Assembly (NCBI RefSeq): GCF_004122095.1 | Contig: NZ_SAWZ01000006.1 | Span: forward strand, 1 to 64,000 | From: Pseudoxanthomonas composti | GTDB lineage: Bacteria; Pseudomonadota; Gammaproteobacteria; Xanthomonadales; Xanthomonadaceae | Reading direction: 5' to 3' | DNA: 64,000 nt | Shown here: positions 1-64,000 of the stretch, one piece after another | Position numbering within the stretch: the stretch's first letter is position 1 | How the letters are laid out: each line of letters starts with the position of its first letter | Notes under the pieces: model-generated | The model's input: only the letters and a program-made list of their open reading frames with translations | Databases searched by the model: none | Told to the model about the DNA's origin: nothing | Made by a program: the position numbers and the translations under genes

Positions 1-30
1 GGCGACTCCGGCTTGGCCCCGCCTGCGCCC

Positions 31-61
31 GGGTGGACAAGCTTCGCGTTGTCCACCCTAC
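31..61. repeat. GTAG/CTAC-type REP palindrome (copy 1)
   Basis: A 10-bp perfect inverted repeat (31-40 against 49-58) encloses an 8-nt loop and is followed by CTAC at 58-61. The same stem and loop recur at 22837-22862, 26744-26769 and 26945-26970. A second, weaker ATGGATG-like hairpin follows at 69-87. The terminal CTAC, or GTAG on the other strand, resembles the SMAG/REP elements known in Stenotrophomonas and relatives. That family name is an inference from shape. Confidence 0.75.
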
Positions 62-182
62 GGAGGCTGGATGACGCGCTTGCATCCACCTCGCACTCCG
101 GGACCGGTCAAGGCCGGCGGGACCGGCCCGGACAGGCAGGCGCGGTAAACTGCCCGCTCCCCCGTGCCAACGGATCGATCCA

Positions 183-2135
183 ATGCGTTTTGCCCCGCTG
201 TTGCTGTCCTGCGCCTGCCTGCTGATGGCCGCCTGCTCCAAGGATGCCGAGCCTGCCGCCCAACCCGAGCCCACCACCGCCAAGCGTGCCGCCGCCGTGA
301 CCACCGACCGCAGCCAGGATGAAAGTTCCTACGCCCAGCCCGGACAGGTGCGCATCACCGACCTGGCGCTGGACCTGAAGCTGGACTTCGACAAGAAGCA
401 GATCGACGGCAGCGCCACCTACACCCTGGACTGGACCGACAAGGCGGCCAAGGCGCTGGTCCTGGACACGCGCGATCTGACCATCGAGCAAGTCTCGGCC
501 GATGACGGCAAGGGCGGCCAGACCCCGCTGAAGTACGCGCTGGCGCCCGCGGACAAGGTGTTCGGCAGCAAGCTGACCATCGAGACGCCGACCCAGCCGT
601 CCAAGCTGAGCATCCGCTACCACACCGCGCCGACCGCCTCGGGCCTGCAGTGGCTGGACCCGTCCATGACCGAGGGCAAGAAGCTGCCCTTCATGTTCAG
701 CCAGTCCCAGGCCATCCATGCGCGCAGCTGGGTGCCACTGCAGGACACCCCCTCGGTGCGCTTCACCTACAGCGCGCACGTGACCACGCCGACCGACGTG
801 ATGGTGCTGATGAGCGCCAACAGCGACCCCAAGGCCGCGCGCGATGGCGACTACAGCTTCAGGATGGAGCACCCCATCCCCTCCTACCTGCTGGCCATCG
901 CCGCCGGCGACCTGGTGTTCAAGCCGATCTCCGCCCGCGCTGGCGTGTGGGCCGAGCCTGCCATGTCGGAGAAGGCCACCAAGGAGTTCGAGGACACCGA
1001 GAAGATGATCGCCACCGCCGAGGGCCTGTATGGGCCCTACCGCTGGGGCCGCTACGACATCCTGGTGCTGCCGCCGTCCTTCCCCTTCGGCGGCATGGAA
1101 AACCCGACGATGACCTTCGCCACGCCGACGGTCATCGTCGGCGACAAGTCGCTGGTGTCGCTGGTGTCCCACGAACTGGCGCACAGCTGGTCGGGCAACC
1201 TGGTCACCAACGCCAGCTGGAAGGACATCTGGCTCAACGAAGGCTTCACCACCTACGTGCAGGGCCGCATCACCGAGGCCTTGTACGGCGTGGAGCTGGC
1301 CGAGATGGAGCGCCAGATCGACCAGACCGACCTGCTGGCCGAGGTCAAGGACATGAGCCCGGCCGACCAGGCGCTGGCGCTGCCGCCGCTGACCGAGCGC
1401 GACCCGGATCAGGCGCTGAGCAGCGTGGCCTACGTCAAGGGCGCCTGGTTCCTGCAGTTCCTGGAGCAGCGTTTCGGCCGCGACGTGTTCGATCCCTTCC
1501 TGCGCGGCTGGTTCGACGACCATGCCTTCAAGAGCGCGAACACCGACCAGTTCGTGGCCTATCTGAAGGACAAGCTGCTGCCGAAGAATCCCAACGCCGT
1601 CACCGCGGCGGAGCTGGACGCCTGGCTCAACCAGCCGGGCATCCCGGCCTTCGCCACCAAGGCGCAGTCGCGCGGCTTCGCGCTGGTGGATACCGCACGC
1701 ATCGCCTGGCTGGGCAGTGGCACCCTGCCGGCCAAGCAGGCCACCGACGAATGGGTGACCCAGCAGTGGGTGCATTTCATCGAAGGCCTGGGCGAGAAGC
1801 TCGGCGTGGAGCAGCTCAAGGCGCTGGATGAGGCCTACCACTTCACCGGCACGGCCAATGGCGAGATCGCCATGCGCTGGTATCCACTGACCATCCGCAG
1901 CGGCTATACCGATGCGCAGGAAGCGGCCGGTGCATTCATCGAGCGCGTCGGCCGGCGCAAGCTGATCATGCCGATCTACGCCGAGCTGGTGAAGACGCCC
2001 GAAGGCCTGGCCTTTGCCCAGCAGGTGTTCGCCCGGGCCAAGCCGGCCTCGCACCCGATCACCGCGCAGTCCATCCAGGACGTGCTGGACAAGGCCGCCC
2101 GGGCCCAGCCGCAGGCGGCGCCCGCCAAGCCCTGA
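183..2135 (+). CDS. M1 family metallopeptidase, lipoprotein
   Basis: Zinc aminopeptidase of the M1 (gluzincin) family, probably anchored to a membrane facing the periplasm. The 650-residue product starts with a lipoprotein signal whose lipobox ends at Cys18. An N-terminal beta-rich domain is followed by the substrate-binding GGMEN motif (303-307), then HELAH (330-334) and the third zinc ligand Glu353 in NEG, the complete HExxH-x18-E site. A C-terminal helical domain follows, as in leukotriene A4 hydrolase-like members. Start ATG 183 is chosen because it gives the signal peptide directly. It appears intact and likely acts on N-terminal residues of peptides; the substrate is not known. The gene is followed by a lipoprotein gene on the same strand, about 140 bases away. 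Confidence 0.93.
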   Translation: MRFAPLLLSCACLLMAACSKDAEPAAQPEPTTAKRAAAVTTDRSQDESSYAQPGQVRITDLALDLKLDFDKKQIDGSATYTLDWTDKAAKALVLDTRDLTIEQVSADDGKGGQTPLKYALAPADKVFGSKLTIETPTQPSKLSIRYHTAPTASGLQWLDPSMTEGKKLPFMFSQSQAIHARSWVPLQDTPSVRFTYSAHVTTPTDVMVLMSANSDPKAARDGDYSFRMEHPIPSYLLAIAAGDLVFKPISARAGVWAEPAMSEKATKEFEDTEKMIATAEGLYGPYRWGRYDILVLPPSFPFGGMENPTMTFATPTVIVGDKSLVSLVSHELAHSWSGNLVTNASWKDIWLNEGFTTYVQGRITEALYGVELAEMERQIDQTDLLAEVKDMSPADQALALPPLTERDPDQALSSVAYVKGAWFLQFLEQRFGRDVFDPFLRGWFDDHAFKSANTDQFVAYLKDKLLPKNPNAVTAAELDAWLNQPGIPAFATKAQSRGFALVDTARIAWLGSGTLPAKQATDEWVTQQWVHFIEGLGEKLGVEQLKALDEAYHFTGTANGEIAMRWYPLTIRSGYTDAQEAAGAFIERVGRRKLIMPIYAELVKTPEGLAFAQQVFARAKPASHPITAQSIQDVLDKAARAQPQAAPAKP

Positions 2136-2278
2136 CCGGTTCGGAACACGCGTGTTCCCCCGCGCGGCCTTCTTCTTCGGGAGAAGGCCGTGCGCGTTTA
2201 CGGGCCGGCCACTGGCGCAGGTAGAGTAGGGCCCCATTCGATCGACGCGGGCCGACCGCGCTGCTGGAGATGCTGGCG

Positions 2279-2995
2279 ATGAAGAAACTGCTGTTGGCTG
2301 GGCTGTGTGCCCTGGTATTGGCCGGTTGCGGGGACCGCGAAGCCGAGCAAAAAGCCGCCGCCGCCGCGCAGACCGCCAAGCAGGAGGCGGAGGCGGCCAA
2401 GCTGGCCGCCGAGTACGAGAAGGCGCGCACCGCGCAGAACTGGAACATGGCCCGCATCCACGGCACCGCGCTGCTGGATCAGTATCCGGGCACCCCGGCC
2501 GCGGAGGGCATCAAGGCCAGCTTCGAGGAGATCCAGCAGCGGGCGCAGGCCGAGCAGGAGCAGCGCCGCCTGGCCGCGCTGTGGAACTACGCCCAGGCCC
2601 AGGCCGGCAAGGGCATCCAGCGTTCGGCCATGATCAACAGCAAGGACGGCGTGGACGTGGACGGCACGGGCAAGAAGCCGGTGCAGCTGATCTTCCGCGA
2701 CCACCCGGAGTGGAAACGCAGCGCCTACCTGGTGCTGCAGTCCGGCGACTTCCGCTGCAGCGGCGGCTGCACGCTCAAGGTGAAGATCGACGGCGTGGAC
2801 AAGACCTATCCCGGCTATCGCCCGAACACCGACGAGGCCATCGCCATGTTCATCCGCAACGAAAACGCCCTGTGGAAGGCGCTGCGCAAGGCCAAGACCT
2901 TCGAGATCGAGTTCCCGGTCAAGGCCGGCGGCACGCGCACGGCCGTCTACGAAGTCGGCGGCCTGGACGGCAACCAGATGCCGGGTTGGGATTGA
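2279..2995 (+). CDS. Small lipoprotein of unknown function
   Basis: 238-residue predicted lipoprotein with the lipobox LAGC (Cys17), followed by an Ala/Glu/Lys-rich, probably coiled-coil stretch (about residues 20-60) that includes helical heptad-like segments, and then a globular C-terminal part. ATG 2279 is preferred to ATG 2270: GGAG at 2266-2269 lies 9 bases before 2279 but touches 2270, and the signal peptide begins neatly at 2279. No enzyme motif is visible. The last codon overlaps the TTG start proposed for the HAD gene, so the two are probably translationally coupled. It is probably a conserved Xanthomonadaceae lipoprotein; function cannot be stated. Confidence 0.8.
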   Translation: MKKLLLAGLCALVLAGCGDREAEQKAAAAAQTAKQEAEAAKLAAEYEKARTAQNWNMARIHGTALLDQYPGTPAAEGIKASFEEIQQRAQAEQEQRRLAALWNYAQAQAGKGIQRSAMINSKDGVDVDGTGKKPVQLIFRDHPEWKRSAYLVLQSGDFRCSGGCTLKVKIDGVDKTYPGYRPNTDEAIAMFIRNENALWKALRKAKTFEIEFPVKAGGTRTAVYEVGGLDGNQMPGWD

Positions 2996-3612
2996 ACCTG
3001 CTGCAGGCCGGCGCCGGGCTGCCCGAACGCCGCCACTGGGTCTTCGACATGGACGGCACGCTGACCGTGGCGGTGCACGATTTCGCGCTGATCCGCCGCG
3101 CGCTGGGCATTGCGCCGCAGGAGGACATCCTGGGCCACTTGGCGGCGCTGCCGGCGGCGGAGGCCGCGCCCAAGCACGCCTGGCTGATGGCGCATGAGCG
3201 CGAGCTGGCCTGCCGCGCCGTGGCCGCGCCCGGTGCGTGCGCACTGGTTCGCGTGCTGCATGCGCGCGGGGACCGCATCGCCATCCTGACCCGCAATGCG
3301 CGGGAACTGGCCACGCTGACGCTGGATTGCATCGGCCTGGGCGAGGTGTTTCCGGCCGAAGACGTGCTGGGCCGCGAGAGCGCACCGCCCAAGCCGCGCC
3401 CGGATGGGTTGCTACAGCTGGCCGCGCGCTGGCAGGTCGCGCCCGAGCAACTGGTCATGGTAGGCGATCACGCGCACGACCTGCAGTGCGGCCGCGCGGC
3501 CGGCGCGCTCACGGTGCTGGTCGGGCCGGGGAACCTTTGGCCTGACCTGGCCGATGTGCATGTGGTTGATTGCGATGCATTGCTAGAGCGGGTAGAGCGA
3601 GGAACGAGTTGA
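2992..3612 (+). CDS. HAD-IA family hydrolase
   Basis: 206-residue haloacid-dehalogenase-type phosphatase. Motif I is FDMDGTLT with the nucleophile Asp19 and the acid/base Asp21; motif II is the ILTRN segment; motif IV is GDHAHDL near the C-terminus. The cap region lies between motifs I and II, as in subfamily IA. The frame is open far upstream in the shadow of the preceding gene. TTG at 2992, overlapping the upstream stop TGA at 2993-2995, gives a family-like length, so coupling with the lipoprotein gene is inferred. The start is uncertain. The last residues and the stop codon lie inside the left arm of a long inverted repeat, so the C-terminus may have been altered by that repeat. Confidence 0.85.
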   Translation: MNLLQAGAGLPERRHWVFDMDGTLTVAVHDFALIRRALGIAPQEDILGHLAALPAAEAAPKHAWLMAHERELACRAVAAPGACALVRVLHARGDRIAILTRNARELATLTLDCIGLGEVFPAEDVLGRESAPPKPRPDGLLQLAARWQVAPEQLVMVGDHAHDLQCGRAAGALTVLVGPGNLWPDLADVHVVDCDALLERVERGTS

Positions 3613-3728
3613 GAGGAACGAGGAACGAGTGAAGGCGGGCGGATGCGTGACGAGTTAGCTTGAGCGCACTCGTTCCTCGTTCCTCTCCGCTCGTTCCTCT
3701 GTACTCGTTCCTCTGCGCTCGTTCCTCG
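3595..3728. repeat. Long inverted repeat of GGAACGAG units (copy 1)
   Basis: Left arm 3595-3631 carries three GGAACGAG-type units. Right arm 3667-3699 is nearly its exact reverse complement, and two further reverse units extend to 3728. The loop is about 35 bases. It lies between the convergent HAD and PfkB genes and includes the HAD stop codon. It could act as a bidirectional terminator, though it lacks clear U-runs. Confidence 0.85.
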
Positions 3729-3749
3729 CCGCCCCAGGCGGCGCACGCG

Positions 3750-4682
3750 CTACAGCGCGTAGCCGAACTGCTGCTTGAACTGGTCGTTGAACTCGTCGAA
3801 GTCGAAGCGCTGGTTCTGGGTACCGGGGTGCTCGACCTTCAGCGCGCCCATCAGGTTGCCCATGCGGCCGATGGTCAGCCAGTCGCAGCCGCGCTCGATG
3901 CCGAAGATCAGGCCGGCGCGGAAGGCGTCGCCGCAGCCGGTGGGGTCGACCACCCGACGCTCGTGCGCCGGCGGGATGTCGAAGGTCTTGTCCGGCGTGT
4001 GCACCAGCGCGCCCTTGGGGCCCTGGGTGGTGATGTAGGCCTGCACGCGCGAGACGATCTCCTGCTCGTTCCAGCCGGTGCGTTCCTGCAGCAGGTTGGA
4101 CTCGTAGTCGTTGACCACCACGTAGTCGGCCTGCTCGATGAACTCGCGCAGCTCCTGGCCGTTGAACAGCGGCATGGCCTGGCCCGGGTCGAAGATGAAG
4201 GGCGTGCCCATCTCCTTGAACTCGATCGCGTTCTGGATCATACCCTCGCGCCCGTCCGGACCCACCAGGCCGATGGTCACGCCGGGCACGTCCTTCACGT
4301 GGTTCTCGTAGCTGCGCATCATCGCGCCGGGGTGGAAGGCGGTGATCTGGTTGTTGTCGTGATCGGTGGTGATGAAGGCCTGCGGGGTGAACAGCTCGTC
4401 GATCACCTTCACCCGCGACAGGTCGATCCCCAGGGTCTCGAAATGCTCGCGGTACGGGCCGAAATCCTGGCCCACCGTGCCCATCGGGATCGGCTGGCCG
4501 CCCAGCAGGTGCAGGTTGTACGCGATATTGCCCGCGCAGCCGCCGAACTCGCGGCGCATGCGCGGCACCAGGAAGGACACGTTCAGGATGTGCACCTTGT
4601 CCGGCAGGATGTGGTTCTTGAACTGGTCCGGGAACACCATGATGGTGTCGTAGGCAAGGGAACCACAGATCAGAGCGGACAT
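3750..4682 (-). CDS. PfkB-family sugar/nucleoside kinase (adenosine kinase-like)
   Basis: 310-residue ribokinase/PfkB-fold kinase. The N-terminal substrate region holds the di-glycine motif FGGCAGN (about 47-53). Signature 2 near the C-terminus is DPTGCGDAF, with the catalytic base Asp252 in GCGD. Length fits the family. It transfers phosphate from ATP to a sugar or nucleoside hydroxyl; many Xanthomonadaceae homologues are annotated as adenosine kinase or generic carbohydrate kinase, and the sequence does not decide between them. The gene is transcribed divergently from mreB across a 276-base gap that must hold both promoters; no strong promoter hexamers stood out there. Confidence 0.9.
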   Translation of the reverse strand: MSALICGSLAYDTIMVFPDQFKNHILPDKVHILNVSFLVPRMRREFGGCAGNIAYNLHLLGGQPIPMGTVGQDFGPYREHFETLGIDLSRVKVIDELFTPQAFITTDHDNNQITAFHPGAMMRSYENHVKDVPGVTIGLVGPDGREGMIQNAIEFKEMGTPFIFDPGQAMPLFNGQELREFIEQADYVVVNDYESNLLQERTGWNEQEIVSRVQAYITTQGPKGALVHTPDKTFDIPPAHERRVVDPTGCGDAFRAGLIFGIERGCDWLTIGRMGNLMGALKVEHPGTQNQRFDFDEFNDQFKQQFGYAL

Positions 4683-4883
4683 CGGCGAACCTTGATGGGG
4701 AGGCGAAAACGCCCGCGGTCCGGCCGTGGGCGGACCGGAAAGCCCCGGCCAGGGTGCGAAGGTTACCGGCTGACGCTGGACAGGGCCAGTCGCCGGTCGC
4801 GCACGCGCACGGCCGCCGGCGGCGCGAAACGGCCGCGGGCCCGGGATTTTCCTTGTGCGAGCAGGGGGGTGTTGCTAGGCTAG

Positions 4884-6005
<1,122 letters not shown>

Positions 6006-6014
6006 GGCTGAGGC

Positions 6015-6130
6015 AGGAGTGAGCGCAGAGGAGTGAGGAGTGAGCGAGAGCCTGCGCCAGCGCTTCGCCCCTTGTTTTCCTCGCTTGCCGCTGCCGCCCA
6101 CTCACTCCTCACTCCTCTCCACTCACTCCT
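6015..6130. repeat. Long inverted repeat, GGAGTGAG variant (copy 2)
   Basis: Left arm 6015-6044 and right arm 6101-6130 are near-perfect reverse complements about 30 bases long, with a loop of about 56 bases. The unit layout and spacing are the same as in the GGAACGAG copies, but every unit carries GT where the others carry AC, and the opposite arm is changed to match. It lies between the mreB stop and the mreC start, inside an operon. Confidence 0.85.
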
Positions 6131-6145
6131 AGCTCCCGCTCCCCC

Positions 6146-7150
6146 GTGCCTGTCTACGCCGGACCTCCCGTCACCAACCGTCCAGGGGAAGTGGCCAGCA
6201 CGCTCAAGCTGCTGGCCTATCTGGCGCTGGGCCTGGGCCTGATCTTCCTGGACCACCGCGGCGGCTGGATGCACGCGGTGCGCACCCAGGTCGGCACCCT
6301 GGTGCAGCCGCTGTGGTGGGTCGCCGGCCTGCCGGGCCGGCTGAGCACCACGGTGCAGGACGATGCGCTGACCCGCGTGCGCCTGACCGAGGAGAACGAC
6401 CGGCTGCGCAATGAGCTGCTGATCGCCAACGCGCGCCTGACGCGCCTGCAGACGGCCATCAGCGACAACGCCCAGCTGCGCGCGCTGCTGGGCGTGGCCC
6501 GCAGCCGTGGCCTGGATGTGCAACTGGCGCCGATCCTGAACGTGGATCTGGACCCGACCCGCCAGCGCCTGGTGCTGGATGCCGGCAGCCGCCAGGGTGT
6601 GCAGGTCGGCCAGCCGGTGATCGACGCCGGCGGCCTGCTGGGACAGATCACCGAGGTGATGCCGGGCTTTTCCATCGCCCTGCTGATCACCGACCCGGAC
6701 CATGCCGTGCCGGTGATGCTGGCGCGCAACGGCGTGCGGCTGGTGGCCTACGGCAACGGCCGCAGCGACCAGCTGCAGCTGGTCAACATCCCGCTCAACA
6801 GCGATATCCAGGAGGGCGATGAGGTCGTCACCTCCGGCATGGGCGGGCGCTTTCCGGCCGGTTTTCCGGTGGGCAAGGTGGTGGAGCTGCACCAGGACGA
6901 CAGCCGCGCCTTCCTGATCGGCGAGCTCAAGCCCGCCGCCCAGCTTGATCGCGGCCGCAGCGTGCTGCTGCTGCGCTCGGGGCAGGCCGCCGCGCCGCTG
7001 CCGGTCACTCCGGCCGAGACTGGCCCGGTGCCGGTGGTGATCGGCACCGAGCTGCAGGCCCCGCCGCCGCCGGTGCAGGCGCCCACCCCGGCCGGGATCA
7101 AGCCGCCGGTCAAGCCGCCCGAGCCGGCCGACGCGGAGCCGGACCTGTGA
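6146..7150 (+). CDS. mreC: Rod shape-determining protein MreC
   Basis: 334-residue periplasmic scaffold that links MreB and MreD with PBP2 and RodA. One N-terminal transmembrane segment (about 19-37) is followed by a coiled coil (about 77-105), then the paired beta-barrel domain with repeated Gly/Val-rich strands, and a Pro-rich C-terminal tail (about 290-330). GTG 6146 is the start; it directly follows the right arm of the inverted repeat, so the ribosome site may be affected by that hairpin. The stop overlaps the mreD start by four bases (GTGA), indicating translational coupling. Confidence 0.95.
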   Translation: MPVYAGPPVTNRPGEVASTLKLLAYLALGLGLIFLDHRGGWMHAVRTQVGTLVQPLWWVAGLPGRLSTTVQDDALTRVRLTEENDRLRNELLIANARLTRLQTAISDNAQLRALLGVARSRGLDVQLAPILNVDLDPTRQRLVLDAGSRQGVQVGQPVIDAGGLLGQITEVMPGFSIALLITDPDHAVPVMLARNGVRLVAYGNGRSDQLQLVNIPLNSDIQEGDEVVTSGMGGRFPAGFPVGKVVELHQDDSRAFLIGELKPAAQLDRGRSVLLLRSGQAAAPLPVTPAETGPVPVVIGTELQAPPPPVQAPTPAGIKPPVKPPEPADAEPDL

Positions 7151-7626
7151 GCCGTCCCCGCAACCGCTGGGCGATGCCGGTGAGCATCCTGCTGGCCCTG
7201 CTGCTGGCCGTGGTGCCGCTGCCGGAAGTGGTGCAGCCGCTGCGCCCGTTCTGGCTGGCGCTGGTCATGACGTACTGGGTGATCGAGCTGCCCGATTCGG
7301 TCGGCCTGGGCACGGTGTTCGCCATTGGCGTGGTGGCGGACCTGGTGATGGGCGGCGTGCTGGGCGAGCAGGCGTTGCGCCTGACCGTCATGGCCTTCAT
7401 CCTGCAGCGGTTCCGGGCGCGCCTGCGGTTTTTCCCGCTGTCCCAGCAGGCGCTGGCGCTGGGCGGGTTGCTGCTGAACGATCGCATCATCGACATGGCT
7501 ATCCACGCCGCACTCGGCCGGCCGCTGCTGCCCTGGTCCTACTGGTGGGCGCCGCTGGTGGGCATGCTGCTATGGCCACCGCTGTTCCTGCTGATCGACG
7601 GCATGCACCACGGACGCCGTCGCTGA
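7147..7626 (+). CDS. mreD: Rod shape-determining protein MreD
   Basis: 159-residue polytopic inner-membrane protein, very hydrophobic with about five predicted membrane segments, in the normal MreD position and at the normal length (E. coli 162). The GTG start overlaps the mreC stop. It bridges MreC and PBP2 in the elongasome. PBP2 begins six bases after its end. Confidence 0.94.
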   Translation: MSRPRNRWAMPVSILLALLLAVVPLPEVVQPLRPFWLALVMTYWVIELPDSVGLGTVFAIGVVADLVMGGVLGEQALRLTVMAFILQRFRARLRFFPLSQQALALGGLLLNDRIIDMAIHAALGRPLLPWSYWWAPLVGMLLWPPLFLLIDGMHHGRRR

Positions 7627-7632
7627 CACGCC

Positions 7633-9639
7633 ATGAGACCTCGCCGCGCCGTCAAGAATCCCCATGCCGAAGCCGAGCAGTTCCGCCGCCGCGCGGTGCT
7701 GGGCTTCGTGGTGGTAGCGCTGTGCCTGATCGGGCTGGGCGCGTGGTACTTCAAGCTGCAGGTGGTCGACCACGACGAGTACATCACCCGCTCTGACGCC
7801 AATCGCATCAAGCCGCGTCCGGTGGTGCCCGCGCGCGGCACCATCTACGACCGCAAGGGGCGGGTGCTGGCCGAGAACGTGCTGGCCTTCCGCCTGGACG
7901 TGCTGCCGGAGAAGGTCAAGGACATCGACACCATGCTGGGCCAGCTGGGCCAGGTGATCGCGCTGTCGCCGGAGGACATCGAGCACTTCCGCAAGGAGCG
8001 CAAGGCGACCCGCGGCTTCCGCCCCATCACCCTGAAGGCGCGGCTCAACGAGACCGAGACGGCGCAGTTCGCGGTCAACCGCTGGCGCTTCCCCGGCGTG
8101 GACGTGGTGCCGTACCTGAACCGGTATTACCCCTATGGTGACCTGTTCGCCCATGTCATCGGCTACGTCGGCCGCGTCGATGAGGCCGACCTGCAGGCCG
8201 GAGACATCAATGCCGCCATCACCCATTCGGGCAAGAGCGGCCTGGAGCGGTATTACGAGAACGTCCTGCGCGGCAAGGTCGGCTACGAACAGGTCGAGAC
8301 CAACGTGCAGGGGCGGGCGATCCGGACCATCGGCCGGGTGCCGGCTAAGGCCGGCGCCGACCTGAAGCTGTCCCTGGACGTGGACCTGCAGCGGGCGATG
8401 GTGGCCGCCTTCGGCGATTACGAGGGCGCCGCGGTGGCCATGGACCCGCGCACGGGCGAGATCCTGGCCATGGTCAGCCTGCCGTCCTACGACCCCAACC
8501 TGTTCGTCAACGGCATCTCCCACGCCGACTTCAAGGCACTCAACGACAACCCCTCGCGGCCGCAGTTCAACCGCCTGGTGCTGGGCGGGGTGGCGCCTGG
8601 GTCCACGATCAAGCCGCTGATGGGCCTGGCCGGGCTGGACAGCGGCACCCGCCGGCCCGAGGACCGGGTGCTGTCCACCGGCATGTTCTACCTGCCCGGC
8701 GTCAGCCGCGGCTGGGGCGACTCGCACCGCGGTGGCCACGGCTGGACCGACCTGCGCAAATCCATCGCCGAGTCGGTCAACACCTACTACTACAAGCTCG
8801 CCCTGGACATGGGCATCAACCAGGTCGACGACTACATGCAGCGGTACGGGCTGGGCAAGCCGACCGGGATCGACCTGGTCGGGGAGATCGGCGGCATCGT
8901 GCCGTCGCCGGCCTACAAGATGAGCAGCCGCAAGGAGCGCTGGTATCCAGGCGATACGGTCAACATCGCCATCGGCCAGGGCGACTGGAAGGTCACGCCG
9001 CTTCAGTTGGTGCGCGGGGTCGGCGGGATCGCCGATGGCCAGCTGCGCCGGCCGCACCTGGCGGTGGCCGAACGCACCAACTTCGATGCCGACTGGAGCC
9101 CGCTGCCGCAGCCCGAAGGCACCCCGATCAGCCCCAACCCGGCGCACCTGCAGGCCGTGCGCGAAGGCATGATGGCGACCATGCTGCCAGGCGGCACCGG
9201 CGGCTCGATGGCCCGGGGCGCGCCCTACAGCATCGCCGGCAAGACCGGCACGGCCCAGGTGGTCAGCCGCAAGGGCGTGGCCGCGGTGGATCCGCGCAGC
9301 CTGCCCATGCACCTGCGCCACCGCTCGCTGTTCACCGGCTTCGCCCCGGTGGAGGCGCCGGTGATCGCCCTGGCCGTGGCGGTGGAAGGCGGCGGCTACG
9401 GCGGCAGCACCGCCGGCCCGATCGCCCGCAAGCTGTTGGACGCGTACCTGCTGGGCAAAATGCCCGAGGGCATGGACGCGGTGCCCGACGACACGGTCGT
9501 TTCGGTCGGGCTGGCGGCTGCGCCCAAGCCGGCTGCGCCCGCCACACCGGCCCCGGCCCCGCCTGCGCCCGCGCCGGAACCGGCGGTGGTGCCCGCGGCG
9601 ATCTCGGTGGGACGCCCGCCGCAGCCGGTGCGGCCGTGA
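7633..9639 (+). CDS. mrdA: Penicillin-binding protein 2 (peptidoglycan transpeptidase)
   Basis: 668-residue class B penicillin-binding protein that crosslinks lateral-wall peptidoglycan with RodA. One membrane helix (about 24-44), the pedestal domain beginning with the RGTIYDRKG motif, then the transpeptidase domain with active-site Ser324 in STIK, SVN (381-383) and KTG (537-539). A Pro/Ala-rich tail (about 625-660) extends beyond E. coli PBP2 (633 residues) and looks like disordered sequence. The stop overlaps the GTG start of rodA. Confidence 0.97.
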   Translation: MRPRRAVKNPHAEAEQFRRRAVLGFVVVALCLIGLGAWYFKLQVVDHDEYITRSDANRIKPRPVVPARGTIYDRKGRVLAENVLAFRLDVLPEKVKDIDTMLGQLGQVIALSPEDIEHFRKERKATRGFRPITLKARLNETETAQFAVNRWRFPGVDVVPYLNRYYPYGDLFAHVIGYVGRVDEADLQAGDINAAITHSGKSGLERYYENVLRGKVGYEQVETNVQGRAIRTIGRVPAKAGADLKLSLDVDLQRAMVAAFGDYEGAAVAMDPRTGEILAMVSLPSYDPNLFVNGISHADFKALNDNPSRPQFNRLVLGGVAPGSTIKPLMGLAGLDSGTRRPEDRVLSTGMFYLPGVSRGWGDSHRGGHGWTDLRKSIAESVNTYYYKLALDMGINQVDDYMQRYGLGKPTGIDLVGEIGGIVPSPAYKMSSRKERWYPGDTVNIAIGQGDWKVTPLQLVRGVGGIADGQLRRPHLAVAERTNFDADWSPLPQPEGTPISPNPAHLQAVREGMMATMLPGGTGGSMARGAPYSIAGKTGTAQVVSRKGVAAVDPRSLPMHLRHRSLFTGFAPVEAPVIALAVAVEGGGYGGSTAGPIARKLLDAYLLGKMPEGMDAVPDDTVVSVGLAAAPKPAAPATPAPAPPAPAPEPAVVPAAISVGRPPQPVRP

Positions 9640-10742
9640 GGGACATCCTGCGCTGGTTGGCCGAGCTGGCCGGCCGTTTCCTGCGGACGCTGGACTGGGT
9701 GCTGTGCCTGGCCCTGGGCGGGCTGATGCTGATCGGCCTGGCGGTGCTCAAGAGCGCCGGTGGCGATGGCCTGGTGATCGCCCAGGGCGCGCGTTTCGCC
9801 GTGGGCCTGGCGGCGATGTGGGGCCTGTCGCGGATCTCGCCGCTGCGGCTGCGCGCCTGGACGCCGATGACCTATGCCTTGTCGATGCTGCCGCTGCTGG
9901 CGGTGTTCATGGTCGGCACCGGCAAATACGGGCGGCAATGGCTGGACCTGAAGGTGTTCTACCTGCAGCCGGCCGAGCTGCTGAAGATCAGCCTGCCGAT
10001 GATGGTGGCCTGGTACCTGCACCGCATCCCGCTGCCGCCGCGGATCAACACCACCCTGGTGGCGGCGCTGATCATCGGCCTGCCCACCTCGCTGATCATG
10101 CTGCAGCCGGATTTCGGCACCGGCGTGCTGATCGCCGCCTCCGGCGCCTTCGCGCTGCTGCTGGCCGGCCTGCCGTGGTGGTGGGTGGGCGTGGCGGTGG
10201 CCGGCGTGGCCTCGGCCGCGCCGATCGCCTGGTTCTTCCTGCTGCGGCCCTACCAGAAGGACCGCATCATGATGTTCCTGGACCCGGAGGCCGATGCCCT
10301 GGGCGCGGGCTGGAACATCATCCAGTCCAAGATCGCGATCGGTTCCGGCGGCTGGTCGGGCAAGGGCTGGGGCGAGGGTAGCCAGTCGCACCTGAACTTC
10401 ATTCCCGAGCAGACCACCGATTTCGCCTTCTCCGTGCTCAGCGAGGAATTCGGCTGGATCGGCGTGGCCACCGTGTTGGCCCTGTACCTGGTGGTGATCG
10501 GGCGCTGCCTGTGGATCGCCATCGAGGCGCGCGACACCTACTCGCGGGTGCTGGCCGGCTCGCTGGGGCTGGCCTTCTTCGTCTACGTGCTGGTCAACGG
10601 CGGCATGATCTCCGGCCTGCTGCCGGTGGTGGGCGTGCCCATGCCTCTGATCAGCTACGGCGGCACCTCGGCGGTGTCCCTGCTGGCCGGCATGGGCCTG
10701 GTAATGGCCGTGCGCGGGCACCGGCCGGTGCATGGGTACTAG
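9636..10742 (+). CDS. rodA: Peptidoglycan glycosyltransferase RodA
   Basis: 368-residue SEDS-family glycosyltransferase with about ten membrane segments that polymerises lipid II during elongation. It contains the conserved GVPMPLISYGGTS segment near the C-terminus and the DFGTG motif in the middle loop, both SEDS hallmarks. GTG 9636 overlaps the PBP2 stop by four bases. Length equals E. coli RodA (370). It is followed directly by a long inverted repeat starting at 10743, before mltB. Confidence 0.97.
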   Translation: MRDILRWLAELAGRFLRTLDWVLCLALGGLMLIGLAVLKSAGGDGLVIAQGARFAVGLAAMWGLSRISPLRLRAWTPMTYALSMLPLLAVFMVGTGKYGRQWLDLKVFYLQPAELLKISLPMMVAWYLHRIPLPPRINTTLVAALIIGLPTSLIMLQPDFGTGVLIAASGAFALLLAGLPWWWVGVAVAGVASAAPIAWFFLLRPYQKDRIMMFLDPEADALGAGWNIIQSKIAIGSGGWSGKGWGEGSQSHLNFIPEQTTDFAFSVLSEEFGWIGVATVLALYLVVIGRCLWIAIEARDTYSRVLAGSLGLAFFVYVLVNGGMISGLLPVVGVPMPLISYGGTSAVSLLAGMGLVMAVRGHRPVHGY

Positions 10743-10892
10743 GAGCGAGGAACGAGTGGGGAGGAACGAGGAACGAGAGGGCAACGCCGCCGCTTTACTC
10801 GTTCCCCGTTCCTTTGCCGAACGACAAGCGAAAGGCCAGAGGGCACAGCTGTTGCTTTCACTCGTTTCTCGTTCCTCTCCACTCGTTCCTCG
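10743..10892. repeat. Long inverted repeat of GGAACGAG units (copy 3)
   Basis: Left arm 10743-10777 starts on the base after the rodA stop. Right arm 10861-10892 is its near-perfect reverse complement. The loop contains an additional reverse half-unit (10798-10814) that could form a shorter alternative hairpin with the left arm. It lies between rodA and mltB, on a stretch of about 250 bases with no gene. Confidence 0.85.
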
Positions 10893-10991
10893 CACTTAAC
10901 GCAAACCCTCAACTTCCCCGCGCATGTCGTTCTTGCCATTCATGTCGCAGAGGGGGAGTGAGGCGCAACCCCTGTGCTAACCTTCGCGCCG

Positions 10992-12149
10992 ATGACCCGA
11001 CGCGTTCTTGCCTGCCTGCTTACGCTTGGTTTGGTCGCTTGTGCGACCCAGCCGAAGTCTCCGACCCCGCCGCCACAGGCCCGCTCCGCGCCGCCGCCCA
11101 GGACCCCGTCCGGGCCGACGCCGGCCCCGGCCGAGACCTCGGTCGAAGCGGTCAAGCCCGATGCCTCGATCGACCTGACGCCTGTGCCCTTCGAGGTCGC
11201 CCGCGCCAATTTCATCCGCGACACCGCTGCCCGCTTCGCGCTGGATCCGGCCAGCATCGAGGCGGTGTTGTCGCAGGCCAACTTCCGCGATGACGTGGTC
11301 GCGCTGATGTCCAAGCCGGCCGAACGCACCATCGGCTGGAGCGAGTACCGCCCGCGCTTCATCACCGCGGCCCGCATCAACGGCGGCAAGGCCTTCCTGG
11401 AGACCCACCGCGCCGAGCTGATGCGGGTGCAGGAGCGCACCGGTGTGCCGGCCGAGATCATCGTCTCCATCCTTGGCGTGGAAACCAGCTACGGCGGCTA
11501 TACCGGCAAGCACCGTGTGTTGGATGCGCTGTACACGCTGGCCTTCCGCTACCCGCGCAGCGGCAACCCGGACCGCGCGCTGTACGAGCACAAGCGCGAG
11601 CAGTTCTTCCGCGACGAGCTGGCCCAGCTGTTCGCGCTGGGCAAGGAGCAGGGCATCGACCTGCTCAGCCAGACCGGCAGCTACGCCGGGGCGATGGGCA
11701 TGGGGCAGTTCATGCCGTCCTCGTATCGCCAGTTCGGCGTGGATGGCGATGGCGACGGCCGCATCAACCTGATGACCGACTTCGACGACATCTTCTCCTC
11801 GGTGGCCAATTACTTCGTCAAGAAGGGTGGGGCCTACGGCTGGGAGCGCGGCGGCCCGGTGGCGGTGATGGCCACGCTGGCGCCCGGGCGCGAGGCGTTC
11901 AATCCCGACGACTGGACCCCGACCTGGACCATGTCCGACCTGGCCGCGCGCGGCTACACGCCCAAGGCCCCGGTGCCGGCCGGCCTCACCGCCACGCCGG
12001 TGACCCTGGCCGCCAGCGATGGCCCGCAGTACTGGCTGGGCTTCCGCAACTACTACGCCATCACCCGCTACAACAACTCCAAGATGTACGCCATGGCCGT
12101 CTTCCAGTTGTCCGAAGCCATCGCCGGCCGCGAGCTGCCGCCGGCATGA
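10992..12149 (+). CDS. mltB: Lytic murein transglycosylase B
   Basis: 385-residue lipoprotein (lipobox LVAC, Cys17) that cleaves the MurNAc-GlcNAc bond to form 1,6-anhydro ends. The catalytic Glu164 sits in GVETSYGG. The downstream GAMGMGQFMPSSY and a DGDGDG loop are typical of the SltB/MltB family. An upstream GTG at 10974 is in frame, but ATG 10992 gives a clean signal peptide and is preferred. It overlaps rlpA by four bases (ATGA). It is likely outer-membrane anchored and co-expressed with the elongation genes. Confidence 0.95.
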   Translation: MTRRVLACLLTLGLVACATQPKSPTPPPQARSAPPPRTPSGPTPAPAETSVEAVKPDASIDLTPVPFEVARANFIRDTAARFALDPASIEAVLSQANFRDDVVALMSKPAERTIGWSEYRPRFITAARINGGKAFLETHRAELMRVQERTGVPAEIIVSILGVETSYGGYTGKHRVLDALYTLAFRYPRSGNPDRALYEHKREQFFRDELAQLFALGKEQGIDLLSQTGSYAGAMGMGQFMPSSYRQFGVDGDGDGRINLMTDFDDIFSSVANYFVKKGGAYGWERGGPVAVMATLAPGREAFNPDDWTPTWTMSDLAARGYTPKAPVPAGLTATPVTLAASDGPQYWLGFRNYYAITRYNNSKMYAMAVFQLSEAIAGRELPPA

Positions 12150-13510
12150 GGTGGTGGGCTGCGCTGCCGCTGGTCCTGCTGCTGGCCGCCTGCGGCACGG
12201 CGCCGAAGAAGGCCGGTGCACCGCCGCGCAAGGGCAGTCCGGTGAGTGCGGCCCAGGCCGGCAGCGACGGCAACTGCTACGGCAAGTACATCGCGGCGGT
12301 GGAAGACCCGAGCACGCGCGGTGACTACACCGCCGGCGGGCTGTACAAGCCCGGCGTGCGCGACACCACGCCCACCGACGTGCCGGACGTGGACTGCATC
12401 GCCGAGCCGCGGGTGACGGCCGAATCCCCCAGCGCCTACGGCAACCGCTCGCCCTACAACGTGCTGGGCAAGGAATACGTGGTGATGGACCGCGTGGACG
12501 GCTACGCCGAGCGCGGTACCGCCTCGTACTACGGCAACAAGTTCCATGGCCGCAAGACCTCCAACCATGAGGTCTACGACATGTACCAGTTCACCGCGGC
12601 CCACAAGACCTTGCCGCTGCCCAGCTTCGCGTTGGTGACCAACCTGGACAACGACCAGTCGGTGGTGGTGCGGGTCAACGACCGCGGCCCGTTCCACGAT
12701 GGCCGGGTGATCGACCTGAGCTACGCGGCGGCGGTCAAGCTGGGCATCGTCCAGCGCGGCACCGGCCGGGTGGAAGTGCGCGCGCTGACCCCGAAGACCG
12801 CCGAGCGCATCCTGGCCGACCGCAAGACCCCGCCGCGCGCGGTGCCGACCACCATCGCCACCGGCGTGCCCACGCGCATCGCCACCGGCAAGCCGGCACC
12901 GGCCAAGGCCAGTGCCATCGACGAGCTGGTCAGCACTTTGCCGGCCGAGCCCAAACCCGCCACGGCCACCGTCGCGGCGGCAGGCGCCGCCGCTGCCGGC
13001 ACGAGCGTGGCGGCAGGCGGGTCCACACCCGACCAGCCCTGGCGCTACCACGTCATCCCGGACACCGAACGCAAGCCCAGCCCGGAGCAGTTCGAGGCGT
13101 GGATGAAGTCCCGTGGCGTGCACGTGGCCACCGGCAAGCCAGGCACGCCGGTGGCGCGCGAGGTCGCCTCCGCGGCCCCGACCAGGGCCGCCCCCGCACC
13201 GCGCCCGGAAGCATCCACGCAGGAGCGCCGTGCGGCGCAGGCGGCGCTGACCGGCGCTGCGGTCGGCGCCACTGGTCCGGCCGCGGTGCTGCTGCAGGTG
13301 GCCAGCTTCTCCAGCCGCGCCAACGCCGACCGCGCGCTGGCGCAACTGGCCGCGGCAGGCATCGACGGCGCCAGCCTGAGCGACACCAGCAGCAACGGCC
13401 GCACGCTGTGGCGGCTGCGCGTGGCCGCCGCCGACGCGACCGCCGCGCAGATGCTCTCCAGCCGGATCGCCGGCCTGGGCTTCGGCGCGCCCAAGGCGGT
13501 CAGGGACTGA
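12146..13510 (+). CDS. rlpA: Septal ring lytic transglycosylase RlpA family lipoprotein
   Basis: 454-residue outer-membrane lipoprotein (LAAC, Cys16). The central double-psi beta-barrel domain contains GTASYYG, FHGRKTSN and VNDRGPFHDGR, the RlpA catalytic signature. An Ala/Pro-rich linker (about 240-370) leads to a C-terminal SPOR domain (about 375-450) that binds denuded septal glycan. It is longer than E. coli RlpA (362) because of the linker. Translation is coupled to mltB. In Pseudomonas, RlpA cleaves naked glycan; the same role is inferred here. Confidence 0.94.
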   Translation: MRWWAALPLVLLLAACGTAPKKAGAPPRKGSPVSAAQAGSDGNCYGKYIAAVEDPSTRGDYTAGGLYKPGVRDTTPTDVPDVDCIAEPRVTAESPSAYGNRSPYNVLGKEYVVMDRVDGYAERGTASYYGNKFHGRKTSNHEVYDMYQFTAAHKTLPLPSFALVTNLDNDQSVVVRVNDRGPFHDGRVIDLSYAAAVKLGIVQRGTGRVEVRALTPKTAERILADRKTPPRAVPTTIATGVPTRIATGKPAPAKASAIDELVSTLPAEPKPATATVAAAGAAAAGTSVAAGGSTPDQPWRYHVIPDTERKPSPEQFEAWMKSRGVHVATGKPGTPVAREVASAAPTRAAPAPRPEASTQERRAAQAALTGAAVGATGPAAVLLQVASFSSRANADRALAQLAAAGIDGASLSDTSSNGRTLWRLRVAAADATAAQMLSSRIAGLGFGAPKAVRD

Positions 13511-13513
13511 GAC

Positions 13514-13606
13514 AGGAACGAGTGGAGAGGAACGAGGAACGAGTAAAGCAGGCGGCGTGATGCGTCCTTCTCTCGTTCCTCGTTCCTCCTCACTCGTTTC
13601 TCGCTC
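13514..13606. repeat. Long inverted repeat of GGAACGAG units (copy 4)
   Basis: Left arm 13514-13544 begins four bases after the rlpA stop. Right arm 13572-13606 mirrors it with few mismatches; the loop is about 27 bases. It lies between rlpA and the carboxypeptidase gene. Confidence 0.85.
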
Positions 13607-13681
13607 GGCGTTTCTCGCCTAAGGCTCTAAACTTTCCGTCTCCCTTTCCCCGACGCCCGGTCCCGCAGGAGTCCGATTCCC

Positions 13682-14881
13682 ATGAAGTTCCGCTTTGCCC
13701 TTGCCGCGCTGGCCACCGCCGCGTTCGGTCTGGCCGTGGCCCAGACCCCGGCCCCCGCGCCGGCGGCCGATGCCCCGGCTGCGCCCGCCATCGAAGTTCC
13801 GCCGCCGCCCAAGCCGGTGGGGACGGCCTGGGTGCTGCTGGACTACGCCACCGGCCAGGTCCTGGCGGGCGAGAACTACGACCAGCGCGTGGAACCGGCC
13901 AGCATCACCAAGGTGATGACCTCCTACGTGATCGCCGCCGAGCAGAAGAACGGCAAGGTCAAGGCCGACGACCAGGTCATGATGAGCGAGCGCGCCTGGC
14001 GCGAGGGCGGTGCCGGTACCGACGGCAGCTACAGCGGTTTCCCGGTCAACAAGACCGCGCGCCTGGAAGACATGGAAAAAGGCATGGCGGTGCAGTCGGG
14101 CAACGACGCGGCCATCGCCCTGGCCGAGCACGTGGCCGGCAGCCAGGAGGCCTTCGCCTCGCTGATGAACAGCTACGCCCAGCGCATCGGCATGAAGGGC
14201 TCGCACTTCGCCAACGCCCATGGCCTGTCCGCGCCGGAGCACTACTCCACCGCGCACGACCTGGCGCTGCTGGGCCGCGCCTTCGTGCGCGACTACCCGG
14301 AGACCTACGCGTACAACAAGATCCGCGAGTTCACGGTCAACGGCATCACCCAGCCCAACCGCAACCTGCTGCTGTGGCGCGACCAGGCGGTGGACGGCAT
14401 CAAGACCGGCCACCATTCCGGCGCCGGCTACTGCCTGATGAGCTCGGCCAAGCGCGGCGACCAGCGCCTGATCGCCGTGGTCATGGGCTCCACCTCGGAG
14501 AAGCAGCGCGCCGATGACAGCCTGGCCCTGCTCAACTGGGGCTTCCGCTTCTTCGAGACCCACAGCCTCTACGAGCCGGGCAAGGTCATCGCCCAGCAGA
14601 AGGTCTGGAAGGGCGCCACCCGCGAAGTGCAGCTGGGCGTGGCCCAGCCGATGCTGGTGAGCGTGCCGCGCGGCAAGTACGACCAGCTCAAGCCGACCAT
14701 GGACGTGCCCAAGCAGCTGGTGGCGCCGATCACCAAGGGCCAGGCCATCGGCACGGTGAAGGTCACCCTGGACGGCAAGGTGGTGGCGCAGGCGCCGCTG
14801 GTGGCGATCAACGCGGTGGAAGAGGGTGGCTTCTTCCGCCGCCTGTGGGATGCCTTCTGGATGTGGTGGGAAGCCGAGTAA
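13682..14881 (+). CDS. dacC: D-alanyl-D-alanine carboxypeptidase (PBP5/6 type)
   Basis: 399-residue low-molecular-weight penicillin-binding protein that removes the terminal D-Ala from muropeptides. A signal peptide (about 1-21, ending after AVA) is followed by a short Pro/Ala-rich linker, then active-site Ser74 in SITK, SGN (139-141) and KTG (241-243). The C-terminal beta-domain ends in a Trp/Phe-rich amphipathic helix (FFRRLWDAFWMWW) for membrane association. The dacA/dacC choice cannot be made from sequence; the symbol is provisional. An intrinsic terminator follows. Confidence 0.94.
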   Translation: MKFRFALAALATAAFGLAVAQTPAPAPAADAPAAPAIEVPPPPKPVGTAWVLLDYATGQVLAGENYDQRVEPASITKVMTSYVIAAEQKNGKVKADDQVMMSERAWREGGAGTDGSYSGFPVNKTARLEDMEKGMAVQSGNDAAIALAEHVAGSQEAFASLMNSYAQRIGMKGSHFANAHGLSAPEHYSTAHDLALLGRAFVRDYPETYAYNKIREFTVNGITQPNRNLLLWRDQAVDGIKTGHHSGAGYCLMSSAKRGDQRLIAVVMGSTSEKQRADDSLALLNWGFRFFETHSLYEPGKVIAQQKVWKGATREVQLGVAQPMLVSVPRGKYDQLKPTMDVPKQLVAPITKGQAIGTVKVTLDGKVVAQAPLVAINAVEEGGFFRRLWDAFWMWWEAE

Positions 14882-14906
14882 GCGCCCAGCGCAGCCAATC
14901 CCCCAG

Positions 14907-14932
14907 AAAACGCCGGCATCTGCCGGCGTTTT
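14907..14932 (+). terminator. Intrinsic terminator after the carboxypeptidase gene
   Basis: A 12-bp perfect stem (14907-14918 with 14921-14932) closes on a two-base loop and ends in a TTTT run. It is placed 25 bases after the dac stop codon and before ybeD. Confidence 0.85.
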
Positions 14933-14988
14933 CGCATCCGCCCCGGGCGCGCTTGGGTTCGGCCGCCCCCGCCCCGATAATGGCGGCC

Positions 14989-15267
14989 ATGGAAATCAAA
15001 TCCGACAACCCCGAACACGGCTTCCAGTTTCCCGGCGTCTTCGAGCTCAGCGCCATGGGCACGGCCGGACGCGACCTGGAAAGCCTGCTGCCCGCGCTGC
15101 TGACCGGCGCGGGCGTGGAGGTCCTGGAAGAGCGCATCAGCTGGAAGCACTCCACCAACCGCAAGTACGTGTCCGTGCGCATCGCCTTCAAGGCCGAGAA
15201 CCGCCAGCAGTACGACGCCGCCCATGAAGTCCTGCGCGGGCACCCCGAAGTGAAATGGACGCTGTAA
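14989..15267 (+). CDS. ybeD: DUF493 family protein YbeD
   Basis: 92-residue small alpha/beta protein of the YbeD/DUF493 family, whose structure resembles an ACT-like regulatory fold and whose gene is usually found between dacA and lipB. The same order dac-ybeD-lipB is seen here. ATG 14989 gives the usual length (E. coli 87); ATG 14980 would add three residues. Its 3' end overlaps lipB by 13 bases. Its molecular role is unknown, although the gene order links it with lipoate metabolism. Confidence 0.9.
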
Positions 15268-15971
15268 GCGGCGAGAGCTGCGCCATCGCCACCGCCGTCG
15301 CCGATGCCACCGGCGGCCGCGCCGTGCTGCCGGCCCGGGTGCGCGACCTGGGGCGCCAGCCCTACGAGCCGGTGTGGCGGGCGATGCAGCGCTTCACTGA
15401 TGCGCGCCAGGCCGAGACCGTCGATGAGCTGTGGCTGGTCGAGCACGACCCGGTGTTCACCCTGGGCCAGGCCGGCAAGCCCGAGCATGTGCTGGCACCG
15501 GGGGAGATCCCCGTCCTGCAGGTGGACCGCGGCGGCCAGGTGACCTATCACGGCCCCGGCCAGCTGGTGCTGTATCCGTTGCTGGACCTCAAGCGCCTGC
15601 AGATCGGCGTGCGCGACTACGTGTGCCACATCGAGCAGGCCATCATCGACACCTGCGCCGAGTGGAACATCCAGGCCGAGCGCAAGGACGGCGCCCCTGG
15701 CGTGTACGTGGCCGGCGCCAAGATCGGCGCGCTGGGCATCCGCGTGCGCCGCGGCTGCACCTTCCACGGCCTGAGTTTCAATATCGCCATGGACCTGGAG
15801 CCCTTCCACCGCATCAACCCCTGCGGCTACGAGGGCCTGCGCACGGTCGCGCTGAGCGACCTGGGCGGTCCTGCGTCCATGGACACGGTCAAGGCCGTGC
15901 TGCTGGAGAAGATCGCCACGCAGTTCGGCCTGGCGTTGTCGACTTCGGACGGGGCGCTGGCGCTGGCGTAA
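15255..15971 (+). CDS. lipB: Octanoyl-[acyl-carrier-protein]:protein octanoyltransferase
   Basis: 238-residue LipB that moves octanoyl groups from acyl carrier protein to the lipoyl domains of 2-oxoacid dehydrogenases and GcvH. The substrate pocket motif [11 protein letters not shown] is present, with Lys156 in GAKIGALG and the acyl-accepting Cys190 in NPCGYEG, the Cys/Lys dyad. The start overlaps the end of ybeD. lipA, often the next gene, is not present: a REP element and a DUF4349 gene follow instead. Confidence 0.96.
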
Positions 15972-16021
15972 GCGCCTTCGATTCACCGCACTTCGCCACG
16001 ATCAAGCCGCGCGAAAGACCT

Positions 16022-16107
16022 GTGGGAGCGGCTTCAGCCGCGAAGGGGATTTACCGGGAAAGGCCGCTTCGCGGCTGAAGCCGCTCTCGCACCGAAGCGG
16101 CTCCCAC
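16022..16107. repeat. GGGAGCGGCTTCAGCC-type REP element (copy 1)
   Basis: A 20-bp perfect inverted repeat (16026-16045 with 16067-16086) is followed by a further partial copy of the end (16094-16107). The sequence type is known as a repetitive extragenic palindrome in pseudomonads and xanthomonads. It lies in the 292-base gap after lipB. Confidence 0.85.
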
Positions 16108-16263
16108 GCGATGCATTCGGGATTGCTTTAGCTTCCCGTAACCCGTGTCATGGCGGGGATATCCACGCCTGACAGGATCATGGAAGATGGCGGCGGCCCG
16201 CTGCGGCGGCCCCACCGGCCCGTCTCGCCCCGAGGTGGACCCACCACGACAAAGGAGCTGCGC

Positions 16264-17088
16264 GTGAGGACATTCGCTGTGTGCCGTGCCGGTGTATTCG
16301 CCCAGCGCGGCAGCGTCCTGCTCGGTGTCCTGATCGCGCTTGCCGCATGCAGCAAGCAATCGGCGGAAACCGCGGCCGCCGACGGCTTCGCCGCTGCCGC
16401 CCCTCCCTTGGCCGCGCCGGCCGGCACCTATCTGGCCTACGAGCACACCGCCACGGTCGAGCTGGACCAGGCCAAGTTGTCCGCGCGCATCGATGCGCTG
16501 CAGCAGGCCTGCCAGCGCGGCAGGTTTGGCGACTGCGCCGTTCTTAAGCTGTCGCGGCAGGGTGGGGAGCGAGCCTCGGCGAAGATCCAGGTCCGCCTGG
16601 CGCCCAAGGGCGTGGAACCCTTCATCGCCCTGGCAGGCCAGGATGGCGAGGTGGCCGAGCGCGAAAGCCATGCCGAAGACCTCGCCCAGCAGGTGGCCGA
16701 TACCCGGCTCACGCAAGCGCGGCTGCAACGCGAGCACGCGCAGCTCACCGCTTACCAGCAGCGCAGCGACATGAAGGTGGCCGACCTGTTGGCGGTGTCC
16801 AAGCGTCTGGCCGAGATCGAAGCTGCGATGGAGCAGGCCGAGCGCGACGCGGCGCAGCAGCGGCGCCGCATCGATACGCAACGTGTCACCGTGCAACTGG
16901 AAACGTCCGCCAGCCAGCGTGGACGCAGCCAGATCGGGCAGGCGTGGGCGAACTTCGGCGAAACCCTCAGCGGCAGTGCGGCCTTCATGATCAGCGCCGT
17001 GGCGGCCCTGCTGCCGATCGTGGTGACCATGGGACTGCTGGTGTGGATCGTGAGCGCCCTCATGCGTTGGCGCCGTCGCAAGCGCTGA
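16264..17088 (+). CDS. DUF4349 domain lipoprotein
   Basis: 274-residue predicted envelope protein. GTG 16264 is preferred because AAAGGAG (16251-16257) lies six bases upstream. It has a hydrophobic signal with lipobox LAAC (Cys29), a globular domain, a long coiled-coil stretch (about 140-215, rich in Gln/Glu/Arg/Ala) and a C-terminal membrane helix (about 242-266) followed by a basic tail. This layout is that of DUF4349 proteins, whose function is not established. It would be tethered at both ends, lipid at the N-terminus and helix at the C-terminus. Confidence 0.85.
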   Translation: MRTFAVCRAGVFAQRGSVLLGVLIALAACSKQSAETAAADGFAAAAPPLAAPAGTYLAYEHTATVELDQAKLSARIDALQQACQRGRFGDCAVLKLSRQGGERASAKIQVRLAPKGVEPFIALAGQDGEVAERESHAEDLAQQVADTRLTQARLQREHAQLTAYQQRSDMKVADLLAVSKRLAEIEAAMEQAERDAAQQRRRIDTQRVTVQLETSASQRGRSQIGQAWANFGETLSGSAAFMISAVAALLPIVVTMGLLVWIVSALMRWRRRKR

Positions 17089-17228
17089 CGTACAGGCCAG
17101 CGGCGTGGCCCCGGCTCTGGCGCACAGGCGCCGGCGCTAGTGTCCTTGCGCAGCGCGGTCGTGCTGGCGGCAACGCAACGGCGGTACGCAGCTTGCGCGC
17201 ACGCCCGGCGGCTTGACCTCACCCTTGC

Positions 17229-20048
17229 ATGGCTCGTGCACACTTGGCGCCCATGCATAGTCCCTCAGATCCCGGCGCGCGTGCACTGCAGCGACTTGCC
17301 GCGGCGCTTCCTTCATCGCAGGCCATGCTGGATTCGACGCCGGCGCGCCAGCGCATCGAACGCCTGGCACTGGCCAGCGATTTCGCCATCGACACCTGTG
17401 TGCGCCAGCCCGCGCTGTTGCCGGCCCTGCTGAGCGATGCCTCGGCGCCATGGCCTGCTCCGACCCTGCAGGACGGTGAGGCCTTCGAAGCCTGGCAGGC
17501 CAAGCTGCGTCGCTACCGTACGGCCGAATCCACCCGCCTGATCTGGCGCGATGTCATCGAGCAGGCGCCGGTGGAGGAGATCCTCGCCGGAACCACGGCC
17601 CTGGCCGAGACCTGTCTGCGCCTGGGCCTTGCGGCGCTGGAAGAGACCTTCGCCCAACGCCACGGCGTGGTGCGCGCCGGCGATGGCAGCGTGCAGCGGC
17701 TGGTGGTGTTCGGCCTGGGCAAGCTGGGCGGTGGCGAGCTGAATTTTTCCTCGGACATCGACCTGGTGTACGCCTATCCGCAATCGGGGCAGTCCGATGG
17801 CGCGCGTGCGCTGGCGGCCGAGGATTACTTCGCGCGGCTGGGCCAGCGCCTGGCGGTGTTGCTGGATGCGGTCACCGCCGATGGCTTCTGCCACCGCGTG
17901 GACCTGCGCCTGCGCCCGTTCGGCAGCGCCGGGCGCGTGGCGCTGTCCTTCGCCGCCATGGATCACTACTTCCAGCGCGAGGGCCGCGACTGGGAGCGCT
18001 ACGCCTGGCTGAAGGCGCGTGCGGTGGCCGGCGACATCGCCGCCGGCGAGGCGTGGCTGGAGAGCCTGCGGCCATTCGTGTATCGGCGCTACCTGGATTT
18101 CACCGCGCTCGACGGCCTGCGCAGCATGAAGGCGGCCATCGCCGCGGAGGTGGCGCGGCGCGAGCTGTCCGAGGACATCAAGCGCGGCAGCGGCGGCATC
18201 CGCGAGATCGAATTCCTGGCCCAGGCCCTGCAGCTGGTGCACGGCGGGCGCGAGGCGGCGCTGCGCGAACGACGCCTGCTGCCGGCGCTGCGTAAGCTGG
18301 CCCAGGCGCGGCTGATCCAGGACGAGGATGCGCAGGCCCTGGCCCAGGCCTATGGCTTCCTGCGCAAGCTGGAGAACCGCCTGCAGATGATGGCCGATGC
18401 CCAGGTGCATGCGCCGCCGCCCGATGCGCAGCTGCGGTCACGCATGGCCCAGGGCCTGGATTACCCGGACTGGGAGGCGCTGCAGCGCGCGCTGGACGCG
18501 CACAAGCAGGTGGTCAACGACGAGTTCGTGCAGCTGCTGGCCCAGCGTGAGGAAGCGCCGCCGGCCGATGCGCTGGTGGCCTACTGGATGCAGCTGGCCG
18601 AAGGTGGCGACGCCGCGCCGCCGCAGGCCTCCGGATTCGACGATGCCCAGGGCATGCACGGGCTGCTGCGCGATTTCGCCCGCTCGCAGGGCGTGCGCGA
18701 TCTGTCCGATGCCGCACGCGCGCGCCTGGACCGGGTCCTGCCGGCGTTGCTGCACGCGGCGGTGGATTCGGCGCAGCCCGATGCGGCCGCCCGGCGCGCG
18801 TTGGCCCTGCTCAAATCGGTGCTGCGCCGTGCCAGTTACCTGGCCTTGCTGGATGAAGCGCCCAGCGCGCTGGCGCGGCTGGTGGATGTGGTTTCGCGCA
18901 GCGCCTGGCTGGCCGAGCGCCTGACGCAGTATCCGCTGCTGCTGGATGAGCTGCTGGATGCGCGCATCGCAGGGCCCATGCCGACCCAGGCGGACATGGC
19001 GCGCGCCTGCCAAGCGGCGCTGGGAGAGGACGACCCGGAAATCGCCCTGCGCCAGCTCAACGAGACGCGGCTGGCGCTGAGCTTCCGCATCGCCCTGGCC
19101 ACGCTGGACGCGCGGCAGCCTGCCGAGGACAGCGCGCGCCAGCTGGCCTGGCTGGCCGATGAGGTGGTCAAGGTGGTGCTGGCCCTGGCCCAGCGCGACC
19201 TGGAGCGCGCGCATGGCCGCATGCGCAAGGGGGGCTTTGCCATCATCGGCTACGGCAGCCTGGGCGGCCTGGAGCTGGGCTTCGGCTCGGACCTGGACCT
19301 GGTGTTCCTGTTCGACGCACCCGCCGGTGCGGCTTCCGACGGCGCGCGTGCGCTGGAGGCCGAGCGCTGGTACCCGCGGCTGGCGCAGAAGGTCATGGCC
19401 TTGCTGGGCACGGTGACCGCGGCCGGCCGCCTGTACGACATCGATGTGCGGCTGCGTCCGGAAGGCAGCCAGGGCGCGCTGGTGTCCTCGCTTGCCAGCT
19501 ACCGCGACTACCAGGCCAAGCGCGCCTGGACCTGGGAGCACCAGGCACTGGTGCGCGCACGCGCGATCGCAGGCGATGCTGGCCTGTGCGCGCAGTTCCA
19601 GGCGCTGCGCGCGCAGGTGCTGGCCACGCCGCGCCAGGCCGACACGCTGCGCCAGGACGTGGTGCAGATGCGCGCACGCATGCGCGCCGAACTGGACCGC
19701 AGCGATGCGGCGCGCTTCGACCTCAAGCAGGGCGCCGGCGGCCTGGTGGACCTGGAATTCCTGCTGCAGTGGATGGTGCTGGCCCACGCCGACCAGCACC
19801 CGGCGCTGCTGGAGAGCACCAACACCGAAGCGCTGATCGCGACCGCACAGGCACAGTCGCTGGTGAGCACCGAGGCCGCCGCGTGCCTGGGTGCCGCGCA
19901 CGCGGTGCTGCTGCAGGAGGGCCTGGCCTGCACGCTGGATCGCCGGCCACGGGTGGCCACGCGCAACGCCGCCATCGAGCAGGCGCGTGACGGCATCGGC
20001 GAGGTTGCGCGCCAGCAGGGGTTGCACTTCTCCCCGCAAGCCGGCTGA
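17229..20048 (+). CDS. glnE: Bifunctional glutamine synthetase adenylyltransferase/deadenylylase
   Basis: 939-residue GlnE that adds or removes AMP on glutamine synthetase in response to PII, coupling nitrogen status to glutamine synthesis. Two nucleotidyltransferase domains are visible: the N-terminal one has [10 protein letters not shown] and the metal motif D176-I-D178, and the C-terminal one has [15 protein letters not shown] with D688-L-D690. Full length matches the family (E. coli 946). The start may be ATG 17229 or the in-frame ATG 17253. It is convergent with the ELM1-like gene, 18 bases away. Confidence 0.95.
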
Positions 20049-20066
20049 GCAAGTGGCCTGCCGGCC

Positions 20067-21074
20067 TCAGGCCAGCGTCGGCAGGCCCAGGCGCTGGTGC
20101 ACCAGCGCCGCCACCCGCGCCGTTTCGCGCAGTGGCGTGACCGGCCATGCGGGTTGTTCCGGTGCGAAACGGCGGATGCGACTCAGCGCCATCAGCTGCT
20201 CCAGGAACTGTGCCGGGCGGCCGCCGACCCGCTCCGGTGCGAACACCTCCACCGGCACCTCGGTCGCGCAGGCCTCGGAGAGCATGTTCACCGAGTCCGG
20301 CGTGCAGACGATGCGCTCGGCCCAGCCCAGGAAGCCGGCGTAGGGGTTGGCGTCGGCACCGTCCCACCGTGCATGCGGCACCGCGCGCAGCCTCTCGGCG
20401 AGCAGTGCGCCGACCCCACCTGGGGTGCGGCGCGAAGTGGTGACCATCAGGCTGCCGCCTTGCCGCGCCACCGATGCCACCAGCGCGTCCAGCCAGTGAG
20501 CCAAGGCCTGGGTATCCATGGCGAAGTGCGCGCTGGGGCCGCCGATCAGCAACGCCGTGCGCGGCCCGGGCAGCTGTTGCAGGTGCGGGAAGGCGGCGCG
20601 GCCGTTGGCCAGCCAGGAAGCGTCGACCGGATGCAGGCTGCCGATCAGGGAGATCACGTTCTCCCCGCGCAGGCCATCGTGCTCGGGCGCGATGACCACA
20701 TCCCAATGCCGGGGATCCACCCTGGGGTCCAGGATCTGCGCCACGCGCGCGCCGCGGCGGCGCAGCAGCCGCGTGGCCAGGGCGGCCTGGCGGCCACAGC
20801 CGATGGCCAACGCCGGTGGCCGCTGCAGCGCCTGCGCGAACGCGGCGCCAAAGGCCTGGGTCGATGCGGGCAGCAGGCGCGGGGCGGCCCAGCACCAGGG
20901 TGCGCGGCGCTGCAGGGTCCAGTGATGCTGCGGCGCGATGCCCAGGGCATGGGCCAGGGCCTGGGCCTGGCGCAGGTTGCCGGCGTGGCCGTCGTCCAGC
21001 AGCCAGGTTGGCAGACGCGGCCCGGTTGTTTCACGGATCAAAACAATCCGTTCCGGGCTGTCGGCGTGCTCCAT
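20067..21074 (-). CDS. Mitochondrial fission ELM1-family protein
   Basis: 335-residue protein similar to the ELM1 family, named from a plant mitochondrial fission protein but widespread in bacteria with no established role. It has the WLLDDGHAGN segment near the N-terminus and a GGPSAHF nucleotide-sugar-like loop, and ends in a Leu/Pro-rich tail. The fold is thought to be GT-B-like, and the C-terminal ERIVCTPDSVNMLSEAC resembles a glycosyltransferase donor-binding site. ATG 21074 was chosen over the upstream ATG 21152 since it gives the family start. It is divergent from the nitroreductase gene. Confidence 0.85.
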   Translation of the reverse strand: MEHADSPERIVLIRETTGPRLPTWLLDDGHAGNLRQAQALAHALGIAPQHHWTLQRRAPWCWAAPRLLPASTQAFGAAFAQALQRPPALAIGCGRQAALATRLLRRRGARVAQILDPRVDPRHWDVVIAPEHDGLRGENVISLIGSLHPVDASWLANGRAAFPHLQQLPGPRTALLIGGPSAHFAMDTQALAHWLDALVASVARQGGSLMVTTSRRTPGGVGALLAERLRAVPHARWDGADANPYAGFLGWAERIVCTPDSVNMLSEACATEVPVEVFAPERVGGRPAQFLEQLMALSRIRRFAPEQPAWPVTPLRETARVAALVHQRLGLPTLA

Positions 21075-21142
21075 GATGGGCGCAACACTACACTGCGCCT
21101 TCCGCGGCGGGTAGTTGCCGCCGCTTCGCTCATGGAATCTGG

Positions 21143-21733
21143 ATGTCCGCACCCTTGGATGATGTTGCGCTGGACCAGCTGTTCCGCACCGCGCGCACGC
21201 ACAACGCCTTCCTGCCCAAGCCGGTCGAGCCCGCGCAGCTGCATGCGCTCTACGACCTGCTCAAATGGGGCCCGACGGCCGCCAACGGCACCCCGGCGCG
21301 CTTCGTGTTCGTGACCTCGCCGCAGGCCAAGGCCAAGCTCAAGCCGGCCCTGTCGGAGAACAACGTGGACAAGACCATGTCCGCGCCGGTGACGGTGATC
21401 GTCGGCTTCGACCTGGATTTCCACGAGCAGCTGCCCAAGCTGTTCCCGCACACCGACGCCAAGGCCTGGTTCGAGGGCCCGCAGGAATCCCGCGCCGAGC
21501 CGGCCCTGCGCAATGGTTCGCTTCAGGGTGCCTACCTGATCCTGGCCGCGCGCGCGCTGGGGCTGGATGCCGGGCCGATGTCCGGCTTCGACGCGGCCAA
21601 GGTGGATGCGGCGTTCTTCGCCGGCACCTCGGTCAAGTCCAACTTCCTGGTCAACCTGGGCTATGGCGATCCGCAAGGCCTGTTCCCCCGTCTGCCGCGC
21701 CTGAGCTTCGAGGAAGCGGCGCGGATCGAGTAA
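21143..21733 (+). CDS. Malonic semialdehyde reductase RutE-like nitroreductase
   Basis: 196-residue FMN-dependent oxidoreductase of the nitroreductase superfamily, RutE/HadB-type. The family is known to reduce 3-oxopropanoate to 3-hydroxypropanoate. It shows [14 protein letters not shown] (FMN phosphate loop), [18 protein letters not shown] and a C-terminal GYGDP segment, as in RutE. No other rut gene lies nearby, so a pyrimidine-degradation role is unproven; a general detoxifying reductase is equally possible. Confidence 0.88.
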
Positions 21734-21794
21734 GCGCTTCACGCAGCTGTTGCTGTCCGCTGTCCCACCCAACCACTACACGGAGTCGCCTTCC

Positions 21795-22514
21795 ATGCGT
21801 ACCACCCAGAAACTGCTGCTTCCGCTGGCGCTGACCCTGGCCATTGCCGCCTGCTCCAAGCCGGCCGAAGAGACCCAGCCGGCCGCTGCCGCCGAGACCC
21901 CGGCCGCCGCCGCACCGGCCGCCGAAGCGCCCGCCACCGAGGCCGCCCCGGCCGCCACCGCGGTCCAGGCCGCCTCCGGCACCTACGTGCTGGATCCGTC
22001 GCACACCGACGTGCTGGCCCAGTGGAGCCACTTCGGCTTCTCCAATCCCAGCGCGCACTTCGGCAATGTCGAGGGCAAGCTGGTGTACGACGCGGCCGAC
22101 GTGACCAAGTCCAGCGTCGAGGTGACCCTGCCGCTGAGCGGCCTGAACAGCTTCACCGCCAAGTTCGATGAGCACCTCAAGAGCGCCGACTTCTTCGACG
22201 CGGCCAAGTTCCCCACCGCCACCTTCAAGAGCACCAAGGTCGAGTCGGCCGGCACCAACAAGCTGACCGTCACTGGCGATCTGACCATCAAGGACCAGAC
22301 CAAGCCGGTCACCCTGGATGTCACGCTGAACAACGGTGGCGACCACCCGATGAAGAAGGTGCCGGCGATCGGTTTCGATGCCACCACCACGCTCAAGCGC
22401 AGCGACTTCGGCGTGGGCGCCTACGCCCCGAACGTCAGCGACGAGGTCAAGGTCCGCATCACCACCGAAGGCACGATTCCGGCGGCGGAAGGCGCTGCCG
22501 AAGCGGCCAAGTAA
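21795..22514 (+). CDS. YceI family lipoprotein
   Basis: 239-residue protein with a lipoprotein signal (lipobox IAAC, Cys20), a low-complexity Ala/Pro/Glu linker (about 24-60) and a YceI lipocalin-like beta-barrel domain beginning at the GTYVLDPSHT motif. YceI proteins bind polyisoprenoid-like lipids in the periplasm and are induced by alkaline pH in E. coli. ATG 21795 has GGAG at 21782-21785. A good terminator follows. Confidence 0.9.
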   Translation: MRTTQKLLLPLALTLAIAACSKPAEETQPAAAAETPAAAAPAAEAPATEAAPAATAVQAASGTYVLDPSHTDVLAQWSHFGFSNPSAHFGNVEGKLVYDAADVTKSSVEVTLPLSGLNSFTAKFDEHLKSADFFDAAKFPTATFKSTKVESAGTNKLTVTGDLTIKDQTKPVTLDVTLNNGGDHPMKKVPAIGFDATTTLKRSDFGVGAYAPNVSDEVKVRITTEGTIPAAEGAAEAAK

Positions 22515-22581
22515 GCCAGCGATACACCCGCCGCCGCGTGGCCAATCGGCACGCGTGCGGCGCGGCAGATGTGTCTCGTCG

Positions 22582-22618
22582 AGGGCCGGCCCCGCCTGCG
22601 TGCGGTGCCGGCCCTTTT
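22582..22618 (+). terminator. Intrinsic terminator after the YceI gene
   Basis: Nine-base perfect stem (22582-22590 with 22607-22615), then a TTTT run. It lies 70 bases after the stop codon. Confidence 0.8.
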
Positions 22619-22666
22619 CCATCGCTGTCCTCGCCATCGAGATGGCGCGCCCTCAGCACAGCGCCG

Positions 22667-22862
22667 TAGGGTGGATGACGCTTTTTTCATCCACCATCGC
22701 CCTGGACCGGATGAAGTGGGCGCGGCGATCTGCCAATCTCCGCCGCGGGTCTGCCTGATGGCTGGCACGGCTGCTCAAGTGAACCGCGGAACAGCCTGGT
22801 AGGGTTTTTGGGCGACCCAGCCGCCGCGAGCGACTTGGTGGACAAGCTTCGCGTTGTCCACC
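22667..22862. repeat. GTAG/CTAC-type REP pair (copies 2 and 3)
   Basis: Two palindromes in a gap of about 500 bases with no gene (22515-23016). Stem GTGGATGA (22671-22678 with 22687-22694) is preceded by GTAG; stem GGTGGACAA (22837-22845 with 22854-22862) has the same loop as copy 1 but ends CGAC instead of CTAC. The head sequence TGGATGAC and the tail sequence TGGACAAG behave as two partner types. Apart from these and the terminator nothing else was recognised in the gap. Confidence 0.75.
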
Positions 22863-23016
22863 CGACGCGCTGCGGCCACGGGCGACTGGACAGCTGCCCT
22901 CCTGAAGCTGAAAGGCCCAACGCCGCAATCCTTCGCTTGGCTGGTGAGGACCTTCTCGTTGATATTTGCCCACCGCTGCTAAACTCGCCGCCTTCACGCC
23001 TACGACCGCCCACGCC

Positions 23017-23211
23017 ATGAGCCAGACCGCCGCGCCCGCCAATGCCGAGAAGCGCTACACCGTCCAGCGCGCCGACCTGCCGCTGAGCTGCCCGCTGCCG
23101 TCGATGGCGCTGTGGAACTCGCATCCGCGCGTGTACCTGCCGATCGAGAGCGAGCCCAACCACGAGGCCCAGTGCCCGTACTGCGGCTCGCACTTCGTGC
23201 TGCAGGACTGA
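23017..23211 (+). CDS. Zinc-finger domain protein (zf-CHCC type)
   Basis: 64-residue small protein ending in CPYCG and containing an earlier Cys in LSCPLPS and a His in EPNHEAQ, the Cys/His ligand set of zf-CHCC/NDUFS6-like proteins. ATG 23017 gives a family-sized product. Related small proteins are common in Xanthomonadaceae and Pseudomonas; function is not established. The glycosyltransferase gene starts 27 bases after its stop. Confidence 0.85.
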   Translation: MSQTAAPANAEKRYTVQRADLPLSCPLPSMALWNSHPRVYLPIESEPNHEAQCPYCGSHFVLQD

Positions 23212-23238
23212 TCGCCGGCGCGTCCCGCGCCGCTGCCG

Positions 23239-24360
23239 ATGCGCCCCCTGACCATCGTCCAGCTGTTGCCGGCCCTGGAATCCGGCGGCGTGGAGCGCTC
23301 CACCCTTGAAATCGCCCAGGCGCTGGTCCAGGCCGGCCATACCGCGGTCGTGGTCTCCGCCGGTGGCCGGCTGGTGCCGCAGCTGGAGCGCGCCGGCGCG
23401 CGCCACGTCCAACTGGACATCGGCCGCAAGTCGCCGATGACCCTGCTGCGGATCGGCGCCCTGGCGCGGCTGCTGCGCGAGGTCGGCGCTGACATCGTGC
23501 ATGCGCGCTCGCGGCTGCCGGCCTGGATCGGTCGACTGGCCCTGGCCCGGCTGCCCGCCGCGACGCGGCCGCGCTGGGTCACCACCGTGCACGGCCTCAA
23601 CACGCCCGGCCGCTACAGCGCGGTGATGGCCAGCGGCGAGCGGGTGATCTGCGTGTCCGAGACCGTGCGCGCCTTCGTCGCCACGCACTATCCGAAGGTG
23701 CCACAGGCGCGCCTGCGGGTGATCCCCCGCGGGCTGGACCCGGCGAGCTTCCCGTACCGCCCCTGGCCGGATGCGGCAGCACGTAGCGCGGTCGCCGCGC
23801 GTCATCCCGGACTGGCTAGCGACGGTCCGCTGCTGCTGCTGCCCGGGCGCGGCACCCGGCTCAAGGGCCATGCCGATGCCATCCAGCTGCTGGCCGATCT
23901 GCGCGGGCAGGAGGTGCCGGCGCGGCTGTGGATGCCCGGCATCGTCCAGCCCGGGCGCGAGGCCTACCTGGCCGAACTGCAGCAGCAGGCGCAGGCGCTC
24001 GGGGTGGCCCAGGCCATGGTCTGCAGCCCGGCCACTGCGGACATGGCCCAGGCCTACGCCGCCAGCGATCTGGTCCTGCAGCTCTCACGCAAGCCCGAAT
24101 CCTTCGGCCGCACGGTGATCGAGGCCTTGTCCTGCGGGCGCCATGTCGTGGGCTGGGCCCATGGCGGGGTGGGGGAACTGCTGGCCGAGCTGCAACCGGC
24201 CGGCGCCGTGCCGGCCTTCGACCGCGCCGCCCTGCTGGCCGCCACGCGCCAGCTGCTCACCGCGGCCGCGCCGGCGCCGGGTACGATGCCCTTCACCCTG
24301 CAGGCCATGCAGGACGCCACCTTGTCCCTCTATCAGGAACTTGCCGATGAGCGCCGCTGA
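23239..24360 (+). CDS. GT4 family glycosyltransferase
   Basis: 373-residue GT-B retaining glycosyltransferase, likely cytoplasmic or peripheral at the inner membrane, that adds a sugar to a lipid acceptor. The N-terminal GGVERSTLEIAQAL acceptor-side loop and the C-terminal EX7E motif (Glu287 and Glu295 in ESFGRTVIE) are both clear. The gene begins a run with an O-antigen-ligase-like gene and an LpxL-like acyltransferase, the kinds of gene found in LPS core assembly. Substrate is not inferable. The stop overlaps the start of the next gene by 14 bases. Confidence 0.9.
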   Translation: MRPLTIVQLLPALESGGVERSTLEIAQALVQAGHTAVVVSAGGRLVPQLERAGARHVQLDIGRKSPMTLLRIGALARLLREVGADIVHARSRLPAWIGRLALARLPAATRPRWVTTVHGLNTPGRYSAVMASGERVICVSETVRAFVATHYPKVPQARLRVIPRGLDPASFPYRPWPDAAARSAVAARHPGLASDGPLLLLPGRGTRLKGHADAIQLLADLRGQEVPARLWMPGIVQPGREAYLAELQQQAQALGVAQAMVCSPATADMAQAYAASDLVLQLSRKPESFGRTVIEALSCGRHVVGWAHGGVGELLAELQPAGAVPAFDRAALLAATRQLLTAAAPAPGTMPFTLQAMQDATLSLYQELADERR

Positions 24361-25675
24361 GGCGTCCTTGTCCTCGCGCACGGCTGCGCTGCCGGTCACC
24401 GGCTGGCGCTGGGCGCCGGCCTTCGTGCTGGCCTTCGTCGCGCTGTGGCCGATGCCGGGCTATGCCGAGGCCGTGCTGGCGCTGGGCGCGCTGGCCGGTC
24501 TGGGGCGCGTGCTGGTGGTGCGCATGCGTGGGCAGGGGCGGCTGCTCAGCGGCCCGGCCTGGGCCCTGAGCAGCGCGCTGTTCGCCGCGTACTGGGCGCC
24601 GGAGCTGCTGTCCGCGCCCGGCGCGGTGGACGTGGGCCGGGCGCTGGGCGAGTCGGCTGCGGACCTGCGCTACCTGCCGTTCCTGTGGCTGGTCGCCGCG
24701 GCGGTGGCCACGCCCACGGGCCGTCAGCGCACCTTCGATGGCCTGGCGATCATCGTCGCGGCCTGGACTCTGGATGCGCTGGTGCAGATCGCCACCGGCA
24801 TCAGCCCGCTGTTCTGGTCGCTGGACCAGCTCAAGTGGCAGTTCAGTGGCCACGGCATGTGCGCGATGGAGGACATCGCCGCGGGCGACCGGCTCAGCGG
24901 CGTGCTGGGTCCGTGCAATGCCAAGCTCGGCCTGGTGATGGCCAGCATGTCGCCGTTCCTGCTGATTGCCGCTGCGCGCCGCTTCGGTGTTGCCGGCTGG
25001 CTGCTGGCCACGGCCGCGGTCGGGCTGGTGGTGCTGATGGGAGGGGCTCGTGCCGGTTGGATCACCTTCGCCCTGGTGGCGGCGGTCACCGGCTGGCAGC
25101 TGCTGGGCGTGCGGCGCCTGGCGTTGATCGCCTTGCTCGGCGTGTTCGCCGCCGCCGGCGCCGCGGCGCTGTCGCCGCAGCTGCAGCAGCGTCTGCAGCG
25201 CACCGCCGCGGCGATGTCGGGCGATGAGGCCGGGGTGGACAATGCGCTGTCCGGGCGCGCGCGCATCTGGCAGGCGGCTGGCTGCATGGTGGCCAGTTCG
25301 CCGATCAATGGCATCGGCGTGCGCGGCTTCCGCGAGGCCTTCCCGGCCTGCGATCCGGCCCCGCAAAGCGCGCCGGCCTGGGGCCAGGGCCCGGCCTTGC
25401 ACGCGCATCAGCTGGTGCTGGAGATCCTCAGCGAGACCGGCGTGCTCGGGCTGCTGCTGTGGTGCGCGGGCGCCGCCCTGGCGATCCGCGCCTGGCGCTA
25501 CGCCGAGCCGGCAGCGCGCGCGCAGGCGCGGCCGGCGATGCTGGCGCTGGCGGTGACCGTGTTCCCGCTCAACACCCACCTGGCGTTCTATTCCACATTC
25601 TGGGGCGGGGTGACGCTGCTGCTGGCGGCGCTGTACGTGGGCAGCCTGCTCGGCACGGGCGATGGCCAGGGCTGA
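24347..25675 (+). CDS. O-antigen ligase/polymerase-like membrane protein
   Basis: 442-residue polytopic inner-membrane protein with about ten to twelve hydrophobic segments and a large loop near residues 285-370, the Wzy/WaaL (O-antigen ligase superfamily) layout; the loop contains GRARIWQAA and a GVRGFREAFP segment. It could ligate or polymerise a glycan onto the lipid A-core carrier. ATG 24347 overlaps the preceding gene by 14 bases; the longer upstream open frame lies in the shadow of that gene. It overlaps the acyltransferase gene by 14 bases. Confidence 0.85.
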   Translation: MSAAEASLSSRTAALPVTGWRWAPAFVLAFVALWPMPGYAEAVLALGALAGLGRVLVVRMRGQGRLLSGPAWALSSALFAAYWAPELLSAPGAVDVGRALGESAADLRYLPFLWLVAAAVATPTGRQRTFDGLAIIVAAWTLDALVQIATGISPLFWSLDQLKWQFSGHGMCAMEDIAAGDRLSGVLGPCNAKLGLVMASMSPFLLIAAARRFGVAGWLLATAAVGLVVLMGGARAGWITFALVAAVTGWQLLGVRRLALIALLGVFAAAGAAALSPQLQQRLQRTAAAMSGDEAGVDNALSGRARIWQAAGCMVASSPINGIGVRGFREAFPACDPAPQSAPAWGQGPALHAHQLVLEILSETGVLGLLLWCAGAALAIRAWRYAEPAARAQARPAMLALAVTVFPLNTHLAFYSTFWGGVTLLLAALYVGSLLGTGDGQG

Positions 25676-26561
25676 GCCGCATTGCCCGCTGCTGGTGCCG
25701 GTGGTATGGCTGGGCCAGCTCATCGCCCGGCTGCCGCAGCCGATGCTGCTGGCGCTGGGCGCGGCGCTGACCTGGCTGGCCTGGCCTTGGCTGGGGCGTC
25801 GGCGCCGGGTGGCCGCGCGCAACCTGCAGGCGTGCTTCCCGGAGCTGGACACCGCGGCGCGCAAGCGCCTGCTCGCGCGCAACCTGCAGGCCACCGTGAC
25901 CGGGGCGCTGGAGTTGCTGCGCGCCTGGTACGCGCCCATGCGCCGCCTGCGCGGGCTGTCCACGCTGGAGGGTGGCGAGCACCTGCAGGCGGCGCTGGCG
26001 CAGGGTCGGGGCGTGCTGCTGCTGGGCGGGCATTACGTGCAGACCGAACTGGCCGCCCGCCTGCTGTCCCTCCACCTGCAACACCCGCTGGAGGTCATGG
26101 CGCGCCGCTACAACAACCGCTGCATCGAAGCGATGGTCGATGCCGCCCGCCACCGCGTCTTTGCCGGGGTCATCGCCAAGAAGGACGTGCGCGGGCTGCT
26201 GCGCGCGCTCAATCGTGGCGCGGTGGTGGCCTACCTGGCCGACCAGAACTTCAACTACCAGCATGCCTTCGTGCCGTTCTTCGGCATCCCCGCCGCGACC
26301 CTGACCACCACGCCGGAGCTGGCGCGTCGCGGCAACGCGATGGTGATCCCGATCTTCTTCCATCGCCGCGACGATGGCGGCTACCACATCCGCCTGACCG
26401 CCACCTGGGACGGCTGGCCCAGCGGCGATGCCAGCGCCGATGCGGCGCGCTACATGGCCGAGCTGGAGGCCTTCGTGCGCCAGCACCCGGAGCAGTACCT
26501 GTGGGTCCATCGGCGCTTCAAGACACGCCCGCCAGCCGAGACCGAGCCGTTCTATCGTTGA
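25662..26561 (+). CDS. LpxL/HtrB-like acyltransferase (first of two)
   Basis: 299-residue lysophospholipid acyltransferase (LPLAT) superfamily protein. An N-terminal membrane helix precedes the catalytic motif GGHYVQTE (His124, Glu129, an HX4E motif) and the arrangement KKDVRGLL...YLADQN...VPFFG of LpxL/LpxM/MsbB proteins. It probably adds a secondary acyl chain to lipid A. A second, divergently oriented homologue begins about 1.4 kb downstream, beyond a REP cluster. The two differ clearly in sequence and so are not a recent duplication. Confidence 0.9.
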   Translation: MARAEPHCPLLVPVVWLGQLIARLPQPMLLALGAALTWLAWPWLGRRRRVAARNLQACFPELDTAARKRLLARNLQATVTGALELLRAWYAPMRRLRGLSTLEGGEHLQAALAQGRGVLLLGGHYVQTELAARLLSLHLQHPLEVMARRYNNRCIEAMVDAARHRVFAGVIAKKDVRGLLRALNRGAVVAYLADQNFNYQHAFVPFFGIPAATLTTTPELARRGNAMVIPIFFHRRDDGGYHIRLTATWDGWPSGDASADAARYMAELEAFVRQHPEQYLWVHRRFKTRPPAETEPFYR

Positions 26562-26627
26562 GCTCCTGGCGCGGCCGCCGTAGGCTGGTCCGTGGACATG
26601 CGGAACAGGCGCCGCCAAAAGCCCGAG

Positions 26628-26973
26628 GTAGGGTGGATGACGCCCCACCATCCACCATCCACCAGTTGGCGCGGGCGCGCTCGGCAAGCGCCGCCATGCA
26701 GCATGGACGATCGCCTGAAGAGGGCGATGCGTCGCCTGATGCAGGTGGACAAGCTTCGCGTTGTCCACCCTACGTTTGCAGGAACACCCAAATCTCAATG
26801 CCCCGAGTAGGGTGGATGACGCTCCACCATCCACCATCACGAGATGCAGCGAGATCGCATCGAGCGCGTCCGCCCGCGTGCGCCTGGACGAGCTGGGCGT
26901 TGGGCGCAGCGACTCACGCTTGAGCGATGCATCGCCTGGTCCGTGGTGGACAAGCTTCGCGTTGTCCACCCTA
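26628..26973. repeat. GTAG/CTAC-type REP cluster (copies 4-7)
   Basis: Four palindromes in the 467-base gap between the two acyltransferase genes: 26632-26656 and 26811-26835 (GTGGATG head type, preceded by GTAG), and 26744-26769 and 26945-26970 (GTGGACAA tail type, followed by CTAC). The tail copies share a further conserved 3' flank, TTGCAGGAACACCCA. They alternate head-tail-head-tail, as if two head-tail units were present. No gene is otherwise seen in the gap. Confidence 0.8.
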
Positions 26974-27028
26974 CGTTGCAGGAACACCCAACTCGCAATG
27001 CTTCGCCGGGCATCGCCCGCCGCCGCGC

Positions 27029-27973
27029 TCACTCGTACAGCGCGCCCTGGCCGTCGGGCTGGCGCTTGAAGCGCCGGTGCAGCCACAGGTACTGCGAAGG
27101 CACCGCGCGCACCATGGCCTCGATCGCCCCGATCACCCGCGCGGTATCGGCGGTGGCGTCCTTGGACGGGAAATCGGCGAAGGGCGGCGACAGCCGCAGC
27201 GTGTAGCCGCCATCGGCGCGTCGCTCGTGGGCGAAGGCGATCACCGCCGCGCCCGACAGCCGCGCCAGCTGGTGGGTGGAAGTCAGGCTGTAGGCCGGAT
27301 GCCCGAAGAAGGGCACGAATACGCTCTCGCCGCGACGGGTGTCCTGGTCCGGCGCGAACCACAGCAGGCCGCCCTGCTTGAGGTGCTTGAGCGCCGGGCG
27401 CAGCTCGTCGCGGGTGAACATCGCCTGGGCATAGCGCAGGCGCCCGCGCTTGACCGCCCACTCCATCGCGCCGGTGTCGTGCGGCCGGTACATGCCGGCC
27501 AGCGGCGCGTAGTCGCACATCAGCCGGGCGGAGATCTCCAGCGTGGTGAAGTGGCCGGAGATGACGATCACGCCCTTGCCCGGCTTCAGCGCTGCTTCCA
27601 GGTGTTCCAGGCCCTCGACCTTCAGGCCCTTGCGCATGGGCTCCACCGAGCCCCACCAGGCGCGGGCGAACTCGAACAGGCCGATGCCGAAGGCGCGGAA
27701 GTTCTCGCGCAGCAGGGCCTGGCGCTGCAGCGGGCTCATCTCGGGGAAACACAGCTCCAGGTTGCGCGCGGCCACCTTGTAGCGGCTGGGCAGCAGGACC
27801 GCCAGCAGACGCCCCACGCCCGCGCCCAGCCAGCGCTGCAGGCGCCAGGGCAGGCGCGCGGCCAGTGCGGCCGCGCCCACGCCCAGCCACACCCCCCATT
27901 GGCTGGGCGCCAGCGGCGCAGGTCCTGGGTCGCGCGGGGAGGGGTCCGGTCGTGCTTCAGCCATGCTGGCCAT
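27029..27973 (-). CDS. LpxL/HtrB-like lauroyl acyltransferase (second of two)
   Basis: 314-residue LPLAT superfamily protein with a Pro-rich leader, a membrane helix near residues 30-50 and the catalytic motif SGHFTTLE (His141, Glu146). The QGGLLWFAPDQD and VPFFG motifs match lauroyl/myristoyl lipid A acyltransferases. ATG 27973 is supported by a perfect AGGAGG (minus strand, 27990-27985) eleven bases upstream; ATG 27964 is an alternative. It is divergent from waaA across 49 bases, so both genes share a short promoter region. Confidence 0.9.
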   Translation of the reverse strand: MASMAEARPDPSPRDPGPAPLAPSQWGVWLGVGAAALAARLPWRLQRWLGAGVGRLLAVLLPSRYKVAARNLELCFPEMSPLQRQALLRENFRAFGIGLFEFARAWWGSVEPMRKGLKVEGLEHLEAALKPGKGVIVISGHFTTLEISARLMCDYAPLAGMYRPHDTGAMEWAVKRGRLRYAQAMFTRDELRPALKHLKQGGLLWFAPDQDTRRGESVFVPFFGHPAYSLTSTHQLARLSGAAVIAFAHERRADGGYTLRLSPPFADFPSKDATADTARVIGAIEAMVRAVPSQYLWLHRRFKRQPDGQGALYE

Positions 27974-28022
27974 TGTAGCGGGCGCCTCCTGCGCCGCGAC
28001 CGGGCCGGGTATCCTTCCGCCG

Positions 28023-29312
28023 ATGAGGAAGGACTTCACCGAGCGCCTGCTGCGCGGCCTGTATTCGGCACTGCTGTACGCGCTGCTGCCGGTGACGCTG
28101 TACCACCTGATCTGGCGCGGCTTCCGCTCGCGCGAGTACTTCCAGCGCTGGAACGAGCGCTATGCCTCCTACGAGGGCCGCCCGCGCCCGGTGGACGTGT
28201 GGGTGCACGCGGTCTCGGTGGGCGAGGTCAATGCCGCCGCGCCGGTGGTCAACGCCCTGCGCAAGCGCCACCCGCACCTGAAGCTGCTGGTCACCACCAT
28301 CACCCCCACCGGGTCCGAGCGCGTGCGCGCGCTGTGGGGCGAGGCGGTCGAGCACGTCTACGTGCCCTACGACATCCCCGGCGCGGTGCGGCGTTTCCTG
28401 CACCAGCACCGGCCGGCGGTGGGCCTGGTGATGGAGACCGAGCTGTGGCCCAACCTGCTGTTCGGCTGCCGCGATGCCGGCGTGCCGGTGTACATCCTCA
28501 ACGCGCGCCTGTCGGCGCGTTCGCTCAAGGGCTATCGGGTGATGTCGGCGCTGATCCGCCGCGTGCTCGGGGTGGTGCGCAAGGTCGGCGCGCAGTCGCA
28601 CGATGATGGCGAGCGCTTCATCCAACTCGGTGCCTGTCGCGAGCAGGTGGTGGACACCGGCAACCTGAAGTTCGACATCGCCGTACCGGACAAGACCCAG
28701 GCCATTCGCGCGGCCTTCCACGCCCACCAGCCCGAGCGCCCGGTGTGGATCGCCGCCAGCACCCACGAGGACGAAGAAGCCGCGGTGATCGAGGCCCACC
28801 GCGCCCTGCGTCGACGCTGGCCGGACCTGCTGCTGCTGTGGGCGCCGCGCCATCCCGAGCGCTTCGGGCGCGCGGCCGAGCTGGCGCGCGAGGCCGGCTT
28901 CCACGTCGGCAGCCGCCGTGCCGATACCTGGCCTGCCGCGGGCGATGACGTCTTCGTGCTGGACACGCTGGGCGAGCTGATGGCCTTCTACGGCTGCGCC
29001 GACGTGGCCTTCGTCGGCGGCAGCCTGCAGGCCATCGGCGGGCACAACCTGCTGGAGCCGGCGGCGGTGGGCACGGCCACGGTGACCGGCCCGCACCTGC
29101 ACAACTTCACCGAGATCGCGCGGCGGCTGCAGGAGGCCGGGGCGCTGGACATCTGCGCCGATGCCCAGGAGCTGATCACCCTGCTGGAGCGCCTGCTGGC
29201 CGATACCCAGCGGCGCATGGCCATGGTGAAGGCCGGCTGCGCGCTGGTCGAAGCCGGGCGTGGCGCGCTGGAGAAGACCCTGGCGATGGTGGCCCCGGAC
29301 CTGCCCCAGTAA
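28023..29312 (+). CDS. waaA: 3-deoxy-D-manno-octulosonic acid transferase
   Basis: 429-residue Kdo transferase of LPS core biosynthesis: it transfers Kdo from CMP-Kdo to lipid IVA at the inner membrane. An N-terminal membrane anchor (about 10-30), the catalytic Glu68 in HAVSVGEV, the acceptor motif ETELWPNL and the C-terminal GGHNLLEPA donor-binding motif are all present. Length matches E. coli (425). ATG 28023 is the likely start. The gene is convergent with the SirB1-like gene. Confidence 0.97.
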   Translation: MRKDFTERLLRGLYSALLYALLPVTLYHLIWRGFRSREYFQRWNERYASYEGRPRPVDVWVHAVSVGEVNAAAPVVNALRKRHPHLKLLVTTITPTGSERVRALWGEAVEHVYVPYDIPGAVRRFLHQHRPAVGLVMETELWPNLLFGCRDAGVPVYILNARLSARSLKGYRVMSALIRRVLGVVRKVGAQSHDDGERFIQLGACREQVVDTGNLKFDIAVPDKTQAIRAAFHAHQPERPVWIAASTHEDEEAAVIEAHRALRRRWPDLLLLWAPRHPERFGRAAELAREAGFHVGSRRADTWPAAGDDVFVLDTLGELMAFYGCADVAFVGGSLQAIGGHNLLEPAAVGTATVTGPHLHNFTEIARRLQEAGALDICADAQELITLLERLLADTQRRMAMVKAGCALVEAGRGALEKTLAMVAPDLPQ

Positions 29313-29346
29313 TCGACCGCCGGCTCGGCCTGAAGGCCTGGCCGGG

Positions 29347-30192
29347 TCAGTGCGTGCGCCCGCGCGACATGCCCAGCTCGATCAGGCGTTCACGCATGGC
29401 GTGGGCATCGTTGGCGCTCGGCGACAGGTGTAGGTAGCGCGACAGGTCTGCGCGCGCGCCCTTGTGGTAGTCCAGCTTGAGGTACGCCAGGCCGCGGTCG
29501 CGCGTGGCCTCGGGCTGGTCCGGGATCAGCTTCAGGACCCGGTCGGCGCTACGCGCGGCGCGGTCCCATTCCCCGCGTTCGGCATAGACACCATGCAGGT
29601 TGCGCAGCATGCGCACCAGGATGGCGCGGTTGGATGCCGGGTCCAGGATCTGCAGCAGGGCGTTGTCGTCGGGCACATCCCCGCCCAGGTGCGGGCGGGC
29701 GCGTTCGCGCAGTTCGTCGGCGCCCAGCGGGCGACCGCCGTTGAACGGATCCATCACCAGCAGGCCATCGTCCACCGGTAGCCGCACCAGGAAGTGGCCC
29801 GGGAAGGAGACCCCGTCCAGCGGCACGCCCAGGCGATGGGCCACCTCGATCTGCACCAGCGCCAGCGAGATCGGATTGCCCAGCCGTCGTTCGAAGACCT
29901 CGTTGAGATAGCTGTTGCGCGGGTCGTAGTACTCGTCGTGGTTGCCGCTGTAACCGAGCTCCTCGAACAGGTGGCGGTTGATCGCCGCCATCTTCAGCGG
30001 CCAGGGCGTGATGCTGTCCACCTCGTGCCGCAGATGCTCGGCGTGGCTCTGCACCAGCGTGTCGTAGAGATCCGCGTCCAGCTGCGGATACTCGTCGCGT
30101 GCGATCAACAGCGCCGTGCCCAGCAGCGGCAAGGTCTCATCGCCATGCGATGACAGCGCGTTCCAGTCCGGCAATGTCAGATGTTCCCCCAT
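29347..30192 (-). CDS. SirB1 family protein (transglutaminase-like, TPR)
   Basis: 281-residue protein of the SirB1 group: a transglutaminase-like N-terminal domain (motif NPISL and FPGHFLVR) and a C-terminal tetratricopeptide-like repeat (about 205-265, RGLAYLKLDYHKGA). The family Cys of active transglutaminases is not seen, so catalytic activity is doubtful. The family's function is unclear in most bacteria. DUF192 lies 48 bases upstream on the same strand. Confidence 0.9.
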   Translation of the reverse strand: MGEHLTLPDWNALSSHGDETLPLLGTALLIARDEYPQLDADLYDTLVQSHAEHLRHEVDSITPWPLKMAAINRHLFEELGYSGNHDEYYDPRNSYLNEVFERRLGNPISLALVQIEVAHRLGVPLDGVSFPGHFLVRLPVDDGLLVMDPFNGGRPLGADELRERARPHLGGDVPDDNALLQILDPASNRAILVRMLRNLHGVYAERGEWDRAARSADRVLKLIPDQPEATRDRGLAYLKLDYHKGARADLSRYLHLSPSANDAHAMRERLIELGMSRGRTH

Positions 30193-30240
30193 GCCTTCTA
30201 TATTCGGCAGCGCGGGCGAAACATCAAGACCGCTCGTCCG

Positions 30241-30687
30241 TTATTTGGCCCGTTGGATGTCAGGCGACAGCAGCAGCACCGCGCCGTCCTGGACGCCGAT
30301 CTCCGCCGCCTTGCCGGCGTTCAGTTCCAGCACGTATTGCGCCGGCGCCCGGCTGGGGTAGGAGGGGCAGGCATCGCCGGCCGAACAGGGCGGCACGTTG
30401 CGGCGCTGGGCGATGAGCTTGAGGTCGCGGTCGAAGTACAGGATGTCCAGCGGGAGGTGGGTGTTCTTCATCCAGTACGCCAGCGGCTGCTGGGTCGGGT
30501 GGATGAACAACATGCCGTGGTCGGCGTCCATCGCATCGCGGAACATCAGCCCACGCGCGCGTTCGCCCTCCTCGTCGGCGATCTCCACCTGGTAGCGGTG
30601 GCCGGCCAGCTCCACCCAGTGGCCGCCGCGGGCGCAGGCGCCCAGGCACAACAGCAGGATGATCGATGCGAAACGCGACAGCGGCAT
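30241..30687 (-). CDS. DUF192 family lipoprotein
   Basis: 148-residue predicted lipoprotein (LGAC, Cys18) consisting almost wholly of a DUF192 domain with the typical RGLMFR...MLFIHP...YWMKNT series. DUF192 proteins are small, often secreted, and of unknown activity. ATG 30687 gives a signal peptide; the frame is open much further upstream, but only as a shadow of the res gene. It is transcribed in the same direction as the restriction gene 82 bases upstream. Confidence 0.85.
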   Translation of the reverse strand: MPLSRFASIILLLCLGACARGGHWVELAGHRYQVEIADEEGERARGLMFRDAMDADHGMLFIHPTQQPLAYWMKNTHLPLDILYFDRDLKLIAQRRNVPPCSAGDACPSYPSRAPAQYVLELNAGKAAEIGVQDGAVLLLSPDIQRAK

Positions 30688-30769
30688 GCAACAACGCTCG
30701 GCGAGTGTGCGTGCTTTGTCGCAGCCCCGGCCATGGGCGTCAAGGGTGGGGCCACCGTCGCGCGCGCGC

Positions 30770-33718
30770 TCAGTCCAGCGGCAGGCTTGCCTGTGCGGCG
30801 GTGTCCAGCGTCTGCCGGACTTGCGAGAACGACAGCAGCGCGTCCATGCCGGCGTGCTTGTGCTTCCAGTCCCAGAACACCGACTCGCCCACCAGCGCAT
30901 ACGCCCATTGCCGGTCATCGCGCGCGGCCGGGGCCAGTGCGTTGATCCGCTCGCACCAGGCCACGGCCGCCCTGAGCTTGCGCTGCACGTTGGGATGGCC
31001 CAGCTGTCCCTGCGCCTTGGTTTCGACCAGATAAATCGTCTCGGCGGTGCGCACGAAGAAGTCCGGGATGTAGAAGCCGGGCAGGCCGTCTTCGCGCACA
31101 TAGCGCAGGCGGGCGAAATCGTGACGGTGCTCGCTGATCTTGCAGAAGGCCAGCACGCTGGCATCGCGCTGCGCCCACTCGATGAAGGCCCGTTCCAGTC
31201 CGCCGCTGCGCGAGGGCCAGCCCTGGTGGGTGTAGATGCATTTGCCGACTTCCATCGACGCGCTTGCGCGCACCGGGATGCGTTCGACCTCGGACAGGCG
31301 GCGATGGCGTACCTCGACTTCGCCGACCAGACCGCGTTGCTCGGCACGCACCAAGGCCAGGCCGAACACCTTGACGATGTGATCGATCACCGGCTGCAGC
31401 AGCAACAGCCGCCAGCCTTCGTGCGCGAAGGGCTCGAAAGGCTCGCCGAACAGGCGCTCGCGGATGTAGTCGTCCAGCGCGCCGGCCAGGGCGACCGTGC
31501 CGACCTGCAGATAAGGCGTGGGCATGCGCTCGGCGATGCGGTTGCCGCCGGGAAGCGGGTGGCTCAGCGCCTGGCCGATGCGCCGGGTCAGGCGCGAGAG
31601 CAACTCGTTGTAGCCGCCGACCTGCATCGGCATCCCGTCCACGCGGTAATCGCCGAACAGGGTGCTGCTCTGCAGGTCCTGGGACACGAAGGTCTCGCCC
31701 TTGCCCAGCAGCGCTTCCAGCTGCGCGCGCCCCATCTGCGTGAACGGGGCCAGCGCCTGCACCGGGATCGGCGCGTGCTCCACCGTCTCCTCGGCATCGC
31801 GCAGGATGAAGGGCAGGGCGAAATCGTAGCGGGCGTGGTCCTGGCGCAGGCCGGCCTGCAGCAGGTCGCCGATGCTGCTGGCGCCGTCCGGATCGGTGAG
31901 CGTCCCTGCAAGGCCGTCGGCCAGCAGGTCGTCGTAGAAGCGCTCGAAGGCCGGATGCTCGACGATGGACAGCACGTCGATCAGGTTGCCCGGCTCCTGG
32001 CCGCGGTCGATACGCTCGCGGTTCTCGCGCTTGAGGTCGGCGAACTCGGGCTCGCGCCACATCAGGCGCAGTCCACGCCCGACGGTCTGCTCCAGCAGGA
32101 TCTGCGCCTGGCTGGAGCGCAGCGGCACGATCACGCAGATGTTGTTGACGTCGAAGCCCTCGCGCAGCATCAGCACGCTGACGATCACCCGTGGCTGGGC
32201 GTGCCGGTCCAGCTCGAACAGGCGCTGCCGCAGCGGCGCCCAGTCCTTTTCGCCCAGCTCGGCCTTCCTGCCCGAATCCACGCTCAGCACGTCCTGCGCG
32301 TGCAGGCCTTCGTCCTGCAGGAAGGCGACGACAAGCGGGCTGACGGCGGTGTCCTCGCAGACCACCAGCATCTTGGGGCGGCGCAGCGGGTCGAGCGTGG
32401 CGAACTCGGCTTCGAGCTTGCGCAGCTTCTGCAGGCCGGCACGCAGCATCACCCGCTGCCCTTCGGCCAGGACCGGCTGGCCGGTCTCGTCGCGTTCGGC
32501 CTTGAACTCCAGCGGCAGGGCGCCCAGTTCCTTGCGCTTGTCCAGCACCAGCGACTTCACCAGGCCGGCACGCATGGCCTTGCGCAGGTCGAAATCCACC
32601 ACGATGTGCGGGAACCACACCTTGTCCTTGCCGCCGCCGCGCTCGTTGTAGGGCGTGGCCGAGAAGTCGACCTGCACGAAGCCGCGCCCCTTGCCCTGGG
32701 CGATGCGACTGAGGCTCTTCTGCCATTCCACCTCGTCCGCTTCGCCCTCGCGCTTGAGCGCGTGGATGTGATGGGCCTCGTCGTTGAAGACCATCAACTC
32801 GGACAGCCCGGACAGGAACGACAGGACGTTGCCGCGGGTCCAGCGTCGGTCCAGCACGTCCAGGCTGTTGCCCGTCGTGCGGCCCGGCGCCAACGGCAGC
32901 GCCGCGTTGGCGACCATATGCGCCTCGGCGCGCATGCCGCCGGTGGCAGTCTGGTCGTCCTCATCCTGCGCCAGCGCCTGCTCGCCGGCCTCGGACAGCA
33001 GGTGCCAGTTGGTGATGGCGATCAGGCCGTTGCCGGTGGCCTTCAGGCCGATCTCTGTCTTGGTGCAGACGTTGCCCCGCACGAACTGGGCAAAGCGCTC
33101 GCGCCAGGCCGGCGGGACGAACAGCTCGGCATGGGCGGCCACGTCGGAGCTGGAAAAATCGCGGCTGCCGTCCGCGCGCAGCTTGCCCAGGAAGGCATCG
33201 AGGAGGCGCTCGTAGACGATCAGGCCCGGGGCGACTACCAGGAAGTGGCGGGTAAAGCGTGGATCCTGCCGGCCTTCTTCCAGCGCCGCGGTGCGGTTGA
33301 GCATCTGCCACGCCATCAGCGCCTGCAGCACCCAGGTCTTGCCGGTGCCGGTAGCCATCTTCAGGCAGTACTTGGGGTGGGCGTGCCTGGGCTGGTTGAG
33401 CTCGGTCAGCAGCGCGCAGCGGTCTTCCAGCAGTGCCTCGGGGCAGGCCTTGTCGTAGAGGTCGGCCAAACTGTGTGCATCCAGCACCTCGTGGGCGACG
33501 ATGGTGTTGAGGATGGCCTGGCGCTGGCCCGCGTGGAAGTTGAACGTGCGGCTGCTGATCGCCTCGTGCGAAAACCACCAGCGGAGCAGGACCGCGGTGG
33601 TCGGCGTGACCAGCTCCAGCAGCTCGGCATCGACGCTGTCCAGGCCCAGTGAGAGTTGATTGGTGCGGGCGGTCAGCGCGCCGGCCAACGGAAGCAGGCC
33701 CTCGGGGTTCGAACTCAT
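30770..33718 (-). CDS. Type III restriction enzyme Res subunit (DEAD/DEAH helicase-nuclease)
   Basis: 982-residue superfamily 2 helicase fused to a nuclease. Walker A MATGTGKTW has Lys127; the DEAH box is at 313-316, SAT at 353-355, and the Arg-finger motif QTVGRGLR near 570. Near the C-terminus PDFF...VETKAQ fits the PD-(D/E)xK nuclease core expected of type III Res. Length and gene order (mod then res, overlapping by four bases) fit type III restriction-modification. The target site is unknown. It appears intact, with no frameshift. Confidence 0.93.
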   Translation of the reverse strand: MSSNPEGLLPLAGALTARTNQLSLGLDSVDAELLELVTPTTAVLLRWWFSHEAISSRTFNFHAGQRQAILNTIVAHEVLDAHSLADLYDKACPEALLEDRCALLTELNQPRHAHPKYCLKMATGTGKTWVLQALMAWQMLNRTAALEEGRQDPRFTRHFLVVAPGLIVYERLLDAFLGKLRADGSRDFSSSDVAAHAELFVPPAWRERFAQFVRGNVCTKTEIGLKATGNGLIAITNWHLLSEAGEQALAQDEDDQTATGGMRAEAHMVANAALPLAPGRTTGNSLDVLDRRWTRGNVLSFLSGLSELMVFNDEAHHIHALKREGEADEVEWQKSLSRIAQGKGRGFVQVDFSATPYNERGGGKDKVWFPHIVVDFDLRKAMRAGLVKSLVLDKRKELGALPLEFKAERDETGQPVLAEGQRVMLRAGLQKLRKLEAEFATLDPLRRPKMLVVCEDTAVSPLVVAFLQDEGLHAQDVLSVDSGRKAELGEKDWAPLRQRLFELDRHAQPRVIVSVLMLREGFDVNNICVIVPLRSSQAQILLEQTVGRGLRLMWREPEFADLKRENRERIDRGQEPGNLIDVLSIVEHPAFERFYDDLLADGLAGTLTDPDGASSIGDLLQAGLRQDHARYDFALPFILRDAEETVEHAPIPVQALAPFTQMGRAQLEALLGKGETFVSQDLQSSTLFGDYRVDGMPMQVGGYNELLSRLTRRIGQALSHPLPGGNRIAERMPTPYLQVGTVALAGALDDYIRERLFGEPFEPFAHEGWRLLLLQPVIDHIVKVFGLALVRAEQRGLVGEVEVRHRRLSEVERIPVRASASMEVGKCIYTHQGWPSRSGGLERAFIEWAQRDASVLAFCKISEHRHDFARLRYVREDGLPGFYIPDFFVRTAETIYLVETKAQGQLGHPNVQRKLRAAVAWCERINALAPAARDDRQWAYALVGESVFWDWKHKHAGMDALLSFSQVRQTLDTAAQASLPLD

Positions 33719-35613
33719 GCCGTCGGCTCCGGCACGTCCTGCACCACTTCCGACTCGAAGCCGAACACATCCACCGCGCGCACGCAGACCCGGCGCGCGC
33801 CGCTGCGCGCCGGCACGTCGAAGCGGGCCTGGGCGATCACGCGCAGCGGGTCGCCGTCGCTGTCGGTGTTGCCGCGATAGTCCTGCCAGACCGAGCGGAA
33901 CACCTGGCCGTCGTAGTCCGGATCCACCGCCCAGTACTCGATCATCGCCAGCGGCTCGGCGGCCAGCACCTTGTGCAGGCGCAGGCGATGGTCTTCGTCC
34001 AGGTTGATCGCCTCGGGCGAGAGCAGCACGTAGTTGTCCAGCGTCACAGTCAGCCGCTCGCCATGGGCGGTGGGCGCGCGTTGGCTTGGCTTGAGGGTGA
34101 GGTACTGCAGGCTGGAAAAGCGCACCTGGCCGCGCAGCTTCTCGATGCCGCCCTTCTTGCGCAGGCGGTCCAGCAGGTCCGGCGGAATCACCAGCACTTC
34201 CAGGTTCGGGTCCTTCAGCGCCGCCAGGCTCTGGCCAATGGATGGCTCGAAGTTCCAGCCCAGCACCACCACCCGATCCCAGCCGCCCATCAGGTGGTCG
34301 CGCTGGGCGATCGCCCTGCGCAGCGTGGCATCACCGGTCAGCTTGTTCGGCGAGTCGGCCAGCACCAGGGTCTTGCGGCCACCGAAGCCGATCTGGCCCA
34401 GGTTACGCAGCGGATTTTCCTCGGCCGGAAGCGGCTGCGCGCCGTACAGGGACAGCACGATCTCCGACAGGTCGCCGATGCGGAAGCTGCGGCCCAGGTG
34501 GGACTTGGCGGCCTCGACCTGGTAGTCGCCGATGGCCTGGTAGAGGAAGGGCCTGGCGCCCTGGTCGATCAGGCGCTTGCGCATGATCATGCAGGCCGGC
34601 TTGCCCAGGTCCGAGGTGATCCAGCGGCGGCCCAGCTTTTCGGCCACGGCCGCGGTGGTGCCGCTGCCGCCAAACAGGTCCAGCACGAGATCGCCGGGAT
34701 TGGTCGCCATCTCGATGATCCGGCGCAGCAGGTCCTCGGACTTCTGCGTGTCGTAGTAGAGCTTCTCCGGGTCGGTGGGGCTGGTGATCTTCTTCACGTC
34801 GGGCCACCAGTCGTTGATGGGCGTGCCTTCGGTTCGAAGCTGGGCATCGGCGCCCTTGACCGCGGTGCGCCCCCTTTGCAGGGTGCCTTCCGAATAGGGG
34901 CGGTACTGGGTGTTGAAGGTCCAGTGGGCGCCCTTGGAGTACCAGAAGATCGTGTCGTGCTTGCGCGGCATCTCCTGGCGCGGCACGCCGCCGCCGCTGT
35001 AGCAGTAGGCGATCTCGTTGCGGAACTGCGGCTTGCCCAGGACCTCGTCCAGCGCGATCTTCACGTAGTGGCTGACGTGGCCATCCAGGTGCACGTAGAT
35101 CGAGCCGGTGTCCGCCAGCAGCTCGCGCATCAGCACCAGCCGCGGCACGATCATCCGCAGGTAGGAGGCGGTGCCATCGGACCAGGTGTCCGAGTAGGCG
35201 AACTGCTCGATCACCGTCGGGCGCTGTTCCAGCTCGACACCGGGCAGGGTGATGCGGGTGCGGTAATCGGCCTTGGAGTCGAACGGCGGATCGATGTAGA
35301 TCAGGTCCACCGCGCCCCGCAGCGAAGGCGTGTCGGCATCGCCGGCCAGCAGGGCCGCCATCGCCAGCAGGTTGTCGCCGTAGATCAGGCGGTTGCACCA
35401 CCCCTGCGTGCCGGTGGCGGCCGCCTGCAGGGCGTCCTGGCGCTGCACCTGGGCGATCCAGTCAGCCGCGGCGGCATCCCTGGCGGGCAGCACCCATTCC
35501 CGGGTCTGCAGGCGCACGCGGTGGCGGCGCTCCAGCCCTTCCAGGATGCGCTCGGCCGCCTGTCGTCCCTCGCTGACGATCCTGGGCAGTTCTTCCAGCA
35601 GCGAGCGCGCCAT
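33715..35613 (-). CDS. Type III-like DNA methyltransferase (Mod subunit)
   Basis: 632-residue beta-class amino-methyltransferase. The catalytic motif DPPF (108-111) precedes the AdoMet-binding motif DLFGGSGTT (312-320), the order of beta-class enzymes such as type III Mod, leaving a specificity region between and after them. An in-frame ATG at 35631 is possible, but GGAG at 35622-35619 lies five bases before ATG 35613, which is preferred. Methylates adenine by family analogy; specificity unknown. It overlaps res by four bases, so they are translationally coupled. A 19-bp palindrome spans the upstream start. Confidence 0.9.
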   Translation of the reverse strand: MARSLLEELPRIVSEGRQAAERILEGLERRHRVRLQTREWVLPARDAAAADWIAQVQRQDALQAAATGTQGWCNRLIYGDNLLAMAALLAGDADTPSLRGAVDLIYIDPPFDSKADYRTRITLPGVELEQRPTVIEQFAYSDTWSDGTASYLRMIVPRLVLMRELLADTGSIYVHLDGHVSHYVKIALDEVLGKPQFRNEIAYCYSGGGVPRQEMPRKHDTIFWYSKGAHWTFNTQYRPYSEGTLQRGRTAVKGADAQLRTEGTPINDWWPDVKKITSPTDPEKLYYDTQKSEDLLRRIIEMATNPGDLVLDLFGGSGTTAAVAEKLGRRWITSDLGKPACMIMRKRLIDQGARPFLYQAIGDYQVEAAKSHLGRSFRIGDLSEIVLSLYGAQPLPAEENPLRNLGQIGFGGRKTLVLADSPNKLTGDATLRRAIAQRDHLMGGWDRVVVLGWNFEPSIGQSLAALKDPNLEVLVIPPDLLDRLRKKGGIEKLRGQVRFSSLQYLTLKPSQRAPTAHGERLTVTLDNYVLLSPEAINLDEDHRLRLHKVLAAEPLAMIEYWAVDPDYDGQVFRSVWQDYRGNTDSDGDPLRVIAQARFDVPARSGARRVCVRAVDVFGFESEVVQDVPEPTA

Positions 35614-35621
35614 CCAGGCTC

Positions 35622-35640
35622 CATCAATCATTGATTGATG
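35622..35640. promoter_or_regulatory. Perfect 19-bp inverted repeat, candidate operator
   Basis: CATCAATCA and TGATTGATG, nine-base arms around a single T, lie immediately upstream of the preferred mod start and over the alternative start, within the 82 bases that separate mod from the divergent XRE gene. It has the size and symmetry of a helix-turn-helix dimer site. That the neighbouring regulator binds it is an inference. Confidence 0.6.
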
Positions 35641-35695
35641 AAAGGATAAAGCATTAATTGACAGTCGTGACGACCGCCCGCCCTACCGTGGCGGC

Positions 35696-36079
35696 ATGAA
35701 GAAAGAGCAGGCCGAGTTCGGGGAACGATTGCGCAAGGCCTTGCGCGATGCCGGACTGGGCGAGGGCAGCAAGGAGCTGGCCGATCTGGTGTCCTCCTAC
35801 GGCGGCGAGGCGGTCACGCCGCAAGCCGTGCACAACTGGATCCGTGGCAAGGCCATGCCCAAGCCGCAGAACGTGCGCGCCCTGGCCAAGGCCCTGAAGC
35901 TGGAAGCGGGTCAGCTGTATGGCGAGACCCGGCGCGCCGGGCGGGTGGCCGAGGAGCGCCTGGGCTGGACGACCAATGCGCGCGACCAGCATGCCATCGA
36001 CGCCTACCTGGCCTTGCCGGCCGAGCGCCGGAAGGTGGTGCGTGAGTTGATCGACCTGCTGGCAGAGCCGGGCCGCTAG
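35696..36079 (+). CDS. XRE-family helix-turn-helix regulator
   Basis: 127-residue protein with a Cro/CI-type helix-turn-helix in the first 75 residues (recognition region VTPQAVHNWIRGKAMPK) and an alpha-helical tail. It is divergent from the mod-res operon, with 82 bases between preferred starts, which hold a 19-bp palindrome and a TTGACA hexamer (35658-35663). This is the layout of control-protein genes of restriction systems; it could also be an unrelated host regulator. The next gene on the right, rpiA, is convergent after a REP element. Confidence 0.85.
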   Translation: MKKEQAEFGERLRKALRDAGLGEGSKELADLVSSYGGEAVTPQAVHNWIRGKAMPKPQNVRALAKALKLEAGQLYGETRRAGRVAEERLGWTTNARDQHAIDAYLALPAERRKVVRELIDLLAEPGR

Positions 36080-36155
36080 CCCGATCTGCGGGATGGCCGT
36101 CACGAGCGGCTTTGAGCCTGGTCTCCCTGCGCTCGCAGCTGCGGGAGCGACTTGG

Positions 36156-36219
36156 GGGAGCGGCTTCAGCCGCGATGAGGCTTAACCGATAAGGCCTCTT
36201 CGCGGCTGAAGCCGCTCCC
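36156..36219. repeat. GGGAGCGGCTTCAGCC-type REP element (copy 2)
   Basis: A 20-bp perfect stem (36156-36175 with 36200-36219) around a 24-base loop. It is the same type as the element after lipB and lies between convergent XRE and rpiA, so it could terminate both. Confidence 0.88.
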
Positions 36220-36280
36220 ACACAAGCTTGCACCGGCCCGCGCTTGCCACCCGCACGGTCGACAGTCCGTGGACAGGCTC

Positions 36281-36928
36281 CTACAGCACCTGCGGCGGCT
36301 GGCCGCCGACGATCACCACATCGGCGCGGCGCTGGGCGAACAGGCCCACGCAGACCACGCCCGGGATCTGGTTGATCGCCTTTTCCATCGCCACCGGATC
36401 GCTGATGGTGAGGTTGTGGATGTCCAGCACCACGTTGCCGTTGTCGGTGACCACGCCATCGCGCCAGACAGGCTGGCCGCCGGTCATGGCCAGGATTTCG
36501 CGGGCGACCAGGCTGCGCGCCATCGGAACGACCTCCACCGGCAGCGGGAACTTGCCCAGCGTGTTGACCTGCTTGGCCGGGTCGATGATGCAGACGAACT
36601 GCTGGCTGGCCTGGGCGATGATCTTCTCGCGCGTCAGCGCCGCCCCGCCGCCCTTGATCAGGCACTTGTTGGCATCGCACTCGTCGGCCCCGTCCACGTA
36701 CAGCGACAGGGTCCCGGTGTGATTCAGGTCCAGCACCTCGATACCATGCGCCTTCAGGCGCTGCGTGCTCTGCTCGGAGCTGGACACCGCGCCCTTGATG
36801 CGATCCTTGATCGCCCCCAGCGCATCGATGAAGTAGGCCACGGTCGAACCCGTTCCCACCCCGACGATCATGCCGTCCTGGACGTAGTCGATGGCTTTTT
36901 CGCCAGCCAGGCGCTTTGCTTCGGTCAT
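36281..36928 (-). CDS. rpiA: Ribose-5-phosphate isomerase A
   Basis: 215-residue RpiA, which interconverts ribulose 5-phosphate and ribose 5-phosphate in the pentose phosphate pathway. The nucleotide-like loop VGVGTGSTV, the DGADE motif and the [11 protein letters not shown] active-site segment are all intact. Length equals the family (E. coli 219). No Shine-Dalgarno sequence is evident just before ATG 36928; instead a long inverted repeat begins nine bases upstream, so the initiation region may be shaped by that repeat. Confidence 0.97.
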
Positions 36929-36936
36929 GGGGTTTT

Positions 36937-37043
36937 GAGGAACGAGTGGAGAGGAACGAGAAACGAGTGGAAGGCAGGCGCGAGCTGAGCGGAGGAGCGG
37001 AGGCGAGTGGTCACTCGTTCCTCGTTCCTCCTCACTCGTTTCT
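36937..37043. repeat. Long inverted repeat of GGAACGAG units (copy 5)
   Basis: Left arm 36937-36969 and right arm 37012-37043 are near reverse complements with a loop of about 42 bases. The right arm contains the stop codon of the EVE gene (37032-37034) and the left arm ends eight bases before the rpiA start on the minus strand. Confidence 0.85.
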
Positions 37044-37511
37044 GCCTTCCAGCGACAGCAGCAGCTTCCACTGCGCCGCGCTCACCGGCAGCACCGACAG
37101 CCGCGTGCCCTTGCGAATCAGGGCGAAGTCCTCGCCCAGCTGCTCGGCATGCTCGCGGATCTGGTTCAGGCTGATGCCGTGCTTGAGGTGGCGTACGTAC
37201 TTGACGTCCACCAGCTCCCAGCGCGGTTGCTCGGGGTTGGATTTCTCGTCGAAGTACTTGGACTTCCTGTCGAACTGGCTGGGGTCCGGATAGGCGGTGC
37301 AGGCCACTTCGGCGATGCCGTAAATGCCCGGGACCTCGGCATTGGAGTGGTAGAACAGCACGCCGTCGCCGACCTGCATGGCCTTCATGAAGTTGCGGGC
37401 CTGGTAGTTGCGCACCCCGGTCCAGGGCTCGGTGCCCACGCGCTTGAGATCGTCGATGGAAAAATCGTCCGGCTCGGACTTCATCAGCCAGTAGCGTTTG
37501 CGCGCGGTCAT
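37032..37511 (-). CDS. EVE domain-containing protein
   Basis: 159-residue protein made up of one EVE domain, a PUA-like fold that reads modified bases in nucleic acids; the motifs [19 protein letters not shown] and [11 protein letters not shown] are typical of the bacterial THYN1-like group. The final three residues and stop lie in the GGAACGAG repeat. The start ATG 37511 overlaps the fau stop by four bases (ATGA), so the two are coupled. Its ligand is unknown; no link to the nearby restriction system is proven. Confidence 0.93.
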
Positions 37512-38095
37512 CGGGACTCCGGGATGAGGGTGGCCGATTCGGTGCAGATCGCATCGGGACGCACGTCCCACGGCCGGGGCGGGGGCAGGGCGACGCGCTG
37601 GGCTTCGAAGGCCGCGCCCACCAGCCAGGGCGGGGCGGGGGCGTGGGCGCGCGCGGCGAAGCTGCGGTCGTACCAGCCACCGCCCATGCCGAGCCGGTGG
37701 CCGGCCTCGTCGAATCCCACCAGCGGCATCACCACCAGCGCCATCTGCGCAGGCTCCAGCGCCGAGGACGGCGCCAGGTCGGGCTCGGGGATGCCGAAGC
37801 GGTTGGTCACCAGCGCATCGCCCGGGCGCCAGGGCGCAAAGCGCAGTTCCTCGCCGTACAGCACCGGCAGGCAGTACACCAGGCCCGGCGGCAGCTTGAG
37901 CTGGAAGGCATGCAGGCCGATCTCGCCGTCGGTCGCCCAATAGCCGGCGACATAGCCGCGATCGGGCAGGAAGGGCAGGGCCAGCAGCCTGGCCGCAAGC
38001 GCCTCGGCACCCGCGATGCGCTGCGCGGCCGGCAGGGCGCGGCGCCGCTCGCGCAGCGTGCGGCGCAGGGCAGGCAGGGCATCGCTTTCGGTCAT
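37508..38095 (-). CDS. fau: 5-formyltetrahydrofolate cyclo-ligase
   Basis: 195-residue MTHFS that converts 5-formyl-THF to 5,10-methenyl-THF using ATP. It contains the basic N-terminal helix, DGEIGLHAF and a C-terminal phosphate-binding stretch GMGGGWYDRSFA. ATG 38095 is preferred; an upstream in-frame ATG at 38134 lies inside the terminator hairpin of the 6S RNA gene. Position directly after 6S RNA is the arrangement seen in E. coli, where ssrS and ygfA are cotranscribed. Confidence 0.95.
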   Translation of the reverse strand: MTESDALPALRRTLRERRRALPAAQRIAGAEALAARLLALPFLPDRGYVAGYWATDGEIGLHAFQLKLPPGLVYCLPVLYGEELRFAPWRPGDALVTNRFGIPEPDLAPSSALEPAQMALVVMPLVGFDEAGHRLGMGGGWYDRSFAARAHAPAPPWLVGAAFEAQRVALPPPRPWDVRPDAICTESATLIPESR

Positions 38096-38136
38096 GGAAA
38101 AAAGAATGCCGCGTCCTGGTGCAGGGCGCGGCATTC
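38096..38136 (-). terminator. Intrinsic terminator of 6S RNA
   Basis: On the minus strand a perfect 10-bp GC-rich stem (38136-38127 with 38113-38104) is followed by a T-rich run ending at about 38097. It separates the 6S RNA from fau, though read-through into fau is plausible. Confidence 0.9.
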
Positions 38137-38150
38137 TAGAAGATTCAATA

Positions 38151-38333
38151 CATCCTCCGCCAATGGCGATGCTTCGAAACGACCTTGAACCCGAGGTCCA
38201 AGTGGGACAGCTCTAGCGCCATCGGGCTTCCCGCTACAAGGCGGACTTGCGCTCCCGGCTTCCGTCGCTGCCCCGGTGTCGTTATTAAGGGACAAGGCGA
38301 ATGTTTTGACGCTGTCGCACACAGCAGAGGATG
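38151..38333 (-). ncRNA. ssrS: 6S RNA
   Basis: About 183 nt between zapA and fau on the same strand, the conserved position of ssrS. The ends pair (CATCCTC near the 5' end with GAGGATG at the 3' end) and the interior carries the GGGTTCAAGG-like 3' arm seen in the family. A TATACT hexamer (38346-38341) lies 7-8 bases before the 5' end, and no good -35 was seen. Known role: binds sigma-70 RNA polymerase in stationary phase and mimics an open promoter. Ends are estimated to a few bases. An artefactual ORF in this interval was rejected. Confidence 0.85.
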
Positions 38334-38442
38334 CAGGCGCAGTATAGCCCCGTGCCCCCGCTTGCACACCCCGTTCGTCGGTCCGGTTCAGCGCGCGCTG
38401 CGTTGTATCGACATCGTGTGATGGCAGGCGGTTTTTTTGCGC

Positions 38443-38742
38443 CTAGCGCGCAGTGCCGTCGGGCAACTGGTCCAGGCGATGCTGCAGGTCGTCGATGATG
38501 CGCGTGAACTCGCGCTGGCGCTGGTGCTGCTCATCGCGCATCTGCTGCAGCTCGTGGGCCAGGTTGAGCGCGGCCAGCACGGCGATGCGGTCCACGGCGG
38601 TCATTTTGTTGCTGCCGCGCACCTCGCGCATGCGCGTGTCCAGCAGCTTGGCGGCGGCCATCAGGCTGCCGCGCTCGCCGGGCTCGACCCCGATGGTGTA
38701 CTCGCGGTCGAGGATGTGGACGTTGACCGCTTCGTTGTTCAC
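38443..38742 (-). CDS. zapA: Cell division protein ZapA
   Basis: 99-residue ZapA that bundles FtsZ filaments at midcell. The N-terminal beta strand region NVHILDREYTIGV, then the long C-terminal coiled-coil helix, are typical. The ATG overlaps the preceding small ORF by four bases. In the order TIGR02449-zapA-6S RNA-fau this is the standard gammaproteobacterial neighbourhood. Confidence 0.96.
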   Translation of the reverse strand: MNNEAVNVHILDREYTIGVEPGERGSLMAAAKLLDTRMREVRGSNKMTAVDRIAVLAALNLAHELQQMRDEQHQRQREFTRIIDDLQHRLDQLPDGTAR

Positions 38743-38960
38743 GTGTGCTGCTCCAGGGAGCGCAGGCGCGTGATCATCGCTTCCACGCGCGAGCGCACCG
38801 CATCGTTCTTGGCGATCAGCTGCGAGCGCTCGCTCATCAGCTGTTCCTGCTGCTGGCGCAGGCTGCGGTTCTCCTCGCCCAGGCGCTGGCAGCGGTCGGC
38901 CAGCTCATGCACGCGCGAGGCCAGGGCACGGAGCTGTTCGAGGGTGTCGTCGGAGGACAT
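38739..38960 (-). CDS. TIGR02449 family small coiled-coil protein
   Basis: 73-residue, almost wholly coiled coil (leucines and arginines in heptads from about residue 6 to 70), with ATG 38960 chosen because it matches the family start MSSDDTLEQL. Family members sit upstream of zapA and are sometimes considered ZapB-like. It overlaps zapA by four bases, hence coupled translation. The EAL/GGDEF gene ends five bases upstream. Confidence 0.88.
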   Translation of the reverse strand: MSSDDTLEQLRALASRVHELADRCQRLGEENRSLRQQQEQLMSERSQLIAKNDAVRSRVEAMITRLRSLEQHT

Positions 38961-38965
38961 GGGGC

Positions 38966-41275
38966 TCACGATAGCGTGCGCGCAGGCGGCGTCAAGGGAA
39001 GCGCGCCGTGCCCGGTGCCGGGGGAATACTCCAGGATGAAGGCCAGGCACTCCGGCCCGGGCAGGGCGCGGGAGATGTAGTGGCCCTGGACCTCATCGCA
39101 GCCGTTGGCCTGCAGCAACGCCAGCTGGCCGGCATGTTCCACGCCCTCGGCCACCACGTTCAGGCCCAGCGAGCGGCTCATGTTGATGATGATCTGGGTC
39201 AGCGCCTGGTCGTCGGCGTTGTGGGTCAGGTCGCGGACGAACTCCTGGTCGATCTTCAGCGTCGTCAGCGGCAGCCGCTTGAGGTAGGACAGGGAGGAGT
39301 AGCCCGTGCCGAAGTCGTCGATGGCCAGGGCCACGCCGAGCTGGCGGCAGGCGCGCAGGGTGTCGGCGTTCTTGGCCGGATTGGCCATGATGGTCGATTC
39401 GGTCAGCTCCAGCTCCAGCCGGCGCGGGTCCACGCCGGTCTCGGCGATCACCGTCTCCAGCACCCGGCTCAGGTCGCCGCGCTGCAGCTGCAGGGCCGAG
39501 ACATTGACCGAGACCGACAGGTCGCTGCGGCCCTGCGCATGCCAGTCCACCAGGGTCTGGCAGGCCTGGCGCAGGGTCCAGGTGCCGATCTCCAGGATCA
39601 GCCCGGTCTCCTCGGCCAGCGGGATGAACTCGCTGGGCGCCACGCTGCCGAACTCGCGGCTCTCCCAGCGCAGCAGGGCCTCGGCGCCGACGATCTGCTG
39701 GGAGGCCAGGCCCATGCGCGGCTGGTAGACCAGATACAGCTCCTCGCGCTCCAGCGCCCGCCGCAGGCCGCTGGCCAGGATCGCGCGGTGCTTGGTCTTC
39801 TCGTCCATCGCCACCGAGTACAGCTGGTAGGTGTGACGACCGGCGGCCTTGGCCTGGTACATGGCCGTATCGGCATGCTTGAGCAGGTCCGAGGGCACCT
39901 GCGCATGGTCGGGATACAGGCTGATGCCGATGGACGGCGAGACCGCCATCTCCAGCCGCTCGCCGAAGGCCAGCGGGGCGTGGAAGGCCTCGATCACCCG
40001 CGCCCCCACCGCTTCGGCCTGCTGATGCGAGGCGATGCCTTCGACGATGACAGTGAACTCATCGCCACTGAGGCGGGCCACGGTGTGCTGGGCGCCCACG
40101 GCCTGCTGCACGCGGGCGGCCGCCGCGCGCAGGATGCGGTCGCCGGTGGCATGGCCCAGCGAGTCGTTGATGTCCTTGAAACGGTCCAGGTCCACGAACA
40201 GCACCGCCACCCGCCCGCCCTCGCGGCGCGCGCGCACCACCGCCCGCGACAGCCGCTCGGACAGCAGGGCGCGGTTGGGCAGGCCGGTGAGGGTGTCGTA
40301 GTTGGCCAGGTAGCGCAGCTCCTGTTCGGCGCGCTTCTGGTCGGTGATGTCGTTGAAGATCAGCACGTAGAGGTGGCGCTCGCCATCGGCGTCCAGAACC
40401 TCGTTGGCGTCGATCCGGCACAGCACCTCGTCGCCGTCCTTGCGCGCGTTCCAGACATCGCCCGACCAGCGTCCGTCGCGGGTCAGGGGCAGCTGGATCC
40501 GCGCGCGCAGGTCCTCGGCGTTCTGCGGGCTGCCGATGACGGTGACCGGTTGCCCGCGCACCTCGGCCTCGCTGTAGCCGGTGATGCGAGTGAAGGACGG
40601 GTTGACCGTGACGAAGTTGAACTCCCAGTCCAGCACCGCCACCGCCTCGCCCATGCTGCGCATCACCTCGCTGGCGATGCGGTGCTCGTAGGCGGCGCGG
40701 CGGCTGTTGGTGACATCGCGCGCCACCCCGGCCAGGCGCACCGGGCTGCCGTCGGCGCCGTGCTCCACCACCCGGCCGCGTGCGCGGATCCAGACCCAGG
40801 TCGGGTCCTGGCCCAGCCGCATGCGATGTTCCGAGGCGAAGACCGGCGTGTCGCCCTGCAGGTGCGCGCGCAGGCGTTCCATCACCAGCGGCAGGTCCTG
40901 CTCGTGGATGGGGGGCAGGTCCTGTTCGTCTTCCAGGACCGTGATCGCGCCGCTGCGTGGACGCTCGCCGGCGTGCATGCGATGCAAGCGGCGATGCACC
41001 AGGTCGTAATCCCAGAAGTGTTCGCCGGAGGCCCACAGCGCCTGCTTGAGGTATTCGTCGCGGCGATCCTGCGGCAGCTCAGGGATGACCGAGGACGCCG
41101 ACTGCTCGCGGCGGGTGCGCAGGTACGAGTGGATGCCGATGACCAGGGAGAAGATCAGGATCAGCAACGATAGGAGCAGCCACGGCAGGCGGCCGGTCTG
41201 GATGAGGCTTGTAGCCAGGAAAGGCGCTGGAAGCATTGCGTCCGCGGAGATCGGAAGAGGCGCCGGATGACCCAT
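38966..41275 (-). CDS. PAS-GGDEF-EAL c-di-GMP signalling protein
   Basis: 769-residue membrane-anchored cyclic-di-GMP enzyme. A membrane helix (29-51) is followed by two PAS-like domains (about 76-190 and 195-315), a GGDEF domain with SGDEF at 403-407, and an EAL domain with EALLRW (532-537) and DDFGTGYS near 658. The first Gly of GGDEF is Ser, and no RxxD inhibitory site lies five residues upstream, so the cyclase half may be weak or a GTP sensor while the phosphodiesterase half looks complete. It ends five bases before TIGR02449, in line with zapA, so c-di-GMP and division genes may share a transcript. Confidence 0.93.
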   Translation of the reverse strand: MGHPAPLPISADAMLPAPFLATSLIQTGRLPWLLLSLLILIFSLVIGIHSYLRTRREQSASSVIPELPQDRRDEYLKQALWASGEHFWDYDLVHRRLHRMHAGERPRSGAITVLEDEQDLPPIHEQDLPLVMERLRAHLQGDTPVFASEHRMRLGQDPTWVWIRARGRVVEHGADGSPVRLAGVARDVTNSRRAAYEHRIASEVMRSMGEAVAVLDWEFNFVTVNPSFTRITGYSEAEVRGQPVTVIGSPQNAEDLRARIQLPLTRDGRWSGDVWNARKDGDEVLCRIDANEVLDADGERHLYVLIFNDITDQKRAEQELRYLANYDTLTGLPNRALLSERLSRAVVRARREGGRVAVLFVDLDRFKDINDSLGHATGDRILRAAAARVQQAVGAQHTVARLSGDEFTVIVEGIASHQQAEAVGARVIEAFHAPLAFGERLEMAVSPSIGISLYPDHAQVPSDLLKHADTAMYQAKAAGRHTYQLYSVAMDEKTKHRAILASGLRRALEREELYLVYQPRMGLASQQIVGAEALLRWESREFGSVAPSEFIPLAEETGLILEIGTWTLRQACQTLVDWHAQGRSDLSVSVNVSALQLQRGDLSRVLETVIAETGVDPRRLELELTESTIMANPAKNADTLRACRQLGVALAIDDFGTGYSSLSYLKRLPLTTLKIDQEFVRDLTHNADDQALTQIIINMSRSLGLNVVAEGVEHAGQLALLQANGCDEVQGHYISRALPGPECLAFILEYSPGTGHGALPLTPPARTLS

Positions 41276-41373
41276 CGAGTGTAGGCAGCGCTGGAACCGG
41301 TAACAAGCCTTGAATCAGGGGGTTCTTGTTAAACTTCCGCAATGCGCATGCAGAAACAGAAGCGAGAGATGCA

Positions 41374-41916
41374 ATGACCGGACTGCCGAGCGTGCAGGAA
41401 GTGGAACAGGCGGCGCAGCGGCTGTCGCTGGGCGCCAGTGCGAGCGAGCTGCACGGCGGTTTGTGCGGTTGGCTGGCCGGGGGTGGCCAGGCCAGCGCGC
41501 AGTGGCCGTCCAAGGTGCTGGCCGACGATGCCCTGGCGCCGGTACCCGCCGGCAGCGTGCTGGAAACGCTGCAGGAGACCAGCGCCCAGCAGCTGGAGGA
41601 CCGCAGCTTCGGCTTCGAGCTGCTGCTGCCCCCGTCCGACCAGGGCACGACCGAGCGCGCCGCCGCGCTGTTCGACTGGTGCCGCGGCTTCCTTGGCGGC
41701 TTCGGCCTGGCCGCCGGGGCCAAGCCGCCGCTGTCCGAGGAAGGCCAGGAGGCGTTGGGCGACCTGGCGCGCCTGGCGCAGGCCGCGCCGGAAACCGGCG
41801 AGGAGGAGGAAGACCAGGACGCGCTGGCCGAGATCGAGGAATTCGTGCGCGTGGCCGCCCTGCTGCTGCACAGCGACTGCGTGCTGGCCACCCGCCACCG
41901 CCAGCGCCTGAACTGA
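41374..41916 (+). CDS. ygfB: UPF0149 family protein YgfB
   Basis: 180-residue YgfB/UPF0149 protein with the usual CRGFLGGFG segment and acidic C-terminal region. ATG 41374 was chosen over the upstream in-frame ATG 41326 on family length. The stop TGA overlaps the pepP start by one base. The conserved ygfB-pepP order in gammaproteobacteria is kept. In Pseudomonas a homologue affects lysis-related regulation; a role is not established here. Confidence 0.92.
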   Translation: MTGLPSVQEVEQAAQRLSLGASASELHGGLCGWLAGGGQASAQWPSKVLADDALAPVPAGSVLETLQETSAQQLEDRSFGFELLLPPSDQGTTERAAALFDWCRGFLGGFGLAAGAKPPLSEEGQEALGDLARLAQAAPETGEEEEDQDALAEIEEFVRVAALLLHSDCVLATRHRQRLN

Positions 41917-43247
41917 TGAAGGCAGCCTCCGGGATCACTGCGGCCGAGTTCGCGCGCCGCCGCAAGCAGCTCATGCAGATGGCCGGCGAGGACGCGATCC
42001 TCATCCTGCCGGCCGCCCCCGAGCGAGTGCGCAGCCTCGATACCCATTACCCCTACCGGCAGGATTCGGACTTCTGGTACCTGACCGGCTTCCCCGAGCC
42101 CGAGGCGGTGCTGGCGCTGATCCCCGGCCGCCGCCATGGCGAGGTGGTGCTGTTCTGCCGCCCGCGCGATCCCGAGCGCGAAAGCTGGGATGGTCCGCGT
42201 GCCGGCCAGGAAGGCGCGGTGGAGCGCTACGGCATGGACGATGCCTATCCGATCGAGGATATGGACGAGATCCTGCCCGGGCTGCTGGAAGGCCGCTCGC
42301 GCGTGTATTACCACTTCGGGCGCGAGCCGGAGTTCGACCGCACGCTGATCAGCTGGGTCAACCAGGTGCGCGCGCAGGTGCGCCATGGCGCGCAGCCGCC
42401 CCACGAGTTCCTGGAGCTGGGACACCTGCTGCACGAGCAGCGGCTGTTCAAGTCCAAGGACGAGCTGCGGCTGATGCAGCGCGCGGCCGACATCAGCGTG
42501 CAGGCGCATCTTGCGGCCATGCACGGGGCCCATGCCGGCGTGCACGAGTACCAGCTGCAGGCGGTGATCGAATGCGTGTTCCGCGCCAGCGACGCCTGGC
42601 CGGCCTACGGCAGCATCGTCGGCGCCGGTGCCAACGGCTGCGTGCTGCACTACGTGGCCAACAACGCCGCCGCGCGCGATGGCGAGCTGGTGCTGATCGA
42701 TGCAGGGGCCGAGTACCGCGGCTACGCCAGCGACATCACCCGCACCTTCCCGGTCAACGGCCGCTTCACCCCGGAACAGCGGGCCCTGCACGACCTGGTC
42801 ACCCAGGCGCAGCAGGCGGCCATGGCCCAGGCGCGGCCGGGCGTGCCCTACGAGGCCGGCCACCAGGCCGCGGTGGAGACCCTGACCGAGGGCCTGCTGC
42901 AGCTGGGCCTGCTGAGCGGCACGTTGGAAGAGAACCTGGCCGAAGCGAGTTACAAGCGCTTCTACCGGCACAAGACCGGCCACTGGCTGGGCCTGGATAC
43001 GCACGATGTGGGCGATTACCGCATCGATGGGCAGTCGCGCCTGCTGGAGCCGGGCATGGTGTTCACCATCGAACCCGGGCTCTACATCGCCCCGGACGAC
43101 ACCTCGGTGGCGGCGAAATGGCGTGGCATCGGGATTCGCACCGAGGACAATGTGGTGATCACCGCCAACGGCCACGAGGTGCTGACCGCCGCCCTGGCCC
43201 GCAGCGCCGAGGAAATCGAGGCCGTCATGGCCGCGCGCGTGGCCTGA
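41916..43247 (+). CDS. pepP: Xaa-Pro aminopeptidase P
   Basis: 443-residue M24B metallopeptidase that removes an N-terminal residue preceding proline. The dinuclear metal site is visible in order: LIDAGAEY...SDITRTF (two Asp), HKTGHWLG (His), FTIEPGLY (Glu) and GIRTEDNVVIT (Glu). N-terminal creatinase-like domain intact. Length equals E. coli PepP (441). It is convergent with the second M24 gene, pepQ, with a REP hairpin between. Confidence 0.96.
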   Translation: MKAASGITAAEFARRRKQLMQMAGEDAILILPAAPERVRSLDTHYPYRQDSDFWYLTGFPEPEAVLALIPGRRHGEVVLFCRPRDPERESWDGPRAGQEGAVERYGMDDAYPIEDMDEILPGLLEGRSRVYYHFGREPEFDRTLISWVNQVRAQVRHGAQPPHEFLELGHLLHEQRLFKSKDELRLMQRAADISVQAHLAAMHGAHAGVHEYQLQAVIECVFRASDAWPAYGSIVGAGANGCVLHYVANNAAARDGELVLIDAGAEYRGYASDITRTFPVNGRFTPEQRALHDLVTQAQQAAMAQARPGVPYEAGHQAAVETLTEGLLQLGLLSGTLEENLAEASYKRFYRHKTGHWLGLDTHDVGDYRIDGQSRLLEPGMVFTIEPGLYIAPDDTSVAAKWRGIGIRTEDNVVITANGHEVLTAALARSAEEIEAVMAARVA

Positions 43248-43272
43248 AGAGATCGTCGCCCCACAAAAGCAT

Positions 43273-43320
43273 CTGTGGGAGCGGCTGATGGCCCGAGGCC
43301 ACCTAGAGCCGCTCCCACAG
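43273..43320. repeat. GGGAGCGGCT-type REP hairpin (copy 3)
   Basis: Perfect 14-bp stem (43273-43286 with 43307-43320) around a 20-base loop, of the same family as the lipB and rpiA copies but with a shorter arm. It lies between convergent pepP and pepQ, consistent with a shared terminator. Confidence 0.85.
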
Positions 43321-43353
43321 GGAAATCGTGATGGTGCGACTTACGCGTCCGGC

Positions 43354-44679
43354 TCAGGCCGCCGCGAATACCGGCCTGGTGAGGTTGTCGGCCTCGCCTT
43401 CGGTGCACAGCACCTCGTCCTCGATGCGGATGCCGCCGTAGGGACGGAAGGCGTCCACGCGCGACCAGTTCACCGCGTCGGCGTGGCCATTGCCGCGCAG
43501 TTCCTCCAGCAGCATGTCCACGAAGTACAGCCCCGGCTCGATCGTCACCACCATGCCCGGCTCCAGCACGCGGGTCATGCGCAGGTAGGGATGGCCCTGC
43601 GGGCGCTCGATGCGGCCGCCGTGGTCCGAGGCGGCGAAGCCGGCCACGTCGTGCACCTGCAGGCCGATCGGATGGCCCAGCCCGTGCGGGAAGAAGGCAG
43701 CGCTGACGCCGCTGGCCAGGGCCGCTTCCGGCGAGACCTTCAGGACATCGAAATCGCGCAGGATGCCGGCCAGGGTCAGGTGCGCGTCGATGTGCAGCTG
43801 GCGGTAGTCGGTGCCGGCGCGCACGGCCCGGCACATGCCCTGTTGCGCCTGGTCCACCGCATCGATCAGCGCCTGGAACTCGCTGCCGGTGTCGGTCGCG
43901 TAGGTGCGGGTGATGTCGGCCGCATAGCCGCCGGCATCGGCGCCGGCGTCGATGAGGAAGCTGCGCGATGGCGCAGGCGCGGTGCGGCCCAGCTCGGTGT
44001 AGTGCAGCACCGCGCAGTGCTCGTTGAGGGCGATGATGTTGCCGTAGGGCAGGTCGTTGGCGTCCTGGCCGACCGCGGCGCAGTAGGCCATGTGGATGGC
44101 GAACTCGCTGGCGCCGGCGCGGAAGGCCGCCTCGGCGGCGCGGTGGCCACGCACGGCCAGCTGCTGCGCCTGGCGCATCAGCGCAACCTCGTAGGGCGTC
44201 TTGTAGCTGCGGTGGTATTCCAGGTACTGCACGACCGCTTCGGGGTTGTTGGGCGCAAAGGCGCCCAGCGTGCTCTGCGGCTCGCCCAGGATCGCGCAGC
44301 GTGCGGCATCGCCGGGCAGCAGCGGCAGGGCCTGGTCGGGCGTGCGGATGATGTGGATGTCGAAGTGCGCCACCCACCAGCCGCTGGGCGCATCGGGCAC
44401 GGCGTGCCAGTAGTCGAAGGGCTGCAGGAAGATCAGCTTGGGCCGCTGCCCGGGCGTGTAGACGATCCAGCTATGCGGCACGCGCAGCAGCGGCAGCCAC
44501 GCCTTGAACTGCGGATTGACGAAGAACGGATAGGCCTGGTCGTCGAACAGCTTGGCGTGCTGGGTGCCGCTGGGGATGACCAGGTGATCCAATCCGCCAC
44601 GCTCCAGCGCGGTTCCGGCGCGCTGCATGAGCACGCGCAGATGATCGGCGTAGAGCGGGGCGGGATCGGTCACGGACAT
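43354..44679 (-). CDS. pepQ: Xaa-Pro dipeptidase (prolidase)
   Basis: 441-residue M24 dipeptidase that cleaves Xaa-Pro dipeptides, close in length to E. coli PepQ (443) and to bacterial organophosphorus acid anhydrolases. Metal ligands follow the M24 pattern: LIDAGADAGGYAADITRTY, FPHGLGHPIGLQVHD, TIEPGLYF and GIRIEDEV. It is distinct from the adjacent PepP. PilZ lies 66 bases upstream on the same strand. Confidence 0.93.
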   Translation of the reverse strand: MSVTDPAPLYADHLRVLMQRAGTALERGGLDHLVIPSGTQHAKLFDDQAYPFFVNPQFKAWLPLLRVPHSWIVYTPGQRPKLIFLQPFDYWHAVPDAPSGWWVAHFDIHIIRTPDQALPLLPGDAARCAILGEPQSTLGAFAPNNPEAVVQYLEYHRSYKTPYEVALMRQAQQLAVRGHRAAEAAFRAGASEFAIHMAYCAAVGQDANDLPYGNIIALNEHCAVLHYTELGRTAPAPSRSFLIDAGADAGGYAADITRTYATDTGSEFQALIDAVDQAQQGMCRAVRAGTDYRQLHIDAHLTLAGILRDFDVLKVSPEAALASGVSAAFFPHGLGHPIGLQVHDVAGFAASDHGGRIERPQGHPYLRMTRVLEPGMVVTIEPGLYFVDMLLEELRGNGHADAVNWSRVDAFRPYGGIRIEDEVLCTEGEADNLTRPVFAAA

Positions 44680-44745
44680 GGTGGCGGCTCACTGCGGAAA
44701 GTCCGCGATTTTGCCGCATCGGGCCGATGCGCGCAGCGCCAACGC

Positions 44746-45093
44746 TCAGCGCGGCTGGGTCGCCGCGCGCGCGATCCAGGCCCGAAGCGCCTGCAGGTGC
44801 GCCTCGGACACCGTCAGGAAACGCAGGCCCGCCCACACCCGCCCGGGCGTGTTGGCCATGCCGTGCCATAGCACCTGGGCGCCGACATCGATGGTCTCGC
44901 TGCCGTGGATGCCGCTCACCGGGAACTGCAGCTGGTACAGCACGTTCTCGCCCACCGGCACGTGCGCGATCAGCAGCATGCCGGTCTCGGACAGGTTGCC
45001 CACCTGCCCCATCGGCACATCGGTCATGGCGTCGGTGACGGTCATGGTCTCGCGCACCGGCTGGCGCGGGGCACGGCGCAGGTCGTGGATCAT
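44746..45093 (-). CDS. PilZ domain protein
   Basis: 115-residue single-domain PilZ protein with the c-di-GMP signature RxxxR (Arg6 and Arg10) and NLSETG (33-38, DxSxxG type), so it is likely a functional c-di-GMP receptor. Its start overlaps the stop of the DUF1631 gene by four bases (ATGA), indicating translational coupling. Partner proteins are not identified in the window, but two c-di-GMP-related products lie nearby. Confidence 0.92.
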   Translation of the reverse strand: MIHDLRRAPRQPVRETMTVTDAMTDVPMGQVGNLSETGMLLIAHVPVGENVLYQLQFPVSGIHGSETIDVGAQVLWHGMANTPGRVWAGLRFLTVSEAHLQALRAWIARAATQPR

Positions 45094-47405
45094 GGCGTGG
45101 CTCCGGCCAGGGACCGCAGGGCGCCGACCGTGGCGCGCCAGGCGCGGTCGATGAGGGTCTCGCGCTGTTCGGGCAGTACCCGCACCTGCTGGATCGCCAT
45201 CAGCCTGGCCAGCTCGTCCAGCACGTATTCGCCGACCTTCTGGCCGCGCTGGTTCACGAACAAGGCGTTGTCGGTGAGCGGGCTGAACCAGGACAGGCGC
45301 TTGCGCTGCGCATCGCCCTGCTGGTTCACCACGAACTCGAACCAGGTGCCGAACGGCGTGGTGCGCAGCTGGCCGTAGCAGGCCTCCTCGGCCTCGCTGC
45401 GCGGCGCCCGCGCGCGCTTGCGCGGGGCAGGGGCGCCGCCGCCGAGCTGGGTGCGCGCCTTCAGGCGGGCGGCCAGCTCGGTGCGGGAGCCGACCTCGTC
45501 CTCGGCGTTGCAGGACAAGCGGCGCGCGATCGCCGCGGCCTCGTCATCGTGGTAGCCCACGCGGGTCAGGGCGTCCTCGATCTGCTGCCCCAGCTCACGG
45601 TCGGGCAGGGCGTCGTGGCGGGCCAGGGTCTGGGCGATGCGGTGGGTCAGGGCGCGCGCGTCCTGCCAGCCCTGCGACTCCTCGCCCTGGCGCAGCAGGG
45701 TCAGGGTCAGCACGTCGGCCCAGGCCTGCTTGAGCAGGGCCTGCACGAACTTCTGCGGCGGTTCGGCCACGAAGGCCTCGGCGATGGTATCGGCGGCCTG
45801 CTGCTTGGCCACCTCCATGCGGTCGCGGCCGCGCGCGGCTTCCACGTGGCGGCGCTCGGCCACCTCGGCGCGACGGGCGGCCAGGCGGAAGTGCTCCTGC
45901 ACCTCCTCGTTAGCCTTGGCGAAGACGGCGTTATCGCCCTGGTACTGGGCCAGCACGGCGGACACGGCCTGCTGCAGCTTCTGCAGCAGCTGCGGGTCCA
46001 CTTCTTCCTCGCCCAGCCAGCGTGCGCCGGACTCGGCGACGGTGTTCAACAGCTCTCGGGCAGGGTGCTGGGAGTGGGTGAAGAACTCGCGGTCCTGCAC
46101 CGCCGCGCGCGCCACCGGCACCTGCAGCTGGGTCAGCAGGTCCACCGCCGGCGCGTCGGTCTTCACCTCGCGCTCGATCTGGTTGTAGAACAGGTCCAGC
46201 AGCTCGAAGGTGTCCGACTCGGCCGGGGCCAGCGCCGCTTCCGGGCCGTGCAGCAGGCGCATCTGCGTCAGCACCGCGTCGCGGATGTCGAGCATGCTGC
46301 GCCTGCGCTGGCCCTGTCGCGGCGCGACAGGCGCGGCCTGCAGATGCGACAGGCTGCCCAGCACGTCCGGCGTGGCCATCGGCACCGGGCGCCGCAGGCC
46401 GGGCGCAGGGGTGTCGGTCGATCCGGCCTGGCCGGGCGCCTGCATGGCCGCCGGCGGTGCGCCACCGATGCGTGCCAGGGTCGGGCCACTGCCTGCGGCC
46501 ACAGCTTGGCGGCGGCCCGACAGCAGCCGCTGCAGCGTCCCGAAGTCGGGCAGGCTGGCAGCGGCCGGAGGCCGAGGTGGCGCGCCTGGCGTGGCCGGTG
46601 GCTGGCCGGGCGCCGGCGGCGCCGGCGCGCGCTTGGCGGAGGCATCCTCCGGCCGTGGGCGCGGGGCTGGGGTGCCGCGCGGCCGCGCATGGGTCGGGTC
46701 GAACACCAGGCCCGGCAACACGCCGTGCTCGGCCAGCCGCGCATTGACGTTGGCCAGCCAGCCCTCGTAGTCGGCCAGCGCCTTCTGGTCGAAGGTGCGG
46801 AACAGGAGCAACTTGGTTTCCAGGTCCACCGGCAGGGAGGTCACCGCCTTGCGCAGGGCCTCGCACAGCGATTGCGGGCCCAGCGGCACTTCTTCCACGT
46901 CCAGCGCGGGCCGCGCGGCCAGCACGCCGAAGCGCTGGCCCAGCGTGAACAGCGCTTCCTGGTTGCGGTACTCGTGGCGGCGCGCGATGTCGCGCAGCAC
47001 CACGTCCTGGTCCATCGCTTCGGTGGCCACCAGGGTCAGCGCATTGAATTCGATCTGCGGCGCGTCGGCCGGCTCATTGCTGCGCTGCCGCGCGCGAATC
47101 CGGGCGATATCGCCTTCCAGTTCTGCCATGAACAGCGGCAGCAGGTCGGCGCGGTGCTGGCGCAGGCCATGCAGGTTGGCCAGGTGGTCGGACTGCACGT
47201 CGTTGTTGCGCGAGCGCTCGGCCAGGCGGAACAGCTGCTGTTCCAGGTCGGTCAGCAGGACGTCCATCCGCTCGGTCAGCGAAATGGTGATCTCCGACAG
47301 CAGCGCATCGAGGATGCGATGGACCCGGGGCGGCAGGGCCGCCGAGGCGAGGGTGTCCTTGGACACAGGCGACACGGGCGTCCTGGCGGTCATCGCTGAG
47401 AACAT
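45090..47405 (-). CDS. DUF1631 family protein
   Basis: 771-residue protein of the DUF1631 family, mainly helical with a Pro/Ala-rich central linker (about 220-320) dividing an N-terminal and a larger C-terminal domain. No catalytic motif recognised. ATG 47405 is used; ATG 47393 is possible. It is directly followed by and coupled to a PilZ gene, suggesting a c-di-GMP-responsive role. Functions proposed for the family are not well supported. Confidence 0.9.
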   Translation of the reverse strand: MFSAMTARTPVSPVSKDTLASAALPPRVHRILDALLSEITISLTERMDVLLTDLEQQLFRLAERSRNNDVQSDHLANLHGLRQHRADLLPLFMAELEGDIARIRARQRSNEPADAPQIEFNALTLVATEAMDQDVVLRDIARRHEYRNQEALFTLGQRFGVLAARPALDVEEVPLGPQSLCEALRKAVTSLPVDLETKLLLFRTFDQKALADYEGWLANVNARLAEHGVLPGLVFDPTHARPRGTPAPRPRPEDASAKRAPAPPAPGQPPATPGAPPRPPAAASLPDFGTLQRLLSGRRQAVAAGSGPTLARIGGAPPAAMQAPGQAGSTDTPAPGLRRPVPMATPDVLGSLSHLQAAPVAPRQGQRRRSMLDIRDAVLTQMRLLHGPEAALAPAESDTFELLDLFYNQIEREVKTDAPAVDLLTQLQVPVARAAVQDREFFTHSQHPARELLNTVAESGARWLGEEEVDPQLLQKLQQAVSAVLAQYQGDNAVFAKANEEVQEHFRLAARRAEVAERRHVEAARGRDRMEVAKQQAADTIAEAFVAEPPQKFVQALLKQAWADVLTLTLLRQGEESQGWQDARALTHRIAQTLARHDALPDRELGQQIEDALTRVGYHDDEAAAIARRLSCNAEDEVGSRTELAARLKARTQLGGGAPAPRKRARAPRSEAEEACYGQLRTTPFGTWFEFVVNQQGDAQRKRLSWFSPLTDNALFVNQRGQKVGEYVLDELARLMAIQQVRVLPEQRETLIDRAWRATVGALRSLAGATP

Positions 47406-47480
47406 CTGGTTGTTTTCTCCGAAGCGCCTTGTAGCACGTCCCTCGGAACAAAGGACGAAAACCGCGGCGCGGACCGGCCG

Positions 47481-48734
47481 TCAGCTGCCAAGGAACAACT
47501 CCACCACATCGTTGGTGAAGCGCCGGCCCAGCTCGGTGGGCACGATGCGCCCGTCCTGCTGCTCCAGCCAACCGCGCGCCAAGGCCTGCTGCAGCGCCGG
47601 TGCGATGAATTCGGGCGCAAGGCCGGTGCGGGCGCTGAAATCCCGCAGCGCAAACCCCTCGCGCAGGCGCAGCAGGTTGAGCATGTACTCGAACGGCCTG
47701 CGCTTGGGGGCGATGCGGTCATCGCCGCCGATGGCGGCCGCGGTGCCGGCGGTTTGCAGGTAGGTGACCGGATGCTTGTGCTTCCAGCGGCGCAGGATGG
47801 TCTGTTCGGCGCCCAGGGTGATCTTGCCGTGCGCGCCGGCACCGATGCCCAGGTAGTCGCCGTAGCGCCAGTAGTTGAGGTTGTGCGCGCACTGGCGGTC
47901 CGGGCGCGCGTAGGCGCTGACCTCGTAATGCGCGTAGCCGGCCTGCGCCAGCGCGGCCTGGCAGGCTTCCTGGATGTCCCAGGCGTCGTCCTCTTCGGGA
48001 ATGCCGGCCGGCGGCCGCGCGAAGAACACCGTGTTGGGCTCCAGGGTCAGCTGGTAGTGCGAGACATGGGCCGGATCCAGCGCGAAGGCGCGCTCCAGGT
48101 CGTTCAGCGCCATCTCCAGGTCCTGCCCGGGCAGGGCATACATCAGGTCCAGGTTGATGTTGTCAAAGCCGGCGTCCTGCGCCAGCTTCACCGCGGCCGC
48201 CGCCTGGGCGCTGTCATGGATGCGGCCCAGCCGCTGCAGGCAGCCGTCATCGAAGCTCTGGATGCCGAAGCTGAGCCGGTTCACCCCGGCGCGCAGGTAC
48301 TGGTCGAAGCGCCCGTGCTCGGCCGTGCCCGGGTTGGTCTCCAGGGTGATCTCGCAGCCCGGCGCGAAGCGCAGCCGCGCGCTGGCCGCCTGCAGGAAGC
48401 GCTCGATGGCCTCGGGCGGGAACAGGCTGGGCGTGCCGCCACCGAAGAACACGCTGTGGATGCCACGGCCCCAGACCAGCGGCAGGTCCAGGTCCAGGTC
48501 GCGGATCAGGGCATCGACATAGGCCTCGAAGGGCAGCGCGCCCTTGCCCTGGTGCGAGTTGAAATCGCAGTACGGGCATTTGCGCACGCACCAGGGCAGG
48601 TGCACATACAGCGACAGCGGCGGCGGGATCAGCTGCGGCTGCCCGGCATGCTGCTCCTCCCGCGGCGGCTCGGCCGATGCGGGAAGCCCCGCGCCGGGGC
48701 CGTCAGTGCTGGAAGAGGGAGCCATGGAAGACAT
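47481..48734 (-). CDS. hemW: Radical SAM heme chaperone HemW
   Basis: 417-residue radical SAM protein, the HemW/HemN-like class that transfers heme to respiratory proteins. The iron-sulfur motif CVRKCPYC (Cys49, Cys53, Cys56) is at the start of the domain, followed by GGGTPS and the HemN C-terminal domain. The first 39 residues are Pro/Ser-rich and longer than in E. coli HemW (378), with no internal Met between them and the LYVHLPWC motif, so the start is uncertain. Adjacent to rdgB, the conserved arrangement. Confidence 0.94.
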   Translation of the reverse strand: MSSMAPSSSTDGPGAGLPASAEPPREEQHAGQPQLIPPPLSLYVHLPWCVRKCPYCDFNSHQGKGALPFEAYVDALIRDLDLDLPLVWGRGIHSVFFGGGTPSLFPPEAIERFLQAASARLRFAPGCEITLETNPGTAEHGRFDQYLRAGVNRLSFGIQSFDDGCLQRLGRIHDSAQAAAAVKLAQDAGFDNINLDLMYALPGQDLEMALNDLERAFALDPAHVSHYQLTLEPNTVFFARPPAGIPEEDDAWDIQEACQAALAQAGYAHYEVSAYARPDRQCAHNLNYWRYGDYLGIGAGAHGKITLGAEQTILRRWKHKHPVTYLQTAGTAAAIGGDDRIAPKRRPFEYMLNLLRLREGFALRDFSARTGLAPEFIAPALQQALARGWLEQQDGRIVPTELGRRFTNDVVELFLGS

Positions 48735-48760
48735 CGGGGTCAAAGCGCGATGCGCTTGGC

Positions 48761-49375
48761 TCACGGCCTGCCGGCCAAAGCGGCCAGGCGCGCCTGCAGG
48801 GTCGCCAGCGCCTGGCCGCGGTGGCTGATGCGGTTCTTCAGCGCGGCCGGCAGCTCGGCGGCGGACTGGCCGCGCGCCAGGTCCAGGAACACCGGGTCGT
48901 AGCCGAACCCGCCCTGGCCCTGGCGTGCGTGCAGGATGCGGCCTTCCCACACGCCCTCGGCGATCAGCGGCTGCGGATCGTTGGCGTGGCGCAGCAGCAC
49001 CAGCACGCAGTAGAAGCGCGCGCTGCGCTGCGCGTCCGGCACATCGCGCAAGGCCTCCAGCAGCTTGTCGATGTTGGCCTGCGCATCGCCATGCGTGCCG
49101 GCATAGCGCGCCGAGTACAGGCCGGGGGCGCCATCGAGCGCATCCACGCAAATGCCCGAATCGTCGGCCAGCGCCGGCAGGCCAGTCGCCGCGGCGGCAT
49201 GGCGCGCCTTGATCAGGGCGTTCTCCACGAAGGTCAGCCCGGTTTCCTCGGCATCGATCACGCCCAGCGACCCTTGCGTGACCAGGCCGATGCCGCTGTC
49301 GCCCAGCAGGTCGTTCAGTTCGGACAGCTTGCCGGCGTTGGAGGTGGCCAGTACCCAGCGCTTGCCGATGCTCAT
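48761..49375 (-). CDS. rdgB: XTP/dITP diphosphatase
   Basis: 204-residue Ham1/RdgB family pyrophosphatase that removes dITP, XTP and related non-canonical nucleotides. [11 protein letters not shown] is the NTP-binding loop, and [12 protein letters not shown] and GGFGYDPVF complete the fold. ATG 49375 overlaps the VOC gene stop by four bases; the in-frame upstream ATG 49399 is less likely. hemW follows after 26 bases. Confidence 0.95.
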
Positions 49376-49767
49376 GCCGCCGGCTCCAGCAGGTCCCACA
49401 GGTTGCCGTAGCGGTCGGCGAACACGACGACCTTGCCGTAGGGCTCGCTGCGCGGGGCTTCCTGGAAGCGCACGCCGCGCGCGCCCATCGCCGCGTGGTC
49501 GCGCGCCAGGTCGTCGGTGTACAGGAAGAAGCCGACCCGGCCGCCGGTCTGGTCGCCGATGCGTGCCTGCTGCGCCGCATCGCTGGCGCGGGCCAGCAGC
49601 AAGGCGGTCTGCGCCCCGGCCGAAGGCGCCACCCGCACCCAGCGCTTGTCGGCGCCCAGCGGCGTGTCCTCCAGCAGGGTGAAGCCAAGATCGTCCACAT
49701 AATGGGCGATCGCCGTGTCGTAGTCGTCCACCACCACGGTCACCAGTGCCAGGAAGCGCGTGGCCAT
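49372..49767 (-). CDS. VOC superfamily (glyoxalase/dioxygenase fold) protein
   Basis: 131-residue vicinal oxygen chelate fold protein: two beta-alpha-beta-beta-beta units with a [16 protein letters not shown] start and a C-terminal [14 protein letters not shown]. Metal ligands cannot be assigned with confidence; the substrate is unknown. It lies between rph and rdgB with six bases and a four-base overlap, respectively, so it is likely in the same transcript. Confidence 0.88.
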
Positions 49768-49773
49768 GTCGGC

Positions 49774-50499
49774 TCAGCCAGCCAGCGCGTCGCGCTGGGC
49801 CTGCACCAGCTGGGCGATGCCGGCCTCGGCCAGCTGCAGCAGGGCATTCATTTCCTCGCGCCGGAACGCATGGCCCTCGGCCGTGCCCTGCACCTCGATG
49901 AAGCCGCCGCCGTCGTTCATCACCACGTTCATGTCAGTGTCGCAGTCGCTGTCCTCGGCATAGTCCAGGTCCAGCACCGGCACGCCCTTGTAGATGCCCA
50001 CCGACACCGCGGCGATCGCGCCGAAGATCGGGTCGCGCTTGATCTCGCGGCGCGCCTTCAGTCCGTTGACCGCATCCACCAGGGCCACGTAGGCGCCGGT
50101 GATGGCCGCGGTGCGGGTGCCGCCGTCGGCCTGCAGCACGTCGCAGTCCAGGGTGATGGTGCGCTCGCCCAGGGCGCCGCGGTCCACGCAGGCGCGCAGG
50201 CTGCGGCCGATCAGGCGCTGGATCTCCAGCGTGCGGCCACCCTGCTTGCCGCGCGAGGCCTCGCGATCGCTGCGGGTATGGGTCGCGCGCGGCAGCATGC
50301 CGTACTCGGCGGTCACCCAGCCCTCGCCCTTGCCGCGCAGGAAGCCCGGCACCTTGTTGTCCACGCTGGCCGTGCACAGCACCCGGGTCTCGCCGAAGCT
50401 GATCAGCACCGAGCCCTCGGCATGGCGGGTGAAACCGCGCTGGATGGAAACGGGGCGGAGCTGGTCGGCGGTGCGACCACTGGGGCGGGCGAAGGTCAT
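49774..50499 (-). CDS. rph: Ribonuclease PH
   Basis: 241-residue phosphorolytic 3'-5' exoribonuclease that trims tRNA 3' ends. The N-terminal [13 protein letters not shown], the central SVDNKVPGF and the phosphate-binding [19 protein letters not shown] stretch are intact. Length equals E. coli RNase PH (238). It is divergent from yicC and heads a minus-strand run down to pepQ. It shows no frameshift, unlike the defective copy known in E. coli K-12. Confidence 0.96.
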
Positions 50500-50609
50500 G
50501 CAGGGAGGTCCAGAGCTTGGGATGGGCCGGCGCGGCGGGGCGTGCCCGGGCGGCGAGGCGCGCTAGGGTACCATTCGCGTCCTTTTTCCCGGCCCGCCAC
50601 GGACTTCGC

Positions 50610-51470
50610 ATGATTCGCAGCATGACCGCCTTCGCCACCGCAGAACGCAGTTTCGAGGGGGCCACGCTGGGCGCTGAGCTGCGCGCGGTCAACCATCGCT
50701 TCCTGGAGCTGGGGCTGCGCCTGCCGGAGGAGTTGCGGGCACTGGAACCGGCCCTGCGCGAGCGCGTGGCGGCCCGGGTCTCGCGCGGCAAGCTGGACCT
50801 GGTGCTGCGCCTGCGCGCGGCCGAAGGCGAGGGCGGGCTGCACCTGGACCAGGAGCGCGTGCTGTCCCTGGCGCAGGCCAATGCCTCGCTGGCCGTCAGC
50901 TTCCCCGGCCTGCGCACCAGCCTGACCGAGCTGCTGCAGTTCCCCGGCGTGCTGCGCAACCGCGCGATCGACCCGGCCACCCTGCAGGCCGAGGCCCTGG
51001 AGCTGATGGAAGCGGTGCTGGACGATTTCCTCGCCGCGCGCGAGCGCGAGGGCGAAAAGCTGGCCCAGGCCATCGTCGAGCGCGTGGACGCGGTCGTGGC
51101 CCTGGCGGCGCAGGCGCGCGAGCTGATTCCACAGATCCGCGCCGGCCAGCGGCAGAAGCTGCAGGCGCGCCTGGCCGAGCTGTCCCAGCCGGCCGACCCC
51201 GGCCGCGTGGAGCAGGAACTGGTGCTGTGGCTGCAGAAACTGGACGTGGACGAGGAACTCGACCGCCTGGACAGCCACGTCAAGGAGATCCGCCGCGTGC
51301 TCAGGCAGAAGGACCCGGTCGGACGCCGCCTGGATTTCCTGCTGCAGGAGTTCAACCGCGAAGCCAATACCCTGGGCTCCAAGTCGGTGGACGTGCGCAC
51401 CACCAACATCGCCGTCGAGCTGAAGGTGCTGATCGATCAGATCCGCGAGCAGGTGCAGAACCTGGAGTAG
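50610..51470 (+). CDS. yicC: YicC family endoribonuclease-like protein
   Basis: 286-residue YicC protein with the N-terminal MIRSMTAFA, the central VNHRFLEL and the C-terminal DFLLQEFNREANTLGSKS motifs typical of the family, which has been linked to RNA decay in E. coli. ATG 50610 gives the family length (287). It is divergent from rph across 110 bases. gmk, its usual partner, lies 12 kb further on, beyond the surface-protein block. Confidence 0.95.
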   Translation: MIRSMTAFATAERSFEGATLGAELRAVNHRFLELGLRLPEELRALEPALRERVAARVSRGKLDLVLRLRAAEGEGGLHLDQERVLSLAQANASLAVSFPGLRTSLTELLQFPGVLRNRAIDPATLQAEALELMEAVLDDFLAAREREGEKLAQAIVERVDAVVALAAQARELIPQIRAGQRQKLQARLAELSQPADPGRVEQELVLWLQKLDVDEELDRLDSHVKEIRRVLRQKDPVGRRLDFLLQEFNREANTLGSKSVDVRTTNIAVELKVLIDQIREQVQNLE

Positions 51471-51475
51471 GGTCT

Positions 51476-51499
51476 CATCGGGTGTCATGCCACCCGATG
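51476..51499 (+). terminator. Hairpin after yicC
   Basis: Nine-base perfect stem (51476-51484 with 51491-51499) and six-base loop, six bases after the yicC stop. No T-run follows, so its role as terminator is uncertain. Confidence 0.5.
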
Positions 51500-51569
51500 G
51501 GTCTTCTCAAAGAGGTTGTTCATGGCCAGGCTCAGCAAGGCTGAGCGGAATGGCTGCCGCGCGACCCGC

Positions 51570-53642
51570 TCACTCGTGCGTGGCGGGGTCGGCCAGGAAC
51601 ACCGTGCTCCATAGTTGCGCGGCGTTGGATTCGTCCTCGTGCGCGCCCTGCGCGCCGAACGGTTCGATGCGATAGCGGCCCTGCGCCCAGCGCCAGGACC
51701 AGAGCTCGGAGGTGCGCACCTGGCCGGCGGCCTTGACCAGGCCCAGCAGCCGCGTCTGCGCCTGTTCGAGTTGCGTTCGCACGGGCGCGGGCAGGTCGCC
51801 GCGTGCCAGTTGGCGGCGCAGGCCGGCCAGCATCACCGCCTGCTGCCAGGCCCAGACCACGGTGCCGTGGTAGGCCTGCGGACCGAGGCGGCCCCAGGTG
51901 GCGCGATCGGCGAAGACCGGGTTGGCGACCACCATGCCCACCTCGGTGACCAGCCCGGCGGGGAAGGGTCGCATCACCGCGGCCACCTCGCGTGCCAGCG
52001 TGTCCGGATCCGGGCGGCCGAACAGCAGGTCGAAGCCCGCGTCCGAATGCAGCACCGGCACCGCGCGCCCGCCCGCGTCCAGCGAAAGGGCCGGAAAAGT
52101 CAGCCCATCGCCGGCGAGCGAGTCCAGGGCAGGCGCCACCGGCACGCCGAGCTGTTGCGCATAGTCGCGCAGCGCGGCACCCGCGTTGGCCGAATCCAGG
52201 CGCACTTCGAACAGCGCGCGTGCCTGGCGCTCCCATGCGTCGGCGCGTGCGGCCGCCGCACGCAGGGTCTGGCGCTGCGCATCGCTGGCGACATCGTCCA
52301 GCAGGCCGCTGTCGACGAAGGCGCCGATCGCGCGCAGGGCAGCCGGCATCCAGACCACGTTGACGTCGAAGGGGTAGCGGCCGCGGCCCAGGCCTTCTTC
52401 GCTGTCGCGCCACTGGCCGGTCATGCGCCCGGGCTTGAGCGCCAGCAGGTGGTCGAAGGTCGGCGCCGCGGCGAAGGCCTCGCTGCTGCGCGCGACGTGC
52501 AGCAGGTTGCGCAGCAGCGCCTGGCCGTTGCTGCTGCGCTGCAGGTCGTTGCGGGCGGCCAGGAACGCACGTGCGCGGGCCTGGCCGCGCGTGTCCTCGA
52601 CCAGCCAGGCCGCCATCACCGGCGCCAGCATGTAGTCGCCGTCGATCATGCCGTAGTCGTAGACCGGCGCATCCGAGCGCGCGCCGTCGCTGGCCAGGTG
52701 GCGCAGGATGGCGAACTCGCCGATGTCCTCCTCATGCGCGACTTTGCCCCGCGGCGACAGGCGCGCCAGCACCGCGCCCAGGCCGGCCTCCACCGCCTCG
52801 GGCTGCAGTACCGGCATCAGCAGGCGCGTGGACATCAGGGTGTCGCGGCCGAAGTAGGTATCGAAACGCCATGAGCCGGCGAGGAACTTCTCGCGATAGC
52901 TCAGGAACTGCAGCGCGCTGCGCATGCGTGCATCGGACGCGGCCTTCTCGTTGAGCAGCTGTCCAGCGCTGAGTGGCGTCAACGGTGCCTCGCCGGTCGC
53001 GGCGAGCAGGCGCAGGCGGACGCTGCCGTCAGGGCGCTCGGGCGCCAGCGTGATCGTGCCCGCCTGCGATATGAGGCGGCCCTGGGTAACCTCCAGCGCG
53101 ATGCGATAACCGGGTGCGCCATCGAGCCGGCGCCGCGCCCATCCGATGCGCTGCGCCTCGACCTTCGCCTCGGTCACCACCTGCGCCGGCATGGGCTGGC
53201 CCAGCTGCACATCGCGCAGCACGCGGATGCTGCCCAGCGCCGCCTTGTCCACCGTCAGCGGACCGCCGCGCAGTTCGAGTTCGGCCACGATGCCGTGCAT
53301 CGCCTTGTCGTCGCTCGGTGTCTGCGCCCGCACTGACTTCAGCGTCCACTGCACGGGCGCGGCGGTCTGCGCGAACCACACCGCCACGCCGCTGTTGCCG
53401 GCCGGGAACGCGACCAGCAGGCGCGGCCGCGTGCCGCTGGTGGCCAGCACGTGCGCCGCCACGGGACCGTCCTGGTAGAAGGCGTTGGTGGTGGCGCCTT
53501 CGTCGATACGGAACTGCAGCGCCTGCGCGCCGGCCGTGGCAGGCACGAGCGTGGCCAGCAGCGCGGCGAGGGCGAGGCGGCGCAGGGAGCGGCCGAGCGC
53601 GGCCGGCAGGCGCGCACCGGTCGGGGGTGGGATCTGGTTCAT
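51570..53642 (-). CDS. Secreted six-hairpin glycosidase-like protein
   Basis: 690-residue exported protein: signal peptide (about 1-40), a beta-rich N-terminal domain (about 41-225) and an alpha-toroid region. DTYFGRDT (261-268) and GQWRDSEEGLGRGRYPFDVN (about 416-435) resemble the substrate-site segments of (alpha/alpha)6-barrel glycosidases of the amylo-1,6-glucosidase/GH15/GH63 type. Substrate not inferable. A TonB-dependent receptor gene lies 102 bases upstream on the same strand, fitting a degrade-and-import pair. It would act in the periplasm or outside. Confidence 0.8.
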   Translation of the reverse strand: MNQIPPPTGARLPAALGRSLRRLALAALLATLVPATAGAQALQFRIDEGATTNAFYQDGPVAAHVLATSGTRPRLLVAFPAGNSGVAVWFAQTAAPVQWTLKSVRAQTPSDDKAMHGIVAELELRGGPLTVDKAALGSIRVLRDVQLGQPMPAQVVTEAKVEAQRIGWARRRLDGAPGYRIALEVTQGRLISQAGTITLAPERPDGSVRLRLLAATGEAPLTPLSAGQLLNEKAASDARMRSALQFLSYREKFLAGSWRFDTYFGRDTLMSTRLLMPVLQPEAVEAGLGAVLARLSPRGKVAHEEDIGEFAILRHLASDGARSDAPVYDYGMIDGDYMLAPVMAAWLVEDTRGQARARAFLAARNDLQRSSNGQALLRNLLHVARSSEAFAAAPTFDHLLALKPGRMTGQWRDSEEGLGRGRYPFDVNVVWMPAALRAIGAFVDSGLLDDVASDAQRQTLRAAAARADAWERQARALFEVRLDSANAGAALRDYAQQLGVPVAPALDSLAGDGLTFPALSLDAGGRAVPVLHSDAGFDLLFGRPDPDTLAREVAAVMRPFPAGLVTEVGMVVANPVFADRATWGRLGPQAYHGTVVWAWQQAVMLAGLRRQLARGDLPAPVRTQLEQAQTRLLGLVKAAGQVRTSELWSWRWAQGRYRIEPFGAQGAHEDESNAAQLWSTVFLADPATHE

Positions 53643-53669
53643 CCGATCGTTCCTTGTCCTGGGTCATCA

Positions 53670-53704
53670 ACGACGACGCCCGGGACCTGCCCGGGCGTCG
53701 TCGT
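53670..53704. repeat. Strong hairpin between the receptor and glycosidase genes
   Basis: A 15-bp perfect GC-rich stem (53670-53684 with 53690-53704) around a five-base loop (ACCTG). No T-run follows on either strand, so it may attenuate rather than terminate. It lies between the TonB receptor stop and the glycosidase start. Confidence 0.7.
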
Positions 53705-53744
53705 GCGTGTCGCCTGTCGCGTCATGAGCAGCCGCGCCCGCGAT

Positions 53745-56258
53745 TCACCACAGGTACTTGGCCTGGAAGTTGACCTCGCGGCCTTCCAGCGGACGGGCCA
53801 GCAGCACGCCGCCGGCGCTGGCCGCATTGCCGAAGATGCGCGAGTTCGACTCGGTCAGCCCCAGCTCGTTGGTCATGTTGGTGCCGCGCAGGTTCAGCTG
53901 CCAGTGATCGCCGATGTTGCTGGTCACGCCGAAGTCCACCGTGTGGTACGAGCCCAGCTGCTGCAGGCCCGACTGGTCCTGGGTGTGATCGCCGACATAG
54001 GTGTAGGTGACGTACGGCAGGATGTCGCCCCAGGCGGTCACGAAGCGGTAGCTGGGCGTGAACATGCCGCGGAACTTCGGCTGACGCTGCAGCTGCTTGC
54101 CCTCGATCGGAGCACAATCTTCCACGCCGTTGATGTTGGTGTAGCGGAAGCAGGCGTCGTAATCGGTGTACTCGCCGTCCAGGTAATTGGCCACCACCTG
54201 CAGTCGCAGGTTCTCCACCGGGGTCAGCGCGCCCATCAGGTTCACGCCATTGGACTTGGAGCCATAGATCTGCGGGCTGCCCAACGGCGTGCCCAGCCCA
54301 TCGGTCGGCTGGTACTGCAGACCGGTGAAGACGCGGTGGTAGGCGCTCAGATCCACGTACACCAGCGGCGACTGGTACTTGAAGCCGACTTCGTAGTTGC
54401 GGATCTTCTGCAGCGGCGGGAAGTTGTCGTTGGTGGTGCCGCGGATGCCGTTGTCGAAGTCCAGGAAGTGGCCGCCGGTGTTGACGCGTCCGTAGGCCGA
54501 GGTGTGCTCGTTGAAGCTGTAGTTGGCGCCGGCCGTCCACGAGGGATGGGTCTTGTCGTACTTGTTGTGCGCGTAGGTGCCGTCGCACACCGGCACGGCG
54601 TTGTCGTACAGCGTGAGCGGATTGCCGTCCAGATCTTGGTTGGTCATGTTGCACACATCGCTCTCGGCGTCCTGGTTCTCAAGACGCCCCGACAGGTCCA
54701 GCAGCCAGTTGCCCACCCGCCACGAGTCGGACAGGTAGATCGCCTTGTTGGTGGCGCTGCCGCGTTGGACGATGTGGTAGCCGCTGAAATCGGCGAAGCC
54801 CTGGCCGTCGGTGCGGTAGTAGGTCTGCCCGCCATCGACGTAGGTGACCGCGATCGGCGTGGCGTTGGGCGTGTTGGTCATGAGCATCTGGTTGCCCAGC
54901 GACCACTTGTCGGACATCGAGTAGTGCGCGTAGTACAGGCCGACCGTCAGCGTGTTGCCCTCGAACAGTTCGCGGCTCAGGCGGAAGTCGTTGTTGAAGC
55001 TCTTCAGTTGCTTGTGGATGTACCACCAGCCCTGCTGGATCACGCTCTGGTCCAGCGGCACCGCGCCACCGGTGGTGTAGGTGGCGGTGGCCGAACCGGC
55101 CGGCAGCTCGAAGCCTCCGGGCGTGTCCGGGTTGTAGAGCATGTCCGCCAGACTGGCCGGGTTGTTGCCCGAGAACAGCGCATTGGTGTCCATGTCGCCT
55201 TCATCGAACAGGAAGCGATCGCTGATCGCCCAGCCGTTCTCCAGCTGATAGTCGAAGTTGCCGCCCAGGAAGAGCATCTTGGCGCCACGCCCATCGGCCA
55301 GGTCGGCATTGGTGCCGCCGTTGGGATAGCTGGGCAGGTACACGCGCTGCATGGCCTTGCTGTAGTACGTGTCCTTGAGCGGGTCGAAGCCCGGATAGGC
55401 GCTGAAGCTGTCGGTGCCGCGCTGGATCAGCGGGATCGGGGTGATGAACTGGTTCTTGTCGTTGAGGTAGCGGCTGTACAGGGTGAACTTGCCCGCGTCG
55501 GTCTCGTGCGACAGCGTGGCGGTCAGCTGGCCGCCCTTGTCGGCCTTGAACTGCGGGTCGCGCACGCCGTCGGATTCGCGCCAGAAGCCGCCCACGCTGC
55601 CATACCAGCCCTCGGCCAGTTTGAAGCCGGCAAAGCCATCCAGCCGCCACAGCCCCTCGTCGCCGTAGGTCAGCCCGACGCTGCCTGACGGCACGTCGGT
55701 GCCGGTCTTGAGGAAGAAGTTGGCCGACGCGCCCATCTGCCCATCGGCGAACACCACCGACGGGCCGCCCTGCAGGATCTCAACGGCCTCGATCGTATCG
55801 TCCAGGCGGAACATTGAGGTGGTCTCGAAGAACGACAGCGTCGGCATGCCGTACAGCGGCGAGCCCATCAGCAGCGTGGAGAAGTAGGGCGCATCGCCGC
55901 CGCCGGGGAAGCCGGCGATCTCGATGTTGGCGCCGGTCTGGCCACCGCTGGTTTCGGGCCACATGCCCGGCGAGATCTTCAGCAGATCGGCCGTGCTTCT
56001 GGGATTGGCCTGCTTGATCTGCTCGGCATTGGCCGTGACGATGTTGAAGCTGGCTTCCAGCTTCTTCACGCCGCCGGCCTGGGCGGTGCCCGAGACCACC
56101 ACCGTGTCCAGCGTGGTGGCGTTGTCCTTGGACGCCGACGCACTGCTCGCCTGGTTCTGTGCTGGAGCGGTTGCGGCTTCCTGTGCGAAGGCGGTGACAT
56201 TGAGGCTGGCGGCGATCGCCGCCGACAGCGCATAGCGCGTCAACCAGATGCGTTGCAT
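53745..56258 (-). CDS. TonB-dependent outer-membrane receptor
   Basis: 837-residue TonB-dependent transporter. Signal peptide (about 1-24), then a TonB box-like DTVVVSG, the plug domain with IEAVEILQGGPSVVFADG and a C-terminal 22-strand barrel ending in an aromatic residue, as usual (final Trp). ATG 56258 has GGAGG(A) a few bases upstream. The large plug loops contain Cys pairs typical of this subgroup. Ligand is unknown; the glycosidase-like gene downstream favours a sugar over iron, but this is inference only. Confidence 0.93.
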   Translation of the reverse strand: MQRIWLTRYALSAAIAASLNVTAFAQEAATAPAQNQASSASASKDNATTLDTVVVSGTAQAGGVKKLEASFNIVTANAEQIKQANPRSTADLLKISPGMWPETSGGQTGANIEIAGFPGGGDAPYFSTLLMGSPLYGMPTLSFFETTSMFRLDDTIEAVEILQGGPSVVFADGQMGASANFFLKTGTDVPSGSVGLTYGDEGLWRLDGFAGFKLAEGWYGSVGGFWRESDGVRDPQFKADKGGQLTATLSHETDAGKFTLYSRYLNDKNQFITPIPLIQRGTDSFSAYPGFDPLKDTYYSKAMQRVYLPSYPNGGTNADLADGRGAKMLFLGGNFDYQLENGWAISDRFLFDEGDMDTNALFSGNNPASLADMLYNPDTPGGFELPAGSATATYTTGGAVPLDQSVIQQGWWYIHKQLKSFNNDFRLSRELFEGNTLTVGLYYAHYSMSDKWSLGNQMLMTNTPNATPIAVTYVDGGQTYYRTDGQGFADFSGYHIVQRGSATNKAIYLSDSWRVGNWLLDLSGRLENQDAESDVCNMTNQDLDGNPLTLYDNAVPVCDGTYAHNKYDKTHPSWTAGANYSFNEHTSAYGRVNTGGHFLDFDNGIRGTTNDNFPPLQKIRNYEVGFKYQSPLVYVDLSAYHRVFTGLQYQPTDGLGTPLGSPQIYGSKSNGVNLMGALTPVENLRLQVVANYLDGEYTDYDACFRYTNINGVEDCAPIEGKQLQRQPKFRGMFTPSYRFVTAWGDILPYVTYTYVGDHTQDQSGLQQLGSYHTVDFGVTSNIGDHWQLNLRGTNMTNELGLTESNSRIFGNAASAGGVLLARPLEGREVNFQAKYLW

Positions 56259-56392
56259 GGTTCTCCTCCCAGGAGATGTGGTTCCACGTCGTTCAAGAAC
56301 AGCACGGACACCCACGCGCAGCGATGCTTGCCCCCTTGCTTCTCGCGGCCGGCAATGGCCTCGCGCATGCGATGCGCGGCACGGTAGGGACG

Positions 56393-56410
56393 ACATTACA
56401 AATGTGTCAA
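56393..56410 (-). promoter_or_regulatory. Candidate receptor promoter and 13-bp inverted repeat
   Basis: On the minus strand TTGACA (56410-56405) is a consensus -35 and TACCGT (56386-56381) sits 18 bases downstream as a poor -10. A 13-bp inverted repeat (ACATT-3-AATGT, 56393-56405) lies between them, where a repressor site could act. The rest of the 509-base gap 56259-56767 shows no gene. Confidence 0.45.
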
Positions 56411-56767
56411 CTTCAGCGCGTCGCGCACGCGGTCCGCGCTGCGAGGCCTTGCACTGTCATGTGCGCGAAACGCGCGGATCTCCGCCGATTCCGGCGTTTT
56501 TTGCCCTGATTGCGATCGAGCAGGCTGGCAGGGACGGGCGCGACGAGCATTGCGACGCAGCACGCCGTGGCGCAGGCGCGGCATGCGATTTCCCGCTGGC
56601 GCCGGACCCCGGAACAACGCGGTCCAGCGCGTCAGCAGAGCGCTCGCCTTGTGCACGCTCGATTCATTCTCCACTGAGGCAGCCTGCTGCGGCTGTCGCC
56701 ATCGGCGGCTGACGGCCTCTTCGCGCCTACCTGCGCGGCAACGGTGGCGACCGCGCCGCGCAGTCGG

Positions 56768-58657
56768 TTACTGCCGCGCGACCACGGTCAGGCCGCTGTA
56801 ACTACCGCTCAGCCGCACGTAGTAGGTCGTGGTGCCGGAAGGCGTCACGCGCACCGTCTGCGTGGTGCTGCCGGCACGGCTGGAGCGAACGTCGTAGCTG
56901 CTGCTGGTCGGCACACGGCCTGCCGCCACGTACATCGCCACGTTGCCAGTGCCGCCGAAGGTCATGAAGCTGACCGGCTTGCCGGCCGCGGCCTGGAAGC
57001 TGTACAGCGCATCGCCGCCCTGGCTGCCCAGGCCGCGCATCTCCACCTTGTTGGTCAGTGTCTTGGTCGGCGGCACGCAGCTGCTGTCCGTTGGCGCGCA
57101 CGGCGGGGTGGTCGCCATCTGCAGCAGCATGTCCACATCCAGGATGCCCGCGCCGATCGGCGTGGTGCTGGGGATCGCCACCGGGAACGGCCGCGCGCTG
57201 CTGCGCAGCAGCTCACGCATGCCGCTCCAAGTGAACGGGGTGGTGGCCACGCTCTGCACCATCGCCACGGCCGCGGCGACGTGGGGCGAGGCCATCGAGG
57301 TGCCGGCCAGCCCGCCGATCTGCCACTCGCCGGTGGGCGCGGTGGCGCTGGCGTTGACGACCTGGAAGATGTAGCCGCCGGGGTTGCCGTCGATGTCGCC
57401 GCCACCGCCCGGCGCGGCGATGTCCACACGGCTGCCGTAGTTGGAGTAGCTGGCGCGACCACCATTGATGCGCGAGGCGCCCACGCTGATGACGCCGTTG
57501 CACGAGGACATGGTGTAGGTGCCGGCGTTGGCGTTGGAGTTGCCGGCGGCCACCACGATGATGCTGCCCTTGGCGTTGATCTGGTCGATGGCGTCCTGGT
57601 ACATCTGCGGGCAGGTGTCCGGGCCGCCGCTGCCCAGGCTCATGTTGATCACCTCGGCCGGGTTCGGATTGGTCGGCAGGCCGGCCACCGGCAGGCCCGC
57701 AGCCCACAGCATGCCGTCGGCGATGTCGCTGCCGAAGCCGCCGCAGGATCCAAGCACGCGCACCGGCAGGACCTTGGCCTCGTAGGCCAGGCCAGCGGTG
57801 GCCAGGTTGTTGTTGGTGACCTGGGCGATGGTGCCGGCGACGTGGCTGCCATGCCATGAGCTGGGTTCAGGCGCGTTACCGGGTGCGCCCAGCGCAGTGC
57901 AGTAGTCCGCTTCCACCCAGTCGCCCAGGTCGTAGCCGCCCGGCGCACGGCCGTCGCTGTCGCGGCGCGACACCCGGCGGTCGGTGATCATGTCGTAGCC
58001 CGGCAGCACGTTGGCCGCAAGGTCGGGGTTGTCCTTGACCACGCCGGTGTCGATCACCGCCACCACCACGCCCTGGCCGGTGGAGCGGCTCCAGCCCTGC
58101 TCGGCGCTCACCCCGCCGACCGGGTTGTGGAAGTTCCACTGCAGCCGGGCGTAAGCCGGGTCGTTGGGCGTGGTGGAAGCAGCGGCGGCGGCGAACGCGG
58201 GCCCGCGCACGCTGGCCTCGTCCAGGCGCTGGTACAGGCGATCGACCTGCACCGACTCCACCGACGGATCGGCCTTGAGTTCGTCGACGAAGATCGCGCG
58301 CTCGCTGTCGCTGAGACGGCGTGAGGTCTGCACGACGTGCCAGCCCGGCACCGCCATGTCGCGCAGTACCTTGGCGCTAACTGCGCTGCGCGCCGGCGCG
58401 TTGGCGCTGGCCGCCCTGGCCCGCTGCATGCCGCTGCGCGCCACGGCGCTGCTCAGCGTCGTGCTCAGCTGGCTGCGCGCCTGCGTGCCGGTGGCGCGGG
58501 TCTTGACGATGAAGCGCTGGCCCAGCTCGGCGGTGGTGGCCGCTTGCGGTACGGGGCCGCGCACGTCGCCCTGGGCGATGGAGGGAGAGGCGGCCTGCGC
58601 GCTGCCGGCGAACAGCACGGCGGCCAGGGCGGCGGCGAGGGTGTTGGAAGAGCTCAT
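56768..58657 (-). CDS. S8 family serine protease (subtilisin-like)
   Basis: 629-residue secreted subtilase: signal peptide (about 1-22), I9-like propeptide, catalytic Asp203 in VAVIDTGV, His269 in SWHGSHVAGT and Ser454 in GTSMASPH, and a C-terminal beta-sandwich of the PPC type (about 520-629) that is often removed after secretion. ATG 58657 gives the signal peptide; the frame extends upstream to 58726. It follows the YadA-like gene by 65 bases on the same strand, so the two are probably one transcript. Confidence 0.95.
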   Translation of the reverse strand: MSSSNTLAAALAAVLFAGSAQAASPSIAQGDVRGPVPQAATTAELGQRFIVKTRATGTQARSQLSTTLSSAVARSGMQRARAASANAPARSAVSAKVLRDMAVPGWHVVQTSRRLSDSERAIFVDELKADPSVESVQVDRLYQRLDEASVRGPAFAAAAASTTPNDPAYARLQWNFHNPVGGVSAEQGWSRSTGQGVVVAVIDTGVVKDNPDLAANVLPGYDMITDRRVSRRDSDGRAPGGYDLGDWVEADYCTALGAPGNAPEPSSWHGSHVAGTIAQVTNNNLATAGLAYEAKVLPVRVLGSCGGFGSDIADGMLWAAGLPVAGLPTNPNPAEVINMSLGSGGPDTCPQMYQDAIDQINAKGSIIVVAAGNSNANAGTYTMSSCNGVISVGASRINGGRASYSNYGSRVDIAAPGGGGDIDGNPGGYIFQVVNASATAPTGEWQIGGLAGTSMASPHVAAAVAMVQSVATTPFTWSGMRELLRSSARPFPVAIPSTTPIGAGILDVDMLLQMATTPPCAPTDSSCVPPTKTLTNKVEMRGLGSQGGDALYSFQAAAGKPVSFMTFGGTGNVAMYVAAGRVPTSSSYDVRSSRAGSTTQTVRVTPSGTTTYYVRLSGSYSGLTVVARQ

Positions 58658-58722
58658 CTTCGTATCCTGGAGAGAGAAGTCAAAAGGAGGAAACGCGGCG
58701 GCGCGTGCACCGCCGCGATGCA

Positions 58723-61047
58723 TCACAGGTCCACGCCGAAGCCGACGCCGGCCGAGGACTCGCCGCCACTGAAGGCGCCGCCCAGGCTGAAGGAGGTGCG
58801 CGGCCCCAACTTGCGGCCGTAGCCGATCGATACCGCCTGCTCGCCGCCCTGGACGCCGGCGCCGACCGAGATGCGTCCGCGCGGGCTCTGCGTGCCGGCG
58901 GCGTTGATCGCCATGTTCAGCATCGCCGCGCTCATCGCGCCCAGCCGGTCCATGCGCTGCTCCATGCCGTCGAAACGGCGCTCGGTCTCGGCGCGCAACT
59001 GGCTGAAGCTGTCGTCCAGCGCGGTGATGCGGGTATTGGTGTAGGCATTGGCGCTGCTCAGCGTGGCGCTGTCGCCCGCGCGCATCTGCGACACGTTGGC
59101 CGCATCGGTACCGGCGCTGCCGGCGGCAACATTGGCGATCTGGCGCTCGTTGCCGGTGCTTCCCACCGACACGGTGTTGGCACGGTCGGCGACCGCGCCC
59201 TGGCCCAACGCCACCGCATTGCCGGCGCTGGCCGAGGCGCCCTGGCCCAGCGCGGTGGACGAGGCCGCCATCGCGCTGGCGCTTTCGCCCACCGCCACCG
59301 CATTGGTCGCCACCGCCGCAACACGGGCGTTGGCACCCACGGCGGTGCTGCCATCGGCGTTGACGCGCGCGTTGGCGCCCACGGCGGTGTCGTTGGGTCC
59401 GTAGGCCAGCGACTCGGCGCCCAGGGCCAGTCCGTTCTCGCCATTGGCGGTGGCACCTGAGCCCACGGCCACCGCATTGGTGCCTGCCCCAATGCTCGGC
59501 GCGCTGGGTGCGGCACCGCCGCCGCCGACACTGATGCCGCCGGAGCCGCCGATGGCCTCCAGCCGGCTGCCGAAGCCGGTCAGCGCGGTATCGATGGCGC
59601 CCATCGCCGAGCCCAGGTCGGTGTACTGCGTGCCCTGCACCAGATAGCGGCCGCCGACCAGGTTGCCGTTGGCGTCGATCATGCTGCCGGCGCCGAACGC
59701 CGCGGCCACCTTGCGCATCTGTCCCAGGTTCACCGCATCGGTGTCCAGGGTACCGGCGGCCAGGTTGGTGAGCTGGCGCTCACTGCCGACCGCGCCGATG
59801 GACACGGTGTTGTCGCGCTCGGTGATCGAGCCAGCGCCCAGCGCCACGCTGTTGTTGGTGATGGTCGTCTGGTCGTTGACGAACTGCGAGTTGCCGACGC
59901 GGGCGCCGGGGCCGATCGCGATGGAGCGGTCGCCAAACACGTCCGCGCCGGTGCCCACGGCAATGCTGTCGTAGAACAGCACGGGGATGTCGCGGAAGAA
60001 TTCTCCGTTCCACACCATTCCCCCGCCCAGGGCCAGGCTGCGGGTGCCGCCGGCCCAGGCGCCGTTGCCGAGCGCGGTGGCGCCGACGCCCAGGGCGAGC
60101 GCGGCCGGGCCGACCGCGGTGGCGTCGTCGCTCTGCGCGAACGCGCTGGGACCGATGGCCACGCTGTGGAGGCCCCAGGCGCGTGCGCCATTGCCGAAGG
60201 CGGTGGCCCACTCGGCGATGGCCTGGCTCTGCGCGCCCACTGCCACGGCGGCGTACTGATTGGCCACCGCGGTGGCGCCCACGGCGACGGTGCGGTTGGC
60301 GCTGGCCTCGGCCAGGGCGCCGACCGCGGTCGAGCTGTAGGCGGTGGCCAGAGCCCCGCCGCCCAGCGCGGTGGACAGCGGGCCGGTGGCCTGGGTGGCC
60401 TGCAACTGCACCCCCTCAACGCCGAAGCCCTCGATGCCCACATCGACGATGCCGCCCACCGCGACGCTGGAGCGGTCGCTGGCGATCGCCCCGGCACCGG
60501 CGGCCACGTTGTACTGGCCGCTGGCCTGCGCGCCGGCACCCAGCGCGGTCGCGGCCGCGCCCGTGGCCGAGGTCTGCTGCAGGATCACCACGCCGTTGGA
60601 CTGGTAGGAAAAATCCAGGTCGAGCATGCCGCCCACGGCGGTGGTGGAGATTTCGGTGGCCAGGCTGTTGTGGCCTGCTGCCAGGGCGTGACTGGCATAG
60701 CTGACTGCACCGGCACCCAGGGCGATGGTGCCGGTGCCGACCGCCGAGGCCGCTTCGCCGGCGGCCAGCGCTTCTTCGCCGTCGGCATAGGCCCCGGCCT
60801 CGCTCTCGGCGCTGCCGGTGGCCTGGAAGTAGACGCTGGGGTCGTAGGCTGTCGCGCTGGGGCCGGCCGTGGCGTCGCTGGCCGCAGTCTGCGAGGCGCC
60901 GCCGGCAGGCATGGCGGTGGTCGCGCGCGGCGTCTGCGCCATGGCCGGCGCTGCCAGGCACAACGCGCAGGCCAGGGCCAGGGCGCTGTAGCGACGGGGA
61001 TGCGGATGACGGGCGGCGACGCCGCGCAGGGAAGTGCAGTCGTTCAT
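58723..61047 (-). CDS. YadA-like trimeric autotransporter adhesin
   Basis: 774-residue predicted trimeric autotransporter. Signal peptide (about 1-37, ALA-type), a head rich in Hep_Hag repeats (AVG-x-A-x-A/S-x-G spacing through about residues 90-640), a short coiled-coil stalk, and a C-terminal YadA anchor of four beta strands with GRISVGAGVQGGEQAVSIGYG. The final residue is Leu rather than the aromatic residue common at the end of such anchors. ATG 61047 was chosen; the frame stays open antisense to the kinase gene only by chance. Confidence 0.92.
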   Translation of the reverse strand: MNDCTSLRGVAARHPHPRRYSALALACALCLAAPAMAQTPRATTAMPAGGASQTAASDATAGPSATAYDPSVYFQATGSAESEAGAYADGEEALAAGEAASAVGTGTIALGAGAVSYASHALAAGHNSLATEISTTAVGGMLDLDFSYQSNGVVILQQTSATGAAATALGAGAQASGQYNVAAGAGAIASDRSSVAVGGIVDVGIEGFGVEGVQLQATQATGPLSTALGGGALATAYSSTAVGALAEASANRTVAVGATAVANQYAAVAVGAQSQAIAEWATAFGNGARAWGLHSVAIGPSAFAQSDDATAVGPAALALGVGATALGNGAWAGGTRSLALGGGMVWNGEFFRDIPVLFYDSIAVGTGADVFGDRSIAIGPGARVGNSQFVNDQTTITNNSVALGAGSITERDNTVSIGAVGSERQLTNLAAGTLDTDAVNLGQMRKVAAAFGAGSMIDANGNLVGGRYLVQGTQYTDLGSAMGAIDTALTGFGSRLEAIGGSGGISVGGGGAAPSAPSIGAGTNAVAVGSGATANGENGLALGAESLAYGPNDTAVGANARVNADGSTAVGANARVAAVATNAVAVGESASAMAASSTALGQGASASAGNAVALGQGAVADRANTVSVGSTGNERQIANVAAGSAGTDAANVSQMRAGDSATLSSANAYTNTRITALDDSFSQLRAETERRFDGMEQRMDRLGAMSAAMLNMAINAAGTQSPRGRISVGAGVQGGEQAVSIGYGRKLGPRTSFSLGGAFSGGESSAGVGFGVDL

Positions 61048-61192
61048 GGCGATCTCTGGCTGGGAATGGACAAGGCAGAAGGCGACGTCGGCGGCGCAGC
61101 TGCGCCTCCGCCTCGGTCGGCAGTGGTCTGGACACCGCGCCGTCGTCCCCGGGCGCGCTCTGTCATGTGAACTTAGGGGCGCCGTCATCGCC

Positions 61193-61235
61193 TTGTCACC
61201 CGCAAGTTCTCGCAGGATCATCACCGGATTCTCAC
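61193..61235. promoter_or_regulatory. Direct TTNTCNC repeats in the adhesin-kinase gap
   Basis: Three direct repeats start at 61193 (TTGTCAC), 61207 (TTCTCGC) and 61229 (TTCTCAC). Two are 22 bases apart, a spacing of two helical turns. The gap 61048-61257 is divergent between the adhesin and the kinase gene. A link to the response regulator is inference; the pattern could be chance. Confidence 0.3.
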
Positions 61236-61257
61236 TGAACGGGTTCGGCACGGCGGC

Positions 61258-62607
61258 ATGAAGGCGTTCTGGGACTGGCTGGGCCGCGCGCCGCTGGTGG
61301 ACGAGGTGGATCGACGCAACGCGCGCGTGATCCAGCTGTTGCTGCTGTTCCTGGCGGTGACCATCCCCGCCACGCTGGTGGTCGCACTGGTGCTGGCGTG
61401 GCCGCAGCTGCGCGCGCAGCCGCTGCAGCCCGGGTTGGTGATCTCCTTGAGCATGAGCCTGCTGATCGGGGTGAGCGCGGCGATCGGTTTCGTGCGCGTG
61501 CGCCGTGGCGCCTTGCGCGGCGGCGTGCAGCTGCTGCTCGGGGCCATGCTCGGCTCGCTGCTGGTCAACGCCGCCATCCACGGCTTCCAGCGGCAGCTGC
61601 CGGATCAGCTGGCGCAGATGCTGGCGCTGATCCTGGCTGGCCTGGTGCTGGGGCGCCGCGCGCTGTGGATGACGCTGGTCGGCCTGTTGCTGACGCTGTG
61701 CGTCGGCGTGGTCCGCGACAGCGCGCTGCTGCCGGCCGATGCGCGCTCGCTGTTCAACGTGGTGCCGGTGTTGTTCAGTTATCTGCTGGTGGCGCTGCTG
61801 CTGGACCGCACCACCCAGGCGCTGCGCGAGAGCCTGCGAGAATCCAACGCCCGCGGTCAGCGCCTGCAGCAGGAAATGCAGGAGCGCGAACGCGCGCAGA
61901 CCCAGCTGATCCACGCGCAGAAGCGCGAGATCACCGAGCGCATGGCCAGCGGCCTGGCCCACGACTTCAACAACATCCTGGCGGTGATGTCCGGCTTTGC
62001 CGCCACGCGCCATGACGACGACACCGGCAGCGACGGCGAGCGCATCGCGCAGCTGGAGGACAGCCTGGCCGAGGTGGAGGCCTCGGCCGAGCGCGGCATG
62101 ACCATCGTGCGGCGGCTGCTGCGTTTCAGCCGGCGCGAGGCCGAGCATGTCGAGCGTTTCGACGCGGCCGCTGCGGTGGAGGCCTTGCAGCCGATGCTGC
62201 GGCAGCTGCTGGAGGCGCGGATCGTGCTGCGTTGCACGCTGCCGGCCGCGCCGGCGCCGATCCGTTTCGAGCGCAGCCAGTTCGACCTGATGCTGCTCAA
62301 CCTGGCCTCCAACAGCCGCGATGCCATCGCCGAGCGCGGCCACTTCGACATCGACGTCTCCACGACGGAGCAGGGTGTGGTCATCGAGATCGCCGACGAC
62401 GGCCATGGCATGCCGGCCGAGGTGGCCGCGCAGGCGTTCGAACCGTTCTACAGCACCAAGCCGGCCGACCGCGGCACCGGCCTGGGCCTGGCGGTGGTGC
62501 GCGACCTGGTGGTGCGCGCCGGCGGGCGCATCCAGGTGCACAGCACGCAGGGGCAGGGCACGCGCTTTCGCATCGTGCTGCCGCACGCCAAGACGGCCCC
62601 GGCTTAG
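61258..62607 (+). CDS. Membrane sensor histidine kinase
   Basis: 449-residue histidine kinase with several N-terminal membrane segments (about 23-190), a coiled linker (about 195-225), the HisKA H-box GLAHDFNNIL with phospho-acceptor His235, and an HATPase domain with N (LNLASNSRDA), G1 (DDGHGMP) and G2 (GTGLGLAVV) motifs. No extracellular sensor domain is seen, so signal perception is likely in the membrane. The gene is divergent from the adhesin gene and convergent with the response regulator, an arrangement unlike most two-component pairs. Confidence 0.93.
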   Translation: MKAFWDWLGRAPLVDEVDRRNARVIQLLLLFLAVTIPATLVVALVLAWPQLRAQPLQPGLVISLSMSLLIGVSAAIGFVRVRRGALRGGVQLLLGAMLGSLLVNAAIHGFQRQLPDQLAQMLALILAGLVLGRRALWMTLVGLLLTLCVGVVRDSALLPADARSLFNVVPVLFSYLLVALLLDRTTQALRESLRESNARGQRLQQEMQERERAQTQLIHAQKREITERMASGLAHDFNNILAVMSGFAATRHDDDTGSDGERIAQLEDSLAEVEASAERGMTIVRRLLRFSRREAEHVERFDAAAAVEALQPMLRQLLEARIVLRCTLPAAPAPIRFERSQFDLMLLNLASNSRDAIAERGHFDIDVSTTEQGVVIEIADDGHGMPAEVAAQAFEPFYSTKPADRGTGLGLAVVRDLVVRAGGRIQVHSTQGQGTRFRIVLPHAKTAPA

Positions 62608-62652
62608 CGCCTGGTCCCTGCCTGGGCGCCGCGACGCGGTGCGCGCTGCACC

Positions 62653-63363
62653 CTAGGCGGCCGGATCGAAGATGTAGCCCTGGCCGTGCACGGCGGACAG
62701 CGGCAGGGGCTCGCCGCAGCGGCGCTGCACCTTGCTGCGCAGGCGGTGCACCATCGAATCCAGGCGGTGCGCATCGAAGTCGTACACGCGCTCGGTCAGC
62801 GCCGCGATCAGCGCCTCGCGCGCCACCAGCAGGCCGGGCTGCTCCAGCAGGCGCTGGCACAGGCGGCGTTCGCTGCCGGTCAGCGCCGCGGCGGCGCCGG
62901 ACGGGGACAGCAGGCACCAGCCGTCCTCGCTCAGCTGCCAGCGCGCGCGCGTCGGGGGCGCGGGCCGGCGCCCGCTCACGCGTCGGGCCAGGCTGTGCAG
63001 GGTGGCGGCCAGCAGATCCAGTTCCACGGGCTTTGCCAGGTAGGCATCGGCGCCGCCGGTCAGCCCGCGGATGCGATCCTCGGTCTGGCCCAGGCTGGTC
63101 AGCATGACGATGCCGATCTCCGGGTACCGCTGGCGCAGCGTGCCGGCCAGGGTGAAGCCGTCGGTATCGGGCAGGCCCACGTCCAGCACCACGATCTCGG
63201 CGCCCTCGCGTTCGAGCCGTTGTTGCAGTTCCGCGCCGGTGCCGCAGCCGTCGACGGCGAAGCCGAAGCGACGCAGGCCGGGGACCAGGATGCGCTCGCG
63301 CAGGACCGGATCGTCCTCCAGGAGCAACGTGCGCAAAGGGGCGGCAGCGGGATCGGAAGTCAT
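62653..63363 (-). CDS. OmpR/PhoB-type response regulator
   Basis: 236-residue response regulator. Receiver domain acidic pair Asp17/Asp18, phospho-acceptor Asp61 in VVLDVGLPD, Lys111 in AYLAKP. A C-terminal winged-helix effector domain (about 140-232) ends in VHGQGYIF. It is convergent with the kinase gene, 45 bases apart, and probably its partner, although the opposite orientation leaves room for another kinase. Confidence 0.92.
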   Translation of the reverse strand: MTSDPAAAPLRTLLLEDDPVLRERILVPGLRRFGFAVDGCGTGAELQQRLEREGAEIVVLDVGLPDTDGFTLAGTLRQRYPEIGIVMLTSLGQTEDRIRGLTGGADAYLAKPVELDLLAATLHSLARRVSGRRPAPPTRARWQLSEDGWCLLSPSGAAAALTGSERRLCQRLLEQPGLLVAREALIAALTERVYDFDAHRLDSMVHRLRSKVQRRCGEPLPLSAVHGQGYIFDPAA

Positions 63364-63573
63364 GCGCGGGCGCAGTTTAGCCGCAGGCGGGCGCCCGCGC
63401 CTGCCTGGACGGCGCCATGCGGGCCCGCCCTGGGACGATCCTGCCGGCGGCTCCTTAGCGCCCGGCTTCCACCGGCCTGGTAATGCGTGCCGCTGCCGGG
63501 CCCGGGGTATTTGCTAGACTTGCGCGCCTTCTCAAGACCGCCGCGTCCCCGCGCGGCAGCAAAGGCCATCGCC

Positions 63574-64000
63574 ATGCGCGGCACCCTGTACATCGTGGCG
63601 GCCCCGTCGGGCGCCGGCAAAAGCAGCATCGTCAACGCCGTGCTGGCGCGCGATCCGCAGATCAGCCTGTCCATCTCCTTCACCTCGCGCGCCGCGCGGC
63701 CGGGCGAACGCCACGCCCAGCACTACCACTTCGTCAGCGCCGAGGAGTTCCAGCGCATGATCGAGGCGGGCGATTTCTTCGAGCACGCGCTCGTGCACGG
63801 CGACTGGAAGGGCAGCGCCCGGCAGTCGGTGGAGCCGCAGCTGGCGGCCGGCCAGGACGTGCTGCTGGAAATCGACTGGCAGGGCGCGCGCCAGGTGCGC
63901 GCCAAGGTGCCCGATGCGGTCAGCGTGTTCATCCTGCCGCCCTCGCGCGATGCGCTGGAGCAGCGCATGCGCCATCGTGGCCAGGACAGCGACGCGGTCA
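63574..64000 (+). CDS. gmk: Guanylate kinase (partial, runs off the window)
   Basis: The first 142 residues of guanylate kinase, which phosphorylates GMP to GDP. P-loop APSGAGKSSIV is at about 10-20 and the GMP-binding segment TSRAARPGERHAQHYHF follows. ATG 63574 matches the family start. The 3' end lies outside the window. The usual neighbour yicC is 12 kb to the left. Confidence 0.96.
   Translation, partial: MRGTLYIVAAPSGAGKSSIVNAVLARDPQISLSISFTSRAARPGERHAQHYHFVSAEEFQRMIEAGDFFEHALVHGDWKGSARQSVEPQLAAGQDVLLEIDWQGARQVRAKVPDAVSVFILPPSRDALEQRMRHRGQDSDAV

Follow-up and report, generated by a model that had tools for sequence, protein, structure and literature searches.

Heptad hairpins with concordant arms at mreB-mreC and other gene ends: two subfamilies in one genome and junction dialects that differ between species

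How do both arms of an inverted repeat come to carry the same variant spelling? The question is raised by the gap between the co-directional genes mreB and mreC in the 64,000-nucleotide stretch of DNA analyzed here (the window), where all three GGAGTGAG-type units in each arm of the inverted repeat at 6010-6135 read GGAGTGAG. A preliminary description had presented this element as a copy with GT in place of AC in both arms, and that observation stood: three GGAGTGAG were identified per arm, and the spacing of these units in the 5' arm, 14 and then 7 nt, is mirrored in the 3' arm (Table 1). Six of the seven GGAGTGAG in the window belong to this element, the window total comparing with a mean of 2.0 and a largest count of 6 in 100 shuffles. 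An inverted-repeat scan of the window gave 80% complementarity over 50 nt (6010-6059 and 6086-6135), with an incomplete match between the middle heptads of the two arms (CGCAGAG and TGGAGAG). As RNA, 6006-6145 was predicted to fold at -71.4 kcal/mol, compared with -49.1 +/- 3.95 for shuffled sequences (z of -5.6, 0 of 200 shuffles as good), and three further copies of the hairpin gave z values of -5.2 to -8.1.

Table 1. Coordinates of the heptad elements and neighboring features in the window, and loci with exact arms in other lineages.
Feature	Position	Strand	Remark
mreB, upstream gene	4959..6005	+	ORF; PF06723, E 1.8e-150; ends 5 nt before arm
5' (purine) arm	6010..6044	+	GGAGTGAG units at 6016, 6030, 6037
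Loop, 56 nt	6045..6100	+	without match among the other loops compared in G000
3' (pyrimidine) arm	6101..6135	+	CTCACTCC units at 6101, 6108, 6122 (GGAGTGAG on the - strand), mirror of 5' arm
mreC, downstream gene	6146..7150	+	ORF; PF04085
AC-type heptad hairpin	3597..3729	+	before 3' end of pfkB-family gene (3750-4682, - strand)
AC-type heptad hairpin	10740..10898	+	between rodA-like (PF01098) and SLT_2 transglycosylase (mltB-like) genes
AC-type heptad hairpin	13509..13606	+	between rlpA-like and dacA-like genes
AC-type heptad hairpin	36938..37043	+	inverted repeat carrying GGAACGAG
6S RNA gene	38150-38333	-	Rfam RF00013, 82.8 bits
Exact 29-nt AC/GT arms outside Xanthomonadales	L232, L241, L243, L248, L251, L252, L269, L276, L298, L299, L304		among the matches listed

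The hairpin did not correspond to a known RNA or terminator. At gathering score, the 6S RNA was the only Rfam match in the whole window, leaving the 6010-6135 element without one; hits to plant and animal miRNA precursors reached at best 43 bits against a gathering score of 168, and were set aside as the response to a generic long hairpin. A scan of 5900-6250 for intrinsic terminators (GC-rich stem followed by a T-run, loops of 3-8 nt allowed) returned 0 sites, and the terminator reading was rejected on this basis. The AC spelling, GGAACGAG, was found at 25 sites in the window, 23 of them in four other inverted repeats and two as single units. A plasmid BLAST search with the element at 10700-10920 as query gave no match. 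The window also holds REP-like inverted repeats (GTGGGAGCGGCTTCAGCCGCG) at 16021-16091 and 36153-36222, and sequence resembling these is seen inside several of the long loops of heptad hairpins.

A search for further GT copies and intermediates in the window's own genome (G000, 4.33 Mb) showed that the hairpins fall into two subfamilies. Of the 317 doublets matching GGARYGAGGARYGAG, 155 were AC-AC, 144 were GT-GT and only 18 were neither; GT is a second large subfamily of this genome, not the lone odd variant it had seemed to be. Arms of the AC type read GAGGC-GAGGAAC-GAGTGGA-GAGGAAC-GAGGAAC-GAGTGAA, while the GT-type unit is GAGGAGT. The genome has in addition 59 GGGATTS doublets, and 0 of either GGGAATS or GTGATTS. 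Reversed-pattern controls were zero for AC, GGGATTS, GGGAATS and GTGATTS, but not for GT, where the reversed pattern also fits the array; the genome-wide counts are free of the sampling bias that affects the arm pairs described below. Within one unit, A is linked to C, and G to T. Since these bases are adjacent and not paired with each other, their linkage is not explained by pairing but can be explained by whole-unit copying, and the purity of 299 of the 317 doublets argues for copying of entire units over compensation at single bases. The many paired changes of the preliminary description are therefore not many independent events. Compensatory mutation base by base, under selection for an RNA stem, would have routes from AC to GT (A-U to G-U to G-C, and C-G to U-G to U-A), but the rarity of intermediate units and the lack of pairing between the two linked bases both speak against it.

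The arms of these hairpins are nearly always concordant. We collected 353 kb of G000 stretches around doublet matches, the window included, and identified 247 arms of at least two units, 206 of them allele-pure. Neighbors within 450 bp lay in purine-then-pyrimidine order in 94 cases and in the opposite order in 5, so that the elements have a single polarity. Both arms carried the same majority allele in 90 of the 94 pairs (maximum of 68 in 20,000 permutations), the scarcity of mixed arms being partly due to the choice of stretches by doublets. This agreement partly supports the earlier proposal that a folded form is kept or that one arm was copied from the other, and arms drifting apart without pairing were not seen in the arm-by-arm comparison. 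Neighbors that are not partners also tend to agree (5 of 5 in pyrimidine-then-purine order and 20 of 26 on the same strand, both small numbers), and part of the arm agreement may thus be regional. Discordance was seen in four pairs (C1:620977, C18:163989, C19:179095 and C20:148581); the pair at C20:148581 is a clean chimera with a GT GT GT arm facing an AC AC AC arm. Nested hairpins occur as well, for example at C18:143993, where outer AC arms enclose inner doubled GT arms on both sides.

Most loops, in contrast to the arms, are unrelated even where the arms are near-identical. Eighty of the 94 loops were compared, the other 14 being too short once trimmed or unreadable, and 67 had no match to any other (E < 0.001), although the comparison missed similar neighboring copies at C12:416525/416704 and C18:105448/105649. 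The 13 matching loops comprise seven long ones with shared longer repeats, which are REP-like in our visual reading, two local duplications (four loops) and one 13-nt match. The 56-nt loop between mreB and mreC matches none of the other loops compared, contrary to the earlier view that the spacer is retained. With respect to genes, the hairpins sit at 3' ends: 47 of the 94 lie between co-directional genes, 32 between convergent and 1 between divergent ones, with 7 'inside' called ORFs and 7 at stretch edges (ORFs from a home-made caller; baseline of 93 co-directional, 44 convergent and 17 divergent gaps, element-bearing gaps included). Stop codons are close, at a median of 11 nt (111 gene ends, 82 of them within 50 nt), and start codons lie farther off, at a median of 69 nt (49 gene starts, 23 of them within 50).

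Concordant arms are also what would be predicted by whole-element mobility alone, that is, by a REPIN-like miniature mobile element with two or more founder subfamilies, which were concordant from the outset and whose loops then decayed. Frequent compensatory changes are reported for REPIN hairpins in an extract of PMC3116915, and the arm is present throughout Xanthomonadales and sporadically in contigs from other phyla, both in keeping with mobility. Against it stand the unrelated loops of copies with near-identical arms, and the comparison of Y1_Tnp presence with heptad abundance per genome. Mobilization by a RAYT appears doubtful, as no consistent link to Y1_Tnp was found among the genomes scored: G034 has 0 Y1_Tnp matches and 225 GGGATT doublets, G000 has 1 match, and in G025, G026 and G031 Y1_Tnp is present although all five doublets tested are absent.

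In order to follow single elements through evolution, we compared the same junctions in 38 congeneric genomes, the genus apparently being Pseudoxanthomonas: mreB-mreC in all 38, and rodA-mltB, rlpA-dacA and hslV-hslU at 30 loci each. The last junction is what we take to be hslV-hslU, with PF00227 and PF00004 matches in support. The heptad spelling, or dialect, at a given junction varies by species. GGAACGA, GGAGTGA and mixtures of the two occur, as do GGGAATC/G, GGGATTC/G, GTGATTC/G, GGGACCC/G and GGTT-type units. Hairpins whose stem scored higher than 20 shuffles and whose arms each held two or more known units were present at 14 of 38 mreB-mreC, 9 of 28 rodA-mltB, 3 of 30 rlpA-dacA and 10 of 30 hslV-hslU junctions; the remaining junctions had no heptad hairpin by this rule. 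Seven dialects were represented, and one dialect dominated both arms in 32 of the 36 hairpins, a figure that is circular with regard to concordance, as the hairpins were selected by complementarity, and is not used here as evidence of arm agreement. Besides G000, the rule picks out an rlpA-dacA hairpin only in G037 and, weakly, in G010, both with a dialect unlike that of G000; a gain in G000, with none in 27 of the 29 other genomes compared, favors mobility. The rodA-mltB element of G037 is also present in Pseudoxanthomonas yeongjuensis (L250).

According to genome-wide doublet counts, each genome has its own mix of dialects. G001 has 293 GGGATTS and 218 GGGAATS doublets and no AC or GT, and G028 has 78 GTGATTS, 38 GGGATTS and 14 GT. 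In G001, a row of 98 perfect GGGAATC units (C1:326879-327564) contributes 97 of the 218 GGGAATS doublets. The hslV-hslU gap of G036 (L351, 405 nt) contains stacked heptad arms that are palindromic overall, with a stem score of 48.8 against 10.5 for shuffles over its first 330 nt.

For the mreB-mreC junction, eight of the 38 sequences, chosen for AC/GT units and similar boundaries, were aligned; G037 and G014, likewise of the AC/GT type, were omitted for their much longer loops. Over 30 stem pairs, 88.8% of cells were paired (shuffled mean 86.7), and 7 of the 30 pairs had changed on both sides, compared with a shuffled mean of 2.6 (2 of 500 shuffles as high) and with 0-2 when partners were slid by 1-3 columns. 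Among five measures, further pair types was not above shuffles (310 of 500). This covariation in eight species, in excess of shuffled and slid controls, is what base-by-base compensation would leave, and it also bears out the preliminary description in so far as paired changes do occur here. Double-sided changes come from G000 at columns 14/137 and 15/136, the outer unit that turned from AC to GT, and at 33/117, with 29/122 common to G013. Column 15/136 is a C-G pair in 7 of the 8 sequences, and the GT of the outer unit in G000 is therefore the minority state. The loop of G000 does not clearly align with those of its seven relatives (z of -0.9 to 2.6, the best two reached by 26 of 2000 shuffles), so that a change of the arms in place and a replacement by another GT element are indistinguishable at this junction.

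More informative are close relatives that differ in dialect. By a visual reading of dialects, looser than the rule given above, such neighbors in the mreB plus mreC tree are G001/G015 and G008/G021, at two junctions each, and G009/G029, G016/G027 and G012/G028. Over 57.6 kb, G001 and G015 share 93.1% identity, and their rodA-mltB hairpins differ in each unit of the two arms. The units of G001 are GGGATT, with a single GGGATA, and those of G015 are GGGAAT, with one GAGAAT in each arm; GGGAAT is also the spelling in G022, the next relative. The flanks are conserved (11 of 11 positions on the left, 32 of 35 on the right) and the loop is homologous (21 of 27 with a 4-nt gap, 0 of 2000 shuffles), but arm identity is only 20/28 and 21/29. 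Five base pairs have changed on both sides, four from T-A to A-T and one from C-G to G-C, and the 34-pair stems contain 3 (G001) and 4 (G015) non-Watson-Crick pairs; the register shifted by 7 also pairs well. Stepwise compensation would here require several mismatched intermediates, the T-A to A-T transversions having no wobble intermediate and occurring several at once within 93% genome identity, and copying, which has no such need, fits better. We consider base-by-base compensation quite improbable. The switch of both arms with loop and flanks retained also weighs against mobility as the only process, a reading that we regard as rather unlikely.

Other switches are of a different kind. G009 and G029 are identical at 584 of 600 positions on each side of mreB-mreC, and their units read GGGAAT and GGGATT, respectively; the loops fail to align in either orientation (z not above 3), so that arms and loop differ together, as mobility would have it. 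The loop was exchanged with the arms also in G016/G027 at mreB-mreC, and in G012/G028 and G001/G015 at hslV-hslU. Since the loop is kept in one switch and exchanged in the others, hairpins change by no fewer than two routes, one that rewrites the arms and one that replaces the hairpin as a whole, and arm-only copying does not account for all switches. At hslV-hslU, the sister species G028 and G012 have a GTGATTC hairpin (L327) and a GGAGTGA hairpin (L325), respectively, with loops that do not clearly align. In joined stretches of the same two genomes (G012 39580 and G028 39257), a GT heptad hairpin in G012 has a REP-like pair as its counterpart in G028.

A single-arm array points to the process within an arm. 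In G034 (joined stretch near 153100; L355-L374) it reads CCCGAAT x7 and CCCGATT x1, and in the sister genome G035 (near 152790) CCCGACT x6, CCCGAAT x1, CCCGATT x10, CCCGAAT x4 and CCCGATT x3; we infer that variant heptads were amplified in place, as slippage would do. As to the loop, those of G012 and G028 at rodA-mltB resemble the G001 loop in inverted rather than direct orientation (z of 7.7 vs 2.8 and 5.9 vs 1.4), the 373 cross-junction pairs that served as background reaching at most 4.3 direct and 4.2 inverted. In this comparison of 34 hand-chosen loops, z exceeded 3 in inverted orientation for 11 of 188 same-junction pairs (background 8 of 373) and in direct orientation for 27 of 188 (background 16 of 373). 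A second inversion was sought in 200 kb each of G034 and G035, covering four of the five heptad clusters of G034, and none was found: two clusters are paired hairpins with the same dialect in both genomes and direct loop z values of 9.9 and 5.0, and two are single arrays. One directly homologous loop pair of these genomes also scores 5.4 inverted, as partly self-complementary loops would, which weakens the evidence for inversion. The putative loop inversion at rodA-mltB, seen at one junction and in two sister species, is a hint only.

The mreB-mreC element is one of many dispersed tandem-heptad hairpins of this genome, and we think it probable that its GT state was acquired as units or arms, through slippage and copying between arms or copies that yield an mRNA hairpin, and not by independent compensatory point mutations. 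A variant heptad would spread along an arm by 7-nt slippage, and a template switch through the hairpin might then copy it to the other arm; alternatively, both arms could be overwritten by conversion from another copy. Whole elements would in addition be exchanged or inserted anew, and the spread of a dialect to many sites would require transfer between copies. A further, more tentative possibility is that the hairpin form, and not the sequence, is what is inherited at fixed operon junctions, each genome rewriting both arms in its own dialects by copying between arms and copies, perhaps flipping the loop. This would amount to concerted evolution of a dispersed structural element, possibly through a dedicated copying activity, with the same arm in several phyla.

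The position behind stop codons in gaps between co-directional genes, the strong predicted RNA stems without a terminator signature and the scarcity in divergent gaps suggest a hairpin acting in mRNA, with protection or processing of transcript ends as its putative function. Once transcribed, it might protect 3' ends or be processed by RNase III between cistrons. A different function, formation of a G-quadruplex or other tetraplex by the G-rich strand with arm pairing as a secondary feature, appears very improbable to us. The GGGAATC, GGGATTC and GGGACCC dialects do possess the G-tracts for it, and circular dichroism (CD) evidence has been given for oligonucleotides of the consensus repeat (extract of Rehm et al. 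2015, PMC4692102), but the GGAACGA, GGAGTGA and GTGATTC dialects at the same junctions hold at most GG, and the palindrome is the feature common to all. Dialects that lack GGG occupy the same junctions, which speaks against a G-quadruplex as the role common to this widespread class of repeats. Paired changes in a palindrome are usually read as RNA structure under selection; the whole-unit changes described here fit arm-to-arm copying better. This makes the heptad repeats a suitable natural system for examining template-switch mutagenesis, and it calls for caution in covariation-based RNA discovery.

An exact scan of GTDB genomes with GGARYGAGTGGAGAGGARYGAGGARYGAG matched at least 82 stretches (about 1e-4 expected by chance, by our own estimate). 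The matches listed are mostly from Lysobacter, Rhodanobacter, Dyella, Frateuria, Fulvimonas, Pseudoxanthomonas and Stenotrophomonas, and 11 loci among them are in contigs assigned to Chloroflexota, Planctomycetes, Actinomycetota, other Proteobacteria and a Porphyromonadaceae MAG, possibly by contamination (Table 1). A facing arm is present in the isolate Halochromatium roseum (L252), and a facing pyrimidine-rich stretch with one unit in Roseiflexus (L248) and a Planctomycetales MAG (L241). In 80 of the loci listed, 57 of 87 arms had at least two opposite units no more than 250 nt away, the majority allele being shared in 46 of the 57. The open-access literature yielded no paper for the 14-mer GAACGAGGAACGAG; for GGAACGAG, none of the matches listed concerns these repeats by its title, and no description of the AC/GT repeats was found among the matches listed on heptamer repeats of these genera.

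The class as such is already known. According to extracts of Rehm et al. (2015; PMC4692102), GGGAATC heptameric repeats occur at 186 and 183 sites in two Xanthomonas genomes, with 70 and 75 convergent inverted pairs, near stop codons and under-represented between divergent genes; the gene context is the same in related species for 83%, variation in length and sequence is noted, and most such repeats are transcribed in Xanthomonas axonopodis. The extracts stress G-quadruplexes and propose a G4 function for the repeats. The present elements share the tandem 7-nt units, convergent pairs, intergenic location near stops and rarity between divergent genes, and belong to this class of heptameric inverted repeats in the broad sense; in the strict sense of a GGGAATC unit capable of forming G4 they do not, their units being GGAGTGA or GGAACGA, with 0 GGGAATS in G000. 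Template-switch mutagenesis between inverted-repeat arms, which homogenizes arms and inverts spacers, is described in an extract of PMC8604942, there as a mutational process in yeast coding DNA and not as an element family. REPINs and REPs (Bertels and Rainey 2011; PMC3116915, extract) are likewise dispersed extragenic hairpins with conserved inverted ends and a less conserved spacer, in which compensatory changes are common; here, however, the arms are tandem heptads, abundance does not follow the Y1 transposase, and the GTAG/CGTC tag is lacking (14 GTAG and 6 CGTC in 188 outer flanks of 20 nt, against 29 GTAG in shuffled flanks, and thus no enrichment). Correia elements of Neisseria (PMC2649163, extract) are similar in being dispersed inverted repeats near genes, able to bind RNase III, but have a conserved core between the repeats, whereas the loops here are mostly unrelated, the arms are heptad arrays and the role of RNase III is putative. 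The TAACTGA heptamers (MacGregor 2015; PMC4679880, extract) are also intergenic heptads in unrelated phyla, but they are repeated in direct orientation, apart from a single inverted case in the genome described, and lie mostly before start codons, unlike those studied here. Compared with the Xanthomonas GGGAATC repeats as set out in the extracts of PMC4692102, the present work adds dialects spelled without GGG runs, two subfamilies in one genome, a measure of concordance arm by arm, and the exchange of dialects at fixed junctions.
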